Positions 1 through 64,000 of a DNA stretch of 64,000 bases are shown in pieces (positions within the stretch are counted from its first letter, which is position 1; the number at the start of each line of letters is the position of its first letter). Under the pieces are notes generated by a model. It made no database searches. It worked only from the letters and a program-made list of their open reading frames with translations, and was not told the DNA's origin. Source of the stretch: an uncultured Fibrobacter sp. (lineage in GTDB: Bacteria; Fibrobacterota; Fibrobacteria; Fibrobacterales; Fibrobacteraceae); contig NZ_CAMVDO010000005.1 of the NCBI RefSeq assembly GCF_947166265.1, forward strand, positions 62,001 to 126,000, written 5' to 3'. A program made the position numbers and the translations under genes.

Positions 1-1125
1 CTTGAGCGGAACAAAGCCCCAGCCGTCACCCGGATTCAGCTTTTCAACCAGCTTCGGGATATCTTCTTCTTTCGCGCCGAGTTCAGCAAAGTTAATCGGC
101 ATACCGATAGAATGCAGGAACTTACGGAACGCCTTGATGCCTTCGAGGGCGGTCGCCTTCGGATTCTCGAAATTCATCTGGCAGCCGAATACGCGCGTCG
201 CCATCTGCGCAAAACGCATCACGTTATGATCTACAACGTATTCCATCCACGCAGGCATAATCACCGCAAGCCCCGCGCCATGGGCGCAGTCATAAAGTCC
301 CGAGAGTTCATGTTCAATGGCGTGGCTATTCCAATCCTGACTGCGCCCGCAGCCCACAATATCATTGTGGGCAACCGTCCCCGCCCACATGATGTTGGCG
401 CGAACCTGATAATTGGTCGGGTCGGCAATGGCGCGCGGACCTTCCTTGAGCATGGCCAAGAGCAGGCCTTCACAAAGACGGTCTGTGGTTTCGACTTCGA
501 GCGTATTCGTGAAATAGCGTTCGAAAATGTGGGCAATAATGTCGGTAATGCCGCAAGCCGTCTGGTAAGCCGGCAACGTGCAAAGGAGCGCCGGATTCTG
601 CACCGCAAACTTCGGGCGAATCACGTCAGAACCGATATCGCGCTTGAGCATTCCCTCTTCCTTGGTCACCACAGAAGCGCCACTGCCTTCGGAGCCCGCA
701 GCGGCAATCGTCTGCACCACGCCAATCGGGAGCGCCTTCGTGACCGGCAACTTTTTCGCATAAAAATCCCAGAAGTCGCCATCGTAAAGGCTACCCACGG
801 CAATGCCCTTGGAGCTATCAATCGTAGAGCCGCCACCGACGGCCAAGATAAAGTCTACCCCATTGGCGCGCACCATTTCGATGCCCTTGTAGATGAGCGT
901 ATCGCGCGGATTCGGTTTCACGCCACCGAGTTCTACATGGGCAATTCCAGTGGCATCAAGCGATGCCTTCACGCGGTCAATCAAGCCCGAACGTACCGCA
1001 GAGCCCCCACCGTAATGAATCAGCACCTTGGTGCCGCCATACTTTTTAACGAGTTCACCGCATTCATTTTCGCGGTCCTTGCCGAATACGAATTCCGTGG
1101 GGCTGTAGAAGTTGAAATTATCCAT
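1..1125 (-). CDS. Iron-containing alcohol dehydrogenase (partial, C-terminus beyond window edge)
   Basis: The minus-strand reading frame stays open from ATG 1125 to the left edge (375 codons). It begins MDNFNFYSPTEFVFGKDR and carries the nucleotide-binding GGGSTIDSSKG segment near residue 98 and the histidine-rich metal region HAIEHELSG and DCAHGAGLAV near residues 268-285, which mark the group III iron-dependent alcohol dehydrogenases (BdhA/YqhD-like, about 385 residues). These enzymes reduce aldehydes with NAD(P)H in the cytosol. Only about 10 residues should be missing. An AAAGGATGG ribosome site precedes the ATG. The exact aldehyde substrate cannot be told from sequence. Long plus-strand frames across it are antisense shadows. 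Confidence 0.93.
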   Translation of the reverse strand, partial: MDNFNFYSPTEFVFGKDRENECGELVKKYGGTKVLIHYGGGSAVRSGLIDRVKASLDATGIAHVELGGVKPNPRDTLIYKGIEMVRANGVDFILAVGGGSTIDSSKGIAVGSLYDGDFWDFYAKKLPVTKALPIGVVQTIAAAGSEGSGASVVTKEEGMLKRDIGSDVIRPKFAVQNPALLCTLPAYQTACGITDIIAHIFERYFTNTLEVETTDRLCEGLLLAMLKEGPRAIADPTNYQVRANIMWAGTVAHNDIVGCGRSQDWNSHAIEHELSGLYDCAHGAGLAVIMPAWMEYVVDHNVMRFAQMATRVFGCQMNFENPKATALEGIKAFRKFLHSIGMPINFAELGAKEEDIPKLVEKLNPGDGWGFVPLK

Positions 1126-1251
1126 GTTCCATCCTTTTTTATGTTTTCTCTAAAAATACACAAAAATCCTGCCCGAAAGCAGAATTTTATCTTGAAATTT
1201 GTTCACAAGAGAAAACAGGACAACGAAGATTTCTCTCGGGATTCAGGGATA

Positions 1252-1513
1252 TTACTTGATGATCATTTTCTGCGAGAAACGCAGATCATTTCCAGAGACT
1301 TTCAGCAAATAGACACCCCAAGTCCCACGTTTTCTGGTATTCAATCTGGGCATCGTCACCACCTTCCTCTCCGATTGTGCAGCCGTGTTCACAAACGGAC
1401 TAACATCGTTACCTTGCCAATACGGATAATAGTGCGTCTGGAAGAAGTCGAGCGTACGAAACCACTCCGCCGAACATCGCGGCAGAAAGTAACATCCTAA
1501 AAGTATTTCTCAT
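1252..1513 (-). pseudogene. Remnant of a secreted protein: signal peptide joined to a C-terminal sorting tail
   Basis: On the minus strand, ATG 1513 opens a signal peptide (MRNTFRMLLSAAMFGG, then VVSYA). A one-base frame change follows, after which the second frame reads through a segment with HYYPYWQGNDVSPF to GTWGVYLLKVSGNDLRFSQ and the end KMIIK. That ending resembles the C-terminal sorting/anchor domain of Fibrobacter secreted enzymes; similar tails close the GH26 genes at 48-52 kb. The total is only 87 codons, so nearly all of the catalytic part is gone. I read this as a secreted hydrolase gene destroyed by a large internal deletion plus a frameshift. The original enzyme class is unknown. 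Confidence 0.6.
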
Positions 1514-1701
1514 GAGTTTTCCCTTTTTTTAACAACCTTAGGACACAAAATAAATTTTTTTCTTCAAAATCTTTATTTGGTAGCAAAAAAGCAGGATTTT
1601 TATTTGTTTAAGCCTCAAATACACCTGCCAAAAACAACCCAGATGCCCAAGTTCAACTTGGACGGGATAAACCGAAGTCTTTATCAAAACCATTTCACAA
1701 G

Positions 1702-1709
1702 CTATATTT
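1702..1709 (+). promoter_or_regulatory. Possible -10 element upstream of vsr
   Basis: TATATTTG lies about 23 bases before the vsr ATG with no clear Shine-Dalgarno site between. It resembles the TAnnTTTG-type -10 element of the Bacteroidota/Fibrobacterota group. The 1514-1731 gap holds nothing else that I can support. Confidence 0.35.
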
Positions 1710-1731
1710 GTAGAAAACGCCATAAATCAAA

Positions 1732-2172
1732 ATGAAACGCCGTCGAAAAAAACACGTTCCCATGAACCGCTCGCAGATGATGCAATCGGTCCATTCCGAA
1801 GATACGAAGCCAGAAATTTTGGTACGTAGGGCGCTATTTCATGCAGGCTTTCGTTACAAACTCCATCGTCACGATTTACCAGGTTCACCAGATCTTTTCG
1901 TTCTCAAGTACGGAGTGGCCATTTTCGTGAACGGATGTTTTTGGCACCAGCATGGTTGCAAGTTAACAAGCCGTCCGAAAAGCAACCCAGATTTTTGGGA
2001 CAACAAATTCACAAACAACACTGTTCGCGACATCAAAACAAGCTGGAAACTTTCATTGCAAGGATATAGAGTCGCCACCGTGTGGGAATGTTCCATCAAG
2101 AACGATTTTGAACACACATTGGAGCGGCTAAAAATGTTCATCACAAGCGACGATGAAACAATCGAAATTTAA
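1732..2172 (+). CDS. vsr: Very-short-patch-repair (Vsr-type) DNA mismatch endonuclease
   Basis: A 146-residue protein matching the Vsr family (E. coli Vsr is 156 residues). It nicks DNA 5' of T:G mismatches left by deamination of 5-methylcytosine. Visible family signatures are KPEILVRRALFHAGFRY, the catalytic region LPGSPDLF (Asp about 54), VNGCFWHQH with the Trp-His pair (71-72 and His 74), and the C-terminal VATVWECSIKN. The first ATG lacks a ribosome site, so Met11 (MNRSQMM) is an equally good start. Vsr normally partners a cytosine-5 methyltransferase, and none is seen in this window. Confidence 0.92.
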   Translation: MKRRRKKHVPMNRSQMMQSVHSEDTKPEILVRRALFHAGFRYKLHRHDLPGSPDLFVLKYGVAIFVNGCFWHQHGCKLTSRPKSNPDFWDNKFTNNTVRDIKTSWKLSLQGYRVATVWECSIKNDFEHTLERLKMFITSDDETIEI

Positions 2173-2231
2173 ATTTGTATTCACACGCCCACTCGCTCCA
2201 ATTTTGACACTGGAAATTACGTGCGACATCA

Positions 2232-2843
2232 ATGCGAAAAGAAGGAAAATACATACCCACAATCATATTGGATACAGATATCGGTTCTTCTACCGGTTTC
2301 GTGACGACACTTGCAAACCTGCTGAATTCAAAAGCCGATGACTATTCCAACCTTTCGGGCGTGGAACTCGTGAAAGCGAAGGTCAAGACCCTCTATGTGA
2401 TGGGCGGTGTATTCGGGGATGCCGTGGAACCGGACTACAACTTTACGCAGGCAATCGATTTTAGTCTTGACTTCTTCAAACTTTGGCCTGTCGAAGTCCC
2501 CCGCGTATTCTCCCCTGACGAGGTCGGCGATGGCATTGAGTACGTCCCAGAACAAGTTATCGAAGACATCTCGTGGACGGACACGCACCCCATCAAGCAA
2601 ATTTACATGAACAACGAATGCCATACGGGGCAGAAGATGTGGGATGTCATGGCGGTGCTGAACGCCGTACAGGGGGATTCGCTGTTCCAGTTTTCGGACA
2701 ACGGACGCGTGAGTATTGACGAGAATGGCATTACGACCTTCACCAAAGATACGAAGGGCAATGACCGCTATCAGCGCCCCAACGATACCGAATGGAACAA
2801 CCGTATTTTACAAGAAATCCGCAAGGAAACTAAAGAGCACTAG
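2232..2843 (+). pseudogene. Nucleoside hydrolase with an in-frame internal deletion
   Basis: 203 residues against about 310-340 for inosine-uridine-type nucleoside hydrolases, which cleave the N-glycosidic bond of ribonucleosides. The N-terminus ILDTDIGSST is the family start, but the next residues GFVTTLANLL belong to the middle of the protein. The stretch between, including the DD of the metal-binding DTDxGxDD signature, is gone. After that join the protein follows the family to its end (YVMGGVF, DYNF, FSPDEVGDGIEYVPEQV, DTHPIKQ). The reading frame is intact, so a product may be made, but the calcium/catalytic pocket is broken. Inactivity is an inference from the missing motif. Confidence 0.75.
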
Positions 2844-2933
2844 CGAAGAAATACTAAACCAGCTAGATTTTTCTGTACTTTAAGAGTTTGTGAACTCATT
2901 TTGGGATTCACAAACTTTTTTATTTTCGAACAC

Positions 2934-3185
2934 TCAAAGTTCATAGTCTCTTTGTATTTCTAGCGATTTGATAGCATGAACGCCAATCACATAATCCAAA
3001 TCAATCGCAAGGTCTACCGAAACAGAAATCTTCCCATCTAATATTCCGCGAATTTTTCTAGTAGAACAGCCCATTCGCATAGCCATATCGCGTACACTCA
3101 TATCCATATCAGCCATCCTTTCTTTCAGGAATTCGCCCAGCGACATCTTTCTACCGATCAATTCTTTTTCACAATTAGAAACCAT
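2934..3185 (-). CDS. Small XRE-type helix-turn-helix protein
   Basis: 83 residues with a helix-turn-helix core at about residues 28-52 (MSVRDMAMRMGCSTRKIRG) preceded by SLGEFLKERMADMD, as in HigA/XRE antitoxin-type regulators. GGAGG precedes the ATG at 3185 with a longish spacing. No toxin gene is adjacent: upstream 3186-3437 is non-coding and downstream is the nucleoside hydrolase remnant. It may be an orphan antitoxin or a stand-alone regulator. The HTH assignment is firm, the role is not. Confidence 0.7.
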   Translation of the reverse strand: MVSNCEKELIGRKMSLGEFLKERMADMDMSVRDMAMRMGCSTRKIRGILDGKISVSVDLAIDLDYVIGVHAIKSLEIQRDYEL

Positions 3186-3437
3186 ACTTTAACAACCTCC
3201 ATTTCGATTCATTTTGCAAATGTCCAACAACTTGCTGAACATTCTTAATCTAATTCTGACATACTCAAAAAGTCAAGCCCATTCACTATGCGCAAAAAAA
3301 GGCCTAAAACGAGCTTGCTCGGAGGTTTTTACAGCAGATTATTTTTCCAAGTCCGCAAAATTTCACAGAAAACGCAGTTTTCAAATTGCATAACAACGAT
3401 ATAAGCTATTATGTAAAAAAAACACAAAACGAATATG

Positions 3438-3989
3438 TTAAAAATCCAACCTACTAAAAGTTTCGTAATGGTCTGCTGTATAATAGATAACGCAATCTGA
3501 TTGATAAACTAGGCGTTTCGTACCACGATTCTTCGCAGAATAATCAACATCCGCTTCGCGATAATCTCCTTCGGGCAACGTGGAGTGGTAATTGTCTGGA
3601 TTATTCGCATAGTTGTTGAACGTATCGCCGCCAATCATCACACCGATTGTTGTCCACGGATTAAAATTCCACTTCGAGAAAGTGTTCCCTGTTTTAGATT
3701 CGTACAAGGACTGCCCCTCATTTTTGCCGACATAGTTGCTCGGCAATTTATCAAACTTGCAGAGGTATGCGGCCACAGAATCCTTCGTGGTATACAAACC
3801 GGATTCTTCCACCGCTTCGTAAATCGATTTTGTTGCAACGCTAGAGGAAGAAGTCGTTTTTTCGCTATCGGAAGATATCCATTCAATTTCATCGGAATCA
3901 TCGCTAGAAACCGTCGGTGTAGAACACGCAACGAGGAATGCGGAGTACAAGAAAACAAAAAAACAAGGAATATTCTTAAGTTTTTTCAT
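3438..3989 (-). CDS. Putative lipoprotein, unknown function
   Basis: From Met 3989 the protein (183 residues) starts MKKLKNIPCFFVFLYSAF with lipobox LVAC, then an acidic, serine-rich linker (SDDSDEIEW, TTSSSSV), a layout common in Fibrobacter lipoproteins. The rest, with KTGNTFSKWNFNPWTTIGV and a C-terminal YYTADHYETFSRLDF, is not a family I recognise. An upstream ATG (4013) overlaps the end of the peptidase gene and would bury the signal peptide, so I prefer 3989. It is the last gene of the minus-strand run and may be only passively co-transcribed. Confidence 0.7.
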   Translation of the reverse strand: MKKLKNIPCFFVFLYSAFLVACSTPTVSSDDSDEIEWISSDSEKTTSSSSVATKSIYEAVEESGLYTTKDSVAAYLCKFDKLPSNYVGKNEGQSLYESKTGNTFSKWNFNPWTTIGVMIGGDTFNNYANNPDNYHSTLPEGDYREADVDYSAKNRGTKRLVYQSDCVIYYTADHYETFSRLDF

Positions 3990-4009
3990 AGCGTAAATAT
4001 AAAATATCC

Positions 4010-4711
4010 TCACCCTTCCAGCCGTTTTTTCCGTTCTTCCCAGTCAGGCATGAATGTCGCCAGTTGCTGGTAGAACTTTTTGGAATGATTTGGGTAAAGG
4101 AAATGCGTAAATTCGTGCGTGACCACGTATTCGATGCACGACACTGGCATGGCGATTAGTGCCGTATTGAATGTCATGAATCCCTTTTTCGGGGAACAGG
4201 AACCCCAGCGAGAAACCATTTCGCGAAGCTGGATTTCTGGGAACGCGACGCCATATTTTTTTACTTGTGGATAAACCTTCTTGCAAATTGCCGTTATTTC
4301 GTCTTTACATTTTTTGCGGAGCCATGTTTCGAGCACACGCTTTTTTAAATCGGCATCTTGCACGTCTTTAACATATAAAGTTACATAACTTTCGTCTGAT
4401 TCTACTTTACTGCGCGATGCATTCTTTATTTTGAGACGCAAGTTGCGGCCCAAGAACTTGACCGTTTCGCCATTAACAAAGTTGTTCTCTGAATCAGCTT
4501 CACGGTTTTTGTCCTTGAACTTTTTGAGTGCACGCAATATGTACGCCGATTTTTCCACAACGAATGCGTCAACCATCTTCGCTGCCACATCTTTGGGTGC
4601 CGACACATACACGCTTTGGTCGGCACGGATACGCAGATTAATATTCTTGACAGGCTTTCGCTCAAGCGTATAACTTATCGCGATGCCATCGGCCTCAACG
4701 GTACGGAGCAT
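4010..4711 (-). CDS. YgjP-like (DUF45) zinc metallopeptidase
   Basis: 233 residues. The zinc site HEFTHFLYPNHSKKFY (residues about 200-215, HExxH plus a downstream His) and the preceding REMVSRWGSCSPKKG are diagnostic of the YgjP/DUF45 SprT-related family. Its start overlaps the hsdR stop by one base (TGATG), so the two are translationally coupled, and this gene is a frequent neighbour of hsdR in type I loci. The physiological substrate is not known. A role in controlling the restriction subunit would be consistent with the coupling but is inference. Confidence 0.85.
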   Translation of the reverse strand: MLRTVEADGIAISYTLERKPVKNINLRIRADQSVYVSAPKDVAAKMVDAFVVEKSAYILRALKKFKDKNREADSENNFVNGETVKFLGRNLRLKIKNASRSKVESDESYVTLYVKDVQDADLKKRVLETWLRKKCKDEITAICKKVYPQVKKYGVAFPEIQLREMVSRWGSCSPKKGFMTFNTALIAMPVSCIEYVVTHEFTHFLYPNHSKKFYQQLATFMPDWEERKKRLEG

Positions 4712-7700
4712 CAGAATCTCCTCATGGCGACATTCAGCACGCTTTCCGTGATTTTGTCGATGTCGTCAAAATCAACTGCAACACCCTTGTCGTTTTCTAG
4801 TTCATAGAACAGGTCGTCGATATCCTGGCGAATACGGTTGTGGATGTCGATATTCGTCTTCCAGTCAACGGTATCGTGCGTCCGCACTATCTGCGTTATC
4901 TTCTGCGAAATAGTCGCGATGGTTTCAGAATCCATATTGTATTTTTCAGAAAGTACGGGCATGGTAACGCCATAAAATGCCTGCGCATCCAAATCTCCGG
5001 CAATCTTTTCGGGGAATTTCTGTTTGGTGTCGCCTCTTCGGAAATCTCCCAGCACTTCAAACATCTGCTTGAGGTATTCCTTTTCCGAAAGAATTCGATT
5101 CTTGAATTCTTCCAAGACTGCGTTGATTCTCTTGGAGAAGCTATCGTAAAAGGCAGGGTCTTCATCACGGTTCAGCTTTATGCGTTTTGTAAGGTGCGAT
5201 ACAATCGCATCGGCCTTAGACCTGTCCGACGGCAATTTTTCAACAACCTTGTCAAAATCGCCGATGTTCATGATATCTATCGGTTCGTAAATCTGCTGTA
5301 CATCCTTCACGGACATATAAGTATCTAGCAGGTTTCGCATTTGCGGTTCGTATTCCGAATTATCGAGCGCATCGGCATAGCGGATTTTCACGCTGCGGCG
5401 AATCTTCGAGAAAAATACGAAGGTATCTCGGAACATTTCGATTTCTCTGCGTTCGAACGCGGCAAAAGCCTTCACGGAGTTCATCACCATCGTAAAAGCG
5501 CGGCCAAATGCGCAGAGTGCATCGTAAAATTTGGCACGGACTTCTGTATCCGCCAAAAAGATTTCAATCTCTTCCGTATCTTTCCTGTTCTTGACAGATG
5601 CAAAAATATCCCACAACTGCGAGTATGTTTCGCGGAGGCGTGCCACGCAAGCCATGACATCGACAACGACACCCTTGATGTCTGCCGAATCGTAATTTTC
5701 AAGTCCGGCACCGCTATACACTTCCATGGCGGCGTCCAACTTGCTAATTAGGCCTCGATAATCTACAATGAGGCCGAAATCCTTGCCTTCGTAAAGGCGG
5801 TTTGTGCGTGCAATCGCCTGTAGCAGCCCATGATCCTTAAGTTCCTTGTCTATGTAAAGGACCTGCGTTCTCGGGGCGTCATAACCCGTAAGCAACTTGC
5901 TGCAGACAATCAAGATGTCAATTTCGCCATCGTAGAACTGGCTTTTCAGCGTATCTTCGTAGTCGTCGGCATCGTCATACTGCTTCATCATCTTGTTCCA
6001 GAAGCTTACGACAAGGTCATCGGAACTTTCGTCAACATCATCATGACCTTCGCGCATATCCGGGGCCGAAATCACCACCTCAGTCCTGATGTCGCAAAGG
6101 GTATCGAAAATTTGCTTGTAGCGCACGGCATCGCGTTTGAAATTACACGCCAGCATCGCCTTGAATCCCGATTCCTTGAAACCGTCCATAAAATGCTGGT
6201 AAATATCTATTGCCACACGCCGAATACGCGAATCGCTAGATGTAAGTTTCTGGATGCTGCTCCATTTTGCTTTCAGTTCTGCAATCTGCGATTTGTTCAG
6301 CTTTTTCGTCACCATCTTGAACCACAAATCGATATTTTCTTCATCGACTATCTGGTCCACAAAGCGGCCTTCATAAATCAGCGGTACAATCGCCTTGTCT
6401 TCTACACCATCCTTAATCGTGTATTTGTGAATCAGCTTGCCGAACTTATGCAAGGTGTTCTTTTCGTTTTTCAGAAGTGGCGTGCCGGTAAAGCCGATGT
6501 AGCAGGCGTTCGGGAATACCGTTCGCATCTTGGTCGCGAGCGAACCGTAGTTCGAACGGTGGCTTTCATCGACAAGGACAAAAATATCCCTGGAATTGTT
6601 CTTGACACCCTGATTATCTACCGTATTGAACTTGTTGATAATCGAAGTGATAACATCAGCCTTGCCCTCGTTAATCAAGTCGCAAAGGTTCTTGCCACTT
6701 GTAGCACGGGCCGGCGTCAGGCGCGTGTGCGCAAACGTCTTTGCAATCTGCTTGTCAAGTTCCTTACGGTCGGTCACGACAATCACTTTGGGACTTACCG
6801 AACTCAGTTCTTCAAGAATATATTTGGAAACCATCACCATGGTAAGCGACTTGCCCGAGCCTTGCGTATGCCAGATGACGCCACTCTGACGGTTGCCTGC
6901 CGGGTCATTTTCGGCAATGGTCTTCATAATCGCCTCTACCGCAAAGAACTGCTGGTATCGGCAAATCTTCTTTACGTTGGCATCGTAAATGACAAAATAC
7001 TTCGCGAACTTGCGCAAGCGTTCTTTTTCGAACAGCGAAATCAACGTCTTGTCTTGTTCCGTCGGGACACGCCCCGCAACAATCTGATCGACTAGGTTCG
7101 TTTGCCATTCCGTGTCCTGCTCACGCCATATATTCCAGAATTTTTTCCCAGTGCCCACAGTCGCGTACTTGACCGCATTCTTGTTTGTCGCGACAACCAT
7201 CTGCACGTATTTGAACAGCTGCGGAATATACTCCGCTTTTTGGTTGCGGATATTCTGCTCAACACCCTTTTCTTCAGAAATATCGGGAGCCTTGCACTCG
7301 ATAACGGCAAAAGGAATTCCGTTCACGAACACAACAATATCGGGGCGGGCATTTTTCTGTTTGTCCCAACTGTCGCAAGAGAATTCCTCCGTCACATGGA
7401 AAACGTTGTTTTCGAAATTGTCCCAGTCAATATAATTCAGGTTGAAACTTTTCGTTGTCCCATCCACCAATTTTTCCTGATAACTCTTGCCGAGCATCAG
7501 CGCATCGTAAATGCGTTCGCTCGTTTTTACCAGGCCCTCGGTCAATGGCACATCGAGTTCTGCGATAGCCCTTTCGATATTTTCGGCGGAGAACTTGTAA
7601 ACAATACTGTTGTATTCAAACTGGTTTATTTTCTGGAGCTGCTTGCGGAGGATATCCTTGAGCAATACATTGTATTGCGTGCCACGCTCCTGGGCAGCAT

Positions 7701-7806
7701 CTTCGGGCGAAATGTAGGTATAGCCAAGTTTCGCCAGCACTTCGATGGCGGGGTACTTGCTCGCATTATCTTCGAGCATTAAGTCCGATTGATTTGTAAA
7801 ACTCAT
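4711..7806 (-). CDS. hsdR: Type I restriction enzyme, R (endonuclease/translocase) subunit
   Basis: 1031 residues, the normal size. The N-terminal nuclease domain has PDIVVFVNGIPFAVIECKAP (PD...ExK, about residues 155-180). The motor has Walker A TQGSGKS near 316, the DEAD-like box VDESHRS near 414, motif III GFTGTPL near 440 and RTNRLY in the second helicase lobe. HsdR joins HsdM2S to translocate and cut unmodified DNA. A GGAACGAGG ribosome site precedes the ATG. hsdR lies roughly 10 kb downstream of hsdM in the same operon, separated by accessory genes. Confidence 0.97.
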   Translation of the reverse strand: MSFTNQSDLMLEDNASKYPAIEVLAKLGYTYISPEDAAQERGTQYNVLLKDILRKQLQKINQFEYNSIVYKFSAENIERAIAELDVPLTEGLVKTSERIYDALMLGKSYQEKLVDGTTKSFNLNYIDWDNFENNVFHVTEEFSCDSWDKQKNARPDIVVFVNGIPFAVIECKAPDISEEKGVEQNIRNQKAEYIPQLFKYVQMVVATNKNAVKYATVGTGKKFWNIWREQDTEWQTNLVDQIVAGRVPTEQDKTLISLFEKERLRKFAKYFVIYDANVKKICRYQQFFAVEAIMKTIAENDPAGNRQSGVIWHTQGSGKSLTMVMVSKYILEELSSVSPKVIVVTDRKELDKQIAKTFAHTRLTPARATSGKNLCDLINEGKADVITSIINKFNTVDNQGVKNNSRDIFVLVDESHRSNYGSLATKMRTVFPNACYIGFTGTPLLKNEKNTLHKFGKLIHKYTIKDGVEDKAIVPLIYEGRFVDQIVDEENIDLWFKMVTKKLNKSQIAELKAKWSSIQKLTSSDSRIRRVAIDIYQHFMDGFKESGFKAMLACNFKRDAVRYKQIFDTLCDIRTEVVISAPDMREGHDDVDESSDDLVVSFWNKMMKQYDDADDYEDTLKSQFYDGEIDILIVCSKLLTGYDAPRTQVLYIDKELKDHGLLQAIARTNRLYEGKDFGLIVDYRGLISKLDAAMEVYSGAGLENYDSADIKGVVVDVMACVARLRETYSQLWDIFASVKNRKDTEEIEIFLADTEVRAKFYDALCAFGRAFTMVMNSVKAFAAFERREIEMFRDTFVFFSKIRRSVKIRYADALDNSEYEPQMRNLLDTYMSVKDVQQIYEPIDIMNIGDFDKVVEKLPSDRSKADAIVSHLTKRIKLNRDEDPAFYDSFSKRINAVLEEFKNRILSEKEYLKQMFEVLGDFRRGDTKQKFPEKIAGDLDAQAFYGVTMPVLSEKYNMDSETIATISQKITQIVRTHDTVDWKTNIDIHNRIRQDIDDLFYELENDKGVAVDFDDIDKITESVLNVAMRRF

Positions 7807-7820
7807 AAACCTCGTTCCTT

Positions 7821-7886
7821 TTAACCTAATGTGCCATTTAATGTGCCAAAATAATCTGCCATTTTATCCGCCAAATAATTCGCCAT
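7821..7886 (-). CDS. 21-codon ORF just upstream of hsdR (leader peptide or remnant)
   Basis: Minus-strand ATG 7886, behind a good AAAGGTG site, reads MANYLADKMADYFGTLNGTL plus G, then stop, 14 bases before hsdR. The LADKMAD...GTLNGTL pattern is like the low-complexity connector that precedes the C-terminal winged helix in AlbA-type ATP-binding proteins, so it could be a fossil of such a gene. Alternatively it is a short translated leader for hsdR. There is no way to decide from sequence. Confidence 0.3.
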   Translation of the reverse strand: MANYLADKMADYFGTLNGTLG

Positions 7887-8025
7887 TTTTATCACCTTTG
7901 TGATCCTAAAAAAAACAGTATGTCAAACCGGTCTCATTTTTTTTGCCCTGACGTATAATTTTTCGCAATTCTTTTTCATCCATATCAGCTCTATCCTTTT
8001 TTATTTTAAATCGCAAACGTATTTT

Positions 8026-8052
8026 CAACTATTAAGTTTTTCTTAATAGTTG
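8026..8052. promoter_or_regulatory. Perfect inverted repeat 1 upstream of hsdR
   Basis: CAACTATTAAG, loop TTTTT, CTTAATAGTTG: an 11-bp perfect stem. It shares its core with repeat 3 at 8124-8150. It lies between the BRO-N gene stop (8213) and the hsdR start, so it is a candidate operator or RNA hairpin controlling hsdR. Confidence 0.5.
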
Positions 8053-8070
8053 CCGCGAGCACTCGGTTTG

Positions 8071-8095
8071 AACTATCCGGAAATTCCGGATAGTT
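8071..8095. promoter_or_regulatory. Perfect inverted repeat 2 upstream of hsdR
   Basis: A 25-base near-perfect palindrome with arms AACTATCCGGAA and TTCCGGATAGTT around a single central A. It shares the outer AACTAT/ATAGTT with repeat 1. Minus-strand translation across 8014-8140 also gives a protein-like stretch (WEIARKFNYPEFPDSS), so part of this may be an eroded gene end. Confidence 0.45.
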
Positions 8096-8123
8096 GAATT
8101 TTCTGGCAATTTCCCATCGCTGG

Positions 8124-8150
8124 CAGTTATTAAGTATTTCTTAATAACTG
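8124..8150. promoter_or_regulatory. Perfect inverted repeat 3 upstream of hsdR
   Basis: CAGTTATTAAG, loop TATTT, CTTAATAACTG: an 11-bp perfect stem with the same inner core and loop length as repeat 1, 98 bases away. Confidence 0.5.
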
Positions 8151-8212
8151 AATACTCCGCAGCCGAACTGCGAATGGAAATTGGGGTTATCTTTCGGGAC
8201 TTCGACATAAAA

Positions 8213-9043
8213 TCAACCTTTTATCTTGATAATACCGTTTTTAGCATTTAGAGATGTTACAACCTTTTTTCCTGTTTTCTTTTCAAGCTGAACCCTTGCG
8301 TTTTTTGCAATTTGCCCACCTTCCTTTGCGATTCGTTTATGTTCGTCCATATTTTCGGGATTTCTACTTTTAGATATTTCTGTAGTGGACAGTTCGGCCA
8401 ACATATTTATAACAAGTTCTTTGTTAGTCATATTGTCTCGCAAATTTTCTTTTTTTAGGCCCTTAAATTTGCGATATTCTTTTGCTGTTTTATTTGCCCA
8501 TGTTTTATAAATGATATCGGTCAAAGTGGCATACTGAAAATTTTGAGACACACCACCACGTTTCCATTCGTCGGTCAAATCTTTTCTAATTTCTATGGAT
8601 TTTAACCGCTGATTAATCCAATTGTCTGAATACCCCAAGCGTTTATAGTCCGCCAAAGCCTGCTTTATTGAAAGCTCGGGATCTTGCATTTGATCAATTC
8701 GCTCTTTTCCGATTTGAGCAAGCCACTGTTTGAATGGTTCTGCCTTAGGAGACGGAATAGACTGAATAATCCTTAATATACCTTTTGTATCAGCACAATT
8801 AAGCTTTTGAATTCCTCCAGCCGTTGGCACAGAAAGGGGGGTGACAATTTGTCCCCACCCTTTACCCAGTTCTTCATCACGTTTACGCATTTTCTTGATG
8901 TAGTCAGTCGGATTGGAACTTTCTGTTAATGTGGCTACTACATCAACAACAACAAAGAAGTATTCTTCAATTTGTTCATCCCAAATTGTTCGTATTTGGC
9001 TTGATTCAAAGAGTTTTATCTGCTGTATATCTTTATTGTTCAT
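8213..9043 (-). CDS. BRO-N/DinD-like protein in the hsd operon
   Basis: 276 residues from ATG 9043, chosen because AAAGAGGTG sits just upstream; the frame opens slightly earlier at a GTG. The N-terminal 100 residues (IRTIWDEQIEEYFFVVVDVV, then NPTDYIKKMRKRDEEL) fit the BRO-N fold of phage antirepressors. The C-terminal helical part with HKRIAKEGGQIAKNARVQLE resembles DinD/ARM-type companions. Such genes recur inside type I restriction loci, but a biochemical role is not established. The gene is AT-rich compared with hsdM and hsdR. Confidence 0.7.
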   Translation of the reverse strand: MNNKDIQQIKLFESSQIRTIWDEQIEEYFFVVVDVVATLTESSNPTDYIKKMRKRDEELGKGWGQIVTPLSVPTAGGIQKLNCADTKGILRIIQSIPSPKAEPFKQWLAQIGKERIDQMQDPELSIKQALADYKRLGYSDNWINQRLKSIEIRKDLTDEWKRGGVSQNFQYATLTDIIYKTWANKTAKEYRKFKGLKKENLRDNMTNKELVINMLAELSTTEISKSRNPENMDEHKRIAKEGGQIAKNARVQLEKKTGKKVVTSLNAKNGIIKIKG

Positions 9044-9082
9044 ATCGCACCTCTTTATGGTCACAATTTGTGACCTTAGACA

Positions 9083-11086
9083 TTATTTTGCCACAAAAAG
9101 CTCCAAACTCTGTGGAACACCTGCAAAATACTTACTTCTAAGAATTTCCAACAAATCAGGATTTTCATCCAGCATTTTAAACACTCGATTTCTATAGTCT
9201 TTCTCAATATCAGTCGTAAGAATTGCCACTAAGCCTTTATTGTTGAATCTTTTTACGCCCTCCGCAAAGTCTTTAGTCTCTACAATCTGTCGCAAACATG
9301 TTTTTCTTTCTTCGACAAAAGCATCTACATTTTCAAGCATTTTATCAGCCAAGTCTTTTACGCTATTCTTTAAAGTTGCTAAATCTTTAGAATTTTTCAA
9401 CATGTTTTCTTTGAAACGGTTATTTATCATTTGCACAGTGTATTCAGCACATTGGCAATCTATATGCCTTTGCAATTCTACAAATAATTTTTCTTTAGCC
9501 TTTTCAAGAGCATCTTGATCCGCATGGAAATATTCAACAGCTCGATTCAGCACATCTTCATCGCATAGAACATTTTCAATTTCCTGGACATCTAAAGAGT
9601 ATATGGAGATTTCTTTCCATGCATTCTTCTGATCTTGCTTATGGAAATCACCATCAATAATGCCTATAGCCCTATTGCCATGTACTTCATAAGAATTATT
9701 GAACGCTCTTGTATAATTTATAACCTGAAGATGCCCCTCAACAGGAATTACTGTGTAATTCGGGAAAAGCCTTGTATACAGTTTATAATCTAAACTAGCC
9801 TTCGTTCCTTCACAAAAGAGAATTGGTTTACGGCTTCCGAGAAGCCCCATATATAAAATTTCAGGCAAATCTTTATTTGTTGGAAGCGGTTCCATTTCCC
9901 ATCTATCGGGGGCAATGAATTTTTTCATCCATATTTTTTTAACATTGTTACGTGAAACGGCAAACTCAAGATTATGCGTTAGATAAATAAACTGGCAATC
10001 AGGTCTTGCATGTTCCAGCACATCCCACAATTTCGTCACCAAAGCCAAGTGCAAATGATTTTCCGGTTCATCAACAATGATATAACTGTTTTCTTTTGCC
10101 AATAGAATATGAGCTATGTAATAAAAGACAGCTTTTTCTCCATCACTTAAAAACATAAATGGATATTTGGAGCCTTCGGCTGTCACAACCCGAATATCAC
10201 CTTTTATCGCTTCTAATTTGCGATGAACAAGTATTTCATCCCAAAGTTTGATCACCTTTTCAAGTGTTGATTCCTTTCGAAAATCAACTTTGCCTTCATA
10301 ATAGTCATTTGCCAATTCATTCTTTTCTTCAAAAAGGGCTCGAACAACAGTAATTAAATCCTCTCCAATTTGATTATTATGTGGTTCACCCTTATATAAT
10401 TTGTCTTGTGCTTGATAATTCCATAGCTCTTGGCGATATTTATTGCCCAAAGACATTGTTTCAACAGGTTTAAAAGAAAATACTTTTTGCGAAGCGATAA
10501 CAACAACATTCCCTCCAAGAATTTCACGTGTTCTTCGAGAAAAGGAACTTTTCCCCGAACCATTCGCACCAACAATGACAACATTGTTTTTTAGGGACTT
10601 AAAAAGCGTAAAATTTTTCAGATGATCAAAGGCTTTTTCTAAATCATTATTTTCATACCTTAAACTTTCGTCTCTCAATCGAAGGGTCATATTCACAAAA
10701 TCATGCTGGAAAATTTCAACATCCAAGGCTTTGCGAAAAAGATCAGCATCATAGAAATTGATGACTAATGAAGATAACGAATATAATTTTATTGTGTAAA
10801 ATAATAAATCCAAATAACTCTTAGACCAATCGCAAGAATTGTCAATCTGAGATACATAAAATTTTATGCTATCATAAGAGTTACATATATTTTGCAGTCG
10901 ACGAATTAGATTTTCCAATTCTTCGTCGCAATTTTGAAAATCCGGTCGGATTCTTTTTATCCATTCGATGATTGTGTTTTTATTTGGCACAAAAATAACA
11001 TTGAGCCAACTATCTATTGTATCGCGATACCCCTTTTGCTCTCTCGCATAATCTTTTATTTGTCTAATTAAGCCTTCATTCGCCAT
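9083..11086 (-). CDS. AAA ATPase fused to DUF4435/TOPRIM-like domain (PARIS-like, single chain)
   Basis: 667 residues in three parts. A helical region of about 170 residues is followed by an ABC/OLD-type ATPase with Walker A GANGSGKSS near 175, the FLSDGEKAV signature, Walker B YIIVDEPENHLH near 340 and the switch LTHN. From about 420 comes a DUF4435-type segment with FCEGTKASLDYKLY and GIIDGDF, the Glu and DxD positions of a TOPRIM-like nuclease. AriA (ATPase) and AriB (DUF4435) make up PARIS, which responds to phage proteins that inhibit type I restriction. Here both parts are in one protein between hsdS and hsdR. GGAGGGAATGTT precedes the ATG. The domain call is solid, the PARIS-like function is inferred. 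Confidence 0.8.
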   Translation of the reverse strand: MANEGLIRQIKDYAREQKGYRDTIDSWLNVIFVPNKNTIIEWIKRIRPDFQNCDEELENLIRRLQNICNSYDSIKFYVSQIDNSCDWSKSYLDLLFYTIKLYSLSSLVINFYDADLFRKALDVEIFQHDFVNMTLRLRDESLRYENNDLEKAFDHLKNFTLFKSLKNNVVIVGANGSGKSSFSRRTREILGGNVVVIASQKVFSFKPVETMSLGNKYRQELWNYQAQDKLYKGEPHNNQIGEDLITVVRALFEEKNELANDYYEGKVDFRKESTLEKVIKLWDEILVHRKLEAIKGDIRVVTAEGSKYPFMFLSDGEKAVFYYIAHILLAKENSYIIVDEPENHLHLALVTKLWDVLEHARPDCQFIYLTHNLEFAVSRNNVKKIWMKKFIAPDRWEMEPLPTNKDLPEILYMGLLGSRKPILFCEGTKASLDYKLYTRLFPNYTVIPVEGHLQVINYTRAFNNSYEVHGNRAIGIIDGDFHKQDQKNAWKEISIYSLDVQEIENVLCDEDVLNRAVEYFHADQDALEKAKEKLFVELQRHIDCQCAEYTVQMINNRFKENMLKNSKDLATLKNSVKDLADKMLENVDAFVEERKTCLRQIVETKDFAEGVKRFNNKGLVAILTTDIEKDYRNRVFKMLDENPDLLEILRSKYFAGVPQSLELFVAK

Positions 11087-11098
11087 AACATTCCCTCC

Positions 11099-12232
11099 TT
11101 ATTTCACTCGCCATTGACCGGTGAGGAGTTTTTGCATTAAGCCTTGTTTCTGCTTTTTGTAGTTTTCGAGTTGCTGTTTGAGAAGAGAAATTTCTTCATC
11201 AAGCGATTTAAAATAGACTGCATATTTCTTTTGCTCTTCAAGACTAGGACAAAGAATGCTTTTTAGCATTAACGCAGAGAAATGTCTTTTATACCCTTCC
11301 GGAATAACAGGATTCGCTTTTATTGCATAATATATATAAGTGGGATCATAACCATCTTTCGCAGATAATATTTTTATTCCGTCCGCACCTTGCGCAAACG
11401 GCATATGCACTATTTTCAACGCACAAGTGTGGTCTCCAAAAATTATTAAAGGGCTGTTTATTTTCAGCACGCTAGATTCATCATTTGTCCACCCTGCAAT
11501 TAAATCCTTAGATTGGTCAACTATTGGATATTTACCACTATTCAAATAAGAATCTTGATGGATTTTAGATGGCGGCGTTACGCTCTTTAATATTTCTGTC
11601 AAAGGGATTTCTTTCCATTTTAACGCAATCCCTTTTCCAAGTAAGTTCTGTCTTAAAACGATGTTAAGCTCATTTTCCTTCGCATCGATGAATTTTTCCA
11701 TTTTTTCAATGGCGGAGTCCCAGACCGAAAGCGTCGCCGCAATCTTCTTCTGCTCTTCTAGCGGGGGCAAAAGGAAACTAAATGATGCTATTTGCTGGAA
11801 ATTCAAGCCTTGTCTTCCGCCGCCAACTGATAATAATTCTATTTGTTTTTGAACATCTTTTGACAAAATAAGATTACATACATAACAAGCGTCAGCGCAT
11901 TCTTTCAACCTTATTATGCAAACATGCTGATTCACATTTGCCGTTTTCACTGTTGCAGGGACAACACAAGAACGACCAATAGATGCACCTGTAATATTCA
12001 ATAAAATGTCGTTTGGATGAACCCATGTCCCTTTCATTTTACTATGCTGTTCATCTGAAATAAAGGCTACATCATTTAAATCAAGAAAACCGTTTAAAAC
12101 ATTCTGGCTTCTAATAATGGGAATACCTGCGTCAAGATAAACTTCTCTTCCGCCTTTCGGAGTAGAGCCACTACCTATCTTATTGCAGATTTCACCTAAC
12201 TTTATTTTTTTCCATCCATTAGGCAAACTCAT
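11099..12232 (-). CDS. hsdS: Type I restriction-modification specificity subunit (two target-recognition domains)
   Basis: 377 residues. The first recognition domain starts LPNGWKKIKLGEICNKIGSG with SQNVLNG and ends in LPPLEEQKKIAATLSVWDSA, the conserved start of the spacer helix. The second ends CPSLEEQKKYAVYFKSLDEE and KQGLMQKLLTGQWRVK. This two-TRD design binds a bipartite DNA target as part of HsdM2S. The ATG overlaps the stop of the zinc-ribbon gene (ATGA). It lies over 5 kb from hsdM, with seven genes between them. Confidence 0.95.
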   Translation of the reverse strand: MSLPNGWKKIKLGEICNKIGSGSTPKGGREVYLDAGIPIIRSQNVLNGFLDLNDVAFISDEQHSKMKGTWVHPNDILLNITGASIGRSCVVPATVKTANVNQHVCIIRLKECADACYVCNLILSKDVQKQIELLSVGGGRQGLNFQQIASFSFLLPPLEEQKKIAATLSVWDSAIEKMEKFIDAKENELNIVLRQNLLGKGIALKWKEIPLTEILKSVTPPSKIHQDSYLNSGKYPIVDQSKDLIAGWTNDESSVLKINSPLIIFGDHTCALKIVHMPFAQGADGIKILSAKDGYDPTYIYYAIKANPVIPEGYKRHFSALMLKSILCPSLEEQKKYAVYFKSLDEEISLLKQQLENYKKQKQGLMQKLLTGQWRVK

Positions 12233-12471
12233 TTGAACATTTTCCTTACATTCTTTTGAAACTCTTTGATTTTATCGCCCATAATTTCTTTCGCAATTTT
12301 CTCGCCTTCTTTACGAGCTAAAGACCGTAAAGAAGTATAATCGTTGCTTTGACCGCAATTTGCACATTTGATTTGCTCGTCTGGTTTCGGTTCATATCCT
12401 TCATAGGGCACATCGAAGCTAGTCGATTTGCAAAAAATACACTTTAATGGAATAGTTCTTTTCTCTTCCAT
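12229..12471 (-). CDS. Small zinc-ribbon protein in the hsd operon
   Basis: 80 residues with two CxxC pairs, CIFC (about 11-14) and CANC (about 36-39), spaced as in a zinc ribbon. A lysine-rich helical tail follows (EKIAKEIMGDKIKEFQKNV). It overlaps the hsdS start by four bases and begins seven bases after the winged-helix gene, so it is part of the same transcript. I do not recognise a named family; nucleic-acid or protein binding is likely from the fold only. Confidence 0.7.
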   Translation of the reverse strand: MEEKRTIPLKCIFCKSTSFDVPYEGYEPKPDEQIKCANCGQSNDYTSLRSLARKEGEKIAKEIMGDKIKEFQKNVRKMFK

Positions 12472-12477
12472 ACCGCC

Positions 12478-12996
12478 TCACAACAGACTAGTTAAAGCTC
12501 CGCCTGCAGTCCCTAAAATAGTATTGACAAGAGGATGTTCAATAAACTTCTTCATAAGACTTTTGGCATCGCTCTTTTCTTGTGCAGTCGCACTTGACTT
12601 ATCTATCTGTTCAAGCAAGTAGTTAAATGCATTGGAAACGTTTTGAACATTATTATTTCCTACTTGAACATTCGCATTATTTCCGTTGATGACTATGGAG
12701 TGTCCTGTTTCGCCATCGTTTTTTCGAAGCATGCAAGACCTAGCACGAGCACGACCTTCTTCGGTTAGGCGATACCCATTATTACGATTTAATGCAAATT
12801 TTTCAATCAAACCAAGAGCTACACTCTTATTGATCGCTACATTCACTTGCTCTTGCGTCAAATTTAATTCCTGACAGGTAGATTCGCCATAATAAAACAC
12901 TCGATTTTTTAATGACGGGACGCCATCTTTTTCAAGAGAACACTCCATACCAACAACAAGTTTATCGACCCATTCTTCGGATTCGTTAACTGTCAT
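12478..12996 (-). CDS. Winged-helix protein with a RHIM-like amyloid motif
   Basis: 172 residues. Residues about 36-90 look like a winged helix ending NRNNGYRLTEEGRARA. After a linker comes IVINGNNANVQVGNNNVQN, which contains VQVGNNN (110-116), matching the core (I/V)-Q-(I/V)-G-x-x-N of RIP homotypic interaction motifs. The C-terminal helices (FNYLLEQIDKSSATAQEKSD, then NTILGTAGGALTSLL) are hydrophobic at the end. Its start overlaps the preceding membrane-protein gene by four bases. Amyloid-type signalling motifs are known in bacterial defence proteins; that this one works so is inference. I know no named family for the whole protein. Confidence 0.6.
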   Translation of the reverse strand: MTVNESEEWVDKLVVGMECSLEKDGVPSLKNRVFYYGESTCQELNLTQEQVNVAINKSVALGLIEKFALNRNNGYRLTEEGRARARSCMLRKNDGETGHSIVINGNNANVQVGNNNVQNVSNAFNYLLEQIDKSSATAQEKSDAKSLMKKFIEHPLVNTILGTAGGALTSLL

Positions 12997-13502
12997 TTGT
13001 TCTTCTCCTCATCTTTTACTGTTTGGCGATTATTGAGTTCATGAGTAAATTTTGCAGATTCTAAATTATTCATAATAGACGTTTTTCGCATCGCTTCTTC
13101 ATCTTTCAAAATATCGCTATACCCAACAGGGAAATATGGGCGTTTGATATCTTCCCAACACAATTTTTTTAGGCCTAAAGATTTTGCCATCTCTTCTAGC
13201 AATCTTAAATGTTTGTCTTGTATATTCGGGTTCATCTCTTTAGGTTTATCAGTTTCATTTAAGAAATCCTTATAAGCCCTTCTTACATTTTCGTCGTTAT
13301 AAAATACGACATCAATAGAATTTAATGTGTGAACATTTTCCTTAAAATGAAGAACACCAGGAATTCTATATATCATCAGCGTTTCAAAAGCCTTCATCTT
13401 TCGATTATACGCTTCTGTTTTCTTTTGCCACCAAAGCGTAACAATCGTAGCAATCAAGCCAGATACTAAAGCGGAAACAATGACAAGAATCATTTCATCC
13501 AT
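12993..13502 (-). CDS. Membrane-anchored DUF6680-like protein
   Basis: 169 residues from ATG 13502. The ATG at 13517 is itself part of the GGAGGTG ribosome site, so the downstream Met is the start. One N-terminal transmembrane helix (ILVIVSALVSGLIATIVTLW, about 4-24) is followed by a cytosolic helical domain with HTLNSIDVVFYNDENVRRAY, a pattern I associate with DUF6680. The function is unknown. It overlaps the winged-helix gene and follows the DprA-like gene, so the membrane protein, winged-helix protein and zinc ribbon probably act as one unit. Confidence 0.65.
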   Translation of the reverse strand: MDEMILVIVSALVSGLIATIVTLWWQKKTEAYNRKMKAFETLMIYRIPGVLHFKENVHTLNSIDVVFYNDENVRRAYKDFLNETDKPKEMNPNIQDKHLRLLEEMAKSLGLKKLCWEDIKRPYFPVGYSDILKDEEAMRKTSIMNNLESAKFTHELNNRQTVKDEEKNK

Positions 13503-13528
13503 TATTTGCACCTCCATTTTTTATTTGT

Positions 13529-14527
13529 CTATTTCCCATCTCCGCCCCCAAATAAGTCTAGCGTTTCCGAATCTTTTTTCTTTTTCTTCGCACTGTACTT
13601 CGCTTGCTTTTCAGAAACATGCTGCAATGCGGGCACAGTCTTGGACAGCTCAATGATATTGTCCTCTATTTTTATGGGGATGCATCCTTTTTCTATAAGT
13701 GCTTTGTTAGCGTTTTTTTCGTCTGCACCGGGCTCGCGGATAAAAATCTTCCTACCGCGTTTCAGACCTTCCATAACGCCAGACCAAGTGCCGCCACCAT
13801 TGTTCGATTCAGCGACATAAATTTCATCGGCCATGCCGTAAATCAGTGTGTTTCTATCCATCGCCAACCAAGTGGACCAAGGCATTTTCGGGGCATACGC
13901 ACTTACCACCAAGACCTTGCCCTCCACAATTTGCTTGTAATATTGCTTGAAACCTGTCGAGAAAGTCAATATTCCTTGCGGCAATACGATTATGCTAGAG
14001 CCTTCCGCTTTGACAGCAGCATCCAATGCTTCGCGATCGACACCCTTGGCAAAGCCGCTTACAACAACCTTGCCTTCTTCGGCAACTTTTTTTGAAATTT
14101 TTTGAGTGAAGTCAATTGAAATTTCACTGGCTGCGCGGGCACCGACAACGGCTGCTGTCGGCTGGTTCAACAGAGCGATGTTCCCCTTTGCATAAAGCAA
14201 TACAGGGCAACCGTTCATTTTCAGGTTCTTCTTAAGTGTCTGCGGGAATTCTGGCGACATGGAAGGAATTAGCGAATACCCCTGATTGATTAGGTTTTCT
14301 GCCATAAAGGCGTTATTGGGCAGCTGTTCTTTTGCTCTCGAAAGGGCGTCAATATCCTTGATATCAAGACCGAGTTCGGAATTCCACTCAGATTCGTTCA
14401 GAGCAAAAAAGTCAACAACCGTCTTTTTTTGCTTATGGCACCAGCTGAGTATATTGTTTTTTACCGCCGTCTTGATTGCGGCATGGGCAAGGGCCATCCA
14501 GTAGGCATATTCGTTCAGGTTGTTCAT
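13529..14527 (-). CDS. DprA/Smf-like Rossmann-fold protein
   Basis: 332 residues. The central DprA-type Rossmann fold shows AVVGARAASEISIDF near residue 130, VVSGFAKGVDREALDAA near 160, IIVLPQGIL, and the MDRNTLIYGMADEIYVAES region. DprA loads RecA on incoming single-stranded DNA in transformation. This one is longer at the N-terminus and ends in a Lys-rich tail (AKKKKKDSETLDLFGGG). Its start overlaps the recQ-type gene stop by four bases, tying it to a RecQ-phosphoribosyltransferase fusion. Other competence genes are not seen in this window, so a defence-linked role is more likely than transformation (inference). Confidence 0.85.
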   Translation of the reverse strand: MNNLNEYAYWMALAHAAIKTAVKNNILSWCHKQKKTVVDFFALNESEWNSELGLDIKDIDALSRAKEQLPNNAFMAENLINQGYSLIPSMSPEFPQTLKKNLKMNGCPVLLYAKGNIALLNQPTAAVVGARAASEISIDFTQKISKKVAEEGKVVVSGFAKGVDREALDAAVKAEGSSIIVLPQGILTFSTGFKQYYKQIVEGKVLVVSAYAPKMPWSTWLAMDRNTLIYGMADEIYVAESNNGGGTWSGVMEGLKRGRKIFIREPGADEKNANKALIEKGCIPIKIEDNIIELSKTVPALQHVSEKQAKYSAKKKKKDSETLDLFGGGDGK

Positions 14528-16557
14528 AAATCGCCTCCAACGGTTTTAGCGATAACTACCGGGGTTATGGTTGCAGCACCTTTTTCTTTCAACATTTTTG
14601 CAATCTCGTTCAATGTCGCACCACTATCATAGATATCATCTAGCAAAAGAACGCTTTTCCCTTCGAGTATTTCGGGCGAATCGAAGTCGAACGCGTCTTC
14701 CACATTTTTTCTTTTCAAAATAGCATTCTGGGGAATCTTCTGTGCCGTTGTCTGTCTCATCTTTTTAAGATTATGGCATACGGGAACGCCCAACAAATCA
14801 CCAACTTTTATGGCAAAGTTCTTGACTAGGTCTCCCGATTCCGTCGGTGGCACATAAAGCAGCATATCTATCTTGTTGTTCATCATCTTCTTTTGGATCA
14901 TTCGTGCCATTCGCCGAACGATATCATCCGGGAAATCTCCCGCACCTTCGTATTTGCAATTATGCACCATCTGGCCTATTTCGCCATCTTCTAGGGAATA
15001 ATTAGCCAACGCAAATCCAAGCTCAAGTTTGGAGGATTTCTTCTTTGCTATTTCTGGGAAATAGTCTTGCTTGAAATCGCGTATTTTGAGCCATGTCGCT
15101 TCAGAATAGCGCTTGGGCATATAATCTGCCAGATTAGTATTATCGCAATTTTCAGAAGATACTGTTATCGTGTCGCCGAGATACCTGCGGAGATAATCCA
15201 TTCGAGAGCCAGTTGTTTCAATATAGCCCATCATAGCATCCAAGTCGATCATCTTGGATTGACGAAGTTCCTCAAAAGATTTTGTATCAAGTTCGGGAGC
15301 GTCAAACCGATATTCGTATTTACCTTTTTCATTGCGCACAGCGATCTTCTGTTCGAGTAAATCAGCAAGAATGGTCCTTACGGGTGTCTGCTTCATATTC
15401 AATTCGCGCATTACGTCCCGCTCGCCAAGGGGAGCATTTTTCAAGGCGTTTATAACGCGTCCGTAATCTGCCGTTTTGGGTTTTGCTCCGTTGATAAAAT
15501 TGAGGGGCAACATTTTGTCGTAGGGGATTCCTTCTTTGTTCACATTTTCATTGTAGAACAGAATGATATCCGACGGTTTGCCATCACGACCGGCACGACC
15601 GATTTCTTGGTAATAATGAATTGGGGACTGCGGCATCTGCGTATGGATGATAAAGCGGATATCCGGCTTGTCTATGCCCATTCCCAAAGCATTCGTTGCG
15701 ACAATAGCCTTCCAGCGGTTTTCTTTAAGCCCCTGTTCTATCCGAATCCTGTCTTCGCCCTCCAAAGAGGCGTTATACATTTCAGCATCTATTCCTACAA
15801 ACTTCAACCAGTCCGCATATACTTGCGTGTTGACGCGAGTTCCCGTATAAATAAGGCCAGAACCATCGCAATGCTGCAAGTATTCTGCAATGCGGATTTT
15901 CTTTTCGTTTTCCGATTTGACTTTAACAACAAACAGGCGAAGATTCTCTCGCAGGAGGTTGCCGCGCAAGACAGTCATGTTCTTGCCGATTTGCTCCTGG
16001 ATATCGTCCTGGACACGCTCCGTCGCTGTTGCAGTCACAGCCAACACAGGGACGTTTTCTGGCAAGATTCTAACAAGGTCAACAATACGTCGAAAATCCG
16101 GGCGAAAATCATGCCCCCATTGCGAAATGCAATGTGCCTCATCAACAACGACCATGGCCACCTTGATTTCACGGACGGTTTCTTGCCATGAGAGGTTGCC
16201 TTGGCGCTCCGGGGCGATATACAGAATCTTAATTTTCCCATTCTTCGCATCTTCAAGAATCTGCCCATTTTCTTCGGGAGTCTGGTTCGAGTTGATGCAC
16301 TTAGCGACAATCCCTTTCTCATTGAGTGAATTCACTTGGTCACGCATCAAGGCAATCAATGGGGAAAAGACAATTGTGAGGCCATCAAGTTGTGTTGCAG
16401 GGAACTGGTAACAGAGAGACTTGCCAAAGCCAGTCTTTTGAATCATCAAGACGCGTTCATTATTTAAAATTTTTTCAATCGCCGCCCACTGTGCGTCGTG
16501 AAAATGGGCGAATCCAAAGATTTCCTTTAATTTTTGCTCAGCTTCTTGACGGTTCAT
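14524..16557 (-). CDS. RecQ-family DNA helicase fused to a C-terminal phosphoribosyltransferase (ComF-like) domain
   Basis: 677 residues. RecQ motifs are QKTGFGKSLCYQFP (Walker A, about 42), VVDEAHCISQWGHDFRP (motif II, about 142), AVTATAT, ATNALGMGIDKPDIRFIIH and QEIGRAGRDG. The usual zinc/RQC region is replaced by a helical linker, and the end (about 590-677) is a type I phosphoribosyltransferase with the PRPP-binding loop LLLDDIYDSGATLNEI near 639. Such ends resemble ComFC. The fusion plus a translationally coupled DprA-like partner is a recurrent arrangement of unknown purpose. It sits inside the type I operon after the KilA-N gene. Confidence 0.92.
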   Translation of the reverse strand: MNRQEAEQKLKEIFGFAHFHDAQWAAIEKILNNERVLMIQKTGFGKSLCYQFPATQLDGLTIVFSPLIALMRDQVNSLNEKGIVAKCINSNQTPEENGQILEDAKNGKIKILYIAPERQGNLSWQETVREIKVAMVVVDEAHCISQWGHDFRPDFRRIVDLVRILPENVPVLAVTATATERVQDDIQEQIGKNMTVLRGNLLRENLRLFVVKVKSENEKKIRIAEYLQHCDGSGLIYTGTRVNTQVYADWLKFVGIDAEMYNASLEGEDRIRIEQGLKENRWKAIVATNALGMGIDKPDIRFIIHTQMPQSPIHYYQEIGRAGRDGKPSDIILFYNENVNKEGIPYDKMLPLNFINGAKPKTADYGRVINALKNAPLGERDVMRELNMKQTPVRTILADLLEQKIAVRNEKGKYEYRFDAPELDTKSFEELRQSKMIDLDAMMGYIETTGSRMDYLRRYLGDTITVSSENCDNTNLADYMPKRYSEATWLKIRDFKQDYFPEIAKKKSSKLELGFALANYSLEDGEIGQMVHNCKYEGAGDFPDDIVRRMARMIQKKMMNNKIDMLLYVPPTESGDLVKNFAIKVGDLLGVPVCHNLKKMRQTTAQKIPQNAILKRKNVEDAFDFDSPEILEGKSVLLLDDIYDSGATLNEIAKMLKEKGAATITPVVIAKTVGGDL

Positions 16558-16587
16558 AAACTTACTCCATTCCCTTCTATTGAATTA

Positions 16588-17460
16588 TCAATTCTTTTCG
16601 TTTCCTATCAAAATCGGCTTCTGTAAATCAAGCGACAGAATAGTTTCTAGTTGATTCTCTGCTGTTTCACGCAGTTTTACGAGTCGCTCTGATTGCGCCA
16701 TTCCTTCCTTTATCAAAATGGCATTGTAGCTTTCTAGGTTCGCCAAAACCAAAAGATGCGGGATATCGGCGTAATCCCTAATATTTCCTTTTTTGCCCGG
16801 ATTATTAGTTCGCCATTCCTTGGCGGTTTCTCCAAAAAGAGCCACATTCAATAGATCAGCTTCATCGGCATAAACAAAACTCTTCTGCATCGGGGTCAAC
16901 TGCGGCAAAATGAGTTTTCCCTTAATCGCGTCAGTATGAATCCTGTAGTTCAGCTTGGAAATTTCCCTATTCAGGTTCCAATTTAGGGACAGGCGGCTGC
17001 TTTCGTCCGATTTTAGGCGTCGATAATCCTTGACAATATACAGTTTGAATTCAGGAGATATCCACGATGCAAATTCCATAGCAATATCGCTATGCGCAAA
17101 AATACCGCCACCGTATCGACCAAACTTACAAACAATACCCTTAGCATTTGTTTGTTCAATCCACTTTGTAGGGGTCATAACAAATCGGTTTAAACCGGCG
17201 TCATTTTTAACCGTGTCGAAATGCACACGGTTAAAATCTGGATTATGGAGGCACTCCCATACAGCTAAAAATTCTATTGTATTTCGATTACGCATCCAGT
17301 TTTGGATGACAAAACGGGGATCATCTTCATTACGGTATTTTGCGATATCAGTCATTGAAATATACTCATTTTCAAAATCTGTGGTATAAATGCCAATATC
17401 AATCCCTAAGGCATGAATCGTTTCTTTTTTCATCTGAATCATCTTTTTTACTTTTACCAT
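16588..17460 (-). CDS. KilA-N domain protein
   Basis: 290 residues. The N-terminal 150 residues show the KilA-N pattern: YISMTDIAKYRNEDDPRFVI, NWMRNRNTIEFL, GRYGGGIFAHSDIAMEFASW. The C-terminal part (SKLNYRIHTDAIKGKLI, then TAKEWRTNNPGKKGNIRDYA) is the extension usually found in stand-alone chromosomal KilA-N proteins. KilA-N is a phage-type DNA-binding domain. These genes often occur between hsdM and hsdS, but their effect on restriction is not settled. GGAGCGAAAT precedes the ATG. Confidence 0.9.
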   Translation of the reverse strand: MVKVKKMIQMKKETIHALGIDIGIYTTDFENEYISMTDIAKYRNEDDPRFVIQNWMRNRNTIEFLAVWECLHNPDFNRVHFDTVKNDAGLNRFVMTPTKWIEQTNAKGIVCKFGRYGGGIFAHSDIAMEFASWISPEFKLYIVKDYRRLKSDESSRLSLNWNLNREISKLNYRIHTDAIKGKLILPQLTPMQKSFVYADEADLLNVALFGETAKEWRTNNPGKKGNIRDYADIPHLLVLANLESYNAILIKEGMAQSERLVKLRETAENQLETILSLDLQKPILIGNEKN

Positions 17461-17509
17461 ATTTCGCTCCTATCTCTGCCTTATTTTTTTAGCCGATGCA
17501 AAACGATCC

Positions 17510-19063
17510 TTATCCCCGCTTAATCTCCTTCAGTTTTTGGGCCATCTGCTTACGGACTTCGGCGAGTTCCTTTTCAAGACGGTCGATATCCTTCTGCACC
17601 GCGTCCACATCAATGGGAGCCTCCTCTTCGAAGGTATCTACGTAGCGCGGAATGTTCAGGTTGTAGTCGTTTTCCTTGATTTCATCGAGTGTCGCCACGT
17701 AACTGTACTTTTCTTCGCCGCCATAACTCCGGTCTTCAAGATACGTCTTGTAGGTTTCGATAATTTTTTCGACATCCTGTTCTCGGAGAGCATTCTGGTT
17801 CTTTCCCTTTTCGTAATGCTCGTCGCCGCTGGCATCGATGAACAACACGCGATTGCTGGCACCACGACTTTTGCGGAATACTAGAATGCACGCAGGAATA
17901 CTCGTTCCATAGAACAGATTCGCCGGGAGTCCGATAACTGCATCCAGGAAGTTGAATTTTTCGATAATTGTCTGGCGGATTTTGCCTTCGCTTGCGCCAC
18001 GGAACAGCACGCCATGCGGAAGCACAATGCCCATACGGCCCGTCGCGTCATCGAGGCTGTGGAGGAAATGCATCACGAAGGCGTAATCACCCTTGGACGT
18101 CGGCGGAACACCCCAATCAAAGCGCTTATACGGATCGAGATCGGCGGACATTTTCGCCTTCTTGTCGTTCTCAGATGCATCGCCCAAGAAGCCGCTGTCC
18201 CATTTGTCCAAGGAGAACGGCGGGTTCGCCACAATGCACTGGAATTTCATCAGCTGGTCGTTTTCGATGTTGCCCGGGTTCGAGAGCGTGTCACCCTGCC
18301 AAATCACGGCATCGTCAACTCCGTGCAAGAACATGTTCATGCGGCAGAGAGCCCAAGTCTGCATGTTCTGTTCCTGGCCGTAAATACGAGCCTTGCGGTT
18401 CTTGATTTGCGCAAATGCCTTGAGCAGCAAGCCGCCGCTTCCGCAGGTGCCGTCGTAAATGCGGTCGTTTTCCTTGGGCCTCACCAAGCGCGCGACAAGT
18501 TCAGACACCTTGTTCGGGGTGTAAAATTCGCCGCCCTTCTTGCCCGCATCCGATGCAAAGTTTGCAATCATGTATTCGTAGGCATCGCCGATAATATCGG
18601 CATTGTCCAACTGCGACGGACGCAAGTCAAGATCCTTGAAATCTTCCAGCAGGTTCTTGAGGGTCGCGTTCTTTTCCTTGGGCTCGCCAAAGTCAACCGT
18701 GGAGTTGAAGTCGATGGCGCGGAACACATCGTGCAGCTTGGCGCTGTTGTTGTTTTCGATTGCCGCCAACGCCACGTTGATTTTTTGGCCAATCTGGTTG
18801 TCGTTCCTCTTTTCGTAGAGGTAATCGAACGTGGAGGATTCATCCATCACAAAACGCTCGCGGTTCATGGCTCGTTCTACGCGTTGTTTGTCGCCCTTGT
18901 ACTGCTTCTCGTATTTTTCGCGAGTTTCCTTATAGACATCACTCAGGTATTTCACGAAGAGCATGGACAAGATGTAGTCCTTGTAGCGGGAACTGTCGAT
19001 TTTACCACGGAAGCTGTCGCATGCGTTCCAGAGGACTTTTTCGATGTTTTGTTTTGTCGTCAT
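17510..19063 (-). CDS. hsdM: Type I DNA adenine methyltransferase, M subunit
   Basis: 517 residues with the N-terminal HsdM helical domain (KQNIEKVLWNACDSFRG), the GGEFYTPNKVSELVARL lead-in, SAM-binding motif I YDGTCGSGGLLL near 206 and catalytic motif IV VANPPFSLDKW near 279 (N6-adenine NPPF). It methylates the host target in complex with HsdS and licenses HsdR cleavage. The half-size hsdS gene ends two bases before its ATG, so the two are coupled. AAAGGAAAATAGCA precedes the ATG. Confidence 0.97.
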   Translation of the reverse strand: MTTKQNIEKVLWNACDSFRGKIDSSRYKDYILSMLFVKYLSDVYKETREKYEKQYKGDKQRVERAMNRERFVMDESSTFDYLYEKRNDNQIGQKINVALAAIENNNSAKLHDVFRAIDFNSTVDFGEPKEKNATLKNLLEDFKDLDLRPSQLDNADIIGDAYEYMIANFASDAGKKGGEFYTPNKVSELVARLVRPKENDRIYDGTCGSGGLLLKAFAQIKNRKARIYGQEQNMQTWALCRMNMFLHGVDDAVIWQGDTLSNPGNIENDQLMKFQCIVANPPFSLDKWDSGFLGDASENDKKAKMSADLDPYKRFDWGVPPTSKGDYAFVMHFLHSLDDATGRMGIVLPHGVLFRGASEGKIRQTIIEKFNFLDAVIGLPANLFYGTSIPACILVFRKSRGASNRVLFIDASGDEHYEKGKNQNALREQDVEKIIETYKTYLEDRSYGGEEKYSYVATLDEIKENDYNLNIPRYVDTFEEEAPIDVDAVQKDIDRLEKELAEVRKQMAQKLKEIKRG

Positions 19064-19065
19064 TG

Positions 19066-19662
19066 CTATTTTCCTTTATTTAAATTCTTGTACGCATTGG
19101 TCATTATCGCCATGTTCAACTCCGCTTTCGCCCTCGCGAGTTCCGAAAGCAGGGCCTGTTCCCGTTCCGAAAGCTTCAGAATCTCGCCGATTAACCGCTG
19201 CTTTTCGAGCGGGATGATGTCTATTTTCAAATCGTTGAAGAAACTGGAGTTGATTGTGCCAAAAGCGACTGAGCCGCTTACGTTCTGGTAGACTTGCTTC
19301 AATGTGGATTGCTGGCGCAAAATCCACAGCACATAAGCAGGATCCACCTTCGACTTGTCAACGCGAATGATAGCGAAATGCGACGGCACCACATAGCCGG
19401 TCGATTCGTTGCTGACCAAGGCCGCCGTGTAGGGGGCACTAAGACGAACCAGGATGTCGTCCTGCTGGGTCAAAAACTCCGGTTTCAGTTCATCATTAGC
19501 GGCGTAGGGTTCGGCAAGGCCCACATCCAAAACGCCAGGCTCCTTGATGCAGCGCAGACTGAGCAGGCGATATTCCCGAAAACCGCCGTTTTCGGGCCCT
19601 TTTGCCTGTTTTCGGGCTGTGACCAGCCCTGTTCTTATGTTCGAAACGTCTTTTAAAAACAT
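19066..19662 (-). CDS. Half-size HsdS (single target-recognition domain)
   Basis: 198 residues from ATG 19662. The frame stays open to 19905 but overlaps the ATPase gene and has no family match there, and a good promoter lies just upstream of 19662. The single TRD shows MFLKDVSNIRTGLVTARKQ, SLRCIKEPGVLD, VPSHFAIIRVD and the spacer-helix start IIPLEKQRLIGEILKLSERE. A full HsdS has two such halves. Half subunits can dimerise to make a symmetric specificity unit, or this could be a donor of alternative recognition. It is the first gene of the operon. Confidence 0.85.
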   Translation of the reverse strand: MFLKDVSNIRTGLVTARKQAKGPENGGFREYRLLSLRCIKEPGVLDVGLAEPYAANDELKPEFLTQQDDILVRLSAPYTAALVSNESTGYVVPSHFAIIRVDKSKVDPAYVLWILRQQSTLKQVYQNVSGSVAFGTINSSFFNDLKIDIIPLEKQRLIGEILKLSEREQALLSELARAKAELNMAIMTNAYKNLNKGK

Positions 19663-19695
19663 TTTGCAATGGTCAATTTGTGATTTTACAATGGT

Positions 19696-19724
19696 AATAT
19701 AAGTTATTTCAGTCGGAAATGCAA
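19696..19724 (-). promoter_or_regulatory. Putative promoter of the hsd defence operon
   Basis: On the minus strand TTGCAT (19724-19719) and TATATT (19701-19696) are separated by exactly 17 bases, followed by about 33 bases to the half-HsdS ATG at 19662. This is a good sigma-70-like match at the head of a run of genes reading the same way for 16 kb. Confidence 0.55.
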
Positions 19725-19820
19725 TAGTTTTTAAAAGAAATTTTTTGTTATGGATGATTTGTGATTTATTTTGAGGTGGTTGTCGCGAAAGTCTAACGCG
19801 TTCCCCTGCCAATTTATAAA

Positions 19821-21158
19821 TCACTCCAAGAACATTGCCATGTAGTACGGCAGGGTAACCATTTTGCCTGCAACACCGATGTTGTTTTCGGAGAGCTTGT
19901 AGCAAACTTTTGCATCGTAGTTGTCGTTACTCAGAACGGTCTTTGCCGACTTGGAGCGCCCCGTTGTCGCCTTGACTTCAATAATGGCGAGTTCGCCGCC
20001 GACATTTTCTACAAAGTCAATTTCTAGCCCGGATTCTTTGCGGAAGTAGAATAGTTTGCGACCTTGTTTAGAGAAACAATCTGCGATGATGTTCTCGTAG
20101 ATGGCGCCTTTATAGAATCCCAAATCGCCGCTTAGAATCTTGGCCGCGGTGCCACGTTCCAGCATGGCGACAAACAGGCCGGAATCCTGCACATAAATCT
20201 TAAACGTATTCTCGATCTTGTAGCCTTCAAGGGGTTCTGCGATGTTGGTCAGGTTGTGGCAAATGTTGATTATGCCGCAGTCGTAGAGCCATTGGATTGC
20301 GGTTTGGTAATTTTCGGAACGACCCTTCTTTTCTAGTTGCGAATAGACAAACTTGTTGTTTTCCTTCGCAAGTTGGGCGGGAATCGAATCAAAAACGCGA
20401 TTGATGCGGCCAAGAAGCGTGCGGTCGATTTCCTCGTTTTCGTTCTCGTCAAGGTGCTTGCCAAAGTCGTCCTTGTATTCTTCAAGAATGTCTTGCTGTT
20501 CCTGCCAAACGACGTTCATGTCGTTCGTCTCGACAAATCGAGAAACGACATAAGGGAGCCCGCCTACACAAAGGTATTCCTTGAAGTAGCGGAGCATGGC
20601 GTTGTGCGTCGCCTCGCTTACGGGTTCCTTTTTCGCGAAGCATTCCTTCAGGTAACTGATGACATTTTCGTCGATTCCCTTCGCCCACAGAAATTCCTCG
20701 AAATCCATGGGTTTCATATAAATTATTCTTTCAAAACCGGTTGGGACGCCTTTTCCCTTTTTACGGTTGTACCCCTTAATACCAAGCAGGGATCCAGTAC
20801 AGATGACATCGTAGCGACCGTCTTCCATAAAAGGCTTGATGCTTGCGCGGGCGTTCGCACATTCCTGAATTTCATCGAAGATGATGACTGTCTTGTTTTC
20901 GACAAAATGCGCGTTGGGGAAAAGCGCCGAAAGGTCTATGGTAATCCTGCCCACGTTCAGGTCACTGTCAAAGACACGCTTTGCGTTTTCGTTTTCCTTA
21001 AAGTTGATATAGACGACGTTCTCGTAGTGGCTATGGGCGAATTCCAGGACGCTGGACGTTTTGCCAATTTGGCGCATTCCCTTGACGACCAGGGCCTTCT
21101 TTTTGCCCCCCGAGATCTTCCAATTTTCAAATTCTTTAAGGATTTTTCGCTTGAACAT
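19821..21158 (-). CDS. AAA_14/DUF4143 ATP-binding protein
   Basis: 445 residues. The N-terminal ATPase has LVVKGMRQIGKTSSVLEFAH (Walker A, about 24-40), IIFDEIQECANA (Walker B, about 93) and sensor CTGSLLG. The middle holds the helical region with a short winged helix, and the C-terminal DUF4143 half carries a PD-(D/E)XK-like core LEIDFVENVGGELAIIEVKA. This large family of stand-alone ATPases is common in gut bacteria; its function is not established. Immediately upstream is an array of three 33-bp repeats that probably controls it. Confidence 0.92.
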   Translation of the reverse strand: MFKRKILKEFENWKISGGKKKALVVKGMRQIGKTSSVLEFAHSHYENVVYINFKENENAKRVFDSDLNVGRITIDLSALFPNAHFVENKTVIIFDEIQECANARASIKPFMEDGRYDVICTGSLLGIKGYNRKKGKGVPTGFERIIYMKPMDFEEFLWAKGIDENVISYLKECFAKKEPVSEATHNAMLRYFKEYLCVGGLPYVVSRFVETNDMNVVWQEQQDILEEYKDDFGKHLDENENEEIDRTLLGRINRVFDSIPAQLAKENNKFVYSQLEKKGRSENYQTAIQWLYDCGIINICHNLTNIAEPLEGYKIENTFKIYVQDSGLFVAMLERGTAAKILSGDLGFYKGAIYENIIADCFSKQGRKLFYFRKESGLEIDFVENVGGELAIIEVKATTGRSKSAKTVLSNDNYDAKVCYKLSENNIGVAGKMVTLPYYMAMFLE

Positions 21159-21170
21159 ATCCCAAAACTA

Positions 21171-21269
21171 CACTTTTCCGACCGAATTGTCAATACTTTA
21201 CTGCACTTTTTCAACCGAATTAGTGTGTTATGAGCGCACTTTTTCGTATGAAAAAGTGTACTATCCATA
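21171..21269. repeat. Three 33-bp-spaced operator-like repeats upstream of the AAA_14 gene
   Basis: CACTTTT begins at 21171, 21204 and 21237, exactly 33 bases apart. Units 1 and 2 continue (T/C)CrACCGAATT; unit 3 is a perfect inverted repeat, CACTTTTTC-GTAT-GAAAAAGTG (21237-21258). The array begins 13 bases before the ATG at 21158, suggesting autoregulation. Confidence 0.65.
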
Positions 21270-21483
21270 TATATGCCGGATTTCGTTGCGTGTTTTTGTG
21301 GTAAAAATTTCCGATTTTACGCCATTTTCTCCAATTTCAGTCAAATCTTCGGCTCCATCAAGAAATAATACCGAACGTCCTCTTTCTAGGAATTATTTTT
21401 GCATATTTTGCTGTTTTTCTTTAATTTCGCCCCCCCCCAAAAAAAAACTGAAATTTCAGCTATCCCATAAAGAACTAGAAAAG

Positions 21484-21508
21484 TTGAGGTGCAAAATTTT
21501 CACCTCAA
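21484..21508. repeat. Hairpin upstream of thrS
   Basis: TTGAGGTG and CACCTCAA form an 8-bp perfect stem around a 9-base AT-rich loop. It is one of several structures in the 21270-21854 gene-free region, which also holds a C-run followed by an A-run near 21430. No coding sequence is evident there. Confidence 0.35.
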
Positions 21509-21628
21509 GTTGGGGAGGACAACGGTATGCACCTTACGCCTTCACCTAGCAGGGCATTTTTTCGATGCACCTATCCAGGCTAAGCGTACCAAACAAAAAG
21601 AACTTTGCGTCGCCGAGAAAAGGGCGCG

Positions 21629-21779
21629 ATATAGGGTGTAGAGTTTTATCGGGGGTTTTAGGGGCCGGGCCTCTAGGCGAAGGGGTGATGGAAGACCGCG
21701 TAGCGGGCTGCAATCAGGGGGATTCTTCCCCCTTTATGGAAGAAAAAAGGTGTCTTGGTTGCCACTGCGCACCCTATAT
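21629..21779 (+). promoter_or_regulatory. Candidate structured thrS leader element
   Basis: ATATAGGGTG (21629-21638) pairs perfectly with CACCCTATAT (21770-21779), enclosing about 130 bases that include AGGGGG-ATTCTT-CCCCCT and other GC-rich helices. A further GGGCG-AGAAC-CGCCC hairpin lies just before the thrS ribosome site. The long-range stem closing nested hairpins suggests a folded mRNA leader or a separate small RNA; thrS is translationally autoregulated in E. coli, but no similarity to that operator is claimed. Confidence 0.4.
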
Positions 21780-21854
21780 TCTATCTTTGGCCTCACCGCC
21801 AGATGTCGTATTTCTGGGGAACCGGGCGAGAACCGCCCACAAAAAGGATTATTT

Positions 21855-23792
21855 ATGTCTCAAATCGAACTCACCTTCCCCGATGGCTCCGTACGTTCCG
21901 TAGCATCGGGCACCACCGGCCTCGAAATTGCGAAGGGCATTTCCGAAGGTCTTGCACGCAAGGCGCTTGGCGTCAAACTCGGCGATAAGGTCCTCGACCT
22001 CACGCGCCCGCTCACCGAGAGCGGCACGATCAAGATTATCACGCCGAGCAACGACGACCCGGATGCTCTGATGCTCCTGCGTCACAGCTGCAGCCACGTG
22101 CTCGCCGAAGCCATCTGCGACCTGTTCCCGGGCACCAAGCTCGCCTACGGTCCGGCTATCGACAAGGGTTTCTACTACGATTTGATGACACCGACCCCGA
22201 TCCAGCAGTCGGATTTCGAGCGCATCGAAAAGCGCATGAAGGAAATCATCAAGGAAGACCGTCCGTTTACCCGTTGCGAAGTCAGCGCCGCCGATGGCCT
22301 GAAGCGCACCGAAGGCGACAAGTACAAGACGGATAACGCGCAGCGCGCTCTCGCCCGCGAAGGTAGCGACGGCACTCTCAGCTTCTACGTGACTGGCGAA
22401 CCGGGCAAGAACTTTGAAGACCTCTGTGCCGGCCCCCACGTGCCTTCTACTGGCAAGCTCAAGAATTTCAAGGTGCTCTCGATGTCGGGCGCCTACTGGC
22501 ATGGCGACCAGAACAGCGACCAGCTGACCCGCGTGTACGGCACTTGCTTTGCTGACAAGGAAGGTCTCGAAACTTATTTGAAGTTCCTCGAAGAAGCCGA
22601 AAAGCGCGACCACCGCAAGATCGGCAAGGAAATGGACCTCTACCACATCGAAGACCATTCTCCGGGCATGGTGTTCTGGCACCCGAAGGGCACCAAGATG
22701 GTGAACGCCCTCAAGGACTACATCCGCGGCAAGATTGACCGTCGCGGCTACCTCGAAGTGATTACGCCGGAAATCGTGAACAAGACTTTGTGGATCAAGT
22801 CCGGCCACGCCGACAAGTACAACGAGAACATGTTCAAGACGCTGGCTGGCGACGTGGAAATGGCCGTGAAGCCGATGAACTGCCCCTGCCACATCCAGAT
22901 TTTCAACACCGGGCTCCGCAGCTGGCGCGACCTGCCGATGCGCCTTGCCGAATTCGGTAAGTGCCACCGTTACGAACCTGCCGGTACCATGCACGGCCTG
23001 ATGCGCGTGCGCGGCTTTGTGCAGGACGACGCCCACATCTTCTGTACCGAAGACCAGATTGCAAGCGAAGTGGCCGACTTCTGCGCCCTCGTCAAGGAAA
23101 TCTACCACGACTTCGGTTTCGACGATATCGTGGTGAAGTTCTCCACCCGCCCGGAAAAGCGCGTGGGTTCCGACGAAATCTGGGACAAGGCTGAAGCCGC
23201 CCTCGCCGAAGCGACGAAGCTCGCCGGCCTCGACTACATCCTGAATCCGGGCGAAGGCGCCTTCTACGGCCCGAAGCTCGAATTCACGCTGAAGGACAGC
23301 CTCGGTCGTGACTGGCAGTGCGGTACCATCCAGGTGGACTTCAACCTCCCGCAGCGTCTGGGTGCCGAGTATGTCGGTAAGGACAACCAGAAGCACATTC
23401 CGGTGATGTTGCACCGTGCGGCCGTGGGTTCCATCGAACGCTTCCTCGGCATTTTGATCGAAGAATTCATGGGCGATTTCCCGCTGTGGCTCGCTCCGGT
23501 TCAGGCCCGCGTGCTCCCGATTTCCGAGAAGTTCGTGGACTACGCAAAGCAGGTCGAGAAGGAACTCGTGAACGCCGGCGTCCGCGTGGAAGTCGATGAG
23601 TCGAATGAGAAACTCGGCTACAAGATCCGTCAGTGCGAACTGCAGAAGATTCCTTACAAGATTATTGTAGGCGAAAAGGAACAGGCTGAAGGCGTTATCG
23701 CAGTCAACAAGAGAAAGGAAGGCGACAAGGGTCAAATGACTGTCGCAGACTTCCTCAAGATGACGGAAGACGACCGCAAGGTTGTTCGCTAA
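21855..23792 (+). CDS. thrS: Threonyl-tRNA synthetase
   Basis: 645 residues from ATG 21855, which follows AAAAAGGAT. The frame is open further upstream, but those residues have no family match. An N-terminal TGS domain (SQIELTFPDGSVRSV) is followed by the editing domain with HSCSHVLAEAI, the class II catalytic core with zinc ligands in KPMNCPCHIQIF (Cys about 342), DDAHIFC (His about 392) and the third His in LHRAAVGS (about 517), then the anticodon-binding domain. It charges tRNA-Thr. The codon use is strongly biased, as in highly expressed genes. A degraded second copy of its 3' part lies at 27981-28170. Confidence 0.98.
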   Translation: MSQIELTFPDGSVRSVASGTTGLEIAKGISEGLARKALGVKLGDKVLDLTRPLTESGTIKIITPSNDDPDALMLLRHSCSHVLAEAICDLFPGTKLAYGPAIDKGFYYDLMTPTPIQQSDFERIEKRMKEIIKEDRPFTRCEVSAADGLKRTEGDKYKTDNAQRALAREGSDGTLSFYVTGEPGKNFEDLCAGPHVPSTGKLKNFKVLSMSGAYWHGDQNSDQLTRVYGTCFADKEGLETYLKFLEEAEKRDHRKIGKEMDLYHIEDHSPGMVFWHPKGTKMVNALKDYIRGKIDRRGYLEVITPEIVNKTLWIKSGHADKYNENMFKTLAGDVEMAVKPMNCPCHIQIFNTGLRSWRDLPMRLAEFGKCHRYEPAGTMHGLMRVRGFVQDDAHIFCTEDQIASEVADFCALVKEIYHDFGFDDIVVKFSTRPEKRVGSDEIWDKAEAALAEATKLAGLDYILNPGEGAFYGPKLEFTLKDSLGRDWQCGTIQVDFNLPQRLGAEYVGKDNQKHIPVMLHRAAVGSIERFLGILIEEFMGDFPLWLAPVQARVLPISEKFVDYAKQVEKELVNAGVRVEVDESNEKLGYKIRQCELQKIPYKIIVGEKEQAEGVIAVNKRKEGDKGQMTVADFLKMTEDDRKVVR

Positions 23793-23844
23793 TCGCCCAA
23801 TATGTCATGCCGGACACCGTTCCGGCATCGCCTTTTAAATTTGA

Positions 23845-23871
23845 AACGCAGACCCGAGCCTGCGTTTTATT
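23845..23871 (+). terminator. Terminator after thrS
   Basis: AACGCAG and CTGCGTT form a stem followed by TTATTTT. A second hairpin, ATGCCGGA/TCCGGCAT, lies between it and the thrS stop. Confidence 0.6.
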
Positions 23872-23873
23872 TT

Positions 23874-24068
23874 CTATTTCTTTATATATCGCATCAGCTT
23901 TGCGATTAGCACTTCATCAAAATTTCTTCGGCTATCAATAATTGTATGAATGACGACATCTTTTTCTCGAATTTCATACACAATACGATACAAGCCCTGA
24001 ATGATTTCGTTCAAATCTTCTTTTGCGAATTATGAAACGACAACGTTGTAAAAATCATTTTCCGACAT
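23874..24068 (-). pseudogene. Broken ParE/RelE-type toxin gene
   Basis: From ATG 24068 on the minus strand the sequence reads MSENDFYNVVVS, an in-frame stop, then FAKEDLNEIIQGLYRIVYEI and a typical ParE C-terminus with VVIHTIIDSRRNFDEVL. Besides the stop, the expected central helices between NEII and YRIVYEI are missing, so the toxin has both a nonsense codon and an internal deletion. Its start overlaps the end of the Phd-type antitoxin gene as in intact modules. Confidence 0.75.
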
Positions 24069-24336
24069 TGTACTTCCGCCTTAAATCCTGAAAAACCATC
24101 GTCGCCGGTTCTGTCCGTCCTGCCTGGACATCCTTTTCCGAAAGTTGAATGATTTTTAGAAGGCTGAAGGCTTTCTTCATGTCTTGGTATGTCTCGACAT
24201 CAACAAGAACCGCCCGAGATTTTCCATCCTGGGTTATTACCATCGGTTCCCTGCGATCGTTCACAAAATTCATCACTTCGTCGATGTTGGAACTGACGTA
24301 AGAATCGGGCTTTATGCATTCGCACACATCAAGCAT
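24055..24336 (-). CDS. Phd/YefM-type antitoxin
   Basis: 93 residues from Met 24336 (MLDVCECIKPDSYVSS). The core VMNFVNDRREPMVITQDGKS and AVLVDVETYQDMKKAFSLL are classic Phd/YefM features, and the C-terminal tail (ARTEPATMVFQDLRR type) would wrap the toxin. It is intact, while the toxin gene overlapping its 3' end is broken, so it is now an orphan that could still bind DNA and repress its promoter or neutralise a related toxin elsewhere. Confidence 0.85.
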   Translation of the reverse strand: MLDVCECIKPDSYVSSNIDEVMNFVNDRREPMVITQDGKSRAVLVDVETYQDMKKAFSLLKIIQLSEKDVQAGRTEPATMVFQDLRRKYNVGK

Positions 24337-24383
24337 GATTGACTTCTGTCGATAAACTTCCCTAAATATACCTTTTTCGCCTA

Positions 24384-24623
24384 TCAAAGGCAAGTTTTAA
24401 GGGGGTTACAAAAACAATCTGGGCTTTTATACGACTTCTTGTATCGAACAGCGTTGACTTCAGCGGCGATTTCTTCGTCAGTCATCATCGGGGTCTTGGG
24501 ACATGAATCGACGAATTTCTGGACAATACTCCGCTTAGACCGCACAGTCCAGCCCATGCGAGTTGCCAGCGTTTCCATAATCCCCAAATCTTGGGTCGGA
24601 ATTGTCAGAACAAGATCTTCCAT
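24384..24623 (-). CDS. Second small antitoxin-like protein, no toxin
   Basis: 79 residues, MEDLVLTIPTQDLGIMETLA, with the segment MTDEEIAAEVNAVRY found near the end of many RelB-like antitoxin partners in gut bacteria. Those usually stop shortly after the AVRY motif; here a Cys-rich tail (SPDCFCNPLKTCL) follows, which looks like read-through caused by loss of the original stop. No toxin gene follows; instead comes the Phd-type gene. An orphan antitoxin is the best reading, at moderate certainty. Confidence 0.5.
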   Translation of the reverse strand: MEDLVLTIPTQDLGIMETLATRMGWTVRSKRSIVQKFVDSCPKTPMMTDEEIAAEVNAVRYKKSYKSPDCFCNPLKTCL

Positions 24624-24839
24624 AAAAATCCTCGTCTACAAAATACATTTTTCCAGAAAAAAGCCAACTACATTCCAAGTCGGAGCATTTGTTTGCTTGA
24701 AAAAATGCGTTTTTGGCATCTTTTTCGCTAGAATTTTGAGTAAAATTGTGTTATTACTGTTTTTTTAAGTTATTTTTAGAATGAAATAGAGAGTTTAGCT
24801 CTTGTTCTCCAAACGAAATCTAGACAATTTCTTATGACT

Positions 24840-24950
24840 GAGGACAAGGCGAACGCTCACGCAGGTATGCCGTCTTTCGGCGTATCTCGGTTTGCTGTGC
24901 CGGCTTATTAGCCGGTTGTTGGTCATATGACCAAGGGCAACAGCCCTTTT
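24840..24950 (+). ncRNA. Hairpin-rich gene-free region, candidate structured RNA
   Basis: Within the 24624-25105 gap are CCGGCT-TATT-AGCCGG (24900-24915), the perfect palindrome TGGTCATATGACCA (24920-24933) and GGGC-AACA-GCCC followed by TTTT (24935-24950), which looks like a rho-independent terminator. This could be a small RNA ending at 24950 or a dispersed intergenic repeat. No ORF is credible in it. Confidence 0.3.
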
Positions 24951-25105
24951 GGGGCGTGGGTCGTTTGCATTTATCCGTCAGAGGCAAGTCTAGAGCCCCG
25001 TTTGGATAGATGCAACGATCTACGCCTTTTTTGTATTTACACAAAAATTGGCGAAGTTCTTTGCAGAACGGAGCGAACTCCGCAGGTTTTAATAATGGAG
25101 GCTAT

Positions 25106-27226
25106 ATGGTCATCAAAAAAAGAAATGTATTTACAATCAATTCGACCGTTAGACTCATTGAAATTTTGATGGCGATACCGCTCCTCGTTGCATGTGGCGA
25201 TGAAAACGGCAATCAAAGTCAATCGCCCGAAATGCCTCAACGTGAAGTAGTCTCATACGATGAACTTGGTTACTGCACCACGGATCGCGAAGGAGACTCC
25301 ATTTTCGTAGCATCACAAAGCACAGATTATCTATGCATAAACAACAATTGGATTGATATAACCAATGTCCAAATTTCAAGTTCCTTTGGCGTTAACCCAG
25401 TTTATAGCAGTTCAGGAATCGAAACCATTACATCATCATCAAGTATCTTTTTTTTCAGCAGCTCAGAAATCAAACAATTCAACTCTTCATCAAGCATAGC
25501 CAAGAATACAACAAATTCCAGCAGTTCTTCCGTCATCATAAAATCTAGCGACAACAACTCATCAAGTTCTTCAAGCAACTCAATCTGTATGGAAGTAAAC
25601 GCCAAAGGCAGTCTTGGTGGAAAATGTAATTCTACAAACATCGGTCTCTGCGCCTTTGCACGTGCCGATTCCTCATATCATATCTGTAGAGCAAAAGGCT
25701 GGGATCTTGCAAACAAAATTGAAATAGATACTTACCAATGGTCGAATGGTAAAGATGGGGAAATCAAGAAAGGCAACGTCACAAGCACTTACTACATCTT
25801 TGAGAAAAATAAATGGAGCGAAGCCAAAAAAGAAACAGCCTTGGGACTTTGTACAGCCAACAATCAGGGGGAAGTCAAAAAATACGTAGAATATGACATT
25901 TCCTATTTTATCTGCGATGACGGCAACTGGAGAGAAGCTTCAGTCATAGAATATGATACTTATGAATGGGACGCGGGAAAAGATGGTGAGGTGAGAGCCG
26001 GTTCAGTAAAACCGACAAATTATTATGTTTATGAAGATGGAATATGGCGTAAAGCCGCAGATTATATCGAAAAACAATATGGAGCATGCGTTGCTAGCAG
26101 AGAAAGTGAAAAAATTTCCACGGGAGGAAAGTACTTTACCTGCGAAAATAAGAAATGGAAAGAAATATCAATCAAAATTTTTGTGTTGGGATATTGTACG
26201 GCCGCAAATGAAGGCACAACGGGACGAATCGACACCATGTATTACTCCTGTGAAAATGGTGATTGGACAGAAATTCCAGCAAAGGAGTACGAATTAGGCC
26301 CCTGTTCAAAGAACTATGTTGGAATTATAAAAAAATGGAATGAGGAGTATTATATCTGTCGTTCCGAATGGTATAAGATGACAACATTGGAATATGACAC
26401 CTACGGGAAAGTATGTTCCGCAGACGGAAGCATTGTCGATGGAGAAGTTATTACAGAAAACAAATATGTTTGTGACAGCACTACTTCAAAAGGAGCTTTT
26501 TTTAGGAAAGCAACTGAAATTGAAATTTCACTTGAAAAAGGCTGCACGGGATACACTGTAGAAGATGAAATCAGGAAACAAATATCTGAAAATCAAGATT
26601 CGATTTATAGATGTCCAAATCAGAATAGTGTTTGGGACGGAACTATTGGAGCTCATGTAACAATAGGTTCTTTCATTGACGAAAGGGATAACAAAACATA
26701 CAAGTCCGTCACCATAGGAGAGCAAACCTGGATGTCTGAAAACTTAAGATACCGAAAAACAGGATCATCTTGCTACACCAACATAGAACTCTGCGAAAAC
26801 GCAAAAATGACATGGGGACTTTATTATACATGGTCCGGGGCGATGGATGCATGTCCTGAAGGTTGGCACCTTCCGTCACGGGAAGAATTCGAAACCTTAA
26901 TCTCTGCTGTTGGGGGACAATCTGTAGCGGGAAAGATGCTCAAATCTTCGACAAGATGGGAAGCAAATAATGGAGCGGATTCATACTCTTTCACGGCGTT
27001 TCCTGCTGGATATGGATACGGTTCCTCTTACAACGGTATTGGCGAATATGCTCACTTTTGGAGTTCGACAGAACTTGATAAGAACAAAGCATACGGACTA
27101 TCTTTGCAAGCTTATGAAACATATACAGAGTGTGCTCTTTCTAACTGTGCTCGTTACAGTAATCGAGCGTACATTGATGAAAGCCCAAAAAAAGATGAAT
27201 ACTCCGTCCGTTGCGTCAAAGATTGA
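25106..27226 (+). CDS. FISUMP-domain lipoprotein with repeated Cys-Trp modules
   Basis: 706 residues from ATG 25106, preceded by GGAGGCTAT. The signal ends in lipobox LLVAC; a Ser-rich linker (about 95-165) leads to 6-7 imperfect modules of 40-70 residues of the form LGxCTxxNEG...YYxCxNGxWxE. The last 190 residues are the Fibrobacter succinogenes major paralogous domain (VTIGEQTWMSENLRY, ACPEGWHLPSREEFETLISA, YGYGSSYNGIGEYAHFWSST, YSVRCVKD). The FISUMP domain is a C-type-lectin-like surface module of unknown ligand. The protein is probably displayed on the outer membrane and may bind surfaces or polymers (inference). Confidence 0.93.
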   Translation: MVIKKRNVFTINSTVRLIEILMAIPLLVACGDENGNQSQSPEMPQREVVSYDELGYCTTDREGDSIFVASQSTDYLCINNNWIDITNVQISSSFGVNPVYSSSGIETITSSSSIFFFSSSEIKQFNSSSSIAKNTTNSSSSSVIIKSSDNNSSSSSSNSICMEVNAKGSLGGKCNSTNIGLCAFARADSSYHICRAKGWDLANKIEIDTYQWSNGKDGEIKKGNVTSTYYIFEKNKWSEAKKETALGLCTANNQGEVKKYVEYDISYFICDDGNWREASVIEYDTYEWDAGKDGEVRAGSVKPTNYYVYEDGIWRKAADYIEKQYGACVASRESEKISTGGKYFTCENKKWKEISIKIFVLGYCTAANEGTTGRIDTMYYSCENGDWTEIPAKEYELGPCSKNYVGIIKKWNEEYYICRSEWYKMTTLEYDTYGKVCSADGSIVDGEVITENKYVCDSTTSKGAFFRKATEIEISLEKGCTGYTVEDEIRKQISENQDSIYRCPNQNSVWDGTIGAHVTIGSFIDERDNKTYKSVTIGEQTWMSENLRYRKTGSSCYTNIELCENAKMTWGLYYTWSGAMDACPEGWHLPSREEFETLISAVGGQSVAGKMLKSSTRWEANNGADSYSFTAFPAGYGYGSSYNGIGEYAHFWSSTELDKNKAYGLSLQAYETYTECALSNCARYSNRAYIDESPKKDEYSVRCVKD

Positions 27227-27256
27227 TTTTGTTAGATTTTTTTAAAGGAGTAAAAA

Positions 27257-27820
27257 ATGAATTTAGACAAAGTAACAAACAAGACTGTAGAACGATATGA
27301 AAAAATATTGGATAACTACTATCCATCGTTTGGTTCTACCGGGTTTACAGAACGAAATCTAACTTTTAATTTTTGCAGCTGTTTCTACAATATAGCCGCT
27401 GAAAAAGATTTAGTTATATGGCAAGAAGTTCCGATAGAAAATAGTAAGTCCAATAAGAAAGAACACTTTGATTCTCTAATTATAAGTAGAAAAGCGAAAA
27501 AACTTTATCTAGTTGAAGCGAAAAGAATAAACAGCAAAAACAAAATTGATTCCGTTGAATCTGATTTGAAAAGAATAAGAAACAACTGGAAGAATATTAA
27601 TATTGATGAGGAAACCAAAGGATATTCCAAACATGCAGTCATTATTGCAGACATATGGATTCCTCATAGTAATGAAAAGGCAAAAAAGGCCAAAGAATAC
27701 TTATTAAAACAATTCAACAACAAATTCAAAAACGCAATAATAAAAGAAGTAAAGACGAAAAACGGTCCGCTTACAGAAAAAGAGCGATACTATATTCTCT
27801 GTTATGTTGAAGAATTGTAA
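27257..27820 (+). CDS. Putative PD-(D/E)XK-fold nuclease-like protein
   Basis: 187 residues, AT-rich, starting behind AAAGGAG. The core FDSLIISRKAKKLYLVEAKR gives the Asp...Glu-x-Lys arrangement of restriction-endonuclease-like folds (Asp about 74, EAK about 92). A TFNFCSCFYN helix upstream and HAVIIADIWIP downstream would complete the sheet. I do not recognise the family. It may be a solitary restriction-like protein or the remains of a defence island; the call rests on a short motif only. Confidence 0.5.
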   Translation: MNLDKVTNKTVERYEKILDNYYPSFGSTGFTERNLTFNFCSCFYNIAAEKDLVIWQEVPIENSKSNKKEHFDSLIISRKAKKLYLVEAKRINSKNKIDSVESDLKRIRNNWKNINIDEETKGYSKHAVIIADIWIPHSNEKAKKAKEYLLKQFNNKFKNAIIKEVKTKNGPLTEKERYYILCYVEEL

Positions 27821-27824
27821 AATC

Positions 27825-27980
27825 AGAAAAATATTTCGGCATCTGCGTTAGGGATAGTGACCCTTTGGGGACAAGACCCGCGTAGTGAGGCTTGGTTCTG
27901 GGAGGTGAGCGGCAAGCGTAAGTGCAGTCGATTGCCCCCAGAATATAGCCCAACCCACGAAGTGGGGAACGCCCAAAATA
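27825..27980. repeat. Composite intergenic repeat-like sequence
   Basis: This GC-richer block between the PD-(D/E)XK-like gene and the thrS remnant has short inverted repeats such as CCCAC-GAA-GTGGG and resembles the low-complexity filler of other gaps in this window. Nothing in it supports a gene. Confidence 0.3.
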
Positions 27981-28170
27981 ATCGCAAGCGAAGTGGCTGA
28001 CTTCTGCGCCCTCGTGAAGGAAAGCGTGCAAGCCGAGTGTCGCGACGGGGTGTTTGCACACCGGCATGACCGAGGCGAGCGGGAAGGACTCCGAAGGAGT
28101 CCCCAAGGGTCAGATGACCGTCGCCCAGTTCCTCGAAATGACCGCAGAAGATCGCAAGGTTGTTCGCTAA
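27981..28170 (+). pseudogene. Remnant of a second thrS copy
   Basis: 27981-28022 encodes IASEVADFCALVKE, identical to the ThrS segment at 23059-23100. 28105-28170 encodes KGQMTVAQFLEMTAEDRKVVR plus stop, matching the ThrS C-terminus (KGQMTVADFLKM, EDDRKVVR). The DNA similarity continues past the stop (TAATCGC). About 220 codons between the two pieces are replaced by roughly 80 bases of filler. So a thrS duplicate, 4.4 kb downstream of the intact gene, was eroded to its ends. Confidence 0.8.
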
Positions 28171-28333
28171 TCGCAAATTGTCATCCTGAACGGAGGCGCG
28201 TTGCGCCGAAGTCGATATACGAAACTTGGCTACTTGTAGCCTTAGTTGAGTTATCCCCATAGAGGATAATTCGACTAAGACTCTGAAGAGTCTAGTCTCA
28301 TATAGGTTCGAAGGAGCAGGATCTAAAACATTT

Positions 28334-28366
28334 CGCCTTGCTACAGAAATGTAGCAAGGCGTTTTT
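28334..28366 (+). terminator. Strong rho-independent terminator
   Basis: CGCCTTGCTAC-AGAAAT-GTAGCAAGGCG, an 11-bp perfect stem, is followed by six T. It stands between the thrS remnant and the convergent Rpn-type gene. Confidence 0.85.
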
Positions 28367-28383
28367 TACGGGACAATCTTAAA

Positions 28384-29196
28384 TTACTTTGCTGCCGATT
28401 CCATACTAGATTCACGCAATTTAAGCACTTCCTCTTCGGAAAGTCGCGAATACTTGACGATTTTTTCGACAGGTTCACCATCTGCAAGCATGGTTACAGC
28501 AGTTTCAACTTGAGCTTTGGTTTTGCCCTTTTCTTCACTTTCATGAAGGTCGAATTCGTAAGTCATATACTTGTTCCTAATGAGAGTATCGGCCTTGTAA
28601 AGAGACACCTGGTCGTTGATGGTTTTTGTTTCACGAGAGTCCGCATTCCTAGTCGCAAAGTACTTCATGTACGCCTTGACAACCGGGTCTGTAAACATTT
28701 CGTACTTCTTAAAGATATAAAAATTTTTGTAAGAAAGGTCTCCCAAAGTAATACTCGGATCTTCACTTGCCCTGTTTTCGAAATGATAACAGGGAAGTCC
28801 ACGTCCAAAAATATCCATAGGGCACAAGAAGATGACATATTGTTCCTTGAGACTGGTGTAATAACCGCCCTTCGAAAGCGCGACGCCATCGCCCACACTC
28901 TGGTAGTACCTAGCACGCTGCGGGAGTTCCTTGGTATCAACCATCTGCATTTCCAAATCAAAGGAACGAACCGTTTCGCCGTTTTCATTGGTTTCCCGCG
29001 CGAAGACATCGTAACGAACGCCCTTATGTTCTGCATCGTAACTCAAAACCGCCTCTGGAATTGGCGTTTCCAAATGATCAATTTTGATGTTCAGCAAGTG
29101 CTCAATAAAAGGCTTCGCGATATGCTTGTTGCTGAATACGAGCCCGAACATAATCGGGTCCGTAATGTCAAGGTCGTCAAAAGACTTAATATTCAT
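28384..29196 (-). CDS. Rpn-family (PD-(D/E)XK nuclease, transposase_31-like) protein, copy 1
   Basis: 270 residues. The N-terminal nuclease domain has FDDLDITDPIMFGLVFSNKH, the catalytic stretch GVRYDVFARETNENGETVRS, FDLEMQMVD and RARYYQSVGD, then KEQYVIFLCPMDIFG and a family middle region to about 225. The C-terminal 45 residues differ from copy 2 at 52443-53252, as is usual for Rpn proteins with variable recognition tails. E. coli RpnA-type proteins promote RecA-independent recombination; action as a true transposase is unproven. AAGGAAT precedes the ATG. Confidence 0.9.
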   Translation of the reverse strand: MNIKSFDDLDITDPIMFGLVFSNKHIAKPFIEHLLNIKIDHLETPIPEAVLSYDAEHKGVRYDVFARETNENGETVRSFDLEMQMVDTKELPQRARYYQSVGDGVALSKGGYYTSLKEQYVIFLCPMDIFGRGLPCYHFENRASEDPSITLGDLSYKNFYIFKKYEMFTDPVVKAYMKYFATRNADSRETKTINDQVSLYKADTLIRNKYMTYEFDLHESEEKGKTKAQVETAVTMLADGEPVEKIVKYSRLSEEEVLKLRESSMESAAK

Positions 29197-29207
29197 GAAT
29201 ATTCCTT

Positions 29208-29246
29208 ACGTGTTAAATTAGGGCTAGTCCCTATTACTTAACACGT
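29208..29246. promoter_or_regulatory. Inverted repeat in the leader of Rpn copy 1
   Basis: ACGTGTTAA and TTAACACGT form 9-bp perfect arms with an inner TAGGG/CCCTA pair, 11 bases before the ATG at 29196. The ribosome site lies just outside it, so it could act as an operator or a translation-controlling hairpin. Confidence 0.5.
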
Positions 29247-29340
29247 TTGTTTCAGCCCTTCAAAGCCAAGATTTTTGTAAAAATTTTGTAAAATCTGTAT
29301 TTAATCAACAAAGATCCATATGCAGAACAAAAAATAGCCC

Positions 29341-29382
29341 TATCGGTCGCCCTGCGGGCTCCCTCCAGGGTGACATCCGATA
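29341..29382. repeat. Intergenic palindromic repeat
   Basis: TATCGG...CCGATA ends enclose GTCGCCCTGCGGGC and CCAGGGTGAC, a nested inverted-repeat unit of the type scattered between genes in this genome. No gene lies in the 29247-29435 gap. Confidence 0.4.
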
Positions 29383-29384
29383 AA

Positions 29385-29416
29385 ATTAAAAACGCAGACT
29401 CATTGAGCCTGCGTCT
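29385..29416 (-). terminator. Terminator after the 29436-29876 gene
   Basis: On the minus strand ACGCAG...CTGCGT closes an 11-base loop and is followed by TTTTTAATTTTA. The plus-strand side is also T-rich, so it may be bidirectional. Confidence 0.6.
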
Positions 29417-29435
29417 TTTTCTTTTAGTCATTCTC

Positions 29436-29876
29436 TTAAGAACGCCGTTTCAGAAGGGGATAATCTTGAAGATAACCGTATTCTCTAATGCAACGAACGA
29501 TTTCATTGTGCCAGAAGATAATTTCTTCTGTATCAGGGCAATGTTCTATCATATACGACACACAGTGTTTTCCCGAAAAAAGGATTTCTGTAAAGCAGCC
29601 ATCCGTAATGCCTTGGCAAAATGTATCCTCCGGCAACGCCGAAATCCGATTGTCGTTCACCTTTATTAACTCCGCAACCTCTTCTGCCATTTTGGAATTC
29701 GTTCCAAGCAGATTCCATGAGGTGTTTAACGTGGCTTTCTTATACAAAAAGATTCGTCCATCGGAACACAAGACGTATCCAGAAGGCAAACGTCCCCAAT
29801 TTCCGCCACTGACTACGGCAAAAAGCACTTCATCCCTTTGGGGATGCGGCGAAAACATATCGTCAATGAAGGACAT
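29436..29876 (-). CDS. Hypothetical protein
   Basis: 146 residues without signal peptide or membrane segment, beginning MSFIDDMFSPHPQRDEVLFA. Features are GGNWGRLPSGYVLCSDGRIF, a middle TFCQGITDGCFTEI and a C-terminal helix EEIIFWHNEIVRCIREYGYL. The size and shape are like small cytosolic immunity-type proteins, but I do not recognise the family. It follows two small secreted-protein genes on the same strand (gap of 2 bases), so the three probably form an operon. Confidence 0.65.
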   Translation of the reverse strand: MSFIDDMFSPHPQRDEVLFAVVSGGNWGRLPSGYVLCSDGRIFLYKKATLNTSWNLLGTNSKMAEEVAELIKVNDNRISALPEDTFCQGITDGCFTEILFSGKHCVSYMIEHCPDTEEIIFWHNEIVRCIREYGYLQDYPLLKRRS

Positions 29877-29878
29877 AA

Positions 29879-30316
29879 CTAGTTTCCTTCATATTGAGAG
29901 GCATATTCTACAGAAGAATCATAACCAGCACCGTTCTCGTAACTTATGCATTTCATCCGATAGCCACCCGCATAAGAGCATTCGTAACCATAACTTCCGC
30001 TCATCAAGGTATTATGGATCATCATTCCTGAGGAGTTGTACTTTTTATTTGATATGTAGAGACCGCCTCCCATATTCGTAGATCGCAGATTGTATTCACG
30101 AGGCATTCCATTTGAATAGTAATCTATAGATTCAGATTCACTGCCGTTTTGCTGAAACCGCGAACTCAAACTTCCGTTCCGATAATCGCATATCAAGCGA
30201 ACGCCGTTATATTGAAATTCCTTTCTGCTTTCGTAGCTAGTCAATGGACAAGAGAGTGCCCAAGCTTGTATTTGAGAGAACGCCAAAAAGGCGACTACGA
30301 TTAGGATTTTTTTCAT
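29879..30316 (-). CDS. Small secreted protein, unknown function
   Basis: 145 residues with an N-terminal signal peptide (MKKILIVVAFLAFSQIQAWA) followed by LSCPLTSYESRKEFQYNG. The mature part is rich in Tyr, Ser and Gly with YYSNGMPREY, a pattern like antigen/MORN-type YwqK repeats (xxYYxNGxxxxx) and six Cys, suggesting an exported disulfide-bonded small protein. No named family is recognised. It ends two bases before the next gene. Confidence 0.65.
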   Translation of the reverse strand: MKKILIVVAFLAFSQIQAWALSCPLTSYESRKEFQYNGVRLICDYRNGSLSSRFQQNGSESESIDYYSNGMPREYNLRSTNMGGGLYISNKKYNSSGMMIHNTLMSGSYGYECSYAGGYRMKCISYENGAGYDSSVEYASQYEGN

Positions 30317-30352
30317 TTTTCACTCCTTTGTTAAACGCATTGTAATGACAAA

Positions 30353-30790
30353 CTATCTACTTTTCTTCCTTGCCGACGAACTCAGGAAATCACGCAAATA
30401 ATTTCCAAACTCCGTATATTCAACTTGATCGCAAACTCCAGTACTTGTCGTAGTAGTGCATTCCACCACGTTTCCGCCGTAATATGTGATATATCCGTAA
30501 TACCTATATTCTCCTAATGCGTAGTAGAACTTCATAATCGAAGTGTATCCATTTCCCTCTACGATAAGGTTGCCTTCCTTGCCAATCTGTTGCTCATACT
30601 TGCGAACATAGTTATTTCCTTGATTATCGTAGAATCGAATATCTTGATAGATTTTCTTCATTGTTTCGCAAGATATTTTCTTGACCGTTGTACCCGAATC
30701 GTAGCTTTTCCTTCTTATTTGGAAATAGCATTGTTCCGCAAATGAAAATGCAGACAACAGGAAAATCATTACAATCGCAATTTTTTTCAT
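30353..30790 (-). CDS. Small secreted protein, unknown function (related in style to its neighbour)
   Basis: 145 residues with signal peptide MKKIAIVMIFLLSAFSFA and mature start EQCYFQIRRKSYDSGTTVKK. Tyr-rich strands (MKFYYALGEYRYYGYITYYG) and the Cys pairs resemble the 29879-30316 product in length and composition, so the two may be diverged paralogues. First gene of the three-gene unit. The ATG follows GGAAT. Confidence 0.65.
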   Translation of the reverse strand: MKKIAIVMIFLLSAFSFAEQCYFQIRRKSYDSGTTVKKISCETMKKIYQDIRFYDNQGNNYVRKYEQQIGKEGNLIVEGNGYTSIMKFYYALGEYRYYGYITYYGGNVVECTTTTSTGVCDQVEYTEFGNYLRDFLSSSARKKSR

Positions 30791-31300
30791 ACATTATTCC
30801 TTTCCGCCAAAGGCGGCTTGCGAGAGGATTTTGAACCTAGCCTTGCCATGTTCGCACATTTTTAGGGATACAAAAAAGGTGCGAAGTCGCAGGCTTACGT
30901 ATTGAAGGCTCTGGTAACCCGTTAGCGATAAGCAACAGACGACCCGCACCACATGGGTGCGAGCGATGTCCTGCTCCCTGCTAACTTCAAGTTTACCAGA
31001 CTTTTCAATACAGGAACAAGATTCTACTCTAAAATCATTATGTCTCCATAAATATAGCATCGTCTGCTCTACTTATTCAAAAACAAAATGAATTTAGGCC
31101 GTCTGTTGCCGATTTTGGTCGCCCGCCAGGCGACTTCTATGTATTAGTAGGCTTTTACCCCCTCAAAAAACCGCATTTTTTTCGCAAAATTTGTTTTACG
31201 AAAAGTTATGTTTTTCTTTGGAAATTTCTTATAGCGAACAAAAATAGTGCGTAAACCCCTAACGCTTGTCTTTTTGACCTGAAAAATCTATATTTAGGGT
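30791..31300. other. Gene-free stretch with short inverted repeats
   Basis: Contains CCGCC-AAA-GGCGG (about 30816), CGCACC-ACAT-GGGTGCG (about 30945) and GTCGCC...GGCGAC (about 31120). A minus-strand frame at 30794-31060 lacks any coding character. Nothing else supportable. Confidence 0.4.
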
Positions 31301-31456
31301 ATGGCATTAGCAATTCGTCCATTACCTGTCTTGGAAAACGCTGCGGCAAACCGCTTCGTGAAGAAAGCGAACCGTATGCTGAGGGCAAATAGAAAGCTTG
31401 ACCTGTCTAAAAAGGCCAAGGCGACCCTTTCTATTCTCAAAACAGCGAAGATTTAG
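31301..31456 (+). CDS. Small basic antitoxin-like protein preceding a GNAT remnant
   Basis: 51 residues, MALAIRPLPVLENAAANRFV continuing KKANRMLRANRKLDLSKKAK, ending LSILKTAKI. The arrangement of a small basic protein directly before a GNAT acetyltransferase gene matches GNAT toxin-antitoxin modules, in which the small partner binds DNA and the toxin. A TATATTT element lies 5-12 bases before the ATG, so the message is nearly leaderless. The family assignment is from context and remembered resemblance, not from a strong motif. Confidence 0.6.
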   Translation: MALAIRPLPVLENAAANRFVKKANRMLRANRKLDLSKKAKATLSILKTAKI

Positions 31457-31457
31457 C

Positions 31458-31815
31458 CAAATGAATTATCTTTCGACCAACTGCAGGTTGATAAAGGCTG
31501 ATCCACAACTATCCTTCGGTGCTAATCGGTCGCCTTGCTGTAAGCAAGGATTTTCAAGGACATGGTATCGGTTCAGAAATTTTGGACTTTCTAAAGATTT
31601 GGTTTTCAGACTCTCACAATAAGACTGCTTGCAGGTTTCTTGCTGTTGACGCCTACAACGCCCAATCTGTCTTAAAATTCTATGGGAATAATGAGTTTTC
31701 GTTCATTTTCAAATCCGAAAACGAAGAGCGAGCTAGTTTACAGTTGCACGAGAGCGAACCTTTACGCACTCGCATGATGTGTTGCGATTTGTTCCCGAAG
31801 GATCTAAAAACATTT
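31458..31815 (+). pseudogene. GNAT acetyltransferase (toxin-like) remnant
   Basis: From about 31495 the frame reads HNYPSVLIGRLAVSKDFQGH then GIGSEILDFLKIWF, the acetyl-CoA loop (Q-x-x-G-x-G) of GNAT enzymes, followed by CRFLAVDAYNAQSVLKFYG. The N-terminal half of the family is missing: bases 31460-31500 carry scraps in other frames (NELSFDQLQVDKG, then stop). The 3' end has no stop of its own and runs into the terminator. So the gene is damaged at both ends, while the small partner at 31301 is intact. Confidence 0.7.
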
Positions 31816-31843
31816 AAAGGACTGCAGCGATGCAGTCCTTTTT
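31816..31843 (+). terminator. Terminator after the GNAT remnant
   Basis: AAGGACTGCA-GCGA-TGCAGTCCTT, a 10-bp perfect stem, followed by TTT. Confidence 0.75.
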
Positions 31844-31869
31844 ATATAAGAAGGGGCAAGCGTTGGACT

Positions 31870-31897
31870 AAAAAAGAACCCCGTCGCCGAGGTTCTT
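31870..31897 (-). terminator. Terminator after the small tandem genes
   Basis: On the minus strand AAGAACC...GGTTCTT with a GC-rich inner loop is followed by TTTT, 20 bases after the last small gene. Confidence 0.7.
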
Positions 31898-31916
31898 CGC
31901 TGTATCTTGTCCGAAA

Positions 31917-32063
31917 TCAGTGAACTTTTAGGTCCATCTGGTCCGGCAAATCATCGGGGCCGTCGCTGCTGGCGGACAAAAGGCGTGCTTCATGCAGGAT
32001 TTCGACCGTCTCGATTTTGGGCTTGACGTATTCCTTTTTAGGCTCTGTCGTATTCGTTTTCAT
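31917..32063 (-). CDS. 48-residue small protein, second of an overlapping pair
   Basis: Reads MKTNTTEPKKEYVKPKIETV, EILHEARLLSASSDGPDDLP, DQMDLKVH. The KKEYxxPxxxxxxxxxxxxLL pattern is that of tiny proteins frequent in Bacteroidota and Fibrobacter that begin K-x-Y-x-x-P and end in a Ser/Asp/Pro stretch. It starts inside the end of the upstream small gene in another frame (26-base overlap). Function unknown; a peptide precursor is one possibility. Confidence 0.55.
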   Translation of the reverse strand: MKTNTTEPKKEYVKPKIETVEILHEARLLSASSDGPDDLPDQMDLKVH

Positions 32064-32181
32064 CGATCATTCCCAGGGATTTGTGATAACCGCTGTCTTG
32101 CAGCAGGTCAATACGATGGTTCAACTGAATGACGCTCATTTCGGGAGCGCGGTATTCTTTCTTGCTGTTTTCGTTTTTCAT
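32038..32181 (-). CDS. 47-residue small protein, first of an overlapping pair
   Basis: Reads MKNENSKKEYRAPEMSVIQL, NHRIDLLQDSGYHKSLGMID, ENEYDRA. It shares KKEYxxPxxxxxxL and the LL(Q/S)(D/A)S motif with the next gene, so the two are paralogues arranged in overlapping frames. It begins 38 bases after the 1295-residue secreted protein gene, probably in the same transcript. Confidence 0.55.
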   Translation of the reverse strand: MKNENSKKEYRAPEMSVIQLNHRIDLLQDSGYHKSLGMIDENEYDRA

Positions 32182-32219
32182 AGGTCTGTTTTAGGTTATA
32201 GGTTTCTAGTTCCCGGTTT

Positions 32220-35200
32220 CTACTTTACGATTTCCACTTTGCCGTTGTGCAGGTAGCGGCCTTTTACGGAGGGCTTGCCTTGGAGCACGCGGCCCTGCAT
32301 GTCGAACCAGCGGTCAGCCGTGTGGCGGTTGAAGCGGATTTCGCCCGTGCGCGTGTTGATGCTGCCGATGACGGTCGTGTGCTCGTTGCCGTTCTCGTCC
32401 TTGCTGACGATAACGACATCCATGCTTTCGGGGAGGTTGTCGATGCCTGCTGTCGCATTGCCCGATACCGCAGAGTTCGCCATCATGACACCTGCCGGGG
32501 CCGGGGCGGGCTTGTTGCTCATTTGGGGGAGTGGGCTGTATTTGATATATGCGCGGAACGGGCTGATGGACGCGTCGCTCCCGATCCTTACGAATGCACC
32601 GACACCGTATTTTCCGTCAGCTTCCGCAGCATAGCCATAGACAACCCTTGTCGGAGTCAGGTCGGGGTCGCCTGCCTGCCACTGCTTGTAGGCGAGCGTT
32701 CCCGTAAAAATCCAGTTTCCGTATCTCTGCACAATATCTTCGGCAGCCTCTTCGCTTGTCGCCTTGAGCGTCAAGGAAGTATGTTCCTGATCTTGGCAAT
32801 TGATGCCGAGCTTGGTGGAGTTCATCGAAATCATGTAAGGGTGATACGGTTGCAGTGTTATGTGCGTTTGTTCTCCGTTTTCCGTTTTTTTCCAGATGAC
32901 GCCGAAATCGACTTCATAATCTGCGGTGATGCCCTGGAATTCGATGATGGAGTCAACGCCCGTAAGGCAACTCGTATTCACCTCGAATGGGAAGGTGACG
33001 GTCGCAAAGACTTCGGGCGTAAACGACCGAGTGAACTCGACGGATGCGACCTCGATGTTTTCGGGAATATTGACGGCGGCATTGTCGGCCGTATAATCTC
33101 CGTCAATTATCGCACGAGCACCGTTTTCGTCTTCGAGAATTTGGACTGCGGCGAAATCGGTTTTCTTCGGTTCAACGGTCAGCGTTCCGCTTGCGAATGA
33201 GATATCATAGTTGTCGGCGGTCAGGCCGCTAGGAGTAATCGCGTATGTGCCTACATTGTCAAGTTTTGCGTAGTCGTAACTATACGAAAGTTCTCCGTTC
33301 AAGACACTTTCGGTTTCGCCATTGACAAAGCCGCTGTATTCAACGCCGTCGTTTGCAGGTTCATCGCCGTAAGCGATTGTCTTGTTCTTGGCGGTGATTG
33401 TCAAAGGAGCCTTGGTGATGGCAAACTCTTTCTCAACTGTTCCGCTGTAATCGCCGATGCCGGTGATAGTGGCGGTAGCTGTGCCTACGTTGATGTTGGC
33501 GGAATATGAAACCGTGTAGTCCGTGCCGAGCGTGAGTGGAGTTTCTCCATCAGTTACAGTAACTTCGGGTTCAATTGCCAAGCCTGTGTAGGTCTGGTCG
33601 GGAATGGCGGCGATGGTGATGTCTGAGTTCGTTAGCGGTTTTTTCCATGTCGCAGTGTAGGTGCGGTTTCCGTAACTGCCTTTTGCGATGGTTACGCTTG
33701 TATTTGCTGCATCGAGATCCGTTCCTGACCACCCCACAAACTTATAACCCGTCTTACTGGGATTGGTTAGCGTAAAGGTGTCTGTATCGTAGGTGTATGT
33801 CGCAGGGTTCTCTATCGCCACGCTACCGCCAGCAAGGTCGTAGTCAATGCTGTACACCATGTTGATTTTTCCGGTAAAACTAACATTATATATATCTTGT
33901 TCATAGAGATATATCGTCATATAGTTTGACGATGATATCTGCGTGCCGATGTCTGGGTTTCCATTGTTATAAGTGATATATCCTATCTTTTTCTTAAGTA
34001 ATGTAGCTGATATGTCCGCACCGTCATATATGCATAATTCAGAGTCATCATAACTATTACCATAGAATTTGACATTCCCCGCAGCCAGCAAACGGTAGCC
34101 ATTGGGCACTTGAAGCACCGTGGTGGAAGCACCATTTTTCACAGGCGAACCTCCAATATTAAACGATGTAACACCCTCTGGGATTACGCATTCTTTTACG
34201 CCATCTGGCGATATGCTGATTGTTGACAAACCGCTTGCGGTTAGGTCGTTCGTAAACTCCGGCGTTATCGTGACGTTCTTGTTGGGCACCTTGAATGTCA
34301 CCGTATTGCTACCCGAATACCAATGGTCTTCACCGATGGTTGAAAGAGTCGTACCATTATCCGTATCCGTGACGATAATGCGCTTGAGCAGATAGCCATC
34401 TGCGGGATTCACGGTCAGCGTAACGGTCTCGTTAGTCTTGGCAGATGTCTTGTCGCTTGCGATGCTACCATTATCTGCCGTTCCCACGGTGATGTTGTGC
34501 GGTGTAGCCTCGACTACCCTTACCGTCAAATCAAGTCCGTATTTTTCTTTAGCACTTTGACCATTGTATACATAAAATCTCATTAGCATCCCGTCTGCCG
34601 CACTGGCAAATAAAATGTTTTCACTATTCTGATCTATCTTTGTAATCAGTGCCGTCTCCGTCTCATCATTGCCGTCGTATGCCTTCAGCCAAGTCAAATA
34701 TTCACCAGATGCATAAAATTGTGCATCTGTCTTACCTGTTACTTCCAAAGTGTATCCCTCCGGAGCATACAGCATCAGGCGTCCGTCGGAAGGCACCAAG
34801 TTTCCATTCTTTCCTTCGCTATCATATACCTTGATGGTCTGGTCCTTGCCGAGGTAAACCGTCTTCTTTGTTCCGTCGTTGGGGAAGTTGATGTAATGGT
34901 CACTGCCATCTACCGACAAATTTGCGTCCCACTCCACGAGGCTGAATGTAACCGACTTGCTGCCCGTGTAGGTCGTTCCTGTTCCTGTAACCGTCAGCGT
35001 ATAGTCGCCCAGTTGATCAAAGGTCGAAACTTCCTCGTTGCTGCTGTTCTTGATGACAGCCGTGTAATGTGTGCCCAGTGTCAGTTTGTTGCCGTTGTAG
35101 TCATATACATCATAACTGACATCGACCGCAGTTCCGTTCGTGGTAATGTAATAGAGCGGCATCTGAATATCGGCATAAGCAAGCGAATTGTTGTCTGCCA

Positions 35201-36107
35201 CTGCCGGGACGATCTTCTGATTTAGTTTATTCGCAAGTTCATCCGCCGTGACATAGTCTGTAGTCCCATCGTAATAGAAACGCTTACCGTCCTCAAAACT
35301 GATTGTGCCTTTGTAACTGCTCGCATTGATGAAGTCCGTACTTTCGGTCCACGACAATGAGATGGTACCTAACGTGCCGTCTATTGAAGAACCTTTGCCC
35401 GGTCCAATGCCATAACCACATGGGTTACCATTATCCTTGCCACCGGTTGCATTAACCTGACCACCACTGATAGTAATTGTGCCGCCGTCACCAGGATTTT
35501 CCGAATCGCCACCGCCACCGATTCCTGCGCCTTTATAATTGCCTGTGGCACTTACAACACCACCAGTGATGGTAATCATACCAGCATTGCCCTTATAACC
35601 GCCACCAATACCTGCAGACCAACTATCGCCCGTCGCAGTGACATTTCCTCCGCTAATGTTGATAATTGTAGCAGAGCCGGAGTCGCCACCACCGATACCG
35701 GCACCACCATTTTTTCCTGTTGCATTGATGGTTCCGCCTGTAATATTGATAGTGCCACTGTTTTGTCTAAAGGTTCCTCCTATTGCGGCAAACATATTAT
35801 TGGCTCCGGCATTAAGAGTTCCATCGCCAGCAATCGTCAGACTGTTTCCTTCATTTACGGTTATGCCAAAAGATGCAGTTAGGGTAGCACCTGCACCGAG
35901 GTTCAGCGTAACATCGCCGCTGATGGTAATACGCTTGGAAAAAGTAACCTTGCCGCTGCCCGTAATATTGACTGTGCTGTTTTCCCATGTTGTAGCATCG
36001 GAAATTGTTTGACCATCAGCCACAATGGTGATTATTTCATCCGCCCATGCGGTGGAAAGCATGGAGAGAAGGAGAAGGAATGTCAAAAAAAGTGATTTGG
36101 ATTTCAT
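32220..36107 (-). CDS. Large secreted multi-repeat surface protein (beta-helix, InlB-type, MBG domains)
   Basis: 1295 residues. Signal peptide MKSKSLFLTFLLLLSMLSTAWA; a glycine-rich right-handed beta-helix-like region (about 60-240) with repeated GAGIGGG...ISGGxVxATG turns; CUB-like pieces; a bacterial repeat (TVGTADNGSIASDKTSAKTN); an InlB B-type repeat (GYKFVGWSGTDLD); YDG/MBG domains (TAKNKTIAYGDEPAND, GVEYSGFVNGE, DYTVSYSANINVGTA). The C-terminal FDMQGRVLQGKPSVKGRYLH and VEIVK resembles a type IX-like sorting tail. No catalytic motif is seen, so a surface adhesin or matrix protein is the likely role. Two tiny genes follow it. Confidence 0.88.
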   Translation of the reverse strand: MKSKSLFLTFLLLLSMLSTAWADEIITIVADGQTISDATTWENSTVNITGSGKVTFSKRITISGDVTLNLGAGATLTASFGITVNEGNSLTIAGDGTLNAGANNMFAAIGGTFRQNSGTINITGGTINATGKNGGAGIGGGDSGSATIINISGGNVTATGDSWSAGIGGGYKGNAGMITITGGVVSATGNYKGAGIGGGGDSENPGDGGTITISGGQVNATGGKDNGNPCGYGIGPGKGSSIDGTLGTISLSWTESTDFINASSYKGTISFEDGKRFYYDGTTDYVTADELANKLNQKIVPAVADNNSLAYADIQMPLYYITTNGTAVDVSYDVYDYNGNKLTLGTHYTAVIKNSSNEEVSTFDQLGDYTLTVTGTGTTYTGSKSVTFSLVEWDANLSVDGSDHYINFPNDGTKKTVYLGKDQTIKVYDSEGKNGNLVPSDGRLMLYAPEGYTLEVTGKTDAQFYASGEYLTWLKAYDGNDETETALITKIDQNSENILFASAADGMLMRFYVYNGQSAKEKYGLDLTVRVVEATPHNITVGTADNGSIASDKTSAKTNETVTLTVNPADGYLLKRIIVTDTDNGTTLSTIGEDHWYSGSNTVTFKVPNKNVTITPEFTNDLTASGLSTISISPDGVKECVIPEGVTSFNIGGSPVKNGASTTVLQVPNGYRLLAAGNVKFYGNSYDDSELCIYDGADISATLLKKKIGYITYNNGNPDIGTQISSSNYMTIYLYEQDIYNVSFTGKINMVYSIDYDLAGGSVAIENPATYTYDTDTFTLTNPSKTGYKFVGWSGTDLDAANTSVTIAKGSYGNRTYTATWKKPLTNSDITIAAIPDQTYTGLAIEPEVTVTDGETPLTLGTDYTVSYSANINVGTATATITGIGDYSGTVEKEFAITKAPLTITAKNKTIAYGDEPANDGVEYSGFVNGETESVLNGELSYSYDYAKLDNVGTYAITPSGLTADNYDISFASGTLTVEPKKTDFAAVQILEDENGARAIIDGDYTADNAAVNIPENIEVASVEFTRSFTPEVFATVTFPFEVNTSCLTGVDSIIEFQGITADYEVDFGVIWKKTENGEQTHITLQPYHPYMISMNSTKLGINCQDQEHTSLTLKATSEEAAEDIVQRYGNWIFTGTLAYKQWQAGDPDLTPTRVVYGYAAEADGKYGVGAFVRIGSDASISPFRAYIKYSPLPQMSNKPAPAPAGVMMANSAVSGNATAGIDNLPESMDVVIVSKDENGNEHTTVIGSINTRTGEIRFNRHTADRWFDMQGRVLQGKPSVKGRYLHNGKVEIVK

Positions 36108-36156
36108 AAGAATTTAGGGGTTGTTATTTTGATAAAAGCAAGACAATTCTGCACTG

Positions 36157-36195
36157 GATCCCCTCCCTAACGGTCGAGGATGACGCAAGGGAAGG
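36157..36195 (+). repeat. Dispersed intergenic repeat, copy A
   Basis: CCCCTCCCT(A)ACGGTCGAG followed by GATGACGCAAGG matches 50162-50200 almost base for base. A separate CCCCGCCC...GGGCGGGG hairpin with a T-run follows at 36203-36246. Confidence 0.7.
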
Positions 36196-36202
36196 AAATC
36201 CC

Positions 36203-36246
36203 CGCCCGAGCCTGTCCTAAACATGCCGAAGGGCGGGGATGTTTTT
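36203..36246 (+). terminator. Terminator-like hairpin in the 36108-36280 gap
   Basis: ATCCCCGCCC and GGGCGGGGAT, a 10-bp perfect stem around 22 bases, then GTTTTTT. It reads on the plus strand although both flanking genes are minus, so it may belong to the dispersed element rather than to a gene. Confidence 0.5.
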
Positions 36247-36280
36247 TCGTAAATATTTAATGAATCTGTTTCATATTCTC

Positions 36281-36400
36281 TTACTTCTTCAGATTGTTGA
36301 TAACTTGATATCCAATGATTGACATAGAGAAATAATTGGATGTTGATGTGCTGCCATCGAAACGCATGAAGAGAAAGAAAAAGGAAACAAAGGTATTCAT
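36281..36400 (-). CDS. 39-residue small protein coupled to the GDENG-repeat gene
   Basis: From ATG 36400: MNTFVSFFFLFMRFDGSTST, SNYFSMSIIGYQVINNLKK. A GATAGAGG ribosome site overlaps the end of the upstream gene, whose stop lies only 8 bases before the ATG, so translation is probably coupled. The N-terminus is a short hydrophobic helix. It could be a membrane-associated partner of the repeat protein; no family is recognised. Confidence 0.5.
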   Translation of the reverse strand: MNTFVSFFFLFMRFDGSTSTSNYFSMSIIGYQVINNLKK

Positions 36401-36408
36401 TTTAACCT

Positions 36409-38367
36409 CTATCTTTTTTTCTTGCAAAAGAAATCGATTGCGGTTTGAACATCTATAATATCGGGAATTTCTGATTGTCCGTCATTTAGAATATTAAACA
36501 ACTGTTCTCCGATAGTATTTTTTAGTACCAACAAAGATGTACGTTGAAGATCAATTAATTCGGAAATAAAATTTCTTATGCAATCTTCAGAAAATGAATT
36601 TTTTTGCTTTGAATTAGTAATTCCGTATTTAGAGGCAATTTTATTGGAATTATCCAACCAGAACTGCTGTATATGTTTGAGTTTTGTATAATCAAAATTA
36701 ATAGAATATTCTGATAACAATTCTTGTACTGATTCTTGCAAATATTTAATTTGGCTTTTTTTAACTACGCTTTTTTGGTCATTAATATTGCGCATTGCAG
36801 GTACAACGGTGTTGTTGAACCAATCAGAATATCGTCTGCCCAATTTTCCATAGAAAAAGCATGAAAGTCCGTATGCCTTAGGATGATCGCCTTTTATAAT
36901 GAGGGTTCCACTTACTGGATATATAAAGCGGTTTGCGGCCTGATGGCATACTCCATCAAGAGCGTATGTCATGTTCGTGAAATCATTTTTCCCACGGCAT
37001 TGATCCATTATTGAATAGGCATCGCCATCAACATTTGCTATTTGAACAATATCATCGCCTTCTGTAGAACCGTTACAGCAAAATACACCTTTAGGATTTA
37101 CACTTTCAACCCATACGTGATCCATTACTTTTTTAAATTTTTCCGAGAAAGCAGGGGAATAATGTACTTTGAACTGATTTGCAAAAGATACCTTATCTAT
37201 GTAAAAATCGGATTTGCTTTCTTTTTGTTCCAATATTTGTGTATCTGTAAGTTCAAGTGGAATGGCTTCAAACCCTTCTTCTATTTTACCATCTTTGACT
37301 TTGGGTGCCATAAGGTATAATTTTGCAAATCGTGTTATTGTTGGGGCGTTTTCATCACCATTGTGTTTACGACCAATTATGACGTAGCCTTCTTTTTCAA
37401 CCCAACAACCATTGGATTCTTTTTCTGTGTAAACGTCAACTATATCAATGGCACAGCTCAGAGGTGCAGCTCGTCCATCTTTTTTTGCCCATACTTCAGC
37501 AAAATAGTATCCTGTGTCTTTATTTTCATCTCCATTATGGAATCTGCGTGTAATGACTTGTGCTGGTTTCGTTTTTAAAATAAAATCGGAAGCAGATTCT
37601 TTTTGTGAAAGAAAACTTGCATTTGCTAACCAAACTTCATCATAGCCTAAATCCTTAGCACGTTGTGGTAATGTAATTGCAGCGAATTTTACTTGAGTTG
37701 TTCCGTTTTCATCACCACTATGACAACGCCCAATCATACAATACCGAGGCATATATTCGGGAACGTCGGACGAATACATGGCAAACATCGTAGTTGTATC
37801 TCCATTTTCGTCTCCTTCATGAGTCCTTCCAATTATTGGCAGATAAAGTGTTATTTCGTTACCATTGGGGTCTATGCAATTTTCAATGGGGTACTGCACT
37901 ATTTCGCCAGAACTTTCTTTTACTGTTTGATGTTCATTTTTTATAATGTTAAAATCCAAAGACGTGTCTTTGTACTGAATATTTATTTTTTTTGATATTA
38001 TTGTACTTTTCCCATTTTCATCCCCTTTGTGGATTCTTCCAGTCATGACATAATCAGATGCAGCAATCCAGTCACTGCGACTTTCTTTTTCAAATTCGGT
38101 ACTGGTTTTATCTGTTAGGGATAATTTAAAATCACTTGTAATTTCGTTACCTTTGTAAGCAGAAATAATTTTTCTATTTTCCGCATCTACAAGAACGATT
38201 TCACCCCATTTATAAGTTGTATTTCCATTTTCATCCCCATTATGAATTCTGCAATAAATAGCTTCACGTTCGCCAGAACAATCGATTGTTCCATCCCCAT
38301 GTTTGGCCGATTCTTGAAAAGTTTCTTCGTTTTCAGGAACAATTGCTATAAAATAATTTTTTTCCAT
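36409..38367 (-). CDS. Six-fold GDENG-repeat protein with a Cys-His C-terminal domain, unknown family
   Basis: 652 residues, AT-rich, no signal peptide; AGAAGGAAA precedes the ATG. Six copies of a module about 60-70 residues long carry (G)R-x-H-x-G-D-E-N-(G), at RIHNGDENGN, RIHKGDENGK, RTHEGDENGD, RCHSGDENGT, RFHNGDENKD and RKHNGDENAP, several followed by a KESxSDF linker. After about residue 410 comes a non-repetitive domain with VFCCNGSTEGDD, DGVCHQAANRFIYPVSG and GLSCFFYGKLGRRYSDWFNN, then helices. The VCHQ...N segment looks like a possible Cys-His active site. The His-Gly-Asp-Glu-Asn repeats may bind metal. I know no such family; both ideas are inference. Confidence 0.8.
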   Translation of the reverse strand: MEKNYFIAIVPENEETFQESAKHGDGTIDCSGEREAIYCRIHNGDENGNTTYKWGEIVLVDAENRKIISAYKGNEITSDFKLSLTDKTSTEFEKESRSDWIAASDYVMTGRIHKGDENGKSTIISKKINIQYKDTSLDFNIIKNEHQTVKESSGEIVQYPIENCIDPNGNEITLYLPIIGRTHEGDENGDTTTMFAMYSSDVPEYMPRYCMIGRCHSGDENGTTQVKFAAITLPQRAKDLGYDEVWLANASFLSQKESASDFILKTKPAQVITRRFHNGDENKDTGYYFAEVWAKKDGRAAPLSCAIDIVDVYTEKESNGCWVEKEGYVIIGRKHNGDENAPTITRFAKLYLMAPKVKDGKIEEGFEAIPLELTDTQILEQKESKSDFYIDKVSFANQFKVHYSPAFSEKFKKVMDHVWVESVNPKGVFCCNGSTEGDDIVQIANVDGDAYSIMDQCRGKNDFTNMTYALDGVCHQAANRFIYPVSGTLIIKGDHPKAYGLSCFFYGKLGRRYSDWFNNTVVPAMRNINDQKSVVKKSQIKYLQESVQELLSEYSINFDYTKLKHIQQFWLDNSNKIASKYGITNSKQKNSFSEDCIRNFISELIDLQRTSLLVLKNTIGEQLFNILNDGQSEIPDIIDVQTAIDFFCKKKR

Positions 38368-38390
38368 ATTTTTTCCTTCTTATGGTTTAA

Positions 38391-38640
38391 ACGCCAAAAA
38401 CACCAAACAGCGTAACCGTCTGGTGTTGACTTTTAGTTTGTATTTTGAAAATTTTAGTTCTTAGTGAACATTTGTGCCCCCCCCCCACCCTTGCAAAATT
38501 CGTGCCTAGCGACGCAGGGGCGAGGTCCGCCAAAGTCAAGGCAGACATACTGTCGAGGTCAAAGCACCGTGGGTAGTCAGGGGCCATCAAAAGCATATGA
38601 AAAAGTTACAAAAATTTGGAGTGGGTGTCAAAAGGGGGCT
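38391..38640 (-). other. Gene-free conserved-looking segment with terminator-like end
   Basis: Minus-strand AACACCAGACGG...TGGTGTTTTTG (38426-38391) forms a hairpin with a T-run just upstream of the GDENG gene. Between it and 38640 lie a C-run near 38481 and a frame reading LTLADLAPASLGTNFARVGG that I do not accept as coding. The block may be a small RNA or a dispersed repeat. Confidence 0.3.
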
Positions 38641-38650
38641 TTTTTAGTGC

Positions 38651-39136
38651 TTATTTCTTCTCTAAGATTTCCCAATGTCCACCGAAATCTCCGCCGTTTC
38701 GCTTGATTATCCCCTGTTTCTTCAGTTTGTTGATGTGTTTCTGGACTGCAGAAGGGGCTATTCCCATGAATTCGGAAAGTTTTATTCGGGTGATGTAAGG
38801 GTCATTTATTATCGCTTGCAACACAACTGCCGTGCGGTCCGTATCATTTGTCTGACCACCTGTCAGACCACCCTTGCCATCTTCATTGTTGTCGTTAGAT
38901 TTTTCGTTATGGGATGATATCAAGGTGGCTTTCAGCATGAAATCACATTGTCTGTATTCGGGGGCAGGATTGCCTGCAGCCTCCATTTCTCGAAACATTC
39001 TATCGACACCTTCGCCAAATTCCTTGACTAATTCATAATCGTGCATGAATTGTGCGATTTTGGGGTTTCGCGAAAAGTGGATTTGGCGGATGTTGTTTAG
39101 GCGGACCATTCCCGGCAAAATGCCACTACAATTCAT
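38651..39136 (-). pseudogene. 5'-truncated AlbA-type ATP-binding/winged-helix regulator
   Basis: The 161-residue frame begins at the end of the GHKL-type ATPase part (LPGMVRLNNIRQIHFSRNPK, YELVKEFGEGVDRMFREME), continues through an acidic linker (EDGKGGLTGGQTNDTDRT) and ends with a complete winged helix (TRIKLSEFMGIAPSAVQKHI, GHWEILEKK). Family members have 400-550 residues with an N-terminal AlbA_2 domain, so about 300 residues are missing. The break coincides with the stop of the phosphatase gene at 39126, pointing to a deletion or insertion at that point. Confidence 0.75.
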
Positions 39137-40451
39137 CGTACTTCGCGATTACTTTTTCGAAGAGACTTTCGACATCCGTCATTTTGTAGAGACCGTCCTT
39201 GTTTGCGGACAAGCCATCAAATGTTAATTTGTACGATTCCGGCGGAGTTTCGAGAGAAAGGGTCGTCATGTTGCGCAGCTGTTCCGTCGTTTGATATACC
39301 AGACTCATATTGGCGTATTCGACACCGTCCTTGCCGCGCCATTTTTCGATAACAAACTTTACTCCGATTGGGGTCTTAGATTCAATGGTCTTGGGGAGCG
39401 TATAGTCGCTCACACCGAGAGCGGCCAAGACGCTACCGACATTGGAATCATGCCCGCACAGGAATGAGAACAGTCTCCCCTTGGCATTCAGCTCACTCAA
39501 GATTTCTTTCAGAAGCGGACGCGCGACATTCACAGCAACCAAGGGTGCGGTAAACAGCACATCGCCATAAAAGTCCTTGACTGCAGAGACTTTTTCCCAT
39601 TCCGCGACAGTCAGGTTATGCCCGAAATCGGCATTTTCTTCAGCATTTTCGTAGTACTGCAGCACGAGCGCATCCGCAGCGCCCGTCGCCGTTGTGAGCG
39701 AACCTTTCACGCTCGGTTCACGGCCGACTTCCATGATAAATTCTGTATCGTCGGTATCGAATTCGCAGAATTGCTTTTCCTTGCAGCTGACGCTTTCTTC
39801 CATATCCAAGACGGAGCCGAGCAAGGCGTAATTTTCAGTCAGTTTCCGGCCGATTCCCGCAAGCGAGCCATCGCCAAACATATCTTCGACTTGTTTCAAG
39901 GCGCGTTTTTTGTAGTCATCGTTCAGGAACGTAAACTGCGGCGTAAAAATGGAATCCATGACATCCACTTCGCAGTGATGTTCAATTTCCACATTCGCTT
40001 TCGGGAACATGCCCGCCGCAAAATGCGTCGCGGTCGCGATGGTTCGCTGCATCGAGTTGGCGTAGATGCGCACGGCGTCGCCCTGATTTTCAAGGGCGGC
40101 CTTCAGACCGTTTTGCGAAATCCACTCGCGGAAATAGGCACCCATTTTTTCTTCGAGGAGTTCCCCGTGCGGCGAGAGGCTCTTGGGCTTTACGGGCCAG
40201 GCGTACCACTCATGAGGCGTAAGCTGACCGATGGTTGACTTGCTGTCAGAAAGCGGAGCACGAATGTTGTGGCGGCTCAAGACAACAACACCTTCCAGCG
40301 AATAGTCGCCGCAGTCAAAATTGGCGATACACTGTTTTTCGGCAGAAGAACTATTGGACGCACTACTAGACGAATCACCATCGCTGCAGGCAGAAAGAGC
40401 CCAAAGCCCAGCAAACGAAATTGCCCATAGCGCAGAATTCATTCTCGTCAT
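39126..40451 (-). CDS. Secreted histidine acid phosphatase (phytase/MINPP-like lipoprotein)
   Basis: 441 residues. Lipoprotein signal with LSACSDGDSSSSASNSSS, then the branch 2 histidine phosphatase motif VVLSRHNIRAPLSD near residue 60 (catalytic RHxxRxP) and the proton donor GHDSN near 332. A few Cys residues (CEVDVMD, CKEKQFCEF) would form disulfides. Enzymes of this type release phosphate from phytate or other organic phosphates outside the cytoplasm. It overlaps the PhoN-like gene start-to-stop (ATGA), so both are made together, consistent with a phosphate-scavenging pair. Confidence 0.9.
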   Translation of the reverse strand: MTRMNSALWAISFAGLWALSACSDGDSSSSASNSSSAEKQCIANFDCGDYSLEGVVVLSRHNIRAPLSDSKSTIGQLTPHEWYAWPVKPKSLSPHGELLEEKMGAYFREWISQNGLKAALENQGDAVRIYANSMQRTIATATHFAAGMFPKANVEIEHHCEVDVMDSIFTPQFTFLNDDYKKRALKQVEDMFGDGSLAGIGRKLTENYALLGSVLDMEESVSCKEKQFCEFDTDDTEFIMEVGREPSVKGSLTTATGAADALVLQYYENAEENADFGHNLTVAEWEKVSAVKDFYGDVLFTAPLVAVNVARPLLKEILSELNAKGRLFSFLCGHDSNVGSVLAALGVSDYTLPKTIESKTPIGVKFVIEKWRGKDGVEYANMSLVYQTTEQLRNMTTLSLETPPESYKLTFDGLSANKDGLYKMTDVESLFEKVIAKYDEL

Positions 40452-41203
40452 TTTTTCGTCCCTTCAGTTTTCTTTTTCCCTGCAGCCTTCAGCTTCTTGA
40501 ATTCGGCCTGGGCCTTGCGCATATCGGCCATAAAGGCTTCGTTTGTATGCAGGCTCGGGTAGGCGCCCGAGACAAGCACCTTGGAGGCGTCCACGTCGCT
40601 TTGCCAGTGGAATCCGGCAATCACGCGGCTCTGCCCCCATTCATAAGCGTATTTCAGCAGAGCATCTTGAGCGGCCGGATTCACCTCGACCAGCAGCAAT
40701 GCCATCGCCCACGCGCGAACGGTATGTCCCGACGGATAGGATCCGTTTGTTCTCAGTCTTTCTTCGTCAGCGGGCATAAGCGTCGGTTCGTTAAAGCGGT
40801 CGTAAGGGCGGCGCCTATTGTAATACCTTTTGGGATAGCTTCCCGGCTGCTTAAGCGTCCTGACCCCGCGTTCAAGCAGGTTCATAATGGCGGGAGTCTT
40901 CTGCGCAGAGATTTCCATACCGAAGGGTTCGCTGAACAGCTTGGCCATCTCGGCAACAGTTTCCACCGTCTGAGCAATCGCAAGGGCGACACGTGCAGAA
41001 TCCTGGCGCATTTCCTTGCCCCACTCGTACTGCGAAATGTCGTACTTGAACTGCGGCGACGTGGTATCGGGAGGCGCCGGGTAAAAATTCAGCGCATTCG
41101 GGAGCGCATCAGCATCTACATAGGGTTTGACATCGGCGGCAAAGCTCACCAAGGCAGCCCCGCAAAGGGCTATAGCAGCAAAAGTTTTCTTGAGGTAAAG
41201 CAT
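40448..41203 (-). CDS. Class A (PhoN-type) acid phosphatase, PAP2 superfamily
   Basis: 251 residues from Met 41203 (MLYLKKTFAAIALCGAALVS, signal peptide ending SFA). The three PAP2 motifs are present: KRYYNRRRP (K-x6-RP), YPSGHTVRAW (PSGH, about 160) and SRVIAGFHWQSDVDA (SRx5Hx3D, about 200). It is a periplasmic, vanadate-type phosphomonoesterase of broad specificity. Upstream ATG 41221 is possible but less suited to the signal peptide. Operon with the histidine acid phosphatase. Confidence 0.93.
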   Translation of the reverse strand: MLYLKKTFAAIALCGAALVSFAADVKPYVDADALPNALNFYPAPPDTTSPQFKYDISQYEWGKEMRQDSARVALAIAQTVETVAEMAKLFSEPFGMEISAQKTPAIMNLLERGVRTLKQPGSYPKRYYNRRRPYDRFNEPTLMPADEERLRTNGSYPSGHTVRAWAMALLLVEVNPAAQDALLKYAYEWGQSRVIAGFHWQSDVDASKVLVSGAYPSLHTNEAFMADMRKAQAEFKKLKAAGKKKTEGTKK

Positions 41204-41220
41204 TTCTCTAAAAAATACCA

Positions 41221-41247
41221 AAAAAAAGCGCCCGGCTTAACCAGGCG
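41221..41247 (-). terminator. Terminator-like hairpin upstream of the PhoN-like gene
   Basis: Minus strand CGCCTGG-TTAAG-CCGGGCG followed by CTTTTTTTT. It would end transcripts coming from the 41453 gene or from a small RNA in the 41250-41450 interval. Confidence 0.7.
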
Positions 41248-41275
41248 AACTTTAATAATATCGAAAATGATCAGT

Positions 41276-41313
41276 CGTGGGCCTCGCTGCGCGAGGCCGC
41301 GACTCGTCGGCTC
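41276..41313. repeat. Large perfect hairpin
   Basis: AGTCG...GGCCTCGC-TGC-GCGAGGCC...CGACT, an 8-bp perfect core with extended outer pairing, between two terminator-like hairpins. Confidence 0.5.
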
Positions 41314-41371
41314 ACCAATACGAAAGTGCAAGCATTTTTCCGCGACGCTCGGCTCCTCTGTGAGCAACAAA

Positions 41372-41394
41372 GCCCCCAGGTGTTAACTGGGGGC
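41372..41394 (-). terminator. Terminator after the DRE-TIM aldolase gene
   Basis: GCCCCCAG-(7-base loop)-CTGGGGGC with TTTGTTG on the minus-strand side. Another 9-bp stem (GGATTGGCT/AGCCAATCC) lies between it and the gene stop. Confidence 0.65.
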
Positions 41395-41452
41395 GGTTGC
41401 GAGAGGATTGGCTCCAGAGTAAGAACCTTGATGGGCTTAGCCAATCCGGTCT

Positions 41453-42394
41453 TTAATCATTCATCATATGATTGTAGAACTTGCGGTAGTTGTCACGGTC
41501 TTCGGTCTTACGGACGGCGATAGCATCCTGCGGATGGCGGTTCAGCATACCGGTAATCATCTGCGGAATGATGTAACCCCATTCGTACTTTTCCTTGAGC
41601 GGCAAGAACAGTTCCTGGTAGGCATCGAGCACCGGACGCAGGTCATACTTCGGGTTCTTGAGGAAGCCGAGGAGCAGTTCGGTGGTGCAGTTACCGGCGC
41701 CACGGCCCATGCCAGACACGGAACCGTCGAGGTAATCCACATGATTGATGATGGCCTGAATCGTGTTGGAGAAAGCGAGCTGCTGGTTGTTATGACCATG
41801 GAAACCGAACTTCTTGCCCTTCACGATGCTCTTGTAACGGGCCAGTTCCTTATCGATATCTTCCTGGTAGAAAGCGCCGAAACTGTCGACGAGGTAAAGC
41901 ACGTCTGCCTTGCATTCTTCGTTCACCTGGTGCAGGGCTTCGTCGAGTTCCGGACCGCGGTCACGGCTCACGGCCATAATGTTGAGGGTCGTCTCGTAGC
42001 CCATTTCGTGGAAGGCGTTCACCATTTCGATACCCTTGTCAATGTTCTTCACGTAGCTTGCCACGCGGAACATCTGGTACGGGCTTTCGCTAGCGGGCTT
42101 CACGGCGTCCATGTTCACGCGGCCCACGTCAGCCATCACGGCCATCTTGATGTTGGAATCGATGCCGTCCTTTACCTTCCACAAAAGATCATCATCGCAG
42201 AACTTCCACGGACCATATTCCTTGGGATCGAAGAGCTCCGGAGAGTTCTTGTAGCCCATTTCCATATAGTCCACGCCGGCGGCGGAAAGGAGCGTGTAGA
42301 GGCGACGCACAAATTCGAGAGAGAAGTCGTGCTTGTTGACGAGACCGCCATCGCGGATGGTGCAGTCGAGGACTTTGATGCTTTCGTAGTACAT
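41453..42394 (-). CDS. DRE-TIM metallolyase family aldolase (HMGL/4-hydroxy-2-oxovalerate aldolase-like)
   Basis: 313 residues from ATG 42394 (AAAGGTAAAACC upstream; the frame opens earlier at 42454 without a ribosome site). The signature LDCTIRDGGLVNKHDFSLEF gives the R-D-G metal/catalytic loop, MEMGYKNS follows, and GFHGHNNQQLAFSNT is the HxH metal-binding strand with VSGMGRGAGNCTTELLLGFL as the C-terminal motif of the family. The family condenses or cleaves 2-oxoacids. The actual reaction is unclear; cell-surface sugar-acid synthesis or a catabolic aldol step are options. Palindromes at 42493 and 42672 may regulate it. Confidence 0.85.
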   Translation of the reverse strand: MYYESIKVLDCTIRDGGLVNKHDFSLEFVRRLYTLLSAAGVDYMEMGYKNSPELFDPKEYGPWKFCDDDLLWKVKDGIDSNIKMAVMADVGRVNMDAVKPASESPYQMFRVASYVKNIDKGIEMVNAFHEMGYETTLNIMAVSRDRGPELDEALHQVNEECKADVLYLVDSFGAFYQEDIDKELARYKSIVKGKKFGFHGHNNQQLAFSNTIQAIINHVDYLDGSVSGMGRGAGNCTTELLLGFLKNPKYDLRPVLDAYQELFLPLKEKYEWGYIIPQMITGMLNRHPQDAIAVRKTEDRDNYRKFYNHMMND

Positions 42395-42492
42395 GGTTTT
42401 ACCTTTTGTTTTACTTTCGCAGGCAAAGATAGGTTCTGCAAGGACGTAAGTCAAGAGGACGAGAATAATCCGTTCAAAAAACTACATTTTCA

Positions 42493-42507
42493 ACGCAAAA
42501 TTTGCGT
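42493..42507. promoter_or_regulatory. Palindromic site upstream of the aldolase gene
   Basis: ACGCAAAATTTGCGT followed by AATTAAA. It shares the ACGCA-N5-TGCGT form with the site at 42672. It is 99 bases upstream of the 42394 ATG. The 42395-42694 gap holds no gene. Confidence 0.4.
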
Positions 42508-42671
42508 AATTAAATTCAAAACACGGCTATTTCGTAAAATTCAATGACTTGCAGAAGCAACAATAGCGAGTTCCAACCTCTTAACCATTCAAAAAGGGCT
42601 CATTTTCGACTACAAGCAAACCAAAATTCTGTAGGAATCGAAATAGAGGCGCGCCCCCCGTTCAATATTTA

Positions 42672-42686
42672 ACGCACATTCTGCGT
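42672..42686. promoter_or_regulatory. Second ACGCA-N5-TGCGT palindrome
   Basis: ACGCACATTCTGCGT followed by AATTAAAA, immediately after the permease gene stop (42695). Its repetition 179 bases from the first site suggests a binding site for the same regulator. Confidence 0.4.
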
Positions 42687-42694
42687 AATTAAAA

Positions 42695-43600
42695 TTATCC
42701 CTTCGACAGGGTAAGGAGCACTGCACCCGCAAGAATAATGAACGTCGCTAGGAGCAACTTGATTCGTTCGCGGGCAGTCTTGTATTCGCCGAACACGAAA
42801 ACGCCCCAGGCAAGGTTCACCAAAAGGTTCAGCTGCGTGAGCGGATAACCGATTGCATAGCCGAGCGCCCCATCCGGATCAATAGCCCAGAAGCAGCCGT
42901 GCATACCCGCCATCCAGAAAAATCCTGCCAGAACGCTCGTGACGCTCGGAGCCAGCGGATACCAGTACAGCTTGCGACGACGAATCTGGAGAATGGCAAG
43001 CAGAATCTGGCTTCCGATAAAAATGCCTATCGAGAACGGACACATGAACTCGACATCGGTCAGCTGAAGTCCCGACGCCGTAGCCAGTTTAAAGGGAATC
43101 AGGTACGTACCAAAAGCAAGGCCCCCCAGAAACGAGCGCCAGTTCTTAAAAATCGAACCGCCGTGCGAAGGCGAAAGCCGCGAAAGCCCCACCATAAAGC
43201 AAACAATCGCAGGAATCGAAAGTGCAAAAGCGGATTTTTCGTGGAACAGCAACACCCCCGAAAGGAACGACGCCAAGATGCTCATTCCCATGGAACGCAC
43301 ACCGGCTCCCGCAAGGTCAGCCTCGGCCTTGACCGCCCAGAAACAGAACGTTCCGCCAATCACCCACCAGAAACCGCAGAAAATTCCCACTGGGCTCAAG
43401 TTGAAAGTTCCCGTGACAAAAGCAACCACAAGCGCACTCACGAGCACGCCCCAAGTCATCATCGAAAGGAATGCCCAACTCGAAAACTTCGGCCACTTTT
43501 TAAGGGGAACCATGTAGGTGCCGAAAATAAAGATGGACATCAACGCGCCAATGTAACTACTTTCCAATGCAGAACCCCGCGAAAATTGATTGTAAAACAT
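42695..43600 (-). CDS. GRP/DMT-family sugar permease
   Basis: 301 residues with about ten hydrophobic helices. The first (YIGALMSIFIFGTYMVPLKK) with the following KWPKF, GTFCFWAVKAEADLAGAG and LAFGTYLIPFKLATASG match the glucose/ribose porter (GRP)-type drug/metabolite transporter fold with two five-helix repeats. It probably imports a sugar or related compound across the inner membrane; the substrate is not predictable. The first ATG lies 44 bases inside the end of mnmE. A later Met (43540) would cut into the first helix, so the overlap start is preferred. Confidence 0.8.
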   Translation of the reverse strand: MFYNQFSRGSALESSYIGALMSIFIFGTYMVPLKKWPKFSSWAFLSMMTWGVLVSALVVAFVTGTFNLSPVGIFCGFWWVIGGTFCFWAVKAEADLAGAGVRSMGMSILASFLSGVLLFHEKSAFALSIPAIVCFMVGLSRLSPSHGGSIFKNWRSFLGGLAFGTYLIPFKLATASGLQLTDVEFMCPFSIGIFIGSQILLAILQIRRRKLYWYPLAPSVTSVLAGFFWMAGMHGCFWAIDPDGALGYAIGYPLTQLNLLVNLAWGVFVFGEYKTARERIKLLLATFIILAGAVLLTLSKG

Positions 43601-44960
43601 CTTCGGACGAAATTTCGCCCGTTATACTCTGAAGCGCCCTGCGCACCAGCTGCATCTCGAAAGCGAGAAGCTCCACCGCCGGATTTTCGCGCAACTGGGC
43701 AAGCACCCGGTCGACTCCCGCAAGGGCCTCTTCGAGGCAGGACTTTTCGCGTTCGCTCGTAATCCAGAGGTCTTCGGCGTTTTCGGTTTTCTTGAACAAG
43801 ACTGCGTTCATGGCACTCTTGAGTTCGGCAAGGCCTTCGCCGGTTTTCGAGGAGATGCTAAGAGATCCTTCGGCCCCTCGACAAGCTCGGGGACCTTGGT
43901 CGGGTTGGTGCACATCAACAAGCTCAGTGACCTTTTGCCGAACTACAGCCAAATCGCACTTGGAGTACACCGTAAAATCCGGGTGGACTGTTTCGTCTCT
44001 CGTCTGTAGGGCTCCGCCCGTTCTCTCGTCTGAACCATCCACTACCAAAATTTTCAGGTCAGCCTCGTCGAGAATTTCGCGGGACTTTTTCATGCTGAGC
44101 GCATCGAGTTCATCGGTAGCCTTGTCGGCAATTCCCGCCGTATCGACCAGGCGAATTTCACCACCGTCCAAGAACAGGCGAACTTCCACAAAATCACGCG
44201 TCGTACCGGGAACATTGCTCACGAGCACGCGGTCTTCTCCAAGGAGAGCGTTCACAAGGCTCGACTTGCCCGCATTGGGCGCCCCGTACAAAACCGCAAG
44301 CGGTAGCCTACTCAGGCTAGCCTTGCCGCGGAAACTTTCGAGGATAGCCTTGATTGATTCGCGGATGTTTTCGAACTTTTCCTGCCAACCATTGTAATCG
44401 GGGTCGGCCTCCTCTTCGGCAAAGTCCACATCGAGTTCGAGGCGGGCCGAGATATCCTTGACCTGCGCCGTCAAGGTCGCAATTTTCTTGGAAAGAGCCC
44501 CCGAAAGGAGCCGGTGGGCATTTTCGAGTTCGGCACGGTTTGCGCTGTGAATGACGTCTGCCACCGATTCGGCCTGGGTCAAATCCATTTTTCCGTTCAG
44601 GAAAGCGCGGCGCGTGTATTCACCGGGTTCTGCCAGGCGAACGCCTTCGATGCCACGAATCGCCTGCAACAAATCGCGAACGATTAGCGGGTTTCCGTGC
44701 GGGTAAAGTTCCAGCACATCTTCACCGGTGTACGAATTCGGGGCCGCAAAGTAAATGTACAATAGGCTATCGAGCACCTTGTGCGACTTGGGATCGCGAG
44801 CGGTCCCCAAATTCGCCATTCGCGGGACAAGCGAAGATGCCGCCTTTTCCCCGAACAGTTCCGCAACGACACGACGCACCTGCGAACCACTCACACGGAG
44901 TGCAGCCACGGCACTCACGCCCATTGGCGTCATCGGTGCAACGATCGTCAGAGAATCCAT
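43557..44960 (-). CDS. mnmE: tRNA uridine-5-carboxymethylaminomethyl modification GTPase MnmE, with a repeat-derived insertion
   Basis: 467 residues. N-terminal folate-binding domain (TIVAPMTPMGVSAVAALRVS, PNSYTGEDVLELYPHGNP), helical part, G domain with GAPNAGKSSLVNALLGEDR (G1, about 222), NVPGTTRDF (G2), DTAGIA (G3), SKCD (G4), SSKTGEG (G5) and the C-terminal CIGK. With MnmG it modifies wobble uridines. Between G4 and G5 is an extra segment of about 25 residues (VTELVDVHQPDQGPRACRGA) encoded by the genome's intergenic TGAGCTTGTCGA repeat (43862-43938). The frame is kept, so function may survive. Confidence 0.96.
   Translation of the reverse strand: MDSLTIVAPMTPMGVSAVAALRVSGSQVRRVVAELFGEKAASSLVPRMANLGTARDPKSHKVLDSLLYIYFAAPNSYTGEDVLELYPHGNPLIVRDLLQAIRGIEGVRLAEPGEYTRRAFLNGKMDLTQAESVADVIHSANRAELENAHRLLSGALSKKIATLTAQVKDISARLELDVDFAEEEADPDYNGWQEKFENIRESIKAILESFRGKASLSRLPLAVLYGAPNAGKSSLVNALLGEDRVLVSNVPGTTRDFVEVRLFLDGGEIRLVDTAGIADKATDELDALSMKKSREILDEADLKILVVDGSDERTGGALQTRDETVHPDFTVYSKCDLAVVRQKVTELVDVHQPDQGPRACRGAEGSLSISSKTGEGLAELKSAMNAVLFKKTENAEDLWITSEREKSCLEEALAGVDRVLAQLRENPAVELLAFEMQLVRRALQSITGEISSEDVLQSIFAGFCIGK
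43862..43938 (-). repeat. Two tandem intergenic-type repeat units inside mnmE
   Basis: Minus-strand GGTCACTGAGCTTGTTGA and GGTCCCCGAGCTTGTCGA, then GGGGCCGAAGGATC. Related to the intergenic copy at 58484-58510 (GGTCCCTGAGCCTGCCGAAG) and to 52364-52392. Confidence 0.65.
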
Positions 44961-45136
44961 ACCCCGAAATATAAAAAAAAGTTGACAGAACTTAGCGACA
45001 AAGCCCCAAAATGGTTATTGGATAGGCACTTAGGGAACACACCCCCTGTGCAAAGCATCACAACGTAAGGGTTTATTTTCTTACATGATTATTGCAATGA
45101 CACATTTTTTCCCGATTTTTTATAGATTAGCTCTAT

Positions 45137-46162
45137 ATGAATCAATTTAAGCTGATTTTTCGTCCATTGGGAACGCTCCCCCGCTTTGTGTTGCAGCGCG
45201 AAGACGGAGCTGAAATCGAAATCCTGAGCGGCTACGGTTGCGGACTCAACGCATGGAGCGTTCCCGTAGACAACGCCCTGAACACACGCACATCTTCTTC
45301 GCTCAACCTGCTGTTCGGCTACCAGGACGAATCCGTTCTCCGGAAAACTGCCCCCGATACGAACGCCGGGTGCAGACTCACCCCCTTCGCCGGACGAACC
45401 GCCTTTGCAAAGTTCAACTGGAAAGGCAACGAATACAAGCTTGTGAACAACGTAAGTTGGGCTCCGCACGCCCTGCACGGATTCCTGCAAGACAAGGAAT
45501 GGCTGTTCGAAAGTTACGAAAGCGACTCGCAAAGTTGCACCGCCGTATTCACCTGCGACTGGCCGGGTGCATTCGCCGGTTTCCCGTTCCCCTTCCGTGC
45601 CACGAACTCCATCACCTTTACAGGTGAAAGCGTCTCCGTCACCTCGACCGTACAGAATATCGGCAAAACCGACATGCCCTATTCCGAAGGCTGGCACCCC
45701 TACTTCACCTTGGGCGAAAAAATCGACAACCTTACCCTGAAACTCCCGAAAACATCGCGAGCCCTTCTGGACAAGGCCGACATTCCCACCGGGGAATACA
45801 AGGAAGACCCGAGGTTCACCAACGGACGCAAGATCTACGACGAATTTATCAACGACTGTTTCTGCCTTGAAAAGGAAGTTGCCGAGCTGAATGCCGCCGA
45901 CTCCGACTTTATCAACAATGTCCACGCCGAACTCGAAAGCGACCGCTACGAGCTTGACATCTGGCAAAAGGCCGGCCACGAACAGTACAACGCCATCCAG
46001 ATCTATACCCCGCCCGACCGTATGAGCATCGCCATCGAGCCCATGACCTCCGAGCCCGACGTGCTAAACCACCACCGTGGCCTGATCGTGATTCCGCCCG
46101 GCGAAGAACGCTCCTTCACGTTCGGATTCAATTTCCACGAAAAGCAGGGCATCGAGCTCTAA
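45137..46162 (+). CDS. Aldose 1-epimerase family protein
   Basis: 341 residues, MNQFKLIFRPLGTLPRFVLQ. Galactose mutarotase-type features: the start of the beta-sandwich with GAEIEILSGYGCGLNAW, LTPFAGRTAFAKFNW, HALHGFLQDKEW with the first catalytic His, YSEGWHPYFTLGE with the second, and a late Glu in AIEPMTSEPDVL. It interconverts sugar anomers after uptake or in the periplasm; no signal peptide is seen. It is a likely helper for the adjacent mannan-degradation genes. Divergent from mnmE, with TATAGATT near 45120 as a possible promoter. Confidence 0.9.
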   Translation: MNQFKLIFRPLGTLPRFVLQREDGAEIEILSGYGCGLNAWSVPVDNALNTRTSSSLNLLFGYQDESVLRKTAPDTNAGCRLTPFAGRTAFAKFNWKGNEYKLVNNVSWAPHALHGFLQDKEWLFESYESDSQSCTAVFTCDWPGAFAGFPFPFRATNSITFTGESVSVTSTVQNIGKTDMPYSEGWHPYFTLGEKIDNLTLKLPKTSRALLDKADIPTGEYKEDPRFTNGRKIYDEFINDCFCLEKEVAELNAADSDFINNVHAELESDRYELDIWQKAGHEQYNAIQIYTPPDRMSIAIEPMTSEPDVLNHHRGLIVIPPGEERSFTFGFNFHEKQGIEL

Positions 46163-46210
46163 AGTTTCGGCCCTAAAATTGGCCCCAAAAGGCGAAAAAA
46201 AGCATTTTTC

Positions 46211-46238
46211 AAAGTCCGTCTGCCCCGACGGACTTTTT
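46211..46238 (+). terminator. Terminator after aldose 1-epimerase
   Basis: AAAGTCCGTC-TGCCCC-GACGGACTTT, a 10-bp perfect stem, plus T-run. Confidence 0.85.
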
Positions 46239-46339
46239 GTTGAGAAAACCCCAACGTTTTGTTCAACAGGTGTCAAAAAGTTCTTTGAATTCACCACTTT
46301 ATAACCTATTTTCCTAGTCGAAATTAAAGGAGTCTTACT

Positions 46340-48241
46340 ATGAGTATCAGAAAAACCGTCTTTAGCCTGGGCCTTGCAGCTCTCGCCACCACGTTTATCG
46401 CCTGTTCCGACGATTCGAGCAGCAGCGTCGACCCAACAGACACCGTCGACGACAATCCGACCGTGACCCCGAGCGACTCGACCGCGACCAACCCCAGCGA
46501 TTCCACGGCGGTCAACGATTCTACCGCAACAAAAGACTCCACGGCAAACAACCCCGACAACGGCCAGAATCCCCCCGAAAGACCCGGTTCGTTCAGCTAC
46601 CAGCCCGTGACCGAGGGTGCCACCGAAAGCGCCCAGAAGCTTTATAACTTCCTTGCCACGAACTACGGCGTAAAGACCGTTTCTGGCGTGATGACCGGTG
46701 ACGTGAGCACCGCTACCGTCAAAGAACTTCCCGACGTTGTCTCGTTCAACGAACATTCCGGCAAATACCCCGCCCTCGTCGGTTTCGACTTTTTGTTCGC
46801 CACCGGCGTAAAGGGTAGCGATGCCTGGTACCAGAGCTACACGAAAATGGCTCTCGATGCCGCCAAGGACCTGTGGAGCCAGGGCGGTATTCCGGCCTTC
46901 ACTTGGCACTGGAAAGACCCGAGCGATGCAATCGACGCATTCTACACCAAGTCCGGCAACGCAAGCGAATTTACCGAATTTGATTTCACTCAGGGCTTTG
47001 CAGACCCCAACTGCACCGCAAACTGCACCTGGAATACCGAATCCGAAACTTACAAGCAGCTCGTTAGCGACATCGACGAAATCGCCGACATGTTCCTCGG
47101 TCTGCAGGAAGCCGGTGTGGCAGCAATCTTCCGCCCGCTCCACGAAGCAAGCGGCAAGTGGTTCTGGTGGGGCACCAAGGGTGGCGCCGCCTTCCAGGCT
47201 CTTTACAACTTAGTCTATGACGAAATGGTTTCTGTAAAGGGCGTTAAGAACCTCGTGTGGGTATGGAACCCCGAATACGCCAACGACACCGACTGGAACC
47301 CGGGTGCAAGCAAGTACGACGTGATCAGCCTCGACATTTACGAAGTGTGGGATTACAGCAGCAAGTACACCCAGGCCTATGCCGAACTTACGACAAACTA
47401 CGGCAACGGCAAGATGTTCGCCGTCTCTGAAAACGGCCCGATTCCCGACATGTCCGTGATGGCCGCAAGCAAAACCAAATGGGCCTGGTGGATGCCGTGG
47501 TACCAGACTTGGGACGGCAAGTACCTCGACCACACGGTTGAAGCAGTCTGGAAAGCCAACATGGAAAGCCCCTGCACCATCAGTCTCGAAAGCATGCCCG
47601 GCTGGGACAGCTACACCATTTCTACAACGCCGGTCGCCGCCTGCGAAGTCGGCTACGAACTCGGAACGCTTGACACCGCTCGCAACATCGAAGAAGTTTA
47701 CCCCGCAGACCTCGAAACAAACGGCTGGCTGAAGGCAAAGCTCTCCGCTGCAGACGGTGAAACCGCAAAGGGTAACGTCGTCATTCTCGACAGCAATATC
47801 CCGGATATGTCTTCTGCACAGAAACTCACCATGAAGGTCTACAACACCAACCAGCTTTCCGGCATCTGGTTCACGGTAGCTTTCCTCACGGGCGAACCGG
47901 ACTGGGCATGGGCTCAACCCGAAGGTTGCTGGGTGAACGCAGGCCAGGAAACCACCTGCGAAATCGACCTTACGACAACAGCTAAGTCCGTGACAAAGGT
48001 CGTCGACGGCAAAGAAGTCAAAGAAGACGTCGTGCTCACGGGTGACGACTACGCCGCCTTCATGGGTAACGTTTCTAAGGTCTACATCGAAATCTACGCC
48101 GAAGGCTTCAGCGGAACCGTCTACTACGACGCCGTCACCGTCGACGGGGCTACGGTCATCAACGACTTTGATGCCGCCCAGAAAATCACGGTAGAACAAG
48201 GCAGTTTCGTCAAAGCAAGCGTGGTCGGAAACGGCAACTAA
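46340..48241 (+). CDS. GH26 beta-mannanase, lipoprotein with C-terminal carbohydrate-binding-like domain
   Basis: 633 residues; AAAGGAG precedes the ATG. Lipobox TTFIAC, then a long Ser/Thr/Asp linker (about 28-75). The GH26 domain (about 85-440) has FLATNYGVKTVSGVMTGD, the acid/base motif IFRPLHEASGKWFWWG (Glu about 269) and the nucleophile motif MFAVSENGPIPD (Glu about 364). The last 190 residues form a beta-sandwich with LKAKLSAADGE and WAWAQPEGCWVNAG, likely a carbohydrate-binding module. It hydrolyses beta-1,4-mannan at the cell surface. First of three GH26 genes. Confidence 0.94.
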   Translation: MSIRKTVFSLGLAALATTFIACSDDSSSSVDPTDTVDDNPTVTPSDSTATNPSDSTAVNDSTATKDSTANNPDNGQNPPERPGSFSYQPVTEGATESAQKLYNFLATNYGVKTVSGVMTGDVSTATVKELPDVVSFNEHSGKYPALVGFDFLFATGVKGSDAWYQSYTKMALDAAKDLWSQGGIPAFTWHWKDPSDAIDAFYTKSGNASEFTEFDFTQGFADPNCTANCTWNTESETYKQLVSDIDEIADMFLGLQEAGVAAIFRPLHEASGKWFWWGTKGGAAFQALYNLVYDEMVSVKGVKNLVWVWNPEYANDTDWNPGASKYDVISLDIYEVWDYSSKYTQAYAELTTNYGNGKMFAVSENGPIPDMSVMAASKTKWAWWMPWYQTWDGKYLDHTVEAVWKANMESPCTISLESMPGWDSYTISTTPVAACEVGYELGTLDTARNIEEVYPADLETNGWLKAKLSAADGETAKGNVVILDSNIPDMSSAQKLTMKVYNTNQLSGIWFTVAFLTGEPDWAWAQPEGCWVNAGQETTCEIDLTTTAKSVTKVVDGKEVKEDVVLTGDDYAAFMGNVSKVYIEIYAEGFSGTVYYDAVTVDGATVINDFDAAQKITVEQGSFVKASVVGNGN

Positions 48242-48278
48242 AATGAGTTTCCTAACTCCCTTTTCATTCTGACTCCTT

Positions 48279-48326
48279 GAATCCCTGCGGATTAACCCAT
48301 GGTTGTCCGCGGGGATTCTTCTTTTT
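48279..48326 (+). terminator. Terminator after the first GH26 gene
   Basis: GAATCCC(T)GCGGA and TCCGC(G)GGGATTC form a 12-bp stem around 14 bases, followed by TTCTTTTT. Confidence 0.8.
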
Positions 48327-48398
48327 AGGCTACAAACAACCGCAACGCGCGAAATTAAACTATTTTAAGAAAGATAAGCCCTGCCTGGAGATTGTATA

Positions 48399-50159
48399 AT
48401 GATGCATAAGACTTTTGCCCTGACAGTTGCAACGGCCACTTTTGCAACGCTCACCTTTGCCGCCACCCCCATCCGTTTAGAAGCCGAAGACGCAGTTCTC
48501 GCCAACGACCACAAAGTCGTCGTCATCACAGATGCCAAAGCTTCGGGCGGAAAGTCCGTTGACATGAAAGACGGCGATTTGGAGTTCAAAGTGACAGTCC
48601 CCGAATCAGGTTATTACACGCTTTGGGCCACATACCAGTTGCCATCGAATTCGACCAACAAAATCCAGAACTTGACCGTCAACGATATTTCTGCGGGGCA
48701 GATTTCTTTTGGAATTTCCGACGAATTCACAACCATCAAAGGTGCGGGCAAAATCAAGCTCGCTGCAGGCGAAAACAAAATAGGCATTATCCACAGCTGG
48801 GGTTACGTCAACCTCGACTACATTGAACTCACGGAATACGAGGCAAGTCCGTGGAGCATTTCTCCGACTCCTGTCACGCCAGAACCGACCGAAAGCGCAC
48901 AGAAGCTCTACAATTTCTTGCTCACCAATTTCGGCAAGCACGTGATTAGCGGCGTCATGACGGAACGCCCGTTTGAAAATGACGGCCAGTACACCCCGCA
49001 AAACTACGAAACGCAAACCGAACTCAGTTACATCAACAAGGCTAGCGGCAAGAACGTGGTTCTCGTAGGCTTTGACTTTTTGCATGCCTCGGGCAAGAAT
49101 TCCGACCAGCAATGGTATCAGGGGTACACGCACGCTTCGCTCGAAATGGCAAAGACGGTCTGGAAAGCAGGTGGCATTCCGCAATTCAACTGGCATTGGA
49201 AAGACCCGATGCACGAAGTCGAAGCGTTCTACACGCAATCTAGCAGAAACGATCCCTACACCGAATTCAGTATCAACAAGGCTTACGACGAATCCACTGG
49301 CAAGTGGAAAACAAGTAGCGATGAATACAAGGCCATTGTCCGCGACATGGAAATGATCGCCGACTCGCTTTTGACTTTGCAGAAAGAAGGCGTCGCCGTT
49401 CTTTGGCGCCCGCTCCACGAAGCTAGCGGCAAGTGGTTCTGGTGGGGTACCGATGGCGCCAAGCCGTGCGTTGCTTTGTACAAGCTCATGTTCGATATTT
49501 TCGTGAACCAGAAAGGTTTGCACAACTTGATCTGGGTGTGGACCACCGACGAAGCGAGCGACGCCCTCGACTGGTATCCGGGCGATGAATACGTGGACGT
49601 TGTGGGCCGCGACTACTATTACTACCCACGCGAATCCAATCACTCCAGCCTCATCGGCAGCTTTGAGACTGTCAAGGAAATTTTCGGCGGCAAAAAGATT
49701 GTAGCGCTCAGCGAAAACGGATCTGTGCCCTACCCCGACGAGATGAAGGCCGATGGTGCCAACTGGAGCTGGTTTATGCCATGGTATGGCGACTACGCCA
49801 TGGAAGGCTGGGCAAACGACAATACGGCCGAAAGCTGGAACACGGTCATGAACAACAGCTATACCCTGACGCTCGAAGACATGCCCGGCTGGGATAATTA
49901 CGAAATGGAGACGACCATAATCGCCCCCGCGAAAATAGCTTCCCCCGCAATCCGACTTGTCGGTCATGATTTACAGGTAAACCTGAACGCTTCAACGGCA
50001 AAGGTCTCGATTTTCGACATGCAAGGCCATCAGGTGATGAACCGCATTGTTAATGGCGCAAACGCATGCATTAAACTGAACGGAATCGCAGCCGGGCAAT
50101 ATATTGTAAAAATGCAGGGGAACGGATTTTCGCAGAACACAAGAATTCAGGTAAAGTAA
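48399..50159 (+). CDS. CBM35-GH26 beta-mannanase with C-terminal sorting tail
   Basis: 586 residues. Signal peptide (MMHKTFALTVATATFATLTF, cleavage after AA), CBM35-type module with IRLEAEDAV, YYTLWATYQLP and NLDYIELTEY (about 25-145), then GH26 with FLLTNFGKHVISGVMTERPF, LWRPLHEASGKWFWWG and IVALSENGSVPYPDE, ending near 485. The last 85 residues (VSIFDMQGHQVMNRIV, GQYIVKMQGNGFSQNTRIQV K) form the terminal secretion/anchor module of Fibrobacter enzymes. It degrades mannan outside the cell. Its own upstream region follows the terminator at 48279, so it has a separate promoter. Confidence 0.94.
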   Translation: MMHKTFALTVATATFATLTFAATPIRLEAEDAVLANDHKVVVITDAKASGGKSVDMKDGDLEFKVTVPESGYYTLWATYQLPSNSTNKIQNLTVNDISAGQISFGISDEFTTIKGAGKIKLAAGENKIGIIHSWGYVNLDYIELTEYEASPWSISPTPVTPEPTESAQKLYNFLLTNFGKHVISGVMTERPFENDGQYTPQNYETQTELSYINKASGKNVVLVGFDFLHASGKNSDQQWYQGYTHASLEMAKTVWKAGGIPQFNWHWKDPMHEVEAFYTQSSRNDPYTEFSINKAYDESTGKWKTSSDEYKAIVRDMEMIADSLLTLQKEGVAVLWRPLHEASGKWFWWGTDGAKPCVALYKLMFDIFVNQKGLHNLIWVWTTDEASDALDWYPGDEYVDVVGRDYYYYPRESNHSSLIGSFETVKEIFGGKKIVALSENGSVPYPDEMKADGANWSWFMPWYGDYAMEGWANDNTAESWNTVMNNSYTLTLEDMPGWDNYEMETTIIAPAKIASPAIRLVGHDLQVNLNASTAKVSIFDMQGHQVMNRIVNGANACIKLNGIAAGQYIVKMQGNGFSQNTRIQVK

Positions 50160-50161
50160 AA

Positions 50162-50200
50162 TGGACCCCCTCCCTGACGGTCGAGGATGACGTAAGGGGG
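50162..50200 (+). repeat. Dispersed intergenic repeat, copy B
   Basis: CCCCCTCCCTGACGGTCGAG, then GATGACGTAAGG, lies directly after the second GH26 stop. Same orientation as copy A at 36157-36195. Confidence 0.7.
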
Positions 50201-50228
50201 GGGCAAAGCAAAAAAAAGGAGTGTTGTT

Positions 50229-52163
50229 ATGGGATGTAAATTCACGACGCGCATCAGCACCGCGCTATCAACGAGTACAATGTGCTTCATGGGCATAATG
50301 GGAGTAACGGCCGCATTTGCCGCCCCCACCACGTACGAAGCCGAAGATTTGGCTGGCGCAACCGTTGTCGAAGATGCCGATTATTCGGGTGGAAAGTACG
50401 CAAAGCCCGCCGATGCTAGCGGCATCACCTTTACCGTCAAGGTCGAAGAGACAGCCGTCTACGACATCACCACGAAAGTACTCATCAAGCAATTCGACTG
50501 GATTACCTCTAAAATTGCGGTGAACGGAGTCGATGTGGGTTCCATGCTCATGACCCCGCGCAACTGCGATTCCAGCTATGTAATGTCGGCATCAGCCAAA
50601 ATGAAGGTCGGCGAAAACACGATTACGGTCGGCAACCAGGCGATTGGCGTGGACTACATTACCGTCGAACGCCACCCGGACCCCGAATTCAACATCAGCG
50701 CATTGCCGGTGACCCCGAACGCCACCGAAAGCGCAATGAAGGTCAAGACCTTCCTCCGCGATAACTTCTTAAAGAAGACCATCAGCGGCATGATGATCAG
50801 CGACCAGAATTTCAACTACGACTACGGCAACATGCGGCTCATTCCGCCCGGTGGCTGCACCCCCGCAGACTCCTGCAAGTTCTCCGACACAGAAGTCTCG
50901 TGGAAAGGCCAGACGGACATCGACGAATTCTACAAGCATAGCGGCCATTACCCCGCCATCGGCGGCTTCGACATGCTGTTTGCCGCAGGCGGCCACCATG
51001 AAGAAGGCTGGTTCAAGGGCTACACCGAAAACAATCTGCTCATGACCGAAGAACTTTGGAAAATGGGCGGCATCCCGACCTATACCTGGCACTGGAAAGT
51101 CGGCAAAGACACCGTATTCTATACCCAGGACGCTTATCCCAACAACGGGTTCAACGCGAGCGGCTGTACCGATACTGTCATGGGAACCTCGAACACCAAT
51201 ACCTGCTTTAACTACACCAAGGCCTTCAAGGACGCTCAGTGCAAGGAACTCGACGAGACCTCGCAGGAATACAAGGACATCGTCGCCGACGTAGATATTG
51301 TTTCGGGCTACTTCAAGCAACTGCAGGAAAAGGGAATCGCCGTCGTATGGCGTCCGCTCCACGAAGCGAGCGGTGGCTGGTTCTGGTGGGGCGTCGGCAG
51401 CGCCGAATGCTACGTACAGCTGTACCGCCTGGTATTCAACCGCATGGTCGGCACCAACGGACTCAAGAACCTCATTTGGGTGTGGAACATCAATACCGAC
51501 CCGTCTCTCGGTTATGACTATTCCGCCCTGAACGCCGCATGGTACCCCGGCGACGAATACGTGGACATTGTCGCAGTCGATGTCTATAACCCGATGGATG
51601 ACCACAACTCTGGAGCGAACTATTTCAACAAAATCGTAAGCGACGTGGGTACGAACAAGATGATTGCCCTGAGTGAAAACGGCGCCATCCCCGATATCGA
51701 CAGCATTGCCGAGGACAAGGCCTATTGGAGCTATTGGATGACATGGAGCCAGACCTGGAGCGGAAACTTCCTGGAAAAGACCTCGACCGAAATGTGGAAA
51801 CGGAACCTGGACGACGAACGCATTATCGCCCTCGACGATATGCCCGGCTGGGACAAGGTCGTAGCCGACACCAGTAGCGAAGGCGCCATCATTGCCCCAA
51901 GCGCAATCGCCCCGAAAAGAATCACCGCCAACAACGTAACCATCCAGATGCAGGGCAGAAATCTAAGCATCGCCGTTCCGCAGGCAAGCCGCACAAGCAT
52001 CGCCCTTTTCGACATGCTCGGACATAAAGTCGCAAGCCTAGCCAATGGAAATTTCCCCGCAGGGACGCTCCAATTCGACCTCGGCGGCATTGCAAGCGGC
52101 AACTACATTGTCCGCGCGAAAATCGGAAACGCAAGCTACGCCCAAAGAATCAGGGTGAAATAA
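50229..52163 (+). CDS. CBM35-GH26 beta-mannanase with C-terminal sorting tail (third of the cluster)
   Basis: 644 residues; AAAGGAG upstream of ATG 50229. Signal peptide ends near AAFAAPTTYEAED, where the CBM35 begins (about 32-150, with NQAIGVDYITVERH). GH26 follows: FLRDNFLKKTISGMMISDQN, WRPLHEASGGWFWWG and MIALSENGAIPDIDS. Compared with the other two it carries extra cysteine-bearing loops (PPGGCTPADSCKF, ASGCTDTVMGTSNTNTC). The tail SIALFDMLGHKVASLANGN and AQRIRVK is the sorting module. It probably extends the substrate range of the cluster. Confidence 0.94.
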   Translation: MGCKFTTRISTALSTSTMCFMGIMGVTAAFAAPTTYEAEDLAGATVVEDADYSGGKYAKPADASGITFTVKVEETAVYDITTKVLIKQFDWITSKIAVNGVDVGSMLMTPRNCDSSYVMSASAKMKVGENTITVGNQAIGVDYITVERHPDPEFNISALPVTPNATESAMKVKTFLRDNFLKKTISGMMISDQNFNYDYGNMRLIPPGGCTPADSCKFSDTEVSWKGQTDIDEFYKHSGHYPAIGGFDMLFAAGGHHEEGWFKGYTENNLLMTEELWKMGGIPTYTWHWKVGKDTVFYTQDAYPNNGFNASGCTDTVMGTSNTNTCFNYTKAFKDAQCKELDETSQEYKDIVADVDIVSGYFKQLQEKGIAVVWRPLHEASGGWFWWGVGSAECYVQLYRLVFNRMVGTNGLKNLIWVWNINTDPSLGYDYSALNAAWYPGDEYVDIVAVDVYNPMDDHNSGANYFNKIVSDVGTNKMIALSENGAIPDIDSIAEDKAYWSYWMTWSQTWSGNFLEKTSTEMWKRNLDDERIIALDDMPGWDKVVADTSSEGAIIAPSAIAPKRITANNVTIQMQGRNLSIAVPQASRTSIALFDMLGHKVASLANGNFPAGTLQFDLGGIASGNYIVRAKIGNASYAQRIRVK

Positions 52164-52195
52164 CACCAAACGTTATTCCAAATCGGAATATGCAG

Positions 52196-52228
52196 AATCG
52201 CGAAAAAACACGTTTTTCGCGATTTTTT
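52196..52228 (+). terminator. Terminator after the GH26 cluster
   Basis: AATCGCGAAAAA-ACACG-TTTTTCGCGATT followed by TTTT; a near-perfect 12-bp stem. Confidence 0.85.
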
Positions 52229-52263
52229 GTTTATTTTAGCAACAAGAAATACCTACTCGCTCC

Positions 52264-52300
52264 AAACATTTAGTTTATCTACAATTACAATAAAAATCCA
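52264..52300 (+). repeat. Direct repeat flanking Rpn copy 2, left
   Basis: AACATTTAGTTTATCTACAA followed by TTACAATAAAAATCC. Matches 53402-53436 with few changes, in the same orientation. Confidence 0.6.
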
Positions 52301-52442
52301 TGCAAAAAAACAGTTCTACGGTAATCAATGCAGAACGTTGTCTAAAAAAATTTTCCGTCTTGCTTCGATAAGCTCAGCACAGGCTTAGGGGCCTTAGCCG
52401 CAGTACGCCTTAAAATAGATAAAAATCAGAAACTGACTTAGC

Positions 52443-53252
52443 TTAACGTTTTTGTTCGCGAAGCGCCCTGCGCTTCTGAATTTCTTCTTGCGGAAACCCT
52501 GAAATAGCAGCAATGTCCTCATTCGTAAATTTCGGATTCGCGAGCATTGCATCGACCATTTCAAGCTTAGCTTTAGCTTTACCTCTTTCCTCGCTTTCAT
52601 GAAGGTCGTATTCGTAAGTCATATACTTGTTCCTTATGAGAGTGTCGGCTTTGTAATAAGACACCTGGTCGTTGATGGTTTTGGTTTCATGAGAATCAAC
52701 ATTCCTAGTCGCAAAATACTTCATGTACGCTTTGACAACCGGGTCTGTAAAATCTTCGTACCTTTTAAAGATATAAAAATTTTTGAAGGTGCGGTCATTC
52801 AAAGTGATGTTAGCGTCCTCTTTGGCCCTATTTTCGAAATGATATGCCGGAAGTCCGCATCCAAAAATGTCCATGGGACACAAGAAGATAATGTACTGTT
52901 CCTTGAGACTGGTATAAAAACCACCCTTCGAAAGTGCAACGCCGTCGCCCACGCTCTGATAGTACCTGGCACGCTGCGGGAGTTCCTTGGTATCTACCAT
53001 CTGCATTTCCAAATCAAAGGAACGGATTGCCTCGCCGTTTTTGTCGGTTTCCCGTGCAAAGACGTCGTAGCGGACGCCCTTGTGTTCTGCGTCATAGCTC
53101 AAAACTGCCTCCGGAACCGGAGTTTCCAGGTGATCGATTTTGATGTTCAGCAAGTGTTCGATGAATGGTTGCGCAATATGCTTGTTGCTAAAAACAAGTC
53201 CAAACATAATCGGGTCGGTAATGTCAAGATCGTCAAAAGGTTTGATATTCAT
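52443..53252 (-). CDS. Rpn-family (PD-(D/E)XK nuclease, transposase_31-like) protein, copy 2
   Basis: 269 residues from ATG 53252 (TGGAG nine bases upstream; the frame also allows a TTG two codons earlier). Through residue 220 it is about 90 percent the same as copy 1 at 28384-29196 by eye (FDDLDITDPIMFGLVFSNKH, GVRYDVFARETDKNGEAIRS). Its last 45 residues are different (MLANPKFTNEDIAAISGFPQ, EEIQKRRALREQKR). The family promotes recombination in vivo; mobilisation in the strict sense is not shown. A 16-bp palindrome lies 51 bases upstream, and a direct repeat flanks the gene. Confidence 0.9.
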   Translation of the reverse strand: MNIKPFDDLDITDPIMFGLVFSNKHIAQPFIEHLLNIKIDHLETPVPEAVLSYDAEHKGVRYDVFARETDKNGEAIRSFDLEMQMVDTKELPQRARYYQSVGDGVALSKGGFYTSLKEQYIIFLCPMDIFGCGLPAYHFENRAKEDANITLNDRTFKNFYIFKRYEDFTDPVVKAYMKYFATRNVDSHETKTINDQVSYYKADTLIRNKYMTYEYDLHESEERGKAKAKLEMVDAMLANPKFTNEDIAAISGFPQEEIQKRRALREQKR

Positions 53253-53302
53253 TTGCAAACTCCATTTAAGTTCAGGAGAGCAAATCTATCAAATAAAAAT
53301 GC

Positions 53303-53343
53303 CCATTTTCGAAAATGGCCGAATTTTGCAAACAAGTGTTTGC
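53303..53343. promoter_or_regulatory. Palindromes upstream of Rpn copy 2
   Basis: CCATTTTCGAAAATGG (53303-53318, perfect) and GCAAAC-AAGT-GTTTGC (53328-53343). Possible operators for the Rpn gene. The 53259-53594 gap contains these, the right direct repeat and no gene. Confidence 0.45.
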
Positions 53344-53401
53344 AGCAACTAACAGGTTGCCAACATAAGAAAAATTTACACTCGAAATCAGCCCACAAGC
53401 A

Positions 53402-53436
53402 CAACATTTACTTTATCTACAATCACAATAAAATCC
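53402..53436 (+). repeat. Direct repeat flanking Rpn copy 2, right
   Basis: AACATTTACTTTATCTACAA followed by TCACAATAAAATCC. It includes a TATCTACAAT stretch that could be the -10 region of the downstream GH57 gene. Confidence 0.6.
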
Positions 53437-53594
53437 GCACAGACAACCGACTCCAGAGGTGTCAAATGAAAATCCCTATCTGCAAAACAAGGGCTTTTCC
53501 GTTTGCTAGTCTTCCCCTCATACGGTGAAAGTTTCGTAACCTTTCTAGCCAACAACCACTGCCCACTGCCTACTAAATTTCTATTTTTGCGCTC

Positions 53595-56009
53595 ATGGAA
53601 AAGAAGCACCCCCTTTACTTTACGATTCACGGTCATTTTTACCAGCCGCCACGCGAAAACCCCTGGACAGGCGTTATCGAGAACCAGCCCAGTGCACGCC
53701 CTTTCCACGACTGGAACGACCGCATTGCTAGCCAGTGTTACAGCCCCAATTCCGCGAGCCGCATTCTTTCGCCGAACGGGCGCATTGTCGATATTGTCAA
53801 CAACTACGATTTTATGAGCTTCAACATGGGGCCGACCCTCATGGGATGGATCCGTACGAACACGCCGGATACCTACAAGCGCATCCAGGAAGCCGACAAG
53901 CGGAGTGCAGAACGTCTGAAAGGCCACGGTAACGCGATTGCCCAGGTCTACAACCACATCATCATGCCACTCGCCTCGCAAGAGGACAAGAAAACCCAGA
54001 TCCGCTGGGGCATCGAAGACTTTAAGTTCCACTTCGGACGCATGCCCGAAGCCATGTGGCTCGCCGAAACCGCCATCAACTTCGAGACGGTGGTGGAACT
54101 CATCAAGGCAGGCATCAAGTTCACCATTCTTTCGCCGACGCAGGCCGACAAGTTCCGCAAGCTGGGCGGTACCGAATGGACCGGCTGCAGCAACACCGAC
54201 ATCGACACGACACGCCCCTACCGCATCTACCCGCGCAACAAGGACGGCGTTCTCGTTTGCGACGGCTACCTCGACGTATTCTTCTACAACCCGTGGCTTT
54301 CTTCGGCAGTGGGCTTTGAACACCTGCTCCGCGACGCGGGTACTTTCGGCAACCGCATCAAGGACGCCTGGGACGAAAAGCGCAAGGATCCGCAGCTAGT
54401 GAGCATCGGTACCGACGGTGAATCTTACGGTCACCACGAACCGTTCGGCGACATGTGCGCCGCCTGGCTCTACAACCACTACGCCCCGGAACACAACATG
54501 GTCCCGGTGAACTACGGCTGGTTCCTGGAAGAGTTCCCGCCCGAACACGAGGTGATGCTCAAGAACTTCTACAGCGAAGGCTGCGCCTGGAGCTGTGCCC
54601 ACGGCGTTGGCCGCTGGTACCGCGATTGCGGCTGCTCGACTGGCGGTGGGCCGGGTTGGAACCAGAAATGGCGCGGTCCGCTCCGCGATGCCTTCAACCA
54701 CTTGAAGAAACTCGCCGACGATGTTTTCGTCCGCGAATTTGAAAAGATATCCGACGTAGACCCGTGGGAAGCACGCAACAATTTTGTCGAAGTCCTGGTC
54801 GCCCCCGAAGACGAATCGCGTGTACAGGCATTCCTCGCCAAGACGGTCAAAAATCCGAACGACGCAGACATGTGCGCAAAGGCTATCCGTCTCCTCGAAA
54901 TCCAGAAGTTCTGCCTGTTCAGCTTCACGAGCTGTGGCTGGTTCTTCAACGATATCGAAGGTCTGGAACCGGTGCAGAACATGCGCTACGCGCTCCGTGC
55001 CATGGAACTCCTGGAACCGTTCCTCCCCTACGGTCACCACATCAAGAATGAAGTCATCAGCATTCTCGCCCGCGCCACGAGTAACGAACACAAGTGGAAC
55101 GGTGCCGAAGTGTTTACGAACTATGCCGAAGAGAAGGTTCCAGTGGTCGTGAAAGAATTGGCCGAACAGGCCGCCATGTTCCACCTGAACCTGGAAGATG
55201 ACTCCGAAAAGAACAAGAAGATTGTCGCCACGAAGATTGCATCGCGCAGGCGCCAGACGCTCGTACGCACGGAATATTTCGACAAGTACATCAACGAACG
55301 CCGCATTTCGACGGTGCTCGCCATCACCGACATGCTCGGCCGCATCAACCTGGTCGTCGCCGATGGCGAAAACGAGCAGAACGGGCTTAAGTTTGTTGAA
55401 AATCCGAATATGAGCACGCAGGAACTGCAGGCGCTCTACCCCACCGCCTATGTGGTTCGCATGCGCAACCTGATGAGCGACTCCATCAAGCGCATCAACC
55501 AGATTTCGACCAAGAAGTACCTGAACAGCCTCACGGAATCGTTCTCGAGCTTTGCGCTTTCTCACGGACTTTCGATCGACAGCCTGGCCGACCTCGACCA
55601 CACCCTGCCCGATACCATGCGCAAAATTCTTTCGCTCGAAATCAACTCCAAGATTCACCACCTGGCACTCGAATACATGGAAAACGACGACCAGAAGGTT
55701 TTCGACGAAATCAAGGACCTGATCGAAGAAGCGAATGCGCTGCATACGCATTATTCGTTCGGCGGTACGGGCCGCATGTTCCATGCGAAGCTCATCAAGC
55801 TGATCGACTCCGTGTTCGAAAGCTTTGACAAGGATGCCGTCAAGCACATCACCGGGCTTATCACGGTCGCCGACTGGCTCAAGCTCGAAATCGACAAGAC
55901 GAGCCTCGAAAACAAGGTGTTCCCCGCCTACCAGGAATACGTGAAATACCCGACCAGCAAGATTTCGGCACTCAAGCCGATGTTCAGCTGGCTGAATTTC
56001 GAGGTTTAA
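53595..56009 (+). CDS. GH57 family glycoside hydrolase with DUF3536
   Basis: 804 residues, no signal peptide. GH57 hallmarks: YFTIHGHFYQPPRENPWTG at the N-terminus, NNYDFMSFNMGPTLMGW, RMPEAMWLAETAIN and the SIGTDGESYGHHEPFG motif near residue 273. After about 290 comes the DUF3536 region with EGCAWSCAHGVGRWYRDCGC and a long helical C-terminus. GH57 members act on alpha-glucans such as glycogen or as 4-alpha-glucanotransferases; the DUF3536 group has no defined substrate. A cytosolic role in glycogen metabolism fits Fibrobacter, which stores much glycogen (inference). Confidence 0.93.
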   Translation: MEKKHPLYFTIHGHFYQPPRENPWTGVIENQPSARPFHDWNDRIASQCYSPNSASRILSPNGRIVDIVNNYDFMSFNMGPTLMGWIRTNTPDTYKRIQEADKRSAERLKGHGNAIAQVYNHIIMPLASQEDKKTQIRWGIEDFKFHFGRMPEAMWLAETAINFETVVELIKAGIKFTILSPTQADKFRKLGGTEWTGCSNTDIDTTRPYRIYPRNKDGVLVCDGYLDVFFYNPWLSSAVGFEHLLRDAGTFGNRIKDAWDEKRKDPQLVSIGTDGESYGHHEPFGDMCAAWLYNHYAPEHNMVPVNYGWFLEEFPPEHEVMLKNFYSEGCAWSCAHGVGRWYRDCGCSTGGGPGWNQKWRGPLRDAFNHLKKLADDVFVREFEKISDVDPWEARNNFVEVLVAPEDESRVQAFLAKTVKNPNDADMCAKAIRLLEIQKFCLFSFTSCGWFFNDIEGLEPVQNMRYALRAMELLEPFLPYGHHIKNEVISILARATSNEHKWNGAEVFTNYAEEKVPVVVKELAEQAAMFHLNLEDDSEKNKKIVATKIASRRRQTLVRTEYFDKYINERRISTVLAITDMLGRINLVVADGENEQNGLKFVENPNMSTQELQALYPTAYVVRMRNLMSDSIKRINQISTKKYLNSLTESFSSFALSHGLSIDSLADLDHTLPDTMRKILSLEINSKIHHLALEYMENDDQKVFDEIKDLIEEANALHTHYSFGGTGRMFHAKLIKLIDSVFESFDKDAVKHITGLITVADWLKLEIDKTSLENKVFPAYQEYVKYPTSKISALKPMFSWLNFEV

Positions 56010-56023
56010 CCACCGAGGTGAAT

Positions 56024-56569
56024 ATGTACAAGATGTCCGAAAAGCCGCTGATTAGCGAAAAAAGAATCCGTGAGCGAGTCTCTACACTCGCCCAAGAAAT
56101 CGTCGTTGCCTACGATTTCGACATCCTGCTTTCGGCCCTCACCGGGGCCTACATGTTCACCGCCGACCTGTGCCGCGAAATTGCAAGGGTTCAAGGTCCC
56201 GCAGCCATTCAGAAAAGAATCGCCTTTATCAAGGCGTCCAGCTACGGGGATTCCACCGAATCCAGCGGAAAGCTCCAGGTGCAGGGTCTCGAAAGAATCA
56301 ACCTTCAGGGCAAAAAGGTCCTGATGATAGACGATATCGCCGACACCGGAACCACGCTTCTTGGACTTTTGGATATGCTCAAGAATGCCGGGGCCAAGGA
56401 AGTCCGTACCTGCGTCCTGTTGAACAAGCAGGAACGCCGTGAAGTCAACGTCACGGCGGACTTTGTCGGTTTTGAGATTGCAAACGAATTCGTAGTGGGC
56501 TACGGTCTCGACTATGCAAACGATTACCGTATGCTCCCCGAAATATGGACTCTACAGGAAGCAAACTAA
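56024..56569 (+). CDS. hpt: Hypoxanthine-guanine phosphoribosyltransferase
   Basis: 181 residues from ATG 56024, behind CCGAGGTGA; a GTG six bases earlier is also possible. The type I phosphoribosyltransferase PRPP loop VLMIDDIADTGTTLLGLLDM (about 103-122) and the KASSYGDSTESSGKLQV flexible loop are typical of purine salvage enzymes, with GYGLDYANDYRMLPEIW at the end. It makes IMP/GMP from hypoxanthine/guanine in the cytosol. It starts 15 bases after the GH57 gene and abuts the membrane-protein gene, forming a plus-strand operon. Confidence 0.93.
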   Translation: MYKMSEKPLISEKRIRERVSTLAQEIVVAYDFDILLSALTGAYMFTADLCREIARVQGPAAIQKRIAFIKASSYGDSTESSGKLQVQGLERINLQGKKVLMIDDIADTGTTLLGLLDMLKNAGAKEVRTCVLLNKQERREVNVTADFVGFEIANEFVVGYGLDYANDYRMLPEIWTLQEAN

Positions 56570-57076
56570 ATGGCGAATAACGATTTCGATGACGTTAGGC
56601 TTCATGCCACCCAGACTTTCGAAGCGGTAGAACGCAGCTACAACAAGATTGGCCGCGGAAAGCGGTTCCTGATCAATCTTGCCGTATGCCTATTGTTCTT
56701 TATCGCCGGTTTTATTGCATGCAACGTATTCAACAGCGTTCCTACCGAAGGGGCGATCGAACGGGTTGCCGCACAGCCCGACATGGTAAACAAGTGCAAG
56801 TACCGCTACGACCGCGCCATGGAATACGCCATTATGCATGAATGCGTATTCGCAAAAGGGACTCCGCACAACGAAAAGTCCCTTATCCAGCGCATCAACT
56901 ACTGCACCTGCGCCCTCGAAAGTGTGCAAAAGAAAAAGCCCTATCAAAAAATGTTTGAAAACAACCTCGTAGACTTCACCTTCAAAATCCGCGAAGAAAA
57001 CCTGTGCAAAGAAAACAAGGTGATCCCCACTTTGGACGAGGAAGAAGAAGAGACGAAGGACAAGGCCAAGAAATGA
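56570..57076 (+). CDS. Single-pass membrane protein, unknown function
   Basis: 168 residues. A short cytosolic start (MANNDFDDVRLHATQTFEAV) is followed by one transmembrane helix FLINLAVCLLFFIAGFIACN (about 31-50). The exported part contains four Cys (NKCKYRYDRAM, MHECVFAKG, YCTCALESVQ, NLCKENK) that may form disulfides, and the tail is highly charged. No family is recognised. It starts directly after hpt and overlaps cysE by four bases. Confidence 0.7.
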   Translation: MANNDFDDVRLHATQTFEAVERSYNKIGRGKRFLINLAVCLLFFIAGFIACNVFNSVPTEGAIERVAAQPDMVNKCKYRYDRAMEYAIMHECVFAKGTPHNEKSLIQRINYCTCALESVQKKKPYQKMFENNLVDFTFKIREENLCKENKVIPTLDEEEEETKDKAKK

Positions 57077-57861
57077 ATATCGAAGAGATAGAACAAGCGA
57101 TCCGAATTGAAGCCGAAAAGTTGGTTCACGACGAACCGCTTTCGGTGCTGATGCTCACCGAGCAGGTCCTTAACTGCAAGGACTTTGCCGCCATGCTTTC
57201 GGTAACGCTTTCGTGTCAACTCGCCGGCGAAGTGATGGACCGTGCGGAACTCGAAAAGATGTTCGACATTCTTTACCTGAAATATCCTGAACTTCTGACC
57301 TGCGCATGTAAGGACTTGCACGCGACAGTCCTTCGCGACCCCGCTTGCACCAGCTACCTGGAGCCGCTCCTGTTCTTCAAGGGATTCCAGGGACTACAGG
57401 CCTACCGCGCAGCACACGCCCTGTGGCTAGAGGGGCGTTCTTTCCCGGCAAAGATGATCCAAAGCATCGTGAGCCGCAAGTTCGGAATGGACTTCCACCC
57501 GGCCGCAAAGATTGGCCACGGCCTCCTGATTGACCACGCCACCAACATCGTGATCGGCGAAACGGCCGTAGTCGGAAACAACGTGAGTTTCTTGCACGGC
57601 GTCACCCTCGGCGGTACCGGAAAGGAAACCGGCGACCGTCACCCGAAAATTGGCAATGGCGTGATGCTCGGTGCCCATGCGCAGCTGCTCGGCAACATTC
57701 ATATTGGCGATGGCGCAAAGATTGGCGCGGGAGCCGTAGTGGTTACGGACGTTCCGCCGCATACCACTTACGCAGGCGTCCCCGCTGTCGAAGTCGGACA
57801 CCCCACCGACGAAATGCCGAGCTTCAATATGCAGCAGGACTTTACGCGCGACTGTGAATAA
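57073..57861 (+). CDS. cysE: Serine O-acetyltransferase
   Basis: 262 residues from ATG 57073 (ATGA overlap with the preceding gene). The helical N-terminal domain (DEPLSVLMLTEQVLNCKDFA, YRAAHALWLEGR) is followed by a left-handed beta-helix of hexapeptide repeats: DFHPAAKIGHGLLIDHATNI, VIGETAVVGNNVSFLHGVTL, GGTGK, RHPKIGNGVMLGAHAQLLG. The catalytic His lies in the DFHPAA/DHATN region. It acetylates L-serine with acetyl-CoA, the first step of cysteine synthesis, and is usually feedback-inhibited by cysteine through its C-terminus. Confidence 0.95.
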   Translation: MNIEEIEQAIRIEAEKLVHDEPLSVLMLTEQVLNCKDFAAMLSVTLSCQLAGEVMDRAELEKMFDILYLKYPELLTCACKDLHATVLRDPACTSYLEPLLFFKGFQGLQAYRAAHALWLEGRSFPAKMIQSIVSRKFGMDFHPAAKIGHGLLIDHATNIVIGETAVVGNNVSFLHGVTLGGTGKETGDRHPKIGNGVMLGAHAQLLGNIHIGDGAKIGAGAVVVTDVPPHTTYAGVPAVEVGHPTDEMPSFNMQQDFTRDCE

Positions 57862-58477
57862 AAAAGACAAAATAAAATTCATTTCGAAAACTCTCGACGA
57901 GCTCTTTCCCGACCCGCCGATTCCTCTCGACTATTCTGATCCCTACACGCTCCTGGTCGCCGTAGTCCTGAGCGCCCAATGCACCGACCTCCGCGTAAAC
58001 CAAGTTACTAAGGAACTTTACAAGAAGGCGAATACGCCCAAGGCCATGGTAAAACTCGGCGTCGAGAAAATCACCGAAATCATCAAGCCCTGCGGACTTT
58101 CAACCACCAAGGGCAAGAACATTTTCAACCTGTCTAAAATTCTCGTCGAAAAATACAACAGCGAAGTTCCTCGCACCTTCGAAGAACTCGAGGCACTCCC
58201 CGGAGTAGGCCACAAGACGGCAAGCGTCATGATGATTCACGCCTTCAAGGTTCCCGCCTTCCCCGTAGACACGCACATTCACCGCCTCGCCAAGCGCTGG
58301 GGTCTTTCCGACGGCAGCTCCGTCGAACAGACCGAAAAGGACCTCAAGAAAATTTTCCCCGAAAGCGAATGGGAAAAGCGCCACCTGCAAATCATTCTGT
58401 TCGGCCGCACCTACTGCAGGGCACTCGGCCATAAAAACGAAAACTGCCCCATCTGTAAGATAGTAGGCAGTAATTAG
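57854..58477 (+). CDS. nth: Endonuclease III (DNA glycosylase/AP lyase), unusual iron-sulfur ligand pattern
   Basis: 207 residues from a GTG at 57854 overlapping the end of cysE by eight bases. The helix-hairpin-helix ALPGVGHKTASVMM with the catalytic Lys and AFPVDTHIHRLAKRWG with the catalytic Asp are intact. E. coli Nth closes with C-x6-C-x2-C-x5-C for a [4Fe-4S] cluster; here the end is YCRALGHKNENCPICKIVGS, with spacing C-x9-C-x2-C and no fourth Cys. It removes oxidised pyrimidines from DNA. Whether it holds a cluster is doubtful. Confidence 0.93.
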   Translation: MNKKDKIKFISKTLDELFPDPPIPLDYSDPYTLLVAVVLSAQCTDLRVNQVTKELYKKANTPKAMVKLGVEKITEIIKPCGLSTTKGKNIFNLSKILVEKYNSEVPRTFEELEALPGVGHKTASVMMIHAFKVPAFPVDTHIHRLAKRWGLSDGSSVEQTEKDLKKIFPESEWEKRHLQIILFGRTYCRALGHKNENCPICKIVGSN

Positions 58478-58483
58478 GATGCA

Positions 58484-58510
58484 AGGTCCCTGAGCCTGCC
58501 GAAGGGTCTA
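58484..58510 (+). repeat. Intergenic TGAGCCTG-CGAAGG repeat
   Basis: AGGTCCCTGAGCCTGCCGAA followed by GGGTC, between nth and its terminator. Same family as the units inserted in mnmE. Confidence 0.5.
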
Positions 58511-58547
58511 AAAAAGGCTGCCTCAAATGATGAGAACAGCCTTTTTT
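58511..58547. terminator. Bidirectional terminator between nth and nadC
   Basis: AAAAAGGCTG and CAGCCTTTTTT around a 16-base loop serve the convergent nth and nadC genes. Confidence 0.8.
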
Positions 58548-58566
58548 GTATAAGCCAATGCAATTT

Positions 58567-59430
58567 TTAAATGCGCATCGAGATGTCGAGCGCCTTCACG
58601 CTATGCGTAAGTGCACCGACCGAAATGTAGTCGAGACCAAGCGTCGCGATTTCCTTCGCACGTTCAAGCGTCATGTTGCCGGAACCTTCCACCAGACACT
58701 TGTCGCCGCTTTCCTTGATAATCTTCAAAGCTTCAGCCATCATCTCGTTGCTCATATTATCGAGCATAATGACATCGACGCCCTTGTTCAAGAGTGCGCG
58801 CAGCTGGTCGAAGTTTTCGACTTCCATTTCGACCATCAGGTTCTGCTTGTTGTTTTTCTTCACAACTTCAAGCGCCTGGAGCACGCCACCTGCAGCAGCA
58901 ATGTGATTGTCCTTCACCAGCACCATATCAAAGAGACCCATGCGATGGTTGGAACCGCCACCTACGCGGACCGCATACTTCTGCAAGGTACGGAAACCGG
59001 GAACCGTCTTACGGGTATCGAGCACCTTCGTCTTTCCCGCCTTCAAGGCTTCCTGGAAAGTATGGGCGACGGTCGCCACACCGGAAAGCTGCTGGATAAA
59101 GTTCAGGAGCGTACGTTCACCCGTCAAAAGTTCGTGAGTCGTGCCGTCCATTTCGGCAATCAGGTCACCCTTCTTCACGACGTCGCCATCTTTCTTATGG
59201 AGCGTCACCTTCACGTTCGCCTTGAGTTCCTGGAACACAAGCTCAATCACCGGGAGGCCGGCAAGCACACCGTCTTCTTTCGCAATCAGGCGGGCATGCT
59301 GTTTCTGGTCTGCAGGAATGGTCCATTCGCTGGTGACATCGCCCGTACGCACGTCTTCGGCCAAAGCCAGACGAATCATGGTGAGGGCATCTTCGGTAGG
59401 AAAAACTGGAGTAGAATTATCACCGTACAT
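58567..59430 (-). CDS. nadC: Nicotinate-nucleotide pyrophosphorylase (carboxylating)
   Basis: 287 residues, the usual size. Features are IRLALAEDVRTGDVTSEW at the N-terminus, ERTLLNFIQQLSGVATVAHT, the phosphoribosyl-binding LDTRKTVPGFRTLQKYAVR, GGGSNHRMGLFDMVLVKDNH, and the late strands VEVENFDQLRALL and VDVIMLDNMS. It converts quinolinate and PRPP to nicotinate mononucleotide in NAD synthesis. Upstream lies a block of heptanucleotide repeats (59434-59545). Confidence 0.96.
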   Translation of the reverse strand: MYGDNSTPVFPTEDALTMIRLALAEDVRTGDVTSEWTIPADQKQHARLIAKEDGVLAGLPVIELVFQELKANVKVTLHKKDGDVVKKGDLIAEMDGTTHELLTGERTLLNFIQQLSGVATVAHTFQEALKAGKTKVLDTRKTVPGFRTLQKYAVRVGGGSNHRMGLFDMVLVKDNHIAAAGGVLQALEVVKKNNKQNLMVEMEVENFDQLRALLNKGVDVIMLDNMSNEMMAEALKIIKESGDKCLVEGSGNMTLERAKEIATLGLDYISVGALTHSVKALDISMRI

Positions 59431-59433
59431 AGG

Positions 59434-59461
59434 TAGTGGTTAGTGGTTGGTGGTTAGTGGT
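59434..59461. repeat. Heptanucleotide tandem repeat (TAGTGGT)4
   Basis: Units TAGTGGT, TAGTGGT, TGGTGGT, TAGTGGT run without gaps just upstream of nadC. Confidence 0.75.
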
Positions 59462-59511
59462 TAGGCCGTAGGAAGTTTTCTTATAATCGCGGCTTTGCCG
59501 CCTTACTATTC

Positions 59512-59545
59512 CTGTCTACTGCCTACTGTTTACTGTCTACTGTTA
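59512..59545. repeat. Heptanucleotide tandem repeat (CTGTCTA)n
   Basis: Units CTGTCTA, CTGCCTA, CTGTTTA, CTGTCTA then CTGTTA end at the stop of the sugar transferase gene (59543). Two related units also occur near 53569. Confidence 0.75.
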
Positions 59546-60994
59546 CTGTGCGCCTTTACCGGTCAGCACCACATACACCGTGCGAACCAGAATCTGGAAA
59601 TCCAGGAGCAAGCTCATGTTCTCGAAGTAATACATGTCGTACTGCAGCTTGATTTTCACGTCTTCGGTGCTAGTGTCGTAGTGGTGGCACACCTGCGCCC
59701 AACCGGTCAGGCCCGGCTTCATCTTGAGGCGGCTAATGTAATAGGGAATCTGTTCGCGAAGCTGGCTAATGAACACGGCACGTTCCGGTCGCGGACCCAC
59801 CATGCTCATGTCACCTTTCAACACACATAAAATCTGCGGGAGTTCATCGATACGGGTCTTGCGCAAGAACTTACCGATTTTCGTAATACGCGGATCATCC
59901 TTAGTCGCCCACTGGGCACCGAACTTTTCAGCATCGGTACGCATCGTGCGGAACTTGTAAACCGTAAACGGCTTTCCATAAAGGCCAATACGTTCCTGCG
60001 AATAAAAAATCGGACCACGGTCATCGAGCTTAATCGCTATAGCCGCAAACAAGCAGACCGGGAACGAAATCAGTCCCAAGAAAGCACCGAACAAGATATC
60101 GATGATGCGCTTGACACGCACCTGCCACAACGGCATCGTAAAGGCAAAAAGTTCCTGGAGTTCAAAACCGTAAACAAGGTTCGCCTTGAACTGCCCATGC
60201 ACGACATTGTAAAGTTCCGGTACCAGGTAAATATGAACGCGCTGATCGCACACCCAAACAAGCACGCGCATAATTTCTTGCGGCGAAGAACTTTCGTGCG
60301 CAATGATAATGCCCGTCACCTTGTACTTCTTGATAAGCGATGCAAGGTCGGCGTACTTTCCAAGCACAGGAACATTCGCGAACTCATGATCCATCACCTG
60401 GAAACGTTCATCGACAAAGCCTACGACACGCTGACCGCGTTCGGGAGTCTTCGCCAAGGCCTCGGCAATTTTTCGGCCCGCTTCAGTAGCCCCGAGCACC
60501 AGAATGTTGTTCGCCCCAAAGCCGCGGCTCAAAAGTCCACGTAGGCAGCGATAAATCACCATTCTAAAAAGCACCACCAGGAAAAGCGCAAAGCCGCCGT
60601 AAATGAAAATCCACGGGAAGCGAGACCCATAAAGGTATCCGCTACTGAGAGGTTCGTTCGCCACGATCTTGCTGATGAATTCAGCGCCAAACAGGACTGC
60701 GATAATGACAACGATACCGATAACCACCGCACGCAGAACGCGCAGAATCTGGTGCGTTCTCGACATCAACAGCCACGACCGGTAAAGCCCCGCACAGGTG
60801 AACAACAAAAGCCAGCCCACGTTCAGGACAATTCCCATGTGGGCATACTCGGCAAAGGCCTTGTTCGGGTCGAACTTGTCAGCAATCAAGCCGCTATGGA
60901 ACTGCACCCAAAAGGCGAGTACAAAACAAATAAACAACGCCACGAAGTCCGAAAGGACAACGAGGATACGTTCCAATGTAGCGGCACGAATCAT
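59543..60994 (-). CDS. Polyprenyl-phosphate sugar phosphotransferase (exopolysaccharide priming enzyme)
   Basis: 483 residues. Four to five N-terminal membrane helices (LSDFVALFICFVLAFWVQF and following), a Rossmann CoA-binding-like domain with NNILVLGATEAGRKIAEAL, a further helix, and the bacterial sugar transferase domain: RIIDILFGAFLGLISFPVCL, KLDDRGPIFYSQERIGLYGK, VYKFRTMRTDAE, LRKTRIDELPQILCVLKGDM, SMVGPRPERAVF. It transfers a sugar-1-phosphate to undecaprenyl phosphate at the inner membrane, starting capsule or exopolysaccharide repeat units (WbaP/WcaJ class). A second, smaller enzyme of the class lies at 62546. Confidence 0.94.
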   Translation of the reverse strand: MIRAATLERILVVLSDFVALFICFVLAFWVQFHSGLIADKFDPNKAFAEYAHMGIVLNVGWLLLFTCAGLYRSWLLMSRTHQILRVLRAVVIGIVVIIAVLFGAEFISKIVANEPLSSGYLYGSRFPWIFIYGGFALFLVVLFRMVIYRCLRGLLSRGFGANNILVLGATEAGRKIAEALAKTPERGQRVVGFVDERFQVMDHEFANVPVLGKYADLASLIKKYKVTGIIIAHESSSPQEIMRVLVWVCDQRVHIYLVPELYNVVHGQFKANLVYGFELQELFAFTMPLWQVRVKRIIDILFGAFLGLISFPVCLFAAIAIKLDDRGPIFYSQERIGLYGKPFTVYKFRTMRTDAEKFGAQWATKDDPRITKIGKFLRKTRIDELPQILCVLKGDMSMVGPRPERAVFISQLREQIPYYISRLKMKPGLTGWAQVCHHYDTSTEDVKIKLQYDMYYFENMSLLLDFQILVRTVYVVLTGKGAQ

Positions 60995-61036
60995 AATGAC
61001 CTTAAACTACAAAATCGAGGTCGAGAAAGTTATCCG

Positions 61037-62326
61037 TTACGCGAGGAAACGAATCACCTGGCTCTTTTCCACAATTTCGGGCAGGGCATCGATAGCGTCC
61101 ACAGCCTTGGAAGCCCTACAATCCTGAGTCTTTTCGGTAATCACCACCACAGAGACCTTACCCGGATCGTTCACGTTCTTCTGGATAATGGTTTCGATCG
61201 AGATGCTGTTTTCGGCGAGGATGCTCGTAATCTTTGCAAGCACGCCGCATGCGTCACGGGAAGTGAAACGCAGGTAGTAGCGAGAAGACGTTTCCGAAAT
61301 CGGCACGAGCGTTGCGGAATTTTCGACGTTGAACCAGCCCATCGGGAGCGCCTTGCGATTACCGTTGTCAGTAGAGCGGGCAAGGGAAACGAGGTCAGCC
61401 ACCACGGCAGAGGCGGTCGGGAGTCGGCCAGCACCGGCACCGGTCTGGACGGTTTCGCCAAGGTTATCGCACTTGAGGTACACGGCATTGATAACGCCGT
61501 TCACGTTCGAGAGCAGGTTTTCGTTAGAGACAAAGCACGGATGCACACGGGCGTCCACGCGATCACCGTCGCGGTGGTAAATGCCGAGCAGCTTCACGCA
61601 GCAGCCGATTTCCTTTGCAAACGCGATATCCTGGGCGGTAATCTTCGAAATACCCGTCACGTGAATCTTTTCAAAGTCCACGCGCTTGCCGCTGCAAAGG
61701 CTTGCAAGCAAGGCAGTCTTGTGAGCAGAGTCAATACCTTCGATATCGAAAGTCGGATCCGCTTCGGCAAAGCCGAGCTTCTGGGCATCCTTCAGCACGA
61801 CGTCGAAGTCGAGGCCTTCGTCGGCCATACGGGAAAGGATATAGTTACAGGTGCCGTTGATAATGCAGCTCAGGTGTTCCACCGTAGAACCGAGCAGGCC
61901 TTCCTGCAGGCTACGGATAATAGGAATGCCACCGCCCACGGCTGCTTCGAACAGCACATGCAGGCCCTTTTCGGCTGCGAGCGGGAAAATTTCGTGACCG
62001 TACTTGGCAAGGAGAGCCTTGTTCGCCGTCACCACGTGCTTACCGGAATTGAGGGCGGCCAAGATCCACTTGCGCGGCATGTTGTAGCCACCGGCGAGTT
62101 CCACGAGCACGTCGATGTCGTCACCGGCGATCATTTCGTCGGCGTTGGTCGAAACCTTGTAGCCCTTTGCCTTGTACGGGGCAACTTCTTCTTCGGATTT
62201 TGCGCAAATGCAGGCAAGCTGCAGTTCAACGCCAAGCTTTTCCTTGTATTCGGCGATTTTCTGTTCGAGAATCTGAATAACACCGCCACCGACGGTTCCA
62301 GTACCAATAAGTCCAATACGCAGCAT
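61037..62326 (-). CDS. hom: Homoserine dehydrogenase
   Basis: 429 residues. NAD(P)-binding LRIGLIGTGTVGGGVIQILE, the catalytic and substrate region (GTCNYILSRMADEGLDFDVV, LGFAEADPTFDIEGIDSAHK) and a C-terminal ACT domain (YYLRFTSRDACGVLAKITSI, LAENSISIETIIQ) give the standard monofunctional enzyme. It reduces aspartate semialdehyde to homoserine for threonine and methionine synthesis; the ACT domain normally confers threonine inhibition. It stands alone between the two sugar transferase genes. Confidence 0.96.
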   Translation of the reverse strand: MLRIGLIGTGTVGGGVIQILEQKIAEYKEKLGVELQLACICAKSEEEVAPYKAKGYKVSTNADEMIAGDDIDVLVELAGGYNMPRKWILAALNSGKHVVTANKALLAKYGHEIFPLAAEKGLHVLFEAAVGGGIPIIRSLQEGLLGSTVEHLSCIINGTCNYILSRMADEGLDFDVVLKDAQKLGFAEADPTFDIEGIDSAHKTALLASLCSGKRVDFEKIHVTGISKITAQDIAFAKEIGCCVKLLGIYHRDGDRVDARVHPCFVSNENLLSNVNGVINAVYLKCDNLGETVQTGAGAGRLPTASAVVADLVSLARSTDNGNRKALPMGWFNVENSATLVPISETSSRYYLRFTSRDACGVLAKITSILAENSISIETIIQKNVNDPGKVSVVVITEKTQDCRASKAVDAIDALPEIVEKSQVIRFLA

Positions 62327-62545
62327 AGGGCGTCTCCATTTTAAATTTTACGGGGTAAATTTAGTAAAGTAGATTGTAGGCTGTCGGCAATAGACAGCGA
62401 GCAAAAATAACTTCATCAACTTTTTTTCCTTCTTCTTACAAATGTAATAAAAAAAACATTTTCGGCAACCGGATTTCGTTTATCTCCCTTTACAAAAATA
62501 GCTCCCATCGAATGCGGCCTTTTTCCTTTTTTTATATTTATAATT

Positions 62546-63718
62546 ATGGAACAAGCATCCGTTAACCCGGCAATCGGCTCTATTCTCGATGAGCAAAAAC
62601 TGAAGAACATCGTCTACCCTGCTAGACTATTCAGGACTCGCCTAAACGAAGAATTTTTACGAGCGAACCGAACCCGCAAGCCCTTCCTCTATATCAAGAT
62701 GTATGCCCACCAGTACGACTTTTTCGGCTGGGGCAGTCCGAACAAGACCGTCGAGGACACCTGGAAAATCAGTATCCTCACCATGTTTTCGCACCTGCGC
62801 TTTATCGATGTCCTCGGATTCCTTTCCGATGGTAGCGGTATCGGGCTCATCTTGCTCAATTCCGACCTTTCCACGCTGGAATCGATTCGAAAGGAAATTC
62901 TACACAAGCTGAACGACGCGGGCCTCATCCAGACGCTCCGCATCAAGCCGAAACGTCCAATTTTCGAAGCCTACATCTACACCGGACTTCAGGAAAAGGA
63001 TAATCTGGAACTGACCGACAAGATCCAGGAATTCAACAGCACCAACGGAAGCTTCTTTACCCTTTCGCGCCTGAACCTCGACCATATCTGGGAACATCCG
63101 CATACCATCCGCTTCCGTCACATCATCAAAAGAATTGTGGACGTCACCTGCACAAGCTTTGCAATCGTACTGACGTCTCCCCTGCTTTTGTTCTGCGCGC
63201 TCGCCGTCAAGATTAGCGACTCCAAGGGTCCCGTCATTTTCAAGCAGACCCGCGTAGGCAAGAACGGCAAGCTGTTTACCATGTACAAGTTCCGCAGCAT
63301 GTACGTGGACGCCGAAGAACGCAAGAAAGAACTGATGGCCCTCAACGAGACGGGCGGAAAGACGTTCAAGATGAAGAACGACCCGCGTATCTATCCGTTC
63401 GGTCACATTCTCCGCAAGTTCAGCCTCGACGAACTCCCGCAGTTTTTCAACATCATCAAGGGCGACATGTCCATCGTGGGTCCGCGTCCGCCAATTCCAT
63501 CCGAAGTGGCAGAATACGAACCGTGGCACAGAATGCGTTTATCCGTAACCCCAGGACTCACTTGCATTTGGCAAGTGAGCGGACGAAGCAACATCAGTTT
63601 CGAAGGCCAGATGCGCCTGGACAACGACTATATCAAACGCAACGGAAAACTGGGCGACGACTTCGCGCTCATTCTGAAAACGTTCAAGGTCGTATTCAAG
63701 GGCGACGGCGCCTACTAA
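62546..63718 (+). CDS. Sugar transferase with a degenerate GGDEF-like N-terminal domain
   Basis: 390 residues. The C-terminal 200 residues are a bacterial sugar transferase: RIVDVTCTSFAIVLTSPLLL (membrane helix), GPVIFKQTRVGKNGKLFTMY, KFRSMYVDAEERK, LRKFSLDELPQFFNIIKGDM, SIVGPRPPIP. The first 170 residues are soluble and read like a cyclase-type fold: PFLYIKMYAHQYDF, HLRFIDVLGFLSDGSGIGLI, LLNSDLSTLE, where SDGSG replaces GGDEF. It probably primes a surface glycan on a polyprenyl carrier; the front domain might sense a nucleotide signal (inference). A TATATTTATAAT element lies just before the ATG. Confidence 0.88.
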   Translation: MEQASVNPAIGSILDEQKLKNIVYPARLFRTRLNEEFLRANRTRKPFLYIKMYAHQYDFFGWGSPNKTVEDTWKISILTMFSHLRFIDVLGFLSDGSGIGLILLNSDLSTLESIRKEILHKLNDAGLIQTLRIKPKRPIFEAYIYTGLQEKDNLELTDKIQEFNSTNGSFFTLSRLNLDHIWEHPHTIRFRHIIKRIVDVTCTSFAIVLTSPLLLFCALAVKISDSKGPVIFKQTRVGKNGKLFTMYKFRSMYVDAEERKKELMALNETGGKTFKMKNDPRIYPFGHILRKFSLDELPQFFNIIKGDMSIVGPRPPIPSEVAEYEPWHRMRLSVTPGLTCIWQVSGRSNISFEGQMRLDNDYIKRNGKLGDDFALILKTFKVVFKGDGAY

Positions 63719-63742
63719 TCGACAAAGCATTTCATCTTGTCA

Positions 63743-63768
63743 CGCCCGACATTCGTCGGGCGTTTTTT
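63743..63768 (+). terminator. Terminator after the sugar transferase gene
   Basis: CGCCCGAC-ATTC-GTCGGGCG, an 8-bp perfect stem, followed by six T. Confidence 0.85.
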
Positions 63769-63833
63769 GAAATCCATTGCATACAAATACATTAAAAACT
63801 ATATTTAATCTGAATTGTGAAGGAGGTTAGAAG

Positions 63834-64000
63834 ATGATTTGTCCTAAATGCGGTAGAAAATATGAAAACGACATGCCCCAATGCCTGTGGTGTGACGCTC
63901 CCAATCCTACAATGAATAAGCAAGCGGAACCCGCACAAGAACCAATTCCAGAAAAGATTGATGGAACAAGTGTAACTGCAGAGCAAAATTACGAATGTTC
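63834..64000 (+). CDS. Zinc-ribbon protein, partial (continues beyond the window)
   Basis: AGGAGG lies ten bases before ATG 63834, and the frame is open to the right edge. The first 55 residues begin MICPKCGRKYENDMPQCLWC and so contain a CPKC...CLWC zinc ribbon, then a Pro/Glu/Gln-rich linker (KQAEPAQEPIPEK). In Fibrobacter such N-termini usually precede a membrane or signalling domain, which is out of view here. Confidence 0.75.
   Translation, partial: MICPKCGRKYENDMPQCLWCDAPNPTMNKQAEPAQEPIPEKIDGTSVTAEQNYEC

What the first reader, a model, noticed from the sequence alone, without database searches (positions are those of the whole stretch)
36281..38367. GDENG-repeat protein with Cys-His domain and a coupled 39-residue gene
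Six R-x-H-x-G-D-E-N modules followed by a domain with DGVCHQAAN. AT-rich, no signal peptide, strong ribosome site, and a small hydrophobic partner 8 bases after the stop. I cannot place it in any family. It could be a metal-binding scaffold tied to a Cys-dependent hydrolase, possibly a toxin or defence effector.
Basis: partly seen in the sequence, partly recalled or inferred. Interest (0 to 1): 0.72.

Follow-up and report, generated by a model that had tools for sequence, protein, structure and literature searches.

The report
Unnamed repeat-armed cysteine enzyme family
The gene makes a horizontally acquired protein that joins six copies of a new binding-type repeat to a probable cysteine enzyme of a widespread but unnamed bacterial family, most likely an effector-like hydrolase or acyltransferase; the tiny second gene reported next to it is not supported.

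Summary
In detail: a 652-aa ORF (36409-38367, minus) has six R-x-H-x-GDEN modules, a DGVCHQAAN domain, a good ribosome site and 35% GC. No profile in Pfam, NCBIfam, PADLOC or PHROGs recognises it.

It is not an orphan. The Cys-His domain plus helical tail is a family found here in 80 loci from many bacterial phyla, an archaeal contig, conjugative plasmids and a phage. His417, Tyr468 and GVCHQxAN are invariant in 70 aligned members. His417 and GVCHQxAN are kept in all 11 hits of a profile search that demanded no motif. The predicted fold puts His on a strand and Cys at a helix start, His first. Its best solved match is DeSI-1 (Z 6.2, next 2.7), a permuted papain-like hydrolase.

Modules vary between members: GDENG repeats here and in a Clostridiales protein (36% identical), a lectin propeller in Clostridium senegalense, other repeats in a second species of the window's genus. 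The GDENG repeat also occurs in a Pseudomonas plasmid protein and a crAss-like phage protein.

The 39-aa ORF has no convincing match in 79 other genomes of its genus. One branch instead has a real downstream partner, homologous to the enzyme's own tail.

Best reading: a horizontally acquired, modular, permuted papain-like hydrolase or acyltransferase. The substrate and the effector role are inferred.

The parts
36409..38367 (-). CDS, 652 aa: six GDENG repeats + Cys-His domain + helical tail
   Evidence: colinear 36%-identical homologue L009
38374..38380 (-). ribosome-binding site AGAAGGA, just before ATG
38182..38292 (-). GDENG repeat 1 (aa 26-62)
37969..38094 (-). GDENG repeat 2 (aa 92-133)
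37765..37890 (-). GDENG repeat 3 (aa 160-201)
37660..37770 (-). GDENG repeat 4 (aa 200-236)
37477..37605 (-). GDENG repeat 5 (aa 255-297)
   Evidence: modelled as strand - GDEN turn - strand, low confidence
37303..37428 (-). GDENG repeat 6 (aa 314-355)
36826..37188 (-). Cys-His domain (about aa 394-514), putative permuted papain-like hydrolase
37117..37119 (-). codon of His417, predicted catalytic base (DH motif)
   Evidence: invariant 70/70 and in 11/11 profile-only hits
36946..36948 (-). codon of Cys474, predicted nucleophile at a helix N-terminus (GVCHQ motif)
   Evidence: invariant 70/70, 11/11 profile-only hits; first residue of helix H90-102 in the model
36412..36825 (-). helical tail domain (aa 515-652), homologous to free-standing partner proteins elsewhere in the family
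38388..38435 (-). hairpin between the upstream gene and the RBS (terminator- or operator-like)
   Evidence: fold z-score -3.6; no Rfam match
36281..36400 (-). 39-aa ORF reported as a coupled gene; probably not a gene
   Evidence: no convincing match in 79 other genomes of the genus

Best explanation
A horizontally acquired, modular enzyme. The C-terminal half (Cys-His domain plus helical tail) belongs to an unnamed, cross-phylum family that most likely has a circularly permuted papain-like fold: His417 on a core strand activates Cys474 at the start of the core helix, and the enzyme cleaves or transfers an acyl or amide group through a Cys thioester. The six GDENG beta-hairpin repeats are an interchangeable binding module that brings the enzyme to its target; lectin propellers and other repeats are found fused to the domain in relatives. 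The most likely role is an effector-type enzyme acting on another cell or on a surface component. Shown: gene, repeats, homology, conservation of Cys and His, module swapping, sporadic and foreign character. Predicted: fold and dyad. Inferred: binding by the repeats, substrate, effector role and route of export.
For: Family of 80 loci across phyla, plus two viral contigs and rhizobial plasmids. H417, Y468, GVCHQxAN, S502 and G510 invariant in 70 members; C431 too. In profile-only hits, where no motif was demanded, H and GVCHQxAN are kept in 11/11. AF2 model pLDDT 87, pTM 0.86, with H417 on a strand and C474 opening a helix. Second model: Z 6.2 to DeSI-1 (2wp7), 105 residues, 3.9 A, over the whole Cys-His domain, next match Z 2.7. 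First model: top row an H-NC-type viral 2A protein, Z 3.5, 97 of 111 residues. Module swapping: GDENG here and in L009, DUF346/fucose-lectin propeller in L036, other repeats in P0003. GDENG repeats also in a plasmid protein and a phage protein with BACON. Horizontal transfer: GC3 25% against 54-62%, 1 of 80 genomes in the genus, Clostridiales sister with support 0.97, a family copy next to the terminase genes of a phage.
Against: No significant Foldseek hit, and Z 6.2 is below 8, where chance arrangements occur. No profile match to LRAT or to any Pfam family in 70 members. No activity is known. No secretion-system genes recur among neighbours and no signal peptide is visible here, so export is unproven. 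The repeat part of the model has low confidence. GVCHQ[LAM]AN was one of the search patterns, so its invariance in that set is partly by construction.
Confidence: 0.55

Rival explanations
1. The same permuted papain-like enzyme, but working inside its own cell (deconjugating peptidase, amidase or acyltransferase on the cell's own proteins or lipids), with the repeats as an intracellular scaffold; not an effector.
For: No signal peptide in this protein or in most members seen; the best solved match, DeSI-1, is an intracellular deconjugating protease (PMC10318531). No recurrent secretion or immunity genes among 85 neighbours.
Against: Sporadic distribution (2 of 111 genomes in the family; 8 of 299 and 2 of 345 elsewhere), foreign composition, lectin fusion, and presence on conjugative plasmids and in a phage do not look like housekeeping. 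Some members appear to carry signal peptides (L081, L136).
Confidence: 0.25
2. The conserved His417, Cys431, Cys474 and His475 form a metal (for example zinc) site or a disulfide, and the domain is a binding or structural module without catalysis.
For: Two Cys and two His are invariant in 70 members, a set that could bind zinc.
Against: L136 has no Cys at the Cys431 position but keeps His417 and GVCHQ. The invariant Tyr468, the Cys at a helix start and the match to DeSI-1 are expected of an enzyme.
Confidence: 0.15
3. The 39-aa ORF is a real coupled partner (immunity or membrane anchor).
For: It starts 8 nt after the stop. In one branch of the family at least 17 of 25 members have a conserved downstream partner, mostly within 45 nt.
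Against: No convincing match in 79 genomes of the genus. The true partners elsewhere are about 115-150 aa, soluble-looking and homologous to the enzyme tail; the 39-aa ORF is nothing like them. L009 is followed by an unrelated P-II-like ORF.
Confidence: 0.05

Closest known systems
PPPDE / peptidase C97, DeSI-1 (PDB 2wp7, PF05903)
   Same: His before Cys in sequence, Cys at the start of the core helix, overall fold similarity Z 6.2 over 105 residues; PPPDE1 also lacks the usual third catalytic residue (PMC3142127)
   Different: No detectable sequence similarity; different motif (GVCHQxAN); bacterial; fused to repeats or lectins and a helical tail
LRAT / H-NC proteins (PF04970; Aichivirus 2A, 7zv1)
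   Same: Order H then C; C-x4-N spacing in NCEHFVN and VCHQAAN; weak fold similarity Z 3.5
   Different: No profile match; the second His of LRAT seems to correspond by position to Cys431 here
Tox-Act1 / TseH permuted NlpC/P60 phospholipase effectors (PMC12994826)
   Same: Permuted Cys-His core used as an antibacterial effector enzyme; a model for how this could act
   Different: Here no T6SS context seen, no sequence match; substrate unknown
Marasmius oreades agglutinin (PMC4764322)
   Same: Binding (lectin) module joined to a papain-like Cys-His domain, as in the Clostridium senegalense relative L036 with its lectin propeller
   Different: Cys precedes His in MOA (Cys215, His257); beta-trefoil lectin; fungal; no sequence match

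Membership tests
Permuted papain-like (NlpC/P60-related) Cys hydrolases | Catalytic His precedes catalytic Cys in the sequence, both invariant | tested here: met
   H417 and C474 in 70/70 aligned members and 11/11 profile-only hits
Permuted papain-like (NlpC/P60-related) Cys hydrolases | His on a core strand, Cys at the N-terminus of the core helix | tested here: met
   In the AF2 model only: H417 in strand 32-38, C474 first residue of helix 90-102
Permuted papain-like (NlpC/P60-related) Cys hydrolases | Papain-like core fold | tested here: inconclusive
   Z 6.2 to DeSI-1, well above the next row but below 8; no significant Foldseek hit
Permuted papain-like (NlpC/P60-related) Cys hydrolases | Third polar residue orienting the His | tested here: inconclusive
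   C431 is 70/70 in A4 but lost in L136; distances not available. LRAT mutagenesis and PPPDE1 suggest it can be dispensable (PMC3142127)
Permuted papain-like (NlpC/P60-related) Cys hydrolases | Conserved active-site tyrosine | tested here: inconclusive
   Y468 invariant, six residues before the Cys; its place in space could not be measured
LRAT (PF04970) | Profile match / NCEHF motif | tested here: not met
   No Pfam hit in 70 members; hhalign probability under 1%
PPPDE (PF05903) | Profile match | tested here: not met
   No Pfam hit in 70 members at E 0.01
T6SS effectors such as Tox-Act1/TseH | Linkage to secretion-system and immunity genes | tested here: inconclusive
   No recurring secretion family among 85 neighbours in Pfam; secretion by distant loci not excluded
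Known anti-phage defence proteins | PADLOC profile match | tested here: not met
   0 families
Any of the above | Enzymatic activity dependent on Cys/His | not testable with these tools
   needs experiment

The most novel reading that the evidence does not exclude
A new cross-phylum family of mobile effector enzymes (H...GVCHQxAN) with swappable recognition modules (GDENG repeats, lectin propellers and others), in which a duplicated copy of the enzyme's own tail, encoded by the next gene in one large branch, acts in trans as immunity or activity regulator.
Probability: 0.25. Interest if true: 0.75.

Novelty: new variant of a known kind. Interest (0 to 1): 0.55.

Why it matters
A family with an invariant Cys-His pair, present in many phyla, on plasmids and in a phage, has no profile in the four protein-family libraries searched. 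If it is a permuted papain-like enzyme, its substrate (lipid, lipoprotein or peptide) and its tail-derived partner are directly testable, and it would add a new branch to a superfamily that includes phospholipase effectors and deconjugating enzymes. The GDENG repeat, shared with a crAss-like phage protein and a plasmid protein, is a second unnamed module whose ligand can be sought.

Tried and rejected
Whole-protein searches in genome contigs and viral contigs gave nothing; only the domain alignment reached relatives. phmmer and hmmsearch against PDB sequences: no relevant hit; the tail matches only helical designs, cohesin and the like. Foldseek against PDB and BFVD: no significant hit. hhalign against a small LRAT profile: nothing. 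The repeat alignment in viral contigs: 22 pattern matches, none confirmed. The order of L009's genome: one decayed copy only, G518. Text searches for GDENG and GVCHQ: nothing useful. Adding the protein's own repeats as extra rows misaligned them onto the GVCHQ region, so they were dropped. Weak Pfam/NCBIfam hits (SPARC, OXA beta-lactamase) are far below cut-offs and fall mostly in the helical tail; rejected. The 39-aa ORF as partner: rejected.

Full report
1. The observation. The ORF at 36409-38367 (minus strand, 652 aa, ATG) is real. Six R-x-H-x-G-D-E-N modules lie at aa 44, 115, 185, 218, 279 and 337 (position of GDEN), and DGVCHQAAN at aa 471-479. A ribosome site AGAAGGA stands just before the ATG. 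GC is 34.9% and GC3 25%, against 49-56% and 54-62% in flanking genes. The 39-aa ORF at 36281-36400 exists, but its best match in 79 other genomes of the genus is E = 0.05 over 24 residues; I treat it as not a gene.

2. No named family. Pfam, NCBIfam, PADLOC and PHROGs give only sub-threshold noise, and phmmer finds nothing in PDB. Of 111 genomes of the window's family only two carry the Cys-His domain: the window's own and G060 of the same genus. G060 has a 625-aa protein with quite different N-terminal repeats (P0003). In 168 genomes of the phylum the GDENG repeat occurs only in the window's protein.

3. A hidden family. tblastn gave weak matches of the Cys-His domain to proteins of about 286 aa on conjugative rhizobial plasmids. 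An alignment of four domains then found 93 relatives, 80 kept, in genome contigs of many bacterial phyla and an archaeal contig, and two in viral contigs. One of these lies between a DNA invertase and the terminase, portal and scaffold genes of a phage (L089). None of 70 members matches Pfam at E 0.01. The alignments of 60 and 70 rows show H417, C431, Y468, G472-V473-C474-H475-Q476-x-A478-N479, S502 and G510 invariant. GVCHQ[LAM]AN was one of the search patterns, so part of this is by construction. His417, Cys431 and Ser502 were not in the pattern. In searches with the profile alone His and GVCHQxAN are kept in all 11 hits, while Cys431 is lost in one (L136). That supports His417 and Cys474 as the essential pair.

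4. Full-length homologue. L009, a Clostridiales metagenome-assembled genome, has three GDENG repeats, the domain and the tail, colinear and 36% identical. It is sister to the window's protein with support 0.97, while the G060 protein falls elsewhere in the tree. So the genus probably acquired such genes at least twice. A search of 392 genomes of L009's order found only a decayed copy.

5. Fold. AlphaFold2 of aa 385-652 with 70 rows gives pLDDT 87 and pTM 0.86: strands, then His417 on a strand, then Cys474 as the first residue of a helix, then a helical tail. Foldseek finds nothing significant. The second look ranks Aichivirus 2A first (Z 3.5, 97 of 111 residues, 3.4 A), with other papain-like enzymes, NcmC and a MARTX RID domain, among the rows. 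A second model of aa 247-532 (mean pLDDT 69, about 75-95 over the Cys-His domain) gives Z 6.2 to DeSI-1 (2wp7; 105 residues, 3.9 A) over exactly the Cys-His domain, with the next row at 2.7. Z below 8 is not proof. But both models lead to permuted papain-like enzymes, as I had predicted independently from the order His-then-Cys. PMC3142127 gives the marks of this group: permuted Cys and His, a polar third residue that is not always essential, and a conserved tyrosine. PMC10318531 classes LRAT, C92 and C97 (DeSI-1) together as permuted. A profile comparison with LRAT found no similarity, so this is not an LRAT member.

6. Repeats. A profile of the nine repeats from the window and L009 finds three copies in a hypothetical protein of the P. 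putida plasmid pW2 (E 3e-26) and one clear plus two weak copies in a BACON-domain carbohydrate-binding protein of the crAss-like phage csAssE-Sib (E 2e-8). The phage context and the DUF346/fucose-lectin propeller fused to the domain in Clostridium senegalense (L036, E 4e-29 and 3e-8) suggest that the modules fused to this enzyme are binding modules. The model shows strand, GDEN turn, strand at low confidence. Metal binding is untested.

7. Tail and partner. In 17 of 25 members of one branch (proteins starting MGTL or similar) a conserved ORF of about 115-150 aa follows, mostly between a 4-nt overlap and 45 nt away. It is homologous to the enzyme's own tail (hhalign 97%, E 8e-11, 132 columns). 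Reversed and 40 shuffled controls score at most 14.4 against 65.5, and tails from loci without a partner give the same result. No such partner was seen next to the window gene. A tail copy acting in trans as immunity or regulator is an inference.

8. Mechanism and role. Most likely the protein is a modular enzyme: repeats bind, Cys474 activated by His417 attacks an acyl or amide bond, the tail docks or regulates. Relatives of this fold act on lipids or on protein conjugates; Tox-Act1 (PMC12994826) shows that a permuted core can serve as an antibacterial phospholipase, and Marasmius oreades agglutinin (PMC4764322) that a lectin can be joined to a papain-like enzyme. An effector role fits the sporadic, foreign and mobile character, but no secretion system or signal peptide was found here, and an intracellular role remains a serious rival.

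9. Novelty. The family and the repeat are absent from the libraries searched, and the two sequence motifs gave nothing useful in 5.39 million open papers. I rate it a new variant of a known kind: probably a new family of permuted papain-like enzymes.

Noticed in passing
window 8213-16557 (-): AT-rich cluster with BRO-N, an AAA/DUF4435 ATPase, a type I restriction specificity protein, DUF6680, DprA and a DEAD helicase with a ComF-like domain: part looks like a restriction/defence island.
   Followed up: partly
window 38651-39136 (-): Fragment of a RecG-like HATPase_c_4 plus winged-helix regulator overlapping the 3' end of an acid phosphatase gene; may mark the edge of the inserted segment.
   Followed up: no
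window 38388-38435 (-) and about 38479-38489: Stable hairpin just upstream of the ribosome site (z -3.6, no Rfam match) and a run of about ten C further upstream, possibly a terminator/operator and a slippage-prone tract.
   Followed up: partly
window 32220-36107 (-): 1295-aa secreted-looking protein with MBG_2, beta-helix and List_Bact repeats directly downstream.
   Followed up: no
L018:6856-7227 and 17 similar ORFs: Unnamed ORF of about 115-150 aa after one branch of the Cys-His genes, homologous to their own tail domain.
   Followed up: yes
L002:307-2184 and L002:2494-3078: Second species of the genus has the Cys-His domain behind a different repeat (weakly phrog_4434), with a nearby opposite-strand ORF of similar repeat style.
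   Followed up: no
L008:5977-6429: GDENG repeats at the C-terminus of a BACON-domain protein in a crAss-like phage, next to a gene annotated as cellulase.
   Followed up: partly
L005:5739-6522: Rhizobium plasmid copy of the Cys-His gene annotated as two adjacent hypothetical proteins, apparently split.
   Followed up: no
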